Shown piece by piece: positions 1-32,889 of a stretch of 32,889 nucleotides of DNA; position 1 is the stretch's first letter, and the number at the start of each line of letters is the position of its first letter. A program made the translations under genes and the position numbers. The DNA is taken from the NCBI GenBank assembly GCA_022340825.1, contig JAJDNE010000043.1, positions 1-32,889 on the forward strand, written 5' to 3'. The stretch comes from Acidiferrobacterales bacterium. GTDB taxonomy: Bacteria > Pseudomonadota > Gammaproteobacteria > Acidiferrobacterales > JAJDNE01. Below the pieces are notes generated by a model. The model saw only the letters and a list, made by a program, of their open reading frames with translations, was not told the DNA's origin and did no database searches.

Positions 1-35
1 GTCAGATGCAGGTCGGAGATAAAAAGCGTCGCCAT
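1..35 (-). CDS. lpxH: UDP-2,3-diacylglucosamine diphosphatase LpxH, 5' end only (runs off the left edge)
   Basis: Reverse complement of 1-35 reads ATGGCGACGCTTTTTATCTCCGACCTGCATCTG = MATLFISDLHL, the typical LpxH N-terminal metallophosphoesterase motif (D-x-H), just downstream of ppiB on the same strand. Confidence 0.75.
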   Translation of the reverse strand, partial: MATLFISDLHL

Positions 36-42
36 GGACTCG

Positions 43-546
43 CTATTCGGCGCCAACGATCTGGACGTTCTCGATCAGTACATCGGTCAGGGGTACATCC
101 TTGAATCCCAGCTTGGATCCGGTGGGCACGCCCTTGATGCGATCGACAACGTGCATGCCCTCGATGACCTGACCAAACACGCAGTAGCCCCAGCCTTCAG
201 GCGTGGAGGCGGTGTAGTTCAGGAAGTCATTATCGGCCAGGTTGATGAAGAACTGGCTGGTGGCGGAATGCGGGTCACTGGTGCGCGCCATGGCGACCGA
301 ACCGCGGATATTGCGTTTCTTGTTGTCGGCCTCGTTCTGAATCGGCGGATGCGTGGGTTTCTGCCGCATGCCCGATTCGAAGCCGCCGCCCTGAATGACG
401 AAATTATCAATCACTCGATGGAACAGGGTGCCGTCGTAAAAGCGTTCGCGCACGTAAGTCAGGAAGTTTTCCACCGTCTTCGGTGCGATATCCGGGTATA
501 GCTCCAGGATTATGGTTCCGTGAGTGGTATTGAGGTGAATCATCAT
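43..546 (-). CDS. ppiB: Peptidyl-prolyl cis-trans isomerase B (cyclophilin type)
   Basis: Cyclophilin motifs: [67 protein letters not shown] begins at 558; ATG at about 546 or 543 (MMIHLNT) is more likely. Confidence 0.93.
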
Positions 547-723
547 GTCAGTCGACATCGCATAGGCCCGTTTTTTGTTTGTTTGCTCAGTGAATCAATA
601 TCTTGACGAATAGTGGTGGAATTCTGCTTTAGATAGGTGATGGGCGCAATAGCAGGCGGGAGATCACGGACAAGCGCATCTATTCTTGGGTTAAAACGTC
701 GCTTTCCGTTACCATTCGCGGCC

Positions 724-2196
724 ATGGAGTTTTCTGCAATTAAGACACGCTTCGCGCCAAGCCCCACCGGACTGTTGCACCTGGGTAACGTGCGCACGGC
801 ACTTTTCAATTACCTGTTGTCGGCAAATCTGGGCGGGCAGTTTTTGTTGCGCCTGGAGGATACTGATGCCGTACGTGGTGACGACAAGTATGCCGAGGCG
901 CTGCAGGTAGATCTGCGCTGGTTGGGACTCAACTGGCATGAGGGCCCCGGTGTTGGCGGCGAACACGGTCCTTATGCACAGTCGGAGCGCAGCGGGATTT
1001 ATACAGACTATTTCAACCAGTTGATCGAGACCGGCGACGCCTATCCGTGTTTTTGTAGTGAGCATGAACTGAAACTGTCGCGGAAGGCGCAGGCGGCTGC
1101 CGGCAAACCGCCACGGTACAGCGGCAAGTGTCGCGGTCTGAGTCCGGACGAGGTGGTGTCGTATTTCGCTGAAGGCAAACCGGCGACATTGCGCTTCCGG
1201 GTGCCGGCAGATCGCACTATCGAATTCGATGATCGCGTACGTGGACCGCAGCGATTTGCCAGTGATGATATTGGCGACTTTATTATCCGGCGTTCGGATC
1301 ACACGCCCGCGTTCTTTTTCAGCAATGCGGTCGACGATGCGCTTATGAAAGTGACGCTGGTGGTTCGGGGAGAAGATCACATAACCAATACACCACGACA
1401 GTTGATGTTGCTGGACTCGTTGGGTCTGGCGCCGCCGCAGTATGCACACATCGCGTTGGTGGTCGGGCAGGATGGTGCACCATTGTCAAAGCGCAATGGC
1501 AGCCAGACCGTGCAGGAACTTCGGGAACGCGGCTATCTGCCGGAGGCGGTAATCAACTACCTGGCGCGCCTCGGTCATACTTATGAATCCAACGACTTTT
1601 TAGCGCCGGCCGCGTTGGCGAGCCAGTTTGATGTCGCGCGTCTGAATCGTGCGCCGGCGCGATTTGATCTGAAGCAGCTGTTGCACTGGCAGCGCGAAGC
1701 CGTGGCGCGTGCCGATGACGACACCCTGTGGAAGTGGATGAACAGTGTTGCCATTGCCGATACTCATGTCAGTACACTGGTTCCGGCAAATAAGTCGACC
1801 AGTTTTGTACAGGCAATAAGGGAGAACATCGAGACCCCGGCTGATGCCTTTTTATGGGCGGCCAATCTCTTCACCGATAGCGGTGTCTATGACCACAGCG
1901 CACGTGAAGCGATTCAGGCAGCGGGGCCCGAGTTTTTTCAGCAGGCGCGGGCGTTGATGGCCGACGCGAGCGAGTTTCGCGATTACTCGAAAAAGCTGGC
2001 GGAGATGACCGGCAACAAGGGCAAGGCCCTGTTTATGCCGCTGCGAGCAGCAATCAGTGGTGAGCATGACCAGCGACATGCAGTTGAGAGTCGTTGGCAC
2101 GATGGCCCGCAAATGGGCAGTCTCTGGCAGTTGCTCGATTCGGCAATGATCCGCCGGCGACTGGAGCTGGCACACGCGATCGCGTCCGAATCGTGA
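724..2196 (+). CDS. gltX: Glutamyl-tRNA synthetase
   Basis: [25 protein letters not shown] (HIGH-type motif) and [11 protein letters not shown] (KMSKS-type motif). ORF opens at 637; ATG at 724 ([16 protein letters not shown]) matches the family N-terminus. Confidence 0.95.
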
Positions 2197-2239
2197 AACC
2201 GACTCGTTCCGATCGAATATTTATTTTACAGTTCAATCC

Positions 2240-3625
2240 ATGCTTGAAATCTACAACAGCCTGACGCGTCAGAAAGCCACGTTCACACCCATAGAGCCCG
2301 GTAAGGTTCGGATGTATGTCTGCGGTATGACCGTATACGACTATTGTCATCTGGGTCATGCGCGGGTGTTGGTGGTGTTTGATGTGGTAAGTCGCTACCT
2401 GCGCCAATCGGGCTACGACGTCACCTACGTACGCAACGTTACCGATATTGATGACAAGATCATCAATCGCGCCAACGAAAACAACGAGCCGTTTTCCAGC
2501 CTGACGGATCGATTTATCGAGGCAATGCACGAGGATGCTGCGGCGCTCGGAGTATTGCCGCCTGATAAGGAGCCACGCGCGACCGCGTACATGAGCCAGA
2601 TTATCCAGATGGTTGAGCAACTGGTGAACAAGGGACTGGCCTACGTTGCGAGCAACGGCGATGTCTATTATGACGTTAGCAAGTTCGAACACTATGGTGA
2701 GTTGTCCGGCAAGCACCTCGAAGACCTGCGTGCCGGTGCCCGGGTCGAGGTCGACGAGGCCAAGGATGATCCACTTGATTTCGTGTTATGGAAGTCAGCC
2801 AAGCCAGACGAACCGAGCTGGGAATCTCCCTGGGGCGCGGGTCGCCCCGGCTGGCACATCGAGTGTTCGGCCATGTCGACCCACTGTCTGGGTGATCACT
2901 TTGATATCCATGGCGGCGGCCAGGATCTGCAGTTTCCGCATCATGAAAACGAGATCGCGCAGAGCGAGGGTGCCACCGGCCACAAGTTTGTGAATGTCTG
3001 GATGCATAATGGTTTTGTCCGCATCAATGAAGAGAAAATGTCCAAGTCACTGGGCAATTTCTTCACCATTCGCGAGATACTGGAGCGCTATGCGCCGGAG
3101 GTGGTTCGTTACTTCATTCTTACCAGCCACTATCGGTCACCCCTTAACTACTCCGATGAGTCACTGGATAATGCACACAGTGGCCTGGCGCGACTGTACA
3201 CGGCTCTGCGCGGACTGCCCGAAGCCGACAGCGATGACGAAATGTTGACTCCGTACCGGGATAGCTTCGCGGCGGCGATGGATGATGATTTCAACACCCC
3301 GGAGGCTCTGGCAGTGTTATTTGATCTGGCCAGGGCGGTAAACCGCGCGCGAGAACAAGATATGGATATTGCGGCCCGCCTCGGCGCTGGTCTTCGGCAA
3401 CTGGGCCAATTACTCGGTCTTCTGACGCAGTCACCGGAGGCATTTTTACGCGGCAGTGGCAGCAGCGATGCCAGCGACGACGAGATCGAGGCGCTGATTC
3501 AGCGTCGCAATGATGCCCGCGACAACAAGGATTGGGCCGAGGCAGATCGTGTTCGCGACCAGCTGCAGGCGTTGGGCGTGGTGCTGGAAGATGGTGCCGG
3601 TGGCACCAGCTGGCGCCGGGCGTGA
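2240..3625 (+). CDS. cysS: Cysteinyl-tRNA synthetase
   Basis: [61 protein letters not shown]. Confidence 0.97.
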
Positions 3626-3673
3626 ACGAAGGGCGAATATCCACGAAAAACGCTGGTTTTACCGGCCTGTCTA

Positions 3674-3702
3674 TTGACCGCTGATACACTTATCAGTAAC
3701 TT
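3674..3702 (+). promoter_or_regulatory. Candidate sigma70-type promoter upstream of ilvB with an inverted repeat in the spacer
   Basis: TTGACC (3674-3679), 17-nt spacer, TAACTT (3697-3702). The spacer holds a perfect inverted repeat CTGATA-CACT-TATCAG (3681-3696). Confidence 0.4.
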
Positions 3703-3739
3703 CCGACCTTTACCCTATTAAGTATCGGCGTCCAGCAAG

Positions 3740-3763
3740 TGCCCGTGATCAGGGCATTTTTTT
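3740..3763 (+). terminator. Rho-independent terminator or attenuator between cysS and ilvB
   Basis: TGCCC-GTGATCA-GGGCA stem-loop followed directly by TTTTTTT. Confidence 0.65.
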
Positions 3764-3787
3764 ATTCTATTCAAGCAGAGGTAGGCA

Positions 3788-5521
3788 GTGGAAACTACAG
3801 GTGCGGATATCGTCATACGCAGCCTGCACGACGAGGGTGTGGAGCACATCTTCGGTTATCCAGGTGGCGCGGCATTGCATATTTACGATGCGCTTTACGC
3901 TCAGGAGGACGTAAAACACGTCCTGGTCCGACATGAGCAGGGTGCAGTGCATGCAGCGGATGGCTATGCCCGCTCCACCGGCAAGACCGGCGTGGCGCTG
4001 GTAACCTCTGGCCCCGGTGTAACCAATACCATCACCGGGATTGCCACCGCCTACATGGACTCGATCCCCATGGTTATCATCAGCGGCCAGGTCACCAGCA
4101 ACCTGATTGGCGACGACGCCTTCCAGGAAGTGGATGCCGTTGGCATCTCTCGCCCGTGCGTGAAGCACAACTTCCTGGTGAAAGACGTCAAGGACCTGGC
4201 AATGACCATCAAGAAGGCGTTTTACATCGCCTCCACCGGCCGCCCGGGTCCGGTGCTTGTCGATATTCCCAAGGACGTAACGGCGCACCGAACGGAATAT
4301 ACCTATCCGAAGACGGTGAGCATGCGTTCTTATAATCCAGTCGTAAAAGGTCACAGCGGTCAGATTAAAAAGGCAGTGGAGCTGTTGCTGAGCGCGAAGC
4401 GACCAATGATTTATGCCGGCGGCGGCGTCATTATTGATAATGCCTCCGAACTGCTGACGGCCTTTGTTCGCCTGCTGGGTTATCCCTGCACCAATACGCT
4501 GATGGGTCTTGGCGGCTACCCGGCCACCGACCCGCTGAATGTCGGCATGCTCGGTATGCACGGAACTTATGAAGCCAACATGGGCATGCACGATTGCGAC
4601 GTGCTGTTGTCCGTGGGCGCCCGTTTCGATGATCGTGTGACCGGCGACGTGAACAAATTCTGCCCGCACGCGAAGATCATCCATATTGATATCGATCCGG
4701 CACAGATTTCAAAGAATATCCCATGTGATGTGCCTATCGTTGGCAGCGTCAGCACCGTGCTGACTGAAATGATTGAGCTGATCAAGGCCAGCAAGACCAA
4801 GCCGGACAAAGGGGCCATCAAGCAATGGTGGGACCAGATCGACGAATGGCGCAGTCTCAATTGCCTTAAATATGAGACCGATGACAAGCTGATCAAGCCA
4901 CAGTACGTGGTCGAAAAATTGTATGAACTTACCGGTGGCGACGCCTTCGTTACCTCCGATGTCGGTCAGCACCAGATGTTCGCCGCCCAGTTCTACAAGT
5001 TTGATCAACCACGTCGCTGGATCAACTCCGGTGGCCTCGGCACCATGGGCTTCGGTTTACCGGCGGCCATGGGCGTCCAGTTGGCGCACCCCGACGCGAC
5101 GGTCGCCTGTGTCACCGGCGAGGGTTCAATCCAGATGTGTATCCAGGAGCTATCTACCTGCAAGCAATACGACTTGCCGATCAAGATTGTGAACCTGAAT
5201 AATCGCTACCTGGGGATGGTGCGTCAGTGGCAGGAATTCTTTTACGAGAGCCGCTATTCGCATTCCTATATGGATGCGTTACCGGATTTCATGAAGCTGG
5301 CAGAGGCCTACGGCCATGTCGGTATGCGCATTGAAAAGCCCGGTGACGTGGAAGGTGCCATCAAGGAAGCGTTGAAGCTGAAAGACCGCCTGGTATTCAT
5401 GGATTTCATTACCGACCAGAATGCCAATGTCTATCCGATGATTGCTGCTGGCAAGGGCCACAATGAGATGGAGCTGGGCCCCTGTGCCGCAGTGGTCGAT
5501 CCGGACCGGGAGCTGGCCTGA
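3788..5521 (+). CDS. ilvB: Acetolactate synthase large subunit, biosynthetic
   Basis: ThDP enzyme: TGADIVIRSLHDEGVEHIFGYPGGAALHIYDALY, HEQGAVHAADGYARSTGKTGV, C-terminal GLGTMGFGLPAAMG. GTG start; followed at once by the small subunit. Confidence 0.95.
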   Translation: METTGADIVIRSLHDEGVEHIFGYPGGAALHIYDALYAQEDVKHVLVRHEQGAVHAADGYARSTGKTGVALVTSGPGVTNTITGIATAYMDSIPMVIISGQVTSNLIGDDAFQEVDAVGISRPCVKHNFLVKDVKDLAMTIKKAFYIASTGRPGPVLVDIPKDVTAHRTEYTYPKTVSMRSYNPVVKGHSGQIKKAVELLLSAKRPMIYAGGGVIIDNASELLTAFVRLLGYPCTNTLMGLGGYPATDPLNVGMLGMHGTYEANMGMHDCDVLLSVGARFDDRVTGDVNKFCPHAKIIHIDIDPAQISKNIPCDVPIVGSVSTVLTEMIELIKASKTKPDKGAIKQWWDQIDEWRSLNCLKYETDDKLIKPQYVVEKLYELTGGDAFVTSDVGQHQMFAAQFYKFDQPRRWINSGGLGTMGFGLPAAMGVQLAHPDATVACVTGEGSIQMCIQELSTCKQYDLPIKIVNLNNRYLGMVRQWQEFFYESRYSHSYMDALPDFMKLAEAYGHVGMRIEKPGDVEGAIKEALKLKDRLVFMDFITDQNANVYPMIAAGKGHNEMELGPCAAVVDPDRELA

Positions 5522-5523
5522 CC

Positions 5524-6015
5524 GTGCGCCATATTATTTCGATCCTGATAGAAAATGAGGCGGGTGCGCTGTCGCGTGTCGCCGGGTTGTTCTCGGCCCG
5601 TGGCTACAATATCGAGTCGCTGACCGTTGCGCCGACCGATGATCCGACCTTGTCACGAATGACGCTGGTAACGCGCGGTTCGGAGGCAATCATCGAGCAG
5701 ATAACCAAGCAGCTGAACAAGCTGGTGGATGTGGTCAAGCTGATTGATTTGACCGAAGGTCCACACATCGAGCGAGAGATGATGCTGATCAAGGTCAAGG
5801 CGGTCGGTGATTCACGCGACGAGGTAAAACGGCTGGTAGAAATCTTTCGTGGCCGGATTATCGATGTTACCGATACGTCCTACATTATTGAATTGACTGG
5901 TGACGCCAAGAAACTGGATGCGTTTATCAACGCCGCCCGCGGCGCCGGGATCATTGAAACGGTCCGATCGGGTGTGTCGGGCATCGGCCGGGGCGAAAAA
6001 GGCCTGCGTATCTAA
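5524..6015 (+). CDS. ilvN: Acetolactate synthase small subunit
   Basis: RHIISILIENEAGALSRVAGLFSARGYNIESLTVAPTDD (ACT domain). GTG start. Confidence 0.95.
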   Translation: MRHIISILIENEAGALSRVAGLFSARGYNIESLTVAPTDDPTLSRMTLVTRGSEAIIEQITKQLNKLVDVVKLIDLTEGPHIEREMMLIKVKAVGDSRDEVKRLVEIFRGRIIDVTDTSYIIELTGDAKKLDAFINAARGAGIIETVRSGVSGIGRGEKGLRI

Positions 6016-6101
6016 CCCGCGCCCCCGGGCCGCAGGATGATTCCTGTCACTAGTAACGATTTACCAAATACGTAATGCCGTGCTGCCAAATGGCACGATA
6101 G

Positions 6102-7136
<1,035 letters not shown>

Positions 7137-7166
7137 TTTTGACCAATACCTTGAAGGCGTAACACT

Positions 7167-7814
7167 ATGGCAATGGCTCGACACCCGATACTCGCCAGGG
7201 AAGGCTGGATCGATATTATTGTGCTGGCCTCGGCCGGCACAGCCGTTCACTATTTCGCCGGCTGGCCCTGGGCAATTCCGATCTGGGTGTTGCTTGCGTT
7301 TGTGACGCAGTTTTTTCGGGATCCACATCGCAAGATTCCCGCATTACCCCTGGGCATCATTTGTCCGGCAGACGGTCGCGTGGTATCGGTCGGCGACATT
7401 CATGACCCATACCTCGACCGTGAATCCCGTCGGGTAAGTATTTTCATGAACGTGCTGAACGTGCATTCCAACCGCAGTCCAATCGAAGGTCTGGTCAAGG
7501 AGCGTTGGTATAACCCGGGCCGCTTTTTCAATGCCTCTCTGGACAAGGCCGCTAGTGAAAACGAGCGCAATGCGCTCTGGATTCAGACCGATGAAGGTGA
7601 CGATATTGTGGTCGTACAGGTGGCAGGCCTGATCGCCAGGCGTATACTATGTTACAAGCAGCCCGGGGAACGTATCGGTCAGGGTGAGCGCTTTGGTTTT
7701 ATTCGTTATGGTTCGCGAGTCGACGTTTATTTGCCAGCCAATGCCGATATCAAGGTTAGCCTGGGCGACAAGGTAAAATCCGGCAGCGACGTGCTGGCCA
7801 TGCTCAAGCACTAG
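7167..7814 (+). CDS. psd: Phosphatidylserine decarboxylase family protein
   Basis: CPADGRVVSVGD, SIFMNVLNVHSNRSPI, RFGFIRYGSRVDVYLP; next to pssA. Confidence 0.9.
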   Translation: MAMARHPILAREGWIDIIVLASAGTAVHYFAGWPWAIPIWVLLAFVTQFFRDPHRKIPALPLGIICPADGRVVSVGDIHDPYLDRESRRVSIFMNVLNVHSNRSPIEGLVKERWYNPGRFFNASLDKAASENERNALWIQTDEGDDIVVVQVAGLIARRILCYKQPGERIGQGERFGFIRYGSRVDVYLPANADIKVSLGDKVKSGSDVLAMLKH

Positions 7815-7844
7815 CGCCCTTCACCTCCATTCACCGGAGCGGCC

Positions 7845-8651
7845 ATGTCAAATTCAAAATCCAATCCGGACTCTGCGGCAACGGTAACCGAGATTCATTC
7901 TCGCGGTCGCCGTCCCGGTATCTACATTCTGCCGAGTCTCTTTACCACGGCCGGCCTGTTTGCCGGTTTTTATGCCACTATTCAAGCGGTTGGCGGAAAT
8001 TTTGAGAAAGCGGCGATCGCCATCTTCATCGCGATGGTCATGGATGGACTCGATGGCCGGGTCGCGCGTCTCACCCACACCGAAAGTGATTTTGGCGCCC
8101 AGTACGACAGCCTGGTTGACATGGTTGCCTTTGGCCTGGCCCCGGCGCTGGTCATGTATGTCTGGGCGCTTTCCGGCCTGGGCAACCTGGGCTGGGTGGT
8201 CGCTTTTATTTACAGCGCCGGCGCAGGTCTGCGGCTGGCGCGGTTCAATATCCAGGTTGACGTTGTCGACAAACGCTATTTTATCGGCCTGCCAAGCCCC
8301 ACCGCGGCGGCGGTAGTTGCCGGTTTTATCTGGCTGATGGATGCCGCAGGCCTGCCAGGCAAGGAAATCAGTATTTTCGGCCTGTTATTCACCCTGGCCG
8401 CCGGTATTCTGATGGTGAGTAATATTCGCTATCGCAGCTTCAAGGATCTTGATCTGAAAGGGCGAGTGCCGTTCGTGACCATTCTCGTCGTCCCGCTCAT
8501 TTTCGTCGCCGTCTTTCTCTATCCGCCGCAGGTGCTGTTTGGTACGGCCGCCGTGTATACCCTTTCCGGACCGGTACAGGCACTTATTCGGATGGCACGT
8601 AAACGTCACAAGGATAGTGGTGTGACCGGAAGCACCCCTGACAAAAAATAG
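7845..8651 (+). CDS. pssA: CDP-diacylglycerol--serine O-phosphatidyltransferase
   Basis: CDP-alcohol phosphotransferase motif MDGLDGRVARLTHTESDFGAQYDSLVDMVAFGLAPA. Confidence 0.95.
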   Translation: MSNSKSNPDSAATVTEIHSRGRRPGIYILPSLFTTAGLFAGFYATIQAVGGNFEKAAIAIFIAMVMDGLDGRVARLTHTESDFGAQYDSLVDMVAFGLAPALVMYVWALSGLGNLGWVVAFIYSAGAGLRLARFNIQVDVVDKRYFIGLPSPTAAAVVAGFIWLMDAAGLPGKEISIFGLLFTLAAGILMVSNIRYRSFKDLDLKGRVPFVTILVVPLIFVAVFLYPPQVLFGTAAVYTLSGPVQALIRMARKRHKDSGVTGSTPDKK

Positions 8652-8661
8652 TGGCTGCATC

Positions 8662-8692
8662 CCTTGGAATTCATGCCCAAGGCATATATATT
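8662..8692 (+). promoter_or_regulatory. Candidate promoter/operator for the leuA leader transcript
   Basis: TTGGAA (8664-8669), 17-nt spacer, TATATT (8687-8692), overlapped by the inverted repeat CCTTGG-N9-CCAAGG (8662-8682). Confidence 0.45.
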
Positions 8693-8718
8693 GATTTCAT
8701 AAGCGGATGAAACGAAAT

Positions 8719-8832
8719 ATGTGTCAACTCATCAACAATGCAGGATTTTGCACCACCACTACCTTTAGTGGCGGTTGTCCTGCGTTGTCCGCGAATGCCC
8801 TCCAGCTGCCCCTGCTACTGCTGCGCCGCTAG
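8719..8832 (+). CDS. Putative leuA leader peptide: MCQLINNAGFCTTTTFSGGCPALSANALQLPLLLLRR
   Basis: ATG at 8719, TAG at 8830-8832, 37 codons; six Leu in the last ten residues; overlaps strong hairpins; lies 112 nt before leuA. Absent from the supplied ORF track because it is short. Confidence 0.75.
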   Translation: MCQLINNAGFCTTTTFSGGCPALSANALQLPLLLLRR

Positions 8833-8868
8833 GCGCCCACAACTATTTCACAAGTCCCGGTAAGGGAC
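8740..8868 (+). promoter_or_regulatory. Structured attenuation-type leader of leuA
   Basis: GCAGGA (8740-8745)/TCCTGC (8778-8783) enclosing ACCACCACTA (8752-8761)/TAGTGGCGGT (8766-8775, one mismatch); GCGCC-GCTA-GGCGC (8823-8836) around the leader stop codon; GTCCC-GGTAA-GGGAC (8854-8868). No U-run follows any hairpin. Confidence 0.6.
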
Positions 8869-8944
8869 ACCCAGATAGAGAATTCAGGATCAGTCAGCCA
8901 GACCGAGAGCTGAGGTATAATTCGGTCGAAGAGTAGAGGACACC

Positions 8945-10492
8945 ATGAGCGAAAAATTAATTATTTTTGATACGACCTTGCGCGACGGCGAGCAGAGCCC
9001 GGGCGCGTCCATGACCCGTGACGAAAAGGTACGCATCGCCAAGGTGCTGGAGAAGATGCGCGTCGACGTCATCGAAGCAGGTTTTCCAATCGCCAGCGCC
9101 GGAGATTTCGAATCGGTGAAAGCGGTAGCCGAAGCGGTCAAGGACTCCACGGTTTGCGGGCTGGCGCGTGCAACCCAGGGTGATATTGAGCGAGCTGCCG
9201 AGGCCATCAAGCCTGCCAACAGTGGGCGCATTCACACCTTCATTGCCACGTCTCCGATCCATATGAAGGAAAAGCTTCGCATGGAGCCGGATCAGGTACT
9301 GGAACAGGCGGTGTGGGCAGTGAAACTTGCACGTCAGTTTACTGATGACGTCGAGTTTTCGCCTGAAGATGCCGGTCGCTCGGAACCGGATTTTCTCGTC
9401 CGGGTGCTGGAGGCGGTCATTGACGCCGGAGCGCGTACGGTAAATATCCCTGATACGGTCGGCTACAACATTCCGACCCAGTTTGGCAGTTTGATCGCCG
9501 ACTTGCGTGAACGAGTCCCGAATGCTGACAAGGCGATATTTTCGGTGCATTGCCATAACGATCTTGGTCTTGCCGTAGCCAATTCGTTATCTGCGGTGAT
9601 GAATGGCGCGCGCCAGGTGGAATGTACGATAAACGGCTTGGGTGAACGCGCCGGTAATGCCTCGCTTGAAGAAATCGTGATGGCGGTGCGTACCCGTCAG
9701 GACGTCTTTCCCTGTGATACCACTCTCGATACCACGCAGATTGTGACTGCCTCACGCCTGGTCTCGAATATCACCGGGTTTGCCGTGCAGCCGAACAAGG
9801 CCATCGTCGGCGCCAATGCGTTTGCCCATGAGTCGGGCATTCATCAGGACGGCGTGCTCAAGAAGCGCGAGACCTACGAAATCATGCGCGCGGAAGATGT
9901 CGGCTGGACCACCAATCGCATGGTTCTTGGCAAACACTCCGGCCGGAATGCGTTTCGCACCCGTCTTAAGGAATTGGGCATCGAATTCAAGTCTGAAGAA
10001 GAACTCAATTCGGCATTCGCCCGATTTAAAGATCTGGCCGACAAAAAACACGAGATCTTCGATGAAGACCTTCAGGCGCTGGTAACCGAAGAAGGTACCG
10101 AACAGGAAAACGAGCATTTCCAGCTGGTTTCCCTCAAGGTATGTTCGCAAACTGGCGAGGTGCCGGAGGCACAGCTCGTCGTAGCCGTGAACGGCAAGGA
10201 ACAGCAGGGTGTGGCAACGGGCGGTGGTCCGGTCGACGCCACGTTCAAGGCTATCGAATCCATCGTGAAAAGCGGATCGGGATTGCAGCTTTACTCGGTA
10301 AGCAATATCACCAGTGGTACCGATTCACAGGGCGAGGTGACAGTGCGTCTGGAGAAGGCGGGACATATCGTCAACGGTCAGGGTGCCGACACCGACATCG
10401 TGGTTGCCTCAGCCAAGGCGTATATCAACGGACTGAATAAACTGATTCAGCCGACGGATCGGGAACATCCGCAGGCTGATCAGCCGATATAA
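8945..10492 (+). CDS. leuA: 2-isopropylmalate synthase
   Basis: [52 protein letters not shown]-terminal regulatory domain. Confidence 0.97.
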
Positions 10493-10523
10493 CGATTTAC
10501 AGGGTGCCGGCCAGCGAAAAGGA

Positions 10524-10760
10524 TTATTTTTCTAATTCCTTTTTGACTGGCTCGGTGGCCTTGTGAAGTGTCTCGCGTGCCTCTTCAACGATTTCCTTGC
10601 CGGTCTCGCTCGCGCGTTTTTTCACCTGCTCCTTGACTTCAGAGTTCTTGAACGGGTTGCTCAATAGCGGCTCGTCACGCCCGAAGTTGATACCAAGTGG
10701 AAACGCGATAATAGCGCCCACGACCATTCCGACAAAAAAGTATTTCATGTACTGGATCAT
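10524..10760 (-). CDS. Small single-TM hypothetical protein with charged helical tail
   Basis: MIQYMKYFFVGMVVGAIIAFPLGINFGRDEPLLSNPFKNSEVKEQVKKRASETGKEIVEEARETLHKATEPVKKELEK. ORF opens at 10811; 10760 is a plausible start. Confidence 0.55.
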   Translation of the reverse strand: MIQYMKYFFVGMVVGAIIAFPLGINFGRDEPLLSNPFKNSEVKEQVKKRASETGKEIVEEARETLHKATEPVKKELEK

Positions 10761-10828
10761 TGTTATCTGACTCACTCTGTGGTGGATTTCCTTTAATATA
10801 TTAACTTTCAATGGACTCGTCGGCCACC

Positions 10829-11680
10829 ATGCTTCCTAACTGCGCCAAACCATTCAGAATTATTTTGACGCTTGCGCTGTTATCACTGGTGGCTGCCCTT
10901 GCCAGTAAAAGCGTAAAAGCCGGTGAGCCGCCCTCGCTAGCCTCGGGTTGGAGCTGGCGTGTTTTCCAGTCTGGCTTGAGACTGGTCGATAATATTGTGG
11001 CTGTGAATAGCGATACGCTTTACGTCACCCTTGAGCAAAGCCCGGGTGAGGGACAACTGGTCAAATTGACAAACGGAAAGGTCGAAGTGCTAGTGGATCA
11101 GCTTGATCGGCCTGACGGATTGGCCATGGCTGGTGACACGCTTTACCTGACCGAGGAAGTCGGTTCAGGAAGAATCCTCTCCTATCACCTCAAAAACAAA
11201 ATGCTCAGGGAACTCGCACGCTTGCGCAATCCTGAGGGTATTTCGGTGTTGGCGACTGGCAGTCTGATTCTTACCGAAGATGTCGGCGATGGCCGCCTCT
11301 TGCAGTTGGATAAAGACGGCAGGATCAGTGTGTTGGCAAACGGATTGGAGCGGCCAGAAGGAGTCCGGGTATCAAGAAACGGCACGATTTATATCGCCGA
11401 GACACGCACTGGCAGAATCCTGAGCTACCATGATGGCAAAATCGCAGTATTGCTCGAGGGTCTGAGCAAACCGGATCAGCTTGCTATCGGTCGTGATGGA
11501 AGTCTCTGGATCGCCGAAGATAACAATCCAGGTCGGGTGCTGTGCTATCGGAATGGCGTGCTCGAGACAATCGCCTCGAATCTGGCCTCGCCACAGGGGC
11601 TGGCATTTGATGACAAGGGCCGCCTGTACGTAGCGGAACAGCATCGCCACCGCATTCTGCTGCTTTTCACTTCGCCATAA
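10829..11680 (+). CDS. Exported NHL/SMP-30-like beta-propeller protein
   Basis: N-terminal hydrophobic export segment, then repeats such as NGLERPEGVRVSRNGTIYIAETRTGRILSYHDG. ORF opens at 10811; start at 10829 likely. Confidence 0.7.
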   Translation: MLPNCAKPFRIILTLALLSLVAALASKSVKAGEPPSLASGWSWRVFQSGLRLVDNIVAVNSDTLYVTLEQSPGEGQLVKLTNGKVEVLVDQLDRPDGLAMAGDTLYLTEEVGSGRILSYHLKNKMLRELARLRNPEGISVLATGSLILTEDVGDGRLLQLDKDGRISVLANGLERPEGVRVSRNGTIYIAETRTGRILSYHDGKIAVLLEGLSKPDQLAIGRDGSLWIAEDNNPGRVLCYRNGVLETIASNLASPQGLAFDDKGRLYVAEQHRHRILLLFTSP

Positions 11681-11726
11681 GCGCGTCAGACTTTGTTTTA
11701 ATCCGACCTGCAAGTATCCTACCCGC

Positions 11727-12437
11727 ATGAGCGACAACCGCACCAAACTCCAGTATCTGGATGCCATGGGTATTCAGGTCTGGCGGCGTCGGCACCTGCC
11801 GGTAGCAACTGCTGACAGCGAGACGCAGCTGGAGCCGGTGACATCTGTCGGCACACCGACCAGGGAAGTGGACTTCGACGTGGCGAGCATGGACTGGCAG
11901 GAATTGGCAACCGCGGTTAGTGGTTGCCGCCGTTGTAACTTGCATAGCACACGCACACAGACTGTTTTTGGTGTCGGTAGCCAGCGGGCACGCTGGGTTT
12001 TTGTTGGTGAGGCACCGGGGGCCGACGAAGATCGTCAGGGCGAGCCGTTTGTAGGTCGTGCCGGCCAGTTGCTGAATGCCATGTTATTTGCCCTTGGCCT
12101 GGCGCGTGAAGAAGTTTATATCGCCAACGTGCTGAAGTGCCGTCCACCGGAGAATCGCGATCCGCGACCTGAGGAAGTCGAGCAGTGCGAGCCTTATCTC
12201 ATTCGTCAAATCGAGTTGATTCAACCGGCGATAATTGTTGCGCTGGGCCGCCATGCAGTTCACAGCCTGCTAAAGACTGACCAGGCCCTGGGCAAGTTGC
12301 GCGGAACGCGCCATGACTATCATGGCATTCCCCTGATCGCTACCTATCACCCGGCTTATCTGTTGCGCAGTCCGGGCGAAAAGGCCAAGGCATGGGATGA
12401 TTTAAAACTGGCTCGTTCAATCGTGGCCGTTTCATGA
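11727..12437 (+). CDS. Uracil-DNA glycosylase, family 4 (Fe-S type)
   Basis: CRRCNLHSTRTQTVFGVGSQRARWVFVGEAPGADEDRQGEPFVGRAGQLLNAML; ANVLKCRPPENRDP; C-terminal TYHPAYLLR. Confidence 0.92.
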   Translation: MSDNRTKLQYLDAMGIQVWRRRHLPVATADSETQLEPVTSVGTPTREVDFDVASMDWQELATAVSGCRRCNLHSTRTQTVFGVGSQRARWVFVGEAPGADEDRQGEPFVGRAGQLLNAMLFALGLAREEVYIANVLKCRPPENRDPRPEEVEQCEPYLIRQIELIQPAIIVALGRHAVHSLLKTDQALGKLRGTRHDYHGIPLIATYHPAYLLRSPGEKAKAWDDLKLARSIVAVS

Positions 12438-12937
12438 GCGCAGTAATCAAACCTGCGGCGCCGCGCATCCGGCCCATGGAAATCATGGACATCAAGGCGG
12501 TGATGAAAGTCGAGCAGTCTGCCTACGAATTTCCCTGGACACCGAATATTTTTCGCGACTGTCTTCGAGTCGGATATTACTGCTGTGTAATAGAAGATGG
12601 CGCCAATATCATTGGCCATGCTGTCATGTCCTATGCGGTGGGTGAGTGCCACATATTGAATCTCTGTGTTGATCCTGATTACCAGGGGCAGGGTCTTGGC
12701 CGAAAACTGATTCTGCACCTGCTTGATGTGGCTCGACGAAACGGTGCACGCATCGCATTTCTGGAAGTCAGGCTATCCAACGACAGCGCCTATCATCTCT
12801 ATCAGAGCCTGGGTTTTGTCGAGGTCGGGATCCGCAAGGATTACTACCCGGCGCAGAATGGTCGTGAAGACGCCATGATTCTTGCCTATGATCTCGATGG
12901 CGATCCCGATGAGTTTGAAAAAATATACAAGAGGTAG
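12434..12937 (+). CDS. rimI: Ribosomal protein S18-alanine N-acetyltransferase (GNAT)
   Basis: MEIMDIKAVMKVEQSAYEFPWT, LCVDPDYQGQGLGRKLILHLLD, FLEVRLSNDSAYHLYQSLGF; overlaps the upstream gene by 4 nt. Confidence 0.88.
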   Translation: MSAVIKPAAPRIRPMEIMDIKAVMKVEQSAYEFPWTPNIFRDCLRVGYYCCVIEDGANIIGHAVMSYAVGECHILNLCVDPDYQGQGLGRKLILHLLDVARRNGARIAFLEVRLSNDSAYHLYQSLGFVEVGIRKDYYPAQNGREDAMILAYDLDGDPDEFEKIYKR

Positions 12938-12939
12938 TT

Positions 12940-13803
12940 GTGGAAAGTAGAGAAATGGGCCTGGTAGTTGCCCAGCAGTTAACCGGTGTCGATGATCTTC
13001 ACTATGGCTTCTGGGACGAGGGCGTTAAGCCGACTTTTACCGGCGTGATCGCCGCGCAAAAGCGTTACACCGAACAGCTGGTTGATACCATCAAGAAGTA
13101 TTCGGGAGTGCCGTCAGAGACACGGATTCTGGACGTTGGTTGCGGTACCGGCCTGATTCTGAAAGAGCTGCTTGATATGGGGTACGCTGTCGATGGCGTC
13201 ATTCCTGCCGCCTACCTGAAAAAACAGGTCGATGCCCGCCTTGAACAAACAACTGGGTCGTATCAGCCGAAGATATATGAATGCAACTTCGAAGATTTTC
13301 CGTTGAGTGACTGTGCCAATCAGTATGACATCGTGCTTTACAGCGAGAGCTACCAGTATATCTCGATGGCAGCCGGTTTCCCGTTAATGAAAAAATTGCT
13401 GAAACCGGACGGCAAGGTGGTAATTTGCGACTTCTTCAAAACCGAGCATGCTGGTGACGGTGGCCCCGGTGATGGCAGTTTTGGTGGTGGTTTTGCCCTG
13501 AGTGATTTTTATACCCAGGTGGACAATCATGGTTACCGTATTCTGCTGGACAATGACATTACCCGAAATATCAGTCCCACCATTGCCGTCGTTGATGAGA
13601 TGCTGATGCAGCGCATGTATCCGGCAATTCAGACGATCAATGCCTTCATGGAAACGCGTCACCCCTACTGGACCGGATTGATAACGTGGTTGTTGCGCAA
13701 GCGGTTGGCAAAAATGAAATTCAAGTATTTTTCGGGTTACCGGAGCCAGGCCGTGTTTGAGCGTTACAAGACCTATCACCGCATCGTGCTGGAGATGGTT
13801 TAG
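12940..13803 (+). CDS. Class I SAM-dependent methyltransferase
   Basis: Motif I ILDVGCGTGLILKEL; LHYGFWDEG N-terminus; GTG start two bases after rimI. Confidence 0.8.
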   Translation: MESREMGLVVAQQLTGVDDLHYGFWDEGVKPTFTGVIAAQKRYTEQLVDTIKKYSGVPSETRILDVGCGTGLILKELLDMGYAVDGVIPAAYLKKQVDARLEQTTGSYQPKIYECNFEDFPLSDCANQYDIVLYSESYQYISMAAGFPLMKKLLKPDGKVVICDFFKTEHAGDGGPGDGSFGGGFALSDFYTQVDNHGYRILLDNDITRNISPTIAVVDEMLMQRMYPAIQTINAFMETRHPYWTGLITWLLRKRLAKMKFKYFSGYRSQAVFERYKTYHRIVLEMV

Positions 13804-15353
13804 GGCGAGCGTCGCAGGTAAAGGCCGAAAGAGCGGACACTGCCTTGCGGGGTTTTAACACCGACGACCTCGTGTCGTTGCCAGCGACCAAATTCATTCG
13901 TGATTTCCATCGGCAGGTCGGGAGAACTTGATGGTCCCGTTACCGCTACACACAAAGGCGCTGAATCCGCTGGCTCGTGCTGACGCCAGTAGTCAAACTG
14001 GGTGAGTCGCGATCCCGGTGCTGCAGTCACCGCATAGGCATCCCGCAAGTGTAATCCCAGTTCCGCTGCTGTCAGATAGTACGGGTAGCCATCGTTGTCG
14101 TAACCCGGTAACGCAATTGCACGACAGGTCGTCGTCAGCCCCAGACGACGCGTTTCCTTGTCTCGCCAGCTGTTTAGTCTTGCAGCCACCTTATTCCAGC
14201 CCATGCCGTTCGACGAATGGCCATTGGGTAGTGGGCCAATCCCGACAACGGTTGACCACGCCGGAAATCGCAACAGGTTAGCCGCCAACAAAGAAAAGAG
14301 TGCTAGAACAATCACCGTGACAACTTTTACATGGTAAAAACGATTCGTTGACGGGTTGTCAGCTGACCCGGTACCGAGCCATCGGTTCAGGGCCACACCA
14401 AGGAGGATGCTGCCCGGTATGTAAGCCATGGCCGGCCAACTCGCATGGCCTTTGGTCAATAGATTGGTAATGCCAAAAAAGACCAGCGGGAACCAGAAGC
14501 CTGTACGCACCAGTGTTGCCGTGTAGGTATGTTTCTGCTGCACATATGCCGTTAGCCTGATGGATGCGACCACCATCGCAACAAAAACCCATGGCAGCGC
14601 CACACCTAGCTGGTTGACGACATAGAAAACAAGGTTGTCTAACCAGGAACCGGTGTCGGCACTGGTGCCATGTTTCCACTGAAACGCGAATGATGCCCAC
14701 TCATTTTGGTAGTTCCAGATAATAACCGGTGAAAAACAAAACAGTGCAACAAAACCGGCAACCCAGGGCCACGGCTTTTTCAGTTCGTGACGAGCACTCG
14801 CGTTGAGTAGCAATGCGATGAAGATCGCCGCCGGCGCCAATACCATATTGTATTTGGACAGCATGCCAGCGCCAGTCATCACCCCGGCAATAATCCAGAA
14901 TCGGGCAGATGCCTCGTTTACCGCACGCGCAGCAAAGTAGTATGCCAGCGCCGAGAACAACATTAGCCCCGAATCCGGCCCGATGATATGAAAGCCCGCC
15001 TGGTAGATTGGCAAGCTGACGAACACCAGCAACGCGGTCCACCCGGCTTTTCGACTGGCCGCGAGTTCAGTCGATAATCGAAAGACTACCCAGGCAGCGG
15101 TGGACCATGCTGCCACGGCCGGCAGTCGGAAAGCCCATTCATCATTTCCGAAGATGCTGGTGGCAACACGTATCATCCAGGGCACAAGCGGCGGGTGATC
15201 AAAATAGCTTAGACCCGGGCGTTCGGACAACATCCAGTAATAGGCCTCATCGGTATGTGGTGGAAAAAATACCAGGCCGAACAGGTTGCCAATAACAAAT
15301 GCGGCCAGCAACGCCAGGATCCAGCGCGGGGCATCAGAAAAAGGTGTGGTCAC
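13800..15353 (-). CDS. Glycosyltransferase family 39 (PMT/ArnT-like) integral membrane protein
   Basis: FFPPHTDEAYYWMLSERPGLSYFDHPPLVPWMIR typical of GT39 N-termini; multiple TM segments. Confidence 0.85.
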   Translation of the reverse strand: MTTPFSDAPRWILALLAAFVIGNLFGLVFFPPHTDEAYYWMLSERPGLSYFDHPPLVPWMIRVATSIFGNDEWAFRLPAVAAWSTAAWVVFRLSTELAASRKAGWTALLVFVSLPIYQAGFHIIGPDSGLMLFSALAYYFAARAVNEASARFWIIAGVMTGAGMLSKYNMVLAPAAIFIALLLNASARHELKKPWPWVAGFVALFCFSPVIIWNYQNEWASFAFQWKHGTSADTGSWLDNLVFYVVNQLGVALPWVFVAMVVASIRLTAYVQQKHTYTATLVRTGFWFPLVFFGITNLLTKGHASWPAMAYIPGSILLGVALNRWLGTGSADNPSTNRFYHVKVVTVIVLALFSLLAANLLRFPAWSTVVGIGPLPNGHSSNGMGWNKVAARLNSWRDKETRRLGLTTTCRAIALPGYDNDGYPYYLTAAELGLHLRDAYAVTAAPGSRLTQFDYWRQHEPADSAPLCVAVTGPSSSPDLPMEITNEFGRWQRHEVVGVKTPQGSVRSFGLYLRRSP

Positions 15354-15530
15354 AAAATAGTTTTCCGCATGGTTTTACAGGGTTGAATCATACCTGTATT
15401 GGCAACTTATTGTGGTAGGTAAGCCGGTAAGCGCGACAAGTCGCTGATTCTCAAAGAAATCTGGGACGGCCAACAACCGGCAGTAAACTTTTTATCTATA
15501 TAGCTGATATACTCCTCCACCGGTTCGATC

Positions 15531-15584
15531 CCGATAACCTGCTATCGGCAGGAGTTTTACCCGATTTACTCTCCGGGTCTTTAT
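15531..15584 (+). promoter_or_regulatory. Hairpin-rich leader upstream of the SLC13 permease
   Basis: CCGATA-ACCTGC-TATCGG (15531-15548), competing CCTGC/GCAGG pairing (15538-15551), and ACCCG/CGGGT (15559-15578) followed by CTTTATT. Confidence 0.3.
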
Positions 15585-15621
15585 TCCGAACCAGCCATCG
15601 CCGGAATCCGCGCATAACAAC

Positions 15622-17649
15622 ATGACGCGATCTCGCCGTACTGCGAATCCGAACGGTGCACTATTCGTTGAACGTCAAGAGGGACAGGAAGTGAAGGAAC
15701 TTTTTTCAGTGCAGCGGTTAAAACGTCTGACTGCCGCTGCTGTGTTTATTGTGACTGGTATAGTCACAATCAATGCGGTGCCAACGCTGGAAATCGCATG
15801 GGTTAGTGTCATCCTCCTGCTAACAATCTATCTGTTTGCCTTTGAGATCGTCGGCGTAGACGTCGCGGCGATTACTATCATGGTTCTGTTGGGTCTGACG
15901 ACACTGCTGGCGCCGTTGATGGGGCTGGAGAAGGGGTTGGTATCGACCCAGCACCTGTTTGATGGCTTCTCAAGCAACGCCGTGATGTCGATTATCGCTG
16001 TCATGATCATCGGCGCCGGGCTCGACAAAACCGGCATCATGGGAAGTGTAGCCAGTATCATTTTGCGTCGGGGCGGCTCGACCGAGAAACGTATTATCCC
16101 GATTATCTCCGGTACAGTCGGGGTGATTTCGTCATTTATGCAAAACGTTGGCGCAGCAGCGCTGTTCCTGCCAGTGGTCAGTCGTATATCCGCCCGCACC
16201 GGCTTGCCAATGTCGCGCCTGCTGATGCCGATGGGATTCTGCGCCATTCTCGGCGGCACCGTAACCATGGTTGGTTCGAGCCCGCTGATTCTGTTGAATG
16301 ACCTGATACTGACTTCCAACAAGGCGCTGCCGGCAGCTCAACAGATGGACACGTGGTCCCTGTTCTCGGTCACGCCTGTTGGTACCGCATTGCTGGCCAC
16401 GGGCATTATTTATTTTGTTGTGGCCGGACGCTTTGTGTTACCGGTCAGGGGAAGAACCGAGGGCGTCACGGGTAGCAGTTCCATGAGCTACTTCAAGGAA
16501 GTCTATGGCGTCGAGTACGACCTGTTCGAGGTAGTCGTTCCGTCGGAAAGCCCTCTTATCGGTAAAACGCTGGATGATTTTGAGCTTGATAGTCGTGTGC
16601 GGGTGATTGCCGTCATGCGCGGATCGGATGATCTTCGGATCGGCCCTGGCGGCCTGGCGCGGGATGTAGGCATTGTTGGTGGAACAGTTCTTGGCATCCT
16701 GGCATCGCCGTGGAACCTGAAGGCATTCGTCGATAAATACGGGCTGATTCTGAGAAACGATCTTAAAACGTTCTCCGAATCGCTCGCTGCAACACGCGCC
16801 GGTATTGCCGAGGTAGTTATTCCACCGGGCTCGCAATTAATAGGGAAATCAGCACGGGAAATCTGGATGCGCAAGACCTACGGCATCGCGATGGTGGCAT
16901 TGCACCGCAATGGCAAGACCCTGCAGGAAGGTGATGGTATACGAGACCTTCCTCTGGAGGCTGGCGATACGCTGGTAGTGCATACGCCCTGGACCTCTCT
17001 GGTTCGGCTTGAGTCCGATCGCAACTTTGTCGTGGTGACGACCGAGTATCCGCATGAGGAACTGCGACCAAACAAGGTGAGCTACGCTGCCTTTTTCTTT
17101 GTGATAACGCTGGGGATGGTGTTGTTTACCGATATGCGTCTGTCGGTAGCATTGCTCACCGGAGCAGTCGGGATGGTGTTGTCCGGCGTGCTCAAGATTG
17201 AAGAAGCATACAACGCGGTTAGCTGGAAGACCGTGTTCCTGCTGGCCAGCCTGATTCCACTTGGGCTGGCTGTAGAGACATCCGGCACCGCTGCGTGGAT
17301 CGCAGCGCAGACACTGGAGATACTCGACGGTGTTCCGGTCTGGGTGCTGCAACTGGCGGTAGCGGTGCTGGCAACATTTTTTACATTGGTGATGTCGAAT
17401 GTTGGTGCAACCGTATTGCTGGTACCCCTGGCGGTCAATATTGCAGTTGGCGCAGGTGCAAATCCTGCCGTATTTGCTCTCACTGTAGCGATCGCGACAT
17501 CGAATTCGTTCCTGATTCCTACGCATCAGGTAAACGCCCTGATCATGGGGCCGGGTGGCTATCGGGTGCCGGACTTTATGCGCGCCGGTGGAATCATGAC
17601 CGTTCTGTTCCTGTTGGTATCCATGCTCGCGCTCAATCTGTTTTACTAA
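15622..17649 (+). CDS. SLC13/ArsB-type permease with central RCK_C (TrkA-C) domains
   Basis: Multi-TM; central soluble part YDLFEVVVPSESPLIGKTLDDFELDSRVRVIAVMRG and AEVVIPPGSQLIGKSAREIWMRKTYGIAMVALHRNG typical of two RCK_C domains; C-terminal MSNVGATVLLVPLAVNIA. Confidence 0.88.
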   Translation: MTRSRRTANPNGALFVERQEGQEVKELFSVQRLKRLTAAAVFIVTGIVTINAVPTLEIAWVSVILLLTIYLFAFEIVGVDVAAITIMVLLGLTTLLAPLMGLEKGLVSTQHLFDGFSSNAVMSIIAVMIIGAGLDKTGIMGSVASIILRRGGSTEKRIIPIISGTVGVISSFMQNVGAAALFLPVVSRISARTGLPMSRLLMPMGFCAILGGTVTMVGSSPLILLNDLILTSNKALPAAQQMDTWSLFSVTPVGTALLATGIIYFVVAGRFVLPVRGRTEGVTGSSSMSYFKEVYGVEYDLFEVVVPSESPLIGKTLDDFELDSRVRVIAVMRGSDDLRIGPGGLARDVGIVGGTVLGILASPWNLKAFVDKYGLILRNDLKTFSESLAATRAGIAEVVIPPGSQLIGKSAREIWMRKTYGIAMVALHRNGKTLQEGDGIRDLPLEAGDTLVVHTPWTSLVRLESDRNFVVVTTEYPHEELRPNKVSYAAFFFVITLGMVLFTDMRLSVALLTGAVGMVLSGVLKIEEAYNAVSWKTVFLLASLIPLGLAVETSGTAAWIAAQTLEILDGVPVWVLQLAVAVLATFFTLVMSNVGATVLLVPLAVNIAVGAGANPAVFALTVAIATSNSFLIPTHQVNALIMGPGGYRVPDFMRAGGIMTVLFLLVSMLALNLFY

Positions 17650-17703
17650 GCTAACCTGCGCAATTTCGCCCGGAGCGTCTATAATTGAGCCAGAAGCGGA
17701 TCC

Positions 17704-17943
17704 ATGAGGCAATTTATGCTGGTCAGGGTATTACTTGTTTCGTTGTTAATTGCAGTGGTGGCCTTTTTTACCTTCCCGTATTGGGCCAGCTGCAATATGA
17801 AGTATGAAGCCTGCCTCGCAATCTGTGATGTGAGGCATTTCAATGCCGATATCGACAAAGCTGCGTGTAAAGGCGGCTGTACCAGCAAGAAAATTGCCTG
17901 CCTGACCAAGCAGGTGCTAGAGCCTTCCCCTCCGGAAAAATAG
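17704..17943 (+). CDS. Small exported/membrane-anchored six-cysteine protein, mirror-symmetric twin-CX3C pattern
   Basis: N-terminal hydrophobic segment (MRQFMLVRVLLVSLLIAVVAFFTF), then C30-X6-C37-X3-C41-X13-C55-X3-C59-X6-C66. TATAAT at 17680-17685 upstream. Confidence 0.65.
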   Translation: MRQFMLVRVLLVSLLIAVVAFFTFPYWASCNMKYEACLAICDVRHFNADIDKAACKGGCTSKKIACLTKQVLEPSPPEK

Positions 17944-17986
17944 GCTAGCCGAGCACGATCTGTCGCGTTGCTCAGGATAAGGTACC

Positions 17987-18892
17987 ATGGCCAAAATCTC
18001 GATCACTGCACTCCGCCATTCGGCTTTTTATACCCCGTTACTCATTACGATTGCCGGTGGCCACCTAGAACGGGTGGGGCTGGATCCGGAGTATCAACCG
18101 GCGACACCAGAACGACCGGCGAATGATCGTCTTCGAAGCGGTGAATGCCACGTGTCGCAATCTGCAGTCGCAACCAGTTTTGCCTCACTGGAGCAGGGCG
18201 TGTCGCCCGACATTGTCCATTTTGCCCAAATCAATGCTCGCGACGGTTTCTTTATCGCAGGGCGCGACGCCGAACCGGATTTCTCATGGAAGCACCTCAA
18301 GGGCAAGCGTGTGCTGGTGGATCATTTCTTCCAGCCGTTGGCGATGTTTCGTTTTGCCTTAAAGGCGCAGGGAATGGTGCTGGACGATATTCAGGTAATC
18401 GATGCCGGCGATGTCAGCGCGATCGAGCAGGCATTTCGAAATGGTGACGCGGACTACGTGCACCTTCAGGGACCGGCACCGCAACAGCTGGAACAGGACG
18501 GGCTGGCGCATGTCGTCGCCAGTGTCGGCGAGGCTGTCGGCCCGGTCGCGTTCAGTAGTCTGTGCGCAACCAGGGCGTGGCTTGACACGGAAATGGCGTT
18601 GGCTTTCATGCAGGCGTACCAGGAAGGGCTGGCATTTGCTGTCAGTGCGCCCGCTGATGAGCTGGCGGCAATGGAACAGTCCGCAGGATTTTTTACCGGG
18701 ATCGACCGGCAAGTGTTGTCAAAAACCATCGCTACTTACCAGGCACTGGGTTGCTGGCGTACGGACCCCACAATCCGGAAATCCGAGTATGAACGACTGC
18801 TGGACGTGTTTATGTATTCCGGAGACATTTCGCGGCGACACACCTACGAATCGGTAATCGTGCCGCCGCCAGGCTACTCAGGCAAACAATAA
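17987..18892 (+). CDS. NMT1/THI5-like (periplasmic-binding-protein fold) ABC substrate-binding family protein, no signal peptide
   Basis: ISITALRHSAFYTPLLITIAGGHLERVGLDPEYQPATP... and overall size and layout of SsuA/THI5-like proteins; N-terminus lacks a hydrophobic export segment. Confidence 0.65.
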   Translation: MAKISITALRHSAFYTPLLITIAGGHLERVGLDPEYQPATPERPANDRLRSGECHVSQSAVATSFASLEQGVSPDIVHFAQINARDGFFIAGRDAEPDFSWKHLKGKRVLVDHFFQPLAMFRFALKAQGMVLDDIQVIDAGDVSAIEQAFRNGDADYVHLQGPAPQQLEQDGLAHVVASVGEAVGPVAFSSLCATRAWLDTEMALAFMQAYQEGLAFAVSAPADELAAMEQSAGFFTGIDRQVLSKTIATYQALGCWRTDPTIRKSEYERLLDVFMYSGDISRRHTYESVIVPPPGYSGKQ

Positions 18893-18899
18893 ATAAAAA

Positions 18900-20438
18900 T
18901 CAATCGCTGTGCTGATTTGCGGTAGCCTCCGCTGGCGGCTGTGTTTTCGCATCCGCTTTTACCGGGAGCAGCGCGCCGGTATAAAACGGTTCACAGTCAC
19001 TACTCATCAGCCGTTTAGCAGTTTTACCAATCACATCAAGCACCGGTTGGGTCAATGCCATCAGGAAATTGAGTTTGCCTACACGAGGTGATTTCATTGG
19101 TCCGTCAAGGCTTTGCTTGACGATGGCGCAACCGCGATCGTCGACGACGGCAATTTTAATGCCGTCAAACTCGCTTTTTACCAGGTTGAGCCGACCTTTC
19201 AGCGCGAGGCGGTAGCGCTGCGTTTCCAGCGCCACGTCTTGCGCGGTAGCGAACCCGTGTGCGGTAGTCCAGACAGTTTTCATCCTGAGTATTTTACTCG
19301 ATGTTGCGCCTTGATTTGCCGCAGTTGTCAGGAGATTGGCGTAGTCATAGCCCTTGGTCGTTGACATGCCCAGGGGGCCCATGAAGAAATAGGCCGTGGC
19401 GTCAACCAGATTGTAGTTATGCGATTTGATGATCTTTTCAATGATCTCGTCGAGGTTAATCGATACCAGATCAAGACCGGCACCATCAACTTCAGCTGTA
19501 CCCGCGACGGACCGTATAAACGCATCCCGGCTTGACGGATTACCGGCCAAATCAATTTTCAGATCGAGGTTGCCGTTAACGACGGGCTTGCGCTGAAATA
19601 AAGCGGCGGATTCTCCGGTGTTCATTCCGGCCAACGACAGAGTTACCTTGACAGTAGGAGCATCGGCAGCAAACTGCCAAAAGACCTTGCCTTTGGCACG
19701 GCCACCAAGTAACTCGGATTTCAGGATATCAACAGAGAGTTGGTCGGGCTTGTAACTGGCCTCTATACGTGACTGGCCAATCTTCAGTTTCCCGATGCTG
19801 GCCTGCTGGAACTGCAGGAATGCGGAACCTGCCAGATCTTTTGGGCTGCGGTTCGCTAATACGTTCGCGATGTTTGCAGGTTGCAGGACCAGGTTTGCAT
19901 TTTTCAGTTGGTGTAATGTTTCCCCGGTTAGGGAAGTCACGGTGAACTCACTGTTTAGCAATTCAAGCTCGCCGAAGGACTCGAGATTAAGTGCGAAGCC
20001 CGGCGTCTGTTTCTTTGACGTCTTCAATTTGATAGACGGGAGAATCGGGATTCCTTTCTGGTTCGCGGGTAGCCGAAGGTGCAGTTCATTGACTGTTATC
20101 GAGTAAAGTCTGAATTCACGATCTAGCAACGGAAGCAACTCAAAACTCAGGTCGAGTTCTTTGGCGGTAAGCAACGGTTTCCTGTCTTTCTTGCCGAGCG
20201 TGATGCCGTGGACGCTAACAGCTGGTAGCGGGAAGAGTTTTACCGAAATACCGTCCTTGATCCGGGTATCGAAGCCGGTCGCTTCGGTAACGGCCTGTTC
20301 CAGCGCAGGGGTGTAACGATCCAGCCAGTAGGAAACATTGAATTTGACCAGTACCGAGACGACGATAAGTAAAATCAATCCGGCAATGGCAAGGCTTTTC
20401 CACGAAAGAATGGATTTGAGTCGAGCGTAAAAAGGCAT
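18900..20438 (-). CDS. AsmA family protein
   Basis: N-terminal TM then FDTRIKDGISVKLFPLPAVSVHGITLG and repeated AsmA-like segments such as GNLDLKIDLAGNPSSRDAFIRSVAGTAEVDGAGL. Confidence 0.85.
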   Translation of the reverse strand: MPFYARLKSILSWKSLAIAGLILLIVVSVLVKFNVSYWLDRYTPALEQAVTEATGFDTRIKDGISVKLFPLPAVSVHGITLGKKDRKPLLTAKELDLSFELLPLLDREFRLYSITVNELHLRLPANQKGIPILPSIKLKTSKKQTPGFALNLESFGELELLNSEFTVTSLTGETLHQLKNANLVLQPANIANVLANRSPKDLAGSAFLQFQQASIGKLKIGQSRIEASYKPDQLSVDILKSELLGGRAKGKVFWQFAADAPTVKVTLSLAGMNTGESAALFQRKPVVNGNLDLKIDLAGNPSSRDAFIRSVAGTAEVDGAGLDLVSINLDEIIEKIIKSHNYNLVDATAYFFMGPLGMSTTKGYDYANLLTTAANQGATSSKILRMKTVWTTAHGFATAQDVALETQRYRLALKGRLNLVKSEFDGIKIAVVDDRGCAIVKQSLDGPMKSPRVGKLNFLMALTQPVLDVIGKTAKRLMSSDCEPFYTGALLPVKADAKTQPPAEATANQHSD

Positions 20439-20623
20439 CTCTGATAAGTCCGGAAGTATTGTCCAGCGGTCGTAGGTTGCGAAATCGGCAAATGATAAAT
20501 TGCGTTAGTCTATGCCATATTCAATACCGTTTTGGCATTATATTACTTTGTCCGAAATCAAATATTAGATTTCAAAATCGAAAAGGGGCTTAGTCGTTGC
20601 CCGGCATGACGAGGACAGAACCA

Positions 20624-20639
20624 TATTTTATATATATAT
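20624..20639. repeat. Short (AT)5 dinucleotide tract at the 5' end of the CaCA antiporter gene
   Basis: Sequence tttt-atatatatat-c within aaccatattttatatatatatcactg. Confidence 0.8.
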
Positions 20640-20682
20640 CACTGTCGGATTCCTTCTGCTGTACTTCGGCGCCGAGCTGCTG

Positions 20683-21576
20683 GTGCGCGGTAGTTCCGCG
20701 CTGGCTCGCAGGCTGGGCCTGTCGCCGCTGGTCATCGGTTTGACCGTTGTCGCCTTTGGCACCAGCGCGCCCGAGCTGGCAGTGAGCGTCGACGCGGCGC
20801 TCAAGGGCAGGAGTGATATCGCTTTAGGAAATGTCATTGGCTCAAATATTGCCAATATCGGACTAATCCTGGGCAGTGCCGCGCTGATTCAACGGCTGAC
20901 AATTCGGGCGCAACTGGTACGCATTGATTTGCGCGTGTTAGTCGCGGCCACTTTGTTGACACCGCTGCTGTTGCTGGACGGGGAAATCGGTCGGGTCGAA
21001 GGTGCAATACTGCTATTGGGGTTGATCGTGTATCTTTCCTATACTGTCGCCCTGGCACGGCGTGGACGAGCAACGGTGTTAGCTGAATTTCAAGATGCGT
21101 TTCCGTTGCCGGTACGTCGTCCCTGGCTCGAGGTAATCATGGTAGCGATGGGTATCACACTGTTGATCAGCGGTGCCGAGGCACTCGTGTTTGGCGCAGT
21201 CAGCATCGCACAGCAATATCATGTTAGTACTGCGATCATCGGGCTTACCATTGTAGCAGCCGGTACCAGTCTGCCTGAACTGGCAACTTCGATAGTTGCG
21301 GCAATTCGGCGAGAAGGTGATCTTGTTGTAGGCAACGTTGTCGGATCCAACATTTTTAATCTTTTTGGGATCGTCGGCGTCGCTTCGTTGGTATCACCGA
21401 TTCGGCCACAGGCAATCGAACCCGTAGATTTGATGGGAATGGTTGTGATGGCGTTCGTGCTGCTGCTGCTGGCGCTAATGCATACCAGTGGGCGACTGAC
21501 GAGGCTGGAAGGCGCAATACTGTTGGCCGGTTATCTGGGATATATCGGTTACCTGGTGACTCGTGTAACCGGGTAA
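20683..21576 (+). CDS. Calcium/sodium antiporter (CaCA family, YrbG-like); true 5' end unclear
   Basis: LSPLVIGLTVVAFGTSAPELAVSVDAAL and IGLTIVAAGTSLPELATSIVAA, the paired alpha repeats. In-frame coding similarity extends upstream (ITVGFLLLYFGAELLVRGSS) with no in-frame ATG/GTG/TTG before 20683. Confidence 0.88.
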   Translation: MRGSSALARRLGLSPLVIGLTVVAFGTSAPELAVSVDAALKGRSDIALGNVIGSNIANIGLILGSAALIQRLTIRAQLVRIDLRVLVAATLLTPLLLLDGEIGRVEGAILLLGLIVYLSYTVALARRGRATVLAEFQDAFPLPVRRPWLEVIMVAMGITLLISGAEALVFGAVSIAQQYHVSTAIIGLTIVAAGTSLPELATSIVAAIRREGDLVVGNVVGSNIFNLFGIVGVASLVSPIRPQAIEPVDLMGMVVMAFVLLLLALMHTSGRLTRLEGAILLAGYLGYIGYLVTRVTG

Positions 21577-21688
21577 TATTGATTAAGCAGGATGCCGGGA
21601 CATTTTCGAAAAACCATTCGTATTTGCACCGGAATGAACGATGGGTTCAAATTACATCATTGCTGACAAGAAAACAGACGACACTAAC

Positions 21689-21967
21689 ATGATACGTATC
21701 AAGAAAATTGTCTTTGATGTGCTCAAACCACACCGACCCACCGGTCTCGAATTTGCCAGCGCTGTTGCGGAAAAGTGTCCGGGCAGCGTGGTCAATCTGA
21801 ATGTCGAAGCCGTGGACCAGAATACCGAATCTGTATTGTTGCGGGTCGAAGGTGAGAGTCTGGACTTTGATAACATCTCCAACACGATCCTGGAAATGGG
21901 CGGATCAATTCATAGTGTCGATGAGGTTGAGGTGATTCATCTGCCCGATGCCGGCGCGGAAGAATAG
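21689..21967 (+). CDS. DUF211 domain protein
   Basis: MIRIKKIVFDVLKPHRPTGLEFASAVAE...VEAVDQNTESVLLRVEGESLDFDNISNTILEMGGSIHSVDEVEV matches the DUF211 pattern known from archaea. ORF opens at 21641; ATG at 21689 fits the family start. Confidence 0.8.
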   Translation: MIRIKKIVFDVLKPHRPTGLEFASAVAEKCPGSVVNLNVEAVDQNTESVLLRVEGESLDFDNISNTILEMGGSIHSVDEVEVIHLPDAGAEE

Positions 21968-21978
21968 TCCGGCGCGAT

Positions 21979-22557
21979 ATGTTCGATAGCATTCGCGCTT
22001 CGTTAGGGATTACCGGGGCACACGGCATTGTCCGCCGTTATCTGGTGGTGAACGGCTTCGATGGTGCGCTGACCATGCTGGGCCTGATTGTCGGATTCTA
22101 TTTGAGCGGGACAACCGAATTGCGGGTAATTCTTGGTGCCTGTGTCGGTGCTGCGGTCGCGTTAGCAGTGAGTGGATTCAGTAGCGCATATATCAGCGAG
22201 ACCGCTGAAAAACAAAAAGAATTGCGCGAACTGGAGCAGGCCATGATTACGGATATGGCGGAATCGATTCATGGTCGCGCCTCGAGACTTCTACCACTAC
22301 TGGTGGCGTTTGTTAACGGCATGTCACCATTCGTTATTTCGCTGTTAATTATCTCGCCGATTTGGGCGGCCTACCTGTCGATCGCTATGCCCTTGCCCCC
22401 ACTGGAGGCTGCATTTGTGGTGGCGCTGGCTGTGCTATTCATGCTCGGGATGTATCTCGGAACGGTCAGCGGTATCAACTGGTTGTGGGCTGGTATGCGG
22501 GCATTGATCATTGCGCTGGTTACCAGTGCAATAATTATTAGCCTGAATTTTTTATAA
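21979..22557 (+). CDS. VIT/CCC1-like membrane protein
   Basis: YLVVNGFDGALTMLGLIVGFYLSG N-terminal helix, SGFSSAYISETAEKQKELRELEQAM, and further TM helices; 12 nt after the DUF211 gene. Confidence 0.65.
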   Translation: MFDSIRASLGITGAHGIVRRYLVVNGFDGALTMLGLIVGFYLSGTTELRVILGACVGAAVALAVSGFSSAYISETAEKQKELRELEQAMITDMAESIHGRASRLLPLLVAFVNGMSPFVISLLIISPIWAAYLSIAMPLPPLEAAFVVALAVLFMLGMYLGTVSGINWLWAGMRALIIALVTSAIIISLNFL

Positions 22558-22563
22558 CATGTA

Positions 22564-23526
22564 CTAGAACCAATGCTTGATACGGAAGTAGATCAGCAAT
22601 CCTACGGCCAGTGTGAACATTCCGCCGAGCGTAAAAAAGTAGCCGTACTCGGTCTTCAGTTCAGGCATGTTGACGAAATTCATACCGAAGATACCAGCGA
22701 TCAGGGTTAGTGGCATAAAAATGGCTGAGATCAGTGTCAGCACCCGGACAATTTCATTGGTGCGATGGGCGACGGCAGAGAAATGAAGTTGCACCAGCGA
22801 GTCGATTTCCCGTTGCTGGTTTGCCGAGAATTCCGATACCCGCCGAATGTGTTCGAGCAAGTCGGCTAGCCGTACAGATAGATAGTCATCAATTTCGGTA
22901 TCGGTATTGTCCCGCCACAAGGTAACCGCATCGCCCTGGGTGTCGCTGAGCACTTCAAGCGTAAGAACCTGTTTCTGGTAACTCAACAAGGCACGCCAGT
23001 CATCAAACGGATTCTTCGGATCCAGCAATGCGTCGCGATAGACGTTGAGTTGTGCGATCAGGCTTTCGCGCATTGATAGAAATCGATCCACCATGTTGTT
23101 GGTTACCAGGAACATGATAGTTGCCGGGTGAACCGTGAAGCGTGCTTTACCTTGCATCAGTCGTTTTGCCGTCGCTTCAATAGAGCGACTATTGCTGGGG
23201 CTAACGGTTACCAGTACCCGTTCGATCAGAAAGAATACGGTAGGCCGGGTGGAAAACTGGTCTTCGTCGACTAGTGGCGAAAGGCTTCGAAAAATCACCA
23301 TTTCGTAGTCATCAGTGCTGTCAGTAAACGACGGATGAGCATCGTTGTTGACGTCCTTGAGATGGCGTTCGTCGATTGAGATACCGGTCAGGTGTTTTAC
23401 CTTGTCTGCCCAGTCGGGATCGCTGTCGCGATGAAAGTCTAGCCAGACGGTGCCGGACTCCGGCAATCTCTCAAGTGATTCGAGGCGTGAGCCAGCGTTG
23501 CGGTCGCTAAAATGGAGAATTTCCAT
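22564..23526 (-). CDS. CorA-family divalent cation transporter
   Basis: C-terminal IAGIFGMNFVNMPELKTEYGYFFTLGGMF carries the GMN signature followed by a last TM helix. Confidence 0.9.
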   Translation of the reverse strand: MEILHFSDRNAGSRLESLERLPESGTVWLDFHRDSDPDWADKVKHLTGISIDERHLKDVNNDAHPSFTDSTDDYEMVIFRSLSPLVDEDQFSTRPTVFFLIERVLVTVSPSNSRSIEATAKRLMQGKARFTVHPATIMFLVTNNMVDRFLSMRESLIAQLNVYRDALLDPKNPFDDWRALLSYQKQVLTLEVLSDTQGDAVTLWRDNTDTEIDDYLSVRLADLLEHIRRVSEFSANQQREIDSLVQLHFSAVAHRTNEIVRVLTLISAIFMPLTLIAGIFGMNFVNMPELKTEYGYFFTLGGMFTLAVGLLIYFRIKHWF

Positions 23527-23614
23527 AATTTGGTCTCAAAGTCTGATTTTCATCAAAGGAACTAGAATATCCCCGGTTAGGCTTGGCAATCAGGAACGTA
23601 ATATTTGCTGTAGT

Positions 23615-23644
23615 TTTTACGGTCAGGGTTAAAAAGAGTATAAG
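23615..23644 (+). promoter_or_regulatory. Candidate promoter for the PF05618/7TM/ATP-grasp cassette
   Basis: TTTTAC (23615-23620), 18-nt spacer, TATAAG (23639-23644). Confidence 0.3.
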
Positions 23645-23733
23645 ATATTCTGTAAATGCGGTAGCGAAAAAGCACCCAAGAGTGCCTGACAGTCCGTATT
23701 TTACTGCAGAACGACATATCAGGAGAGTCCTCA

Positions 23734-24234
23734 ATGAGAAGTGCGCTAGCTTGTTTGGTTTCCATGGCGGCAGTGCTGACACTTTCACTGCCCGCTAATG
23801 CCAAGGAGGTAGTTGGCTGGGTAGAAAACGCCAAGGTATACCCGGGAGGAGTTACCATCAGGGCGAAGATCGATTCTGGCGCCAAGACCTCATCGCTGAA
23901 TTGCCAGTGCATCACGCCTGTCAAACGGGACGGCAAAGAATGGGTTAGTTTCTCGGTCAAGAATCAAAAGGGCGAGATCACGATGATCGAGAAGCCCATC
24001 GATAGAATTGCCAAGATTAAACGTCATTTCGGCGAACTTCAGGAGCGCTACGTGGTAAAGCTGGGAGTCTGCCTGGGCAGTGTCTATCGCGAGGAAGACG
24101 TAACCCTGGTGGACAGGAGCGGGTTTAATTATCCATTGCTGGTCGGCCGTAATTTTCTCCAGGGCGATTTCCTGATTGATACCGGTAACACTTACGTCAA
24201 CAAACCGTCCTGCAAGAACGCCCCCCGACAGTAA
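23734..24234 (+). CDS. Exported retropepsin-like 'ATP-dependent zinc protease' family protein (PF05618)
   Basis: Signal peptide (MRSALACLVSMAAVLTLSLPANAK), VTIRAKIDSGAKTSSLNCQ, PLLVGRNFLQGDFLIDTG. Confidence 0.85.
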   Translation: MRSALACLVSMAAVLTLSLPANAKEVVGWVENAKVYPGGVTIRAKIDSGAKTSSLNCQCITPVKRDGKEWVSFSVKNQKGEITMIEKPIDRIAKIKRHFGELQERYVVKLGVCLGSVYREEDVTLVDRSGFNYPLLVGRNFLQGDFLIDTGNTYVNKPSCKNAPRQ

Positions 24235-24254
24235 TCGACTAAATTGACTGGCGC

Positions 24255-25781
24255 ATGAATAATCGACCGGTATATGTGATTGCTACAATATTCGTGTTGG
24301 CAGGTCTTGGTCTGTTTCTGTACAAATGGCTTGTCCTGGAGTATCCACTGTTACCCAAAGCGCGCGCCGAGATCTGGAATGTCGAAGCGCATGTGCTCTT
24401 CCAGGGCAAGGGGGTGCCGGCCAAGCTGGAGTTGATAGCCCCGAAAAAAACGCGTCGATATGTGATTGTTGATGAGGCGTTTATCTCGCGGGGATACGGC
24501 CTGAATACGCGTTTTAAAGCCAACAACCGGCAGGCAATATGGACCACGCGCAAGGCGAGCGGTCGACAGGATGTTTACTATCGCGCAAGTGTACGGTTTG
24601 TCAAAAGATCAGACAGTGCTGAAAGCGAGCGCGAGAGACCCATTCCCGATAAACCCGGGTTTGGCGAGGCCGATGCCCACGCCGCCAACGCCCTGATCGA
24701 TCAAGTTCGTTCTCAATCTTCCGACGTATCAAGCTTCGTAACGCAGTTATTCCAGTATCTGAACAGCGACAAACCTGATCAGAACGTAGCCCTGCTGTTG
24801 GGAAAGAATCCGGGGCGGTTAAAGCGGATTGGAACAGCAGTGGATATCCTCAATGCGGCGGATATCCCCGCTCGCATGGTGCATGGTGTGGTGCTGGACG
24901 AGTATCGAAAAAATGCACCGTTGATTCAGTGGCTTCAGGTATATGACCATGGAATCTGGCGCTCGATTGATCCCGCCGCGGGTGAAGTCGGAATACCCGA
25001 TAATTATTTTACCTGGTGGCGCGGAACGGATCCTATTATCCGACTGACCGGTGGGGACAATGCGGTCGTTACGGTTTCTATCAGTCGCAGCGATCAATCC
25101 GCGCTCAGATCCTTTGTCGAAGGAAATGCAATGGAAATCGAAGGCGCGTCGCGTTTTTCATTGCTGTCATTGCCGATCGAAACGCAACTGGTGTATCGAA
25201 TACTGCTGACGATTCCGGTCGGCGCATTGTTGCTCGTCATTATGCGTAATGTCATCGGCATAAAAACCTTCGGTACCTTTATGCCGATTCTGATCGCACT
25301 TGCGTTTCGCGAGACCCAGCTCGCCTGGGGAATCCTGTTGTTCAGCCTGGTAGTTGCGCTGGGACTTGGTGTTCGTTTCTACCTCGAGCGCTTGAAGCTG
25401 TTGCTGGTGCCCCGCTTGGCATCGGTGCTGATAGTGGTCGTGATCCTGATGGTGAGCCTGAGCGTAGTGAGTCATGCGCTGGGACTGGAGCGTGGACTGT
25501 CCGTTGCATTGTTTCCCATGGTTATCATGACCATGACTATTGAGCGTATGTCGATCGTATGGGAGGAACGCGGGAGCAGCGAGGCACTAAAACAGGGAAC
25601 CGGCAGTCTACTGGTTGCTGCACTGGCCTACCTGCTGATGACTAACCCATTGGTCGAGCACCTGGTGTTTGTTTTTTCGGAGTTATTGTTTGTGCTGCTG
25701 GCGGCGACACTGTTGCTGGGTCGATACTCCGGTTATCGCCTGACCGAGCTGATCCGGTTCCGGGTCTTGGCCAGGGAATGA
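24255..25781 (+). CDS. Inactive transglutaminase fused to a 7TM domain
   Basis: N-terminal TM, soluble transglutaminase-like region (LNAADIPARMVHGVVLDEYRKNAPLIQWLQVYDHGIWRSIDPAAGE), then C-terminal TM bundle (IGIKTFGTFMPILIALAFRETQLAWG). Confidence 0.82.
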   Translation: MNNRPVYVIATIFVLAGLGLFLYKWLVLEYPLLPKARAEIWNVEAHVLFQGKGVPAKLELIAPKKTRRYVIVDEAFISRGYGLNTRFKANNRQAIWTTRKASGRQDVYYRASVRFVKRSDSAESERERPIPDKPGFGEADAHAANALIDQVRSQSSDVSSFVTQLFQYLNSDKPDQNVALLLGKNPGRLKRIGTAVDILNAADIPARMVHGVVLDEYRKNAPLIQWLQVYDHGIWRSIDPAAGEVGIPDNYFTWWRGTDPIIRLTGGDNAVVTVSISRSDQSALRSFVEGNAMEIEGASRFSLLSLPIETQLVYRILLTIPVGALLLVIMRNVIGIKTFGTFMPILIALAFRETQLAWGILLFSLVVALGLGVRFYLERLKLLLVPRLASVLIVVVILMVSLSVVSHALGLERGLSVALFPMVIMTMTIERMSIVWEERGSSEALKQGTGSLLVAALAYLLMTNPLVEHLVFVFSELLFVLLAATLLLGRYSGYRLTELIRFRVLARE

Positions 25782-25785
25782 GCGC

Positions 25786-26727
25786 TTGATTTCGCTGGTA
25801 GACAGACTCAGACGTCGTGGCGTGATGGGCATCAACCAGCGCAATGCCGAGTTCCTGCTGCCCTACAATCCCCGCAGGCTTTATCCGCTTGTCGACGACA
25901 AGTTACAGACCAAGCGTCTGGCAGAAGAGGCGGGTATCAACGTGCCTGAACTCTATGGTGTCGTCGAAATAGAACGGCAGGTGCGTGATCTGCCTGTGCT
26001 GCTCGCCAATCGGCGGGAATTCGTGATCAAGCCGTCACTGGGAAGTGGCGGAAAGGGCATCGTGGTTATTACTGGACGCACGAAGAATGGATACCGCAAG
26101 GCCAATGGCGTACTTCTAAACGAACAAGAGCTTCAGCACCATGTCTCCAATATACTCAGTGGGATGTACAGTCTCGGTGGGCAGCCGGACAAGGCCTTGA
26201 TCGAATATCGGGTGCAATTCGATCGGGTGTTCGAAGCCATCAGCTACCTGGGTGTGCCGGATGTACGCATCATTGTTTTTCTTGGCGTACCGGTGATGGC
26301 AATGGTCCGGTTGCCGACCCGCGCTTCAGACGGCAAGGCCAATCTTCACCAGGGCGCCATCGGTGCGGGCATTGATATCGCCAGTGGGCGTACACTTACC
26401 GCTGTTTCGTACAATAATGTAATCGAAGATCATCCGGATACCGGCAATTCGGTTCGCGACATAGCAATACCTCACTGGGCACGTCTACTGGAACTGGCAT
26501 CGGGGTGTTACGAGCTCACCAAGCTTGGCTATCAGGGTGTCGACTTCGTGCTGGATCGGGATCGGGGGCCGCTAATGCTCGAGCTCAATGCACGACCCGG
26601 CCTGAATATACAGATTGCAAACCACGCCGGCCTTTACCATCGGCTCAAACGGGTTGAGCAGTACCAGACCGCGCTTGGCGATACTCGCTCCAGGACCGAG
26701 TTTGCGATTAGACACTTCGCTGCCTGA
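25786..26727 (+). CDS. ATP-grasp alpha-L-glutamate ligase-like protein
   Basis: LVDRLRRRGVMGINQRNAEFLLPYNPRRLYPLVDDKLQTK, EFVIKPSLGSGGKGIVVI, YQGVDFVLDRDRGPLMLELNARPGLNIQIAN. TTG start, 4 nt after the upstream stop. Confidence 0.85.
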   Translation: MISLVDRLRRRGVMGINQRNAEFLLPYNPRRLYPLVDDKLQTKRLAEEAGINVPELYGVVEIERQVRDLPVLLANRREFVIKPSLGSGGKGIVVITGRTKNGYRKANGVLLNEQELQHHVSNILSGMYSLGGQPDKALIEYRVQFDRVFEAISYLGVPDVRIIVFLGVPVMAMVRLPTRASDGKANLHQGAIGAGIDIASGRTLTAVSYNNVIEDHPDTGNSVRDIAIPHWARLLELASGCYELTKLGYQGVDFVLDRDRGPLMLELNARPGLNIQIANHAGLYHRLKRVEQYQTALGDTRSRTEFAIRHFAA

Positions 26728-26832
26728 TTGTAATTAGGCCGCATCGGGCTGCTGGCACCTGGACAACGATCACTATTTGTAATCGTCAGCATCAATAATA
26801 TTCATTTTTATTTGGATTCCGGTTGCGCTTCT

Positions 26833-27558
26833 ATGCGGCCAACACCGGGCTTTCGGGCGCGGGCCCAATTACCACTTTCACTTATCGAGTCAGAGCTAAT
26901 GCTACATCCGGCTACCGAACTGGGTGCTGTCAGCCCGGACATTGGCGTTGGTATTTTTGCCAGCGGCTTTATTCCAAAAGGCACCATAATATATATAAAG
27001 GATCCACTGGAGATCGTAATCGAAGAGGGTGATAACCGTTTGCAGGATCCTGCCATGCGCAAACTTATCGATCGCTATTCCTATATGGAGCCCACCGGCA
27101 AGCGGATTGTCAGTTGGGATCTGGCCAAATACATGAATCATAGCTGCGACGCCAATAGCATCAGCACCGGCTATGGCTTCGAAATTGCCATACGCGATAT
27201 TGAGCCCGGCGAAGAGATTACCGACGACTATGGTCTGTTGAATGTCGAACAGCGGATGCCCTGTTGTTGTGGCGCCAGCAATTGCCGGGGCTGGATTGGT
27301 GAAGACGATATCCAGAAGTACCACACGAAGTGGGATAGTCTCGCTCGTGATGCGCTGGCCTATTATTACTATGTTTCACAGCCGCTTGGCGGCTTGATGG
27401 ATACATTAACGCGGCGTCAGTTGCAGCGCTATCTGGACACTGGTGAAGGATTCAGGTCGGTAAACCAGCTGCGATTACACGCCAGAAAACCGGCGCGAGC
27501 TGTTTCACTCTCCGCCGATACCCCACCGTTGATAGAAGCGGTCGGCGATTTCGGGTGA
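26833..27558 (+). CDS. SET domain-containing protein with post-SET-like cysteine motif
   Basis: GVGIFASGFIPKGTIIY, YMNHSCDANS (SET motif), IRDIEPGEEITDDYG, CCCGASNCRGWIG (post-SET-like). ORF opens with TTG at 26812; ATG at 26833. Confidence 0.85.
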   Translation: MRPTPGFRARAQLPLSLIESELMLHPATELGAVSPDIGVGIFASGFIPKGTIIYIKDPLEIVIEEGDNRLQDPAMRKLIDRYSYMEPTGKRIVSWDLAKYMNHSCDANSISTGYGFEIAIRDIEPGEEITDDYGLLNVEQRMPCCCGASNCRGWIGEDDIQKYHTKWDSLARDALAYYYYVSQPLGGLMDTLTRRQLQRYLDTGEGFRSVNQLRLHARKPARAVSLSADTPPLIEAVGDFG

Positions 27559-28592
27559 ACTTCGCTGCAACCAGCACGTTCTTGCCGGCAATTCGGAGGC
27601 AGACGTCGCCTGAGTCATCCCCTTTTGGCGCCAGGGGAATTTTAATTACATTGGCTGCTCTGTTGTTTACGGCACCGATACTGGCGGCAGCCAACGAAAT
27701 GGTTATCGTGCTGAATTCGCGCGAAGACTCGATGAGTCTAATTGATCCTTACAGCTACCAGGAAGTACGGCGGGTAGCGGTTGGCAAAGGCCCGCATCAC
27801 CTGCTGACGACACCCGACAACAAGCACCTGATCATCGCCAATGCCGGTAGCAACGAGCTGGTGGTGGTCGACCCGATTACGGCGGAGTTCAGGCAGCGCA
27901 TCCCACGAATTGCTGATCCCTACCATCTCGGCTTTTCCCGGGATGGCCGTTGGTTTGTCGCTAACGGTAATCGACTCAACCGGGTGGATATCTACCGCTA
28001 CCAGGACCTGCAATTCAAGCTGGAAAAGAAGCTACTTTTACCCAGCACACCCAGTCACATGAGTTTCTCAGCTGACAACACTGTCTATGTCACCTTGCAG
28101 GAGTCCAACCAGCTGGTAGCAATCGATCTTGAGACCCAGCAGATAAAGTGGAAGGTCAGTACCGGGCCGGCGCCGGCCGGAATCTGGTTAACGCCGGACG
28201 GCAAGCATCTGCTGGTAGCGGCGACTGCGGCGGATTTTGTCGAAGTATTCAATGCGAAGAGCGGCGAAAAAGTTAAGCAGTTCACAACCGGCAAAGGTGC
28301 GCATAATTTTCTGGCTACCGGGGACGGGCGCCATGTACTTTTGTCGAATCGGGTTGAAGGAACCATCTCCGTTATTGATCAGCAGCGCTTGTCAGTCGTA
28401 GAACAATTCCCGGTGTCAGGCGGCCCGGATGATATGGAACTGACTGCAGATGGCAGGGAGCTTTGGGTTACTGCGCGCTGGCGGAACCGGGTGATGGTAG
28501 TAGACATGGCGACCAAGCAGATCAAGAAGTCGATAAAGGTGGGTCGTTCACCTCATGGTATTTACCGTCGGACACATGCACCGCGCGTCTAG
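27555..28592 (+). CDS. Exported YVTN/YncE-type beta-propeller protein
   Basis: Repeats such as NSREDSMSLIDPYSYQEVRRVAVGKGPHHLLTTPDNKHLIIANAGSNELVVVDP; hydrophobic N-terminal segment. Confidence 0.82.
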   Translation: MNFAATSTFLPAIRRQTSPESSPFGARGILITLAALLFTAPILAAANEMVIVLNSREDSMSLIDPYSYQEVRRVAVGKGPHHLLTTPDNKHLIIANAGSNELVVVDPITAEFRQRIPRIADPYHLGFSRDGRWFVANGNRLNRVDIYRYQDLQFKLEKKLLLPSTPSHMSFSADNTVYVTLQESNQLVAIDLETQQIKWKVSTGPAPAGIWLTPDGKHLLVAATAADFVEVFNAKSGEKVKQFTTGKGAHNFLATGDGRHVLLSNRVEGTISVIDQQRLSVVEQFPVSGGPDDMELTADGRELWVTARWRNRVMVVDMATKQIKKSIKVGRSPHGIYRRTHAPRV

Positions 28593-29316
28593 TTCGCTGA
28601 TACTTGTCGGCCTGCTAATCGGTAGCGCGCAGGCGGACAGTTGCCGTCGTCCGTTGTACCTCACTTTTGACGTCGGCAACATGCGTCATGCCGAGCATAT
28701 CGCGACCGTGCTTGAAAGAGAGCAGGTGCACGCTACATTTTTTCTTGCCAATAACCTGACGACGCGTGGCGACCGGGCACTGGATGAAAGCTGGAGCAGT
28801 TACTGGCGTAAACTTTCCGCGCAAGGGCATGTATTCGGAAATCACACCTGGTCGCACTATTACGCGCGTAAAGACGAGAATGCGCATGTGACGGTCTATG
28901 ATCGAAATGGCACCGCGCATTCGCTCACGCAGGCACAGTACTGCGGTGAATTGAACAAGGTTGATAGTGCGTTCAAGCGCCTTACTGGTACTGCGCTAGC
29001 ACCAATCTGGCGCGCCCCGGGTGGCCGCACCACGCCGGCAACGCTCCGATGGGCAGGGGAGTGTGGCTATCCAAAACACGTGGGCTGGTCCCAGGCAGGT
29101 CTCGTCGGCGATGAATTGCCCAGTGACCGCTACCCTAACGACGTTCTGGTGCAGCGTGCAATCGATCGCTTACGTCCGGGAGATATCATTCTGATGCATC
29201 TTGGCGTCCGTAGCCGTCAGCAACCACTGGCGGAATCCCTGGAGCCGATGATCCGCGGGCTTAAAGCAAAGGGCTTCTGTTTCCAACCGGTCAAAACAGG
29301 TGTTGATCATGGTTGA
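28576..29316 (+). CDS. Polysaccharide deacetylase (NodB-like) family protein, exported
   Basis: LYLTFDVGNMRHAEHIATVLEREQVHATFFLANNL, GNHTWSHYYAR, WRAPGGRTTPATLRWAGECGY, DIILMHLG. ATG at 28576 precedes a signal peptide. Confidence 0.82.
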   Translation: MHRASSSLILVGLLIGSAQADSCRRPLYLTFDVGNMRHAEHIATVLEREQVHATFFLANNLTTRGDRALDESWSSYWRKLSAQGHVFGNHTWSHYYARKDENAHVTVYDRNGTAHSLTQAQYCGELNKVDSAFKRLTGTALAPIWRAPGGRTTPATLRWAGECGYPKHVGWSQAGLVGDELPSDRYPNDVLVQRAIDRLRPGDIILMHLGVRSRQQPLAESLEPMIRGLKAKGFCFQPVKTGVDHG

Positions 29317-30271
29317 TTTGTACGGGCTGGTCGAGCCATTGCAAAGCTGGCTGTTTGAGACAGCGATTCTACCGGTGTTGTATACATTGGGCGAGTCCGC
29401 CCTGGCGGATGAGGTTTTTGATGCAACCGGTATCATTTTACTGGGCCTGTTGTCTATCGTTGTTACTTTCCTTCTGATTCGACCGCTTGAGGCGTGGATT
29501 CCGGTCGAGCGCTGGCGAAACCGACGTGCGCTGCGAGTGGACGCACTCTACACCTTGCTCGAAAAATCCGGCCTGTTGCCAATATCGTTTTTTCTATTAC
29601 TCGTTCCTTTGTGGTTGCCGGCTCAGGCATGGTTGCATGCAAACGGCATGACGCCATGGCAGCTTGAAGAACTGATCCCCCGGTTGCAGACATCACCATT
29701 TCTGGCGTTTCTGGCATATGCGTTGCTGCTCGATTTCTTCGAATACTGGCGCCACCGGTGGCAGCACCGGTTCAACTGGTGGTGGGGACTGCATAGCATT
29801 CATCATAGTCAGCAGCAAATGAGTTTCTGGTGTGACAGTCGCAATCACCTGCTGGATGGTTTGATCCAGACAGTCTGGCTAACTGCTATCGCCATGGCGA
29901 TTGGCATTCAGGGTAGCCAGTTCGTGGGGCTTGTTATTTTGATGCAACTGGTCGAATCGATGTCACACGTGAATGCCCGCGTTTCCTACGGATGGTTTGG
30001 CGAGCGTCTGATTGTGAGCCCGCGTTTTCATCGCGTTCATCATGGAATCGGCGAGGAGCAGGAAGGCAGGAACAGGGGCTGCAATTTCGCCGTACTGTTC
30101 CCACTGTGGGATATACTTCTTGGCACCGCACGATTCGATGTTGAACCGGGCGCAACTGGCATACGCGATCAGCAACAGGGCGCCTACTACGGAGAAGGTT
30201 TCTGGGAGCAGCAGCGCGTCGGGCTTTGGCGGATGTTGGGATTACCAGTGGCTAACCACCCAACGCACTGA
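29309..30271 (+). CDS. Sterol desaturase / fatty acid hydroxylase superfamily membrane protein
   Basis: Histidine boxes RHRWQHR, HSIHHSQQ and HRVHHG within a multi-TM protein; start overlaps the deacetylase stop. Confidence 0.87.
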   Translation: MVDLYGLVEPLQSWLFETAILPVLYTLGESALADEVFDATGIILLGLLSIVVTFLLIRPLEAWIPVERWRNRRALRVDALYTLLEKSGLLPISFFLLLVPLWLPAQAWLHANGMTPWQLEELIPRLQTSPFLAFLAYALLLDFFEYWRHRWQHRFNWWWGLHSIHHSQQQMSFWCDSRNHLLDGLIQTVWLTAIAMAIGIQGSQFVGLVILMQLVESMSHVNARVSYGWFGERLIVSPRFHRVHHGIGEEQEGRNRGCNFAVLFPLWDILLGTARFDVEPGATGIRDQQQGAYYGEGFWEQQRVGLWRMLGLPVANHPTH

Positions 30272-30286
30272 GACGGTCGCCGTCTC
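30270..30286. terminator. Hairpin at the convergent 3' ends of the desaturase-like gene and mscS
   Basis: GAGACGG-TCG-CCGTCTC perfect 7-bp stem; no T-run on either strand. Confidence 0.3.
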
Positions 30287-30294
30287 TCGCGTCT

Positions 30295-31383
30295 TCAGGT
30301 CTGGTCCCGTTTGGGCCAGTCCTTGATATAGACGTCCTGCTTGGAATAGGGAATCTCGATGCCCGTTTCAGCGAAGCGCTTGTAGACAGTGGTGTTCAAC
30401 GCATCCAGTACCCGTCCACGTAACTCCGGGTTCTCCACCCACGCCAGCAATTCGATGTCGAGCCCGGAGGCGCCGAAGGCGCGAAAGCGCACACGTGGCT
30501 CAGGGTCGTCACAGACTTCGGGTTCGTCCGCCGCAATTTTCATCAGTACGCTGCGCACCTGATCAATATCGCAGGTGTAGGACACGCTGACCTGTACCCG
30601 AATGCGGAACTTCTCATAGGGGCCACCCGATTCATTGACGATGCGGGTATTGCCCATAATCGAGTTCGGCACGGTAACCTCAACATCGTCCCGCGTCAGT
30701 ATGCGCGTGCTGCGAATTCCGATTTCAGTCACCTTGCCACGTTCGCCGCTCTCAAGGATTACGTAGTCACCTATCTTGTAAGGCGCGTCTGCCAGAATGA
30801 ATACACCGGAAAACAGGTTGGCCAGCGTATCCTTGGCAGCAAAGCCCACCGCAATACCAACAATACCGGCGGAGGCAAGCCAGGCGGTCATGTCGATATT
30901 CCATGCCTGGAAAACGAAATAAATAGACAGGATGACGACCAGCACACTGGTCAGATTGTTAAACAACGGCAGTGTCTGCGGCCGCACCGATGCCGTGCTA
31001 GTGGCACGCAGGCTCATGGCCTTCAGGATTAACCGGATAATCTGGGCGGCAAACACAGACCAGGTAAAGATCAATGTCGTCAGGATGATGCCGCGTGTAG
31101 CAGACATGACACCGGTCGGTGGCTTGAGCGAGGCAATGCTTGCCATGACGCCAATCATGACCAGTGTCCAGAACAGTGGTCGCCGCAACATGGAAATGAT
31201 CGCGTCATCTATGCGTGTCCGGGTTTTATGCAGGTAATGAGCGATCACCTTTACCAGCACATTGGCAATAAGCTGCGCGGTAATAAGAAATAAAAGGAAA
31301 ACTACAATCGCCCGGATCCATGGCTGATTGCCGAACAGGCGCACGACAGGGTCAAGAAAAGCGTTGATGGATTGAATATCCAA
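30295..31383 (-). CDS. Small-conductance mechanosensitive channel (MscS family)
   Basis: ASAGIVGIAVGFAAKDTLANLFSGVFILADAPYKIGDYVI and GKVTEIGIRSTRILTRDDVEVTVPNSIMG. Confidence 0.93.
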   Translation of the reverse strand: MDIQSINAFLDPVVRLFGNQPWIRAIVVFLLFLITAQLIANVLVKVIAHYLHKTRTRIDDAIISMLRRPLFWTLVMIGVMASIASLKPPTGVMSATRGIILTTLIFTWSVFAAQIIRLILKAMSLRATSTASVRPQTLPLFNNLTSVLVVILSIYFVFQAWNIDMTAWLASAGIVGIAVGFAAKDTLANLFSGVFILADAPYKIGDYVILESGERGKVTEIGIRSTRILTRDDVEVTVPNSIMGNTRIVNESGGPYEKFRIRVQVSVSYTCDIDQVRSVLMKIAADEPEVCDDPEPRVRFRAFGASGLDIELLAWVENPELRGRVLDALNTTVYKRFAETGIEIPYSKQDVYIKDWPKRDQT

Positions 31384-31428
31384 GGAATGGCGCCTCTTTA
31401 TCTCGTTGTTATTGCCGGCAGGTGCAAG

Positions 31429-31938
31429 TCACTCTTCTTCGTCATAGTGGCCGCCAACGAACGCGTGTGGCACCGGGTTCGATGACGGTCTGCCCATTTG
31501 CTTTACCGATCCTGAATCAACCAGGAAGTTGTCTGCGAAAGCAGTACGACCCAGGAGCATCCGGAAGCGCATGGTATCACGATTGGTAAGCGTGATTTCA
31601 ATTGGCCACATTTCGGTACCAATTACCATTGGCGTTCGAATTACATAGCGTGATTCAACATGGCCGCCTGAGTCGGTAACATCGCGTGTGTCCACGACAT
31701 CCGCCACACAGTGAACTTCTTTTGCGGAATTGTCCTGAATCGGATGGAGTCCGAAACGCACGCGTTGATTGCCGTCTTCCTCGAATCCTTCCACGTAGAA
31801 CGTATGAAGCGCCGAGGTGCGCGCACCGGTGTCAACCTTACATTTGATTTTTGGTACACCCAGATCCGGCAGGGCGACCCACTCAGTCCAGCCAAGGATA
31901 GGCAAATTCCTGTTTTTATTTTTTCTGATTCTTTTCAC
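31429..31938 (-). CDS. Cytosolic 'ATP-dependent zinc protease' family protein (PF05618, RimB-like)
   Basis: LPILGWTEWVALPDLGVPKIKCKVDTGARTSALHTFYVE, MLLGRTAFADNFLVDSG; no signal peptide. Confidence 0.87.
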   Translation of the reverse strand: MKRIRKNKNRNLPILGWTEWVALPDLGVPKIKCKVDTGARTSALHTFYVEGFEEDGNQRVRFGLHPIQDNSAKEVHCVADVVDTRDVTDSGGHVESRYVIRTPMVIGTEMWPIEITLTNRDTMRFRMLLGRTAFADNFLVDSGSVKQMGRPSSNPVPHAFVGGHYDEEE

Positions 31939-31979
31939 TTTGTTATTTGAGATTGTTGGATTGGAACTGACAACCGAGT

Positions 31980-32889
31980 CTAGATAATCGGGCTTTCAGG
32001 ATCAGGAGAGGGTATAAACTCCGGCTCGTGCTCCTCACGGAACTCATCCACCGTTGCTTCAGCCTCTCTTGCGCTTTCAAATCGGGCAATGTGATATAGC
32101 GCGTTACCTTCATTCACCAGGGGTAATTGGGTTTTACCAATCACTATGCCACTGACCGGTGCCGTGATATTGACCTCCCTGGCACCGAAGGGGTCTGACA
32201 CGACACCCAGCAACGTGTCCTTTTTCACGCGGGCGCCCAGTGGCATCATGGCCCGCAAGATGCCGCTGCCCGGTGCCCGCACCCACGCACTGGAGCGGGC
32301 TACTACCGGTTCGATCTTTTTGCCCTCTTTTCGGCGCGAAGGCGGCAACATGTCCAGGGCACGCATTACCCTGATGATGCCTTTGACACCGGCGCGGATC
32401 GAAACTTCATCGAACCGCAATGCCTCGCCCGCCTCGTAGAGCAACATCGGGATGCCACATTCAGCGGCGGCTTCTCTCAAGGAGCCATCTCGAAGGTTGG
32501 AGGAGATGATCACCGGCACTTCAAATGCCCGTGCCAGTCGGTTGGTCTCCTCGTCATCCAGGTTGGCGCGAACCTGGGGCAGGTTGCTACGGTGCATGGC
32601 GCCGGTGTGAAGGTCGATGCCGTGTGTGCTTTTCTCGACAATTTCCTGCATGAACGTATTGGCCAGGCGTGCTGCCAGCGAACCCTTTTCCGACCCCGGG
32701 AAAGACCGATTCAGGTCTCGCCGATCAGGCAGATAACGGGAATGATTGATCAAGCCGTGAACGTTGACGATGGGAACGGCGATCAGCGTGCCACGGAGTC
32801 GTTTTAATGCGGGTAGTTTCAGCAGGCGGCGAATAATCTCGACGCCATTGATCTCGTCACCATGGATGGCCGCGCTGATAAACAATCGG
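31980..32889 (-). CDS. Succinylglutamate desuccinylase/aspartoacylase (AstE/AspA) family protein, 5' end beyond window
   Basis: LFISAAIHGDEINGVEIIRRLL, NRSFPGSEKGSLAARLAN, IDLHTGAMHRSNLPQVRAN; no stop upstream before the window edge. Confidence 0.87.
   Translation of the reverse strand, partial: RLFISAAIHGDEINGVEIIRRLLKLPALKRLRGTLIAVPIVNVHGLINHSRYLPDRRDLNRSFPGSEKGSLAARLANTFMQEIVEKSTHGIDLHTGAMHRSNLPQVRANLDDEETNRLARAFEVPVIISSNLRDGSLREAAAECGIPMLLYEAGEALRFDEVSIRAGVKGIIRVMRALDMLPPSRRKEGKKIEPVVARSSAWVRAPGSGILRAMMPLGARVKKDTLLGVVSDPFGAREVNITAPVSGIVIGKTQLPLVNEGNALYHIARFESAREAEATVDEFREEHEPEFIPSPDPESPII

Follow-up and report, generated by a model that had tools for sequence, protein, structure and literature searches.

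The leucine-rich open reading frame that precedes leuA in this genome of an Acidiferrobacterales bacterium has counterparts before leuA in many gammaproteobacterial families, and comparison of their sequences makes it very likely that the element is a leucine sensor. We consider it probable that the frame (8707/8719-8832, forward strand) is the gene of a leucine-sensing leader peptide, transcribed together with leuA from its own promoter, and that stalling on its leucine run would raise leuA expression, with ample charged tRNA-Leu holding leuA down. As judged by comparison across genomes, the reading frame, the leucine run and two small hairpins (hairpins 1 and 2) are conserved, as are, in relatives of the window, a pseudoknot and a predicted leaderless start; the leucine response and its direction are what we infer. 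Textbook leucine attenuation in the Gammaproteobacteria rests on Escherichia coli leuL; in many other lineages of the class the leucine leader is built differently, usually with a putative leaderless start, with the sensing codons set against the stop in a hairpin, with a tiny covarying pseudoknot and with no terminator. We found no description of this element in the open-access literature searched (an earlier description may exist), and Rfam has no family for the leuA leader described here.

Reading frame, promoter and surroundings of leuA

The window is the whole 32,889-nucleotide stretch analysed (contig JAJDNE010000043.1; the leader features and leuA lie on the forward strand), and it belongs to a draft assembly of 2.19 Mb. 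Its genes, named from their translations, follow the order ilvB-ilvN-ilvC-psd-pssA-leader-leuA, the leader lying between pssA (stop at 8651) and leuA and having a promoter-like site of its own. The leader peptide frame (8707-8832), identified from the open reading frame lists and conserved in relatives, starts at ATG 8707 (41 codons) or at the in-frame ATG 8719 (37 codons, with the product MCQLINNAGFCTTTTFSGGCPALSANALQLPLLLLRR) and stops at TAG 8830-8832. The sequence-only reading had described a 37-codon frame ending 112 nt before leuA with six leucines among its last ten residues, and this description is correct in each particular: the stop and the leuA start at 8945 leave a gap of 112 nt, and every codon of the run matches (8800 CTC, 8806 CTG, 8812 CTG, 8815 CTA, 8818 CTG and 8821 CTG). 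These putative regulatory codons (8800-8823) also stand out in relatives, through enrichment of leucine and variation among synonymous codons, and among the 500 open reading frames of 15-80 codons in the window the leader alone has at least six leucines in its last ten residues. The gene presumed to be regulated, leuA (2-isopropylmalate synthase, 8945-10492), was recognized as a motif-bearing open reading frame with LeuA homologues in 135 of 185 class genomes; a Shine-Dalgarno-like AGAGG (8935-8939) precedes its start codon (8945-8947), the two together spanning 8935-8947.

A pattern scan placed a candidate sigma-70-type promoter for the leader at 8664-8692 (TTGGAA at 8664-8669, a 17 nt spacer and TATATT at 8687-8692), and relatives carry a promoter of the same type at that place. 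Among 89 distinct leaders with strong promoters, 58 have an in-frame ATG 6-9 nt past the -10 box, other positions giving 3.6 per 4-nt bin. Because transcripts typically begin about 7 nt past the -10 box, the mRNAs of most relatives probably begin at the leader ATG or within a few bases of it, and translation of the leader peptide in most relatives is probably leaderless. The two ATGs of the window lie 14 and 26 nt past the -10 box (6 nt in its nearest relative, G001), with ATG 8707 sitting 8 nt downstream of the expected transcription start, so that the window is near-leaderless at best and not strictly leaderless.

Two further sites in the window were recorded. A TATAAT lies at 8916-8921, between leader and leuA, with no good -35 element in the window, and -10-like motifs occupy the corresponding position in many relatives (GGTATGCTG, GGTAAAATGCC, GATACAATAGCC); these motifs suggest a second promoter that would bypass the leader. 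At 3737-3766, between the end of cysS (3625) and the GTG start of ilvB (3788), there is a terminator-like hairpin with a T-run (AAGTGCCCGTGATCAGGGCATTT TTTTATTC), approximately 20 nt before ilvB, which may be either the cysS terminator or a piece of an ilv attenuator.

Distribution of the leader and selection on its leucine run

A BLASTN search of 60 relatives with window positions 8600-9060 as query matched the 3' end of the leader (8798-8844) in several order-level relatives, and about 25 of the 60 encode a peptide ending in LLLRR, LRLLRASA or similar before leuA. Within the order of the window, three loci of one family (f4: L028, L029 and L030) lack the element before leuA, and other families have it. 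We built two covariance models, R1 from 22 relatives and R2 from 71. R1 matched in 32 of 369 class genomes (E ≤ 0.01) and R2 in 97 of 369 (E ≤ 0.1, the weak matches being partly checked); the window scores 38.1 bits with R1 and 33.7 bits with R2, a match that is not independent because the window is a member of both training sets. Every one of the 118 elements that were aligned and inspected is located upstream of leuA, and 117 of them, drawn from many gammaproteobacterial families, contain an in-frame leucine-rich open reading frame whose peptide ends in LLP, LLRR or similar (the 118 include a few re-fetches of one genome; 114 are distinct). A few extra matches in class genomes were not at leuA. 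Two R1 matches (L046 and L047) are not adjacent to the gene.

A phylum-wide sample of 299 genomes gave only two matches at E ≤ 0.01, namely the window and a single member of the class. A pattern search of GTDB species genomes returned at least 120 stretches, at least 35 of them upstream of leuA, and the records of these leuA-linked stretches are named as, or consistent with, Gammaproteobacteria (Chromatiaceae, Sedimenticola, Thiotrichaceae, Ectothiorhodospiraceae, Muproteobacteria and others); the stretches not before leuA (at least 85) are spread over many phyla and were judged to be chance. A closer search of 40 additional leuA genes lacking an R2 match in the genome scan gave good R2 matches in four, and in many others a peptide ending in LLLP, LRLP or similar is kept without the pseudoknot, indicating that the leader peptide is older or more robust than the pseudoknot.

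The leucine run bears the marks of a coding sequence. Over the 114 distinct peptides, leucine makes up 27-73% of residues at codons 2-13 from the stop, 11-19% at codons 14-16 and 2-13% beyond about codon 16-17. All six leucine codon types are present outside the hairpin arm, where the rare CTA stands at 7.8% compared with 1.3% in leuA (a sixfold enrichment). In 18 close pairs every gap is a whole number of codons and no frameshift occurs, the ratio of nonsynonymous to synonymous changes per site falls from 0.60 in the earlier codons to 0.32 in the last 13, and of 103 leucine residues 95 are kept, a codon change having occurred at 13 of these. This pattern of substitution and retention indicates that the run is selected as leucine and that the amino-terminal part is nearly free. 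Conservation of the frame and its leucine run upstream of leuA in relatives, and an ORF-preserving substitution pattern, had been named in the sequence-only reading as what would support it, and the comparative data contain both.

In 47 of the 114 leaders the peptide ends exactly in Leu-Leu-Pro before the stop. A proline in front of the stop delays termination and contributes to TnaC arrest; by analogy, ribosome arrest at the leader stop is possible.

RNA structure of the leader

In the window the first half of the reading frame contains a stable predicted hairpin at 8735-8788, just before the leucine run, which folds at -28.6 kcal/mol compared with -13.6 kcal/mol in shuffles (z -5.3); across 113 leaders there is a small excess of structure just before the leucine run (mean z about -0.5) and nearly none further upstream. 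The Cys/Thr/Gly-rich first half of the peptide had been noted earlier as a puzzle for a leucine sensor; it probably reflects this predicted RNA hairpin and not a feature of the peptide, whose amino-terminal part is unconserved. Hairpin 1 (GCGCC-GCUA-GGCGC, 8823-8836), supported by folding and by covariation in relatives, holds the arginine codons and the stop codon. All six of its pairs change on both sides across the 71 relatives, in an alignment that was fitted to hairpin 1 and is thus biased in its favor, and in 74 of 114 leaders it carries the last leucine codons and overlaps the stop or holds it in the loop. Hairpin 2 (GUCCC-GGUAA-GGGAC, 8854-8868), likewise supported by folding and by stem covariation, stands at the place of the relatives' CCUGGCGAGG, the outer pairs of which vary with compensation.

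Most relatives possess a near-invariant core (CCUGGCGAGG...ACGC) and a compact pseudoknot, in which the hairpin 2 loop GCG pairs with a CGC 2-12 nt downstream. In the pseudoknot columns 99% of cells pair, and since the pseudoknot is absent from the model, the alignment was not fitted to it. Family f160 includes 19 sequences with ACG/CGU, six with GCG/CGC and two with the wobble intermediate GCG/CGU, and ACG/CGU recurs in two other families (L039 and L052), so that at least three independent compensations can be counted. The pseudoknot motif of the relatives was not found in the window, where the loop is GGUAA and ACGC is absent; its nearest relative G001 is similar, and both keep hairpins 1 and 2. 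The pseudoknot appears to have been lost or replaced in the family of the window. A pairing of GGU (8859-8861) with ACC (8869-8871) was considered as a substitute pseudoknot and dropped, because it would leave no linker.

Nearer to leuA, hairpin 3 (GACCGA/UCGGUC, 8901-8927), read from the sequence and weak for the window itself, lies just 5' of the ribosome-binding site; hairpins just before the leuA Shine-Dalgarno are common in relatives (region mean z -1.37) and may belong to the switch. The 176-nt leader of the window, taken as a whole, folds no better than shuffles (z -0.58).

A stock terminator scan missed the obvious terminator of the E. coli leu leader, and we therefore used a custom script with that terminator as positive control. 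The script, which recovers the E. coli terminator, found no intrinsic terminator at 8707-8944. Only 11 of 113 leaders have a terminator-like site, the position of which varies, so that no terminator is conserved. The Rfam model of the enterobacterial leader (RF00512, Leu_leader) gave no match in the window either at E ≤ 5 or in the gathering scan (the E. coli leuL control scored 145.8 bits), and no Rfam family, T-box included, reached its gathering score in the window; the matches at E ≤ 5 (mir-142, V_AS9, snoR26 and DnaX) lie far below gathering scores and were judged to be chance. R2, for its part, matches neither E. coli leuL nor any of eight actinobacterial leuA regions.

Candidate mechanisms and comparison with known systems

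The reading we favor runs as follows. With charged tRNA-Leu plentiful, ribosomes would pass the leucine codons, stop inside hairpin 1 and leave, after which the leader RNA would refold and leuA expression would be held down; with leucine short, ribosomes would stall on the leucine run, occupying the leucine codons and hairpin 1, and leuA expression would rise. The last step would act not through intrinsic termination but through the accessibility of the ribosome-binding site of leuA, a mechanism that has been proposed for the actinobacterial LEU element. We offer this translational step tentatively, at somewhat less than even confidence. It is suggested by the complementarity of the leucine run to the leuA Shine-Dalgarno region: GCAG, the complement of CUGC in the run, is present ahead of leuA in 57 of 114 leaders compared with 27 in shuffles (and in 15% of other genes), a leucine run pairs more strongly with its own Shine-Dalgarno region than with those of GC-matched partners (z -4.7), and fewer pairs between the two are expected in chimeras (5.2 versus 6.6, p 0.0013). 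The signal comes from a subset of leaders, own pairing beating that of partners in only 57-61% of them, and the control pairing of the run with early leuA coding sequence has a similar z (-4.8). In the window the pairing is at background (3.4 versus 3.2 expected pairs), and CTC is not enriched among the leucine codons, so that codon choice gives no support to pairing with the Shine-Dalgarno.

Three other mechanisms, and chance, were weighed against this reading. Short open reading frames are frequent, as the 500 in the window attest, but a functionless chance frame is refuted by the conservation of the element (117 of 118) with frame-keeping substitutions, and we regard it as exceedingly improbable. 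It is also quite improbable, slightly more so than the RNA regulator considered below, that the leader is a classical enterobacterial attenuator of the E. coli leuL kind, built on an intrinsic terminator and an antiterminator. A leucine-run leader peptide does precede leuA, but the window is without a terminator, the few terminator-like sites elsewhere are scattered, and RF00512 detects E. coli leuL and not the window just as the new model misses E. coli leuL; the missing terminator mostly refutes this mechanism. Of the attenuation proposed in the sequence-only reading, the leucine-sensing leader peptide is thus supported, by its conservation, by the leucine share near the stop and by the retention of leucines without frameshifts in close pairs, and the classic terminator/antiterminator form is not.

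Alternatively, the conserved RNA itself might be a regulator that binds a small molecule or protein, the leucine run being a by-product of a CUG-rich hairpin arm. The near-invariant core and compact pseudoknot of most relatives would fit such a regulator, but leucine enrichment reaches about eight codons upstream of the hairpin arm in all six codon types, pseudoknot-free leader frames are common, and the core is missing from the window itself; we rate this possibility as improbable. The strongest competitor, although still unlikely in our estimate, is Rho-dependent attenuation, in which Rho would bind C-rich, G-poor RNA behind hairpin 1 and end transcription before leuA unless blocked, as in TnaC, by a ribosome stalled near the stop. 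There is no intrinsic terminator in the window and none is conserved, the RNA between hairpin 1 and hairpin 2 has 38% C and 12% G, the first 10 nt past the pseudoknot have 31-34% C and 8-10% G, and TnaC, like the Leu-Leu-Pro leaders, has a proline before its stop. Against this, the C-rich stretches are short and broken by hairpin 2, composition is balanced from 30 nt past the pseudoknot onward, and richness in C and A is frequent in unstructured linkers generally.

TnaC senses free tryptophan through nascent-chain arrest, an arrest that for the leader described here is only conjectural, and E. coli tnaC, a Rho-based leader peptide attenuator, is a possible model for a ribosome that blocks Rho at a site beside the stop codon. 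The tna system is named as a model in PMC1262725. A leaderless attenuator peptide is trpL of Sinorhizobium meliloti (PMC7298713), the mRNA of which begins at the ATG; trpL, however, is a tryptophan sensor, acts by transcription attenuation and belongs to the Alphaproteobacteria. Enterobacterial leuL (RF00512) shares with the present leader a short open reading frame with consecutive leucine codons directly before leuA; in E. coli leuL, however, the leucine codons lie mid-peptide, and there are a Shine-Dalgarno and a clear terminator, whereas here the leucine codons touch a stop held in a hairpin, most relatives are probably leaderless and there is no terminator. The leuA attenuator of Shewanella is terminator-based (PMC2659441).

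The closest parallel is the actinobacterial LEU element before leuA, with a leucine peptide, a pseudoknot, no terminator and a proposed pairing between the leucine run and the leuA Shine-Dalgarno (Seliverstov et al. 2005, PMC1262725). Both have leucine codons near the stop, no terminator and a position before leuA, and both have a pseudoknot (here in relatives), but the actinobacterial peptides are shorter (for example, MRFGLLLLSCRGEGL) and the sequence and pairing layout differ, and the likeness is likely to be convergent. Some actinobacterial leucine leaders (in the leuA upstream regions L269-L277) start approximately 6-10 nt past a -10-like box, with about 6 nt in L274 and L272, for example, which parallels the putative leaderless starts described here. 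We are evenly divided on the broadest proposition, that the leaders described here form an uncatalogued, widespread control RNA of gammaproteobacterial leuA (a leaderless leucine peptide, a hairpin at the stop codon and a minimal pseudoknot of the H type, without an intrinsic terminator and acting via translation or Rho) and an independent counterpart of the actinobacterial LEU element. The mode of action of that element was left open in 2005 (PMC1262725), and the gammaproteobacterial leaders open a second lineage to the question of how leuA can be governed by a leader peptide when no terminator is present.
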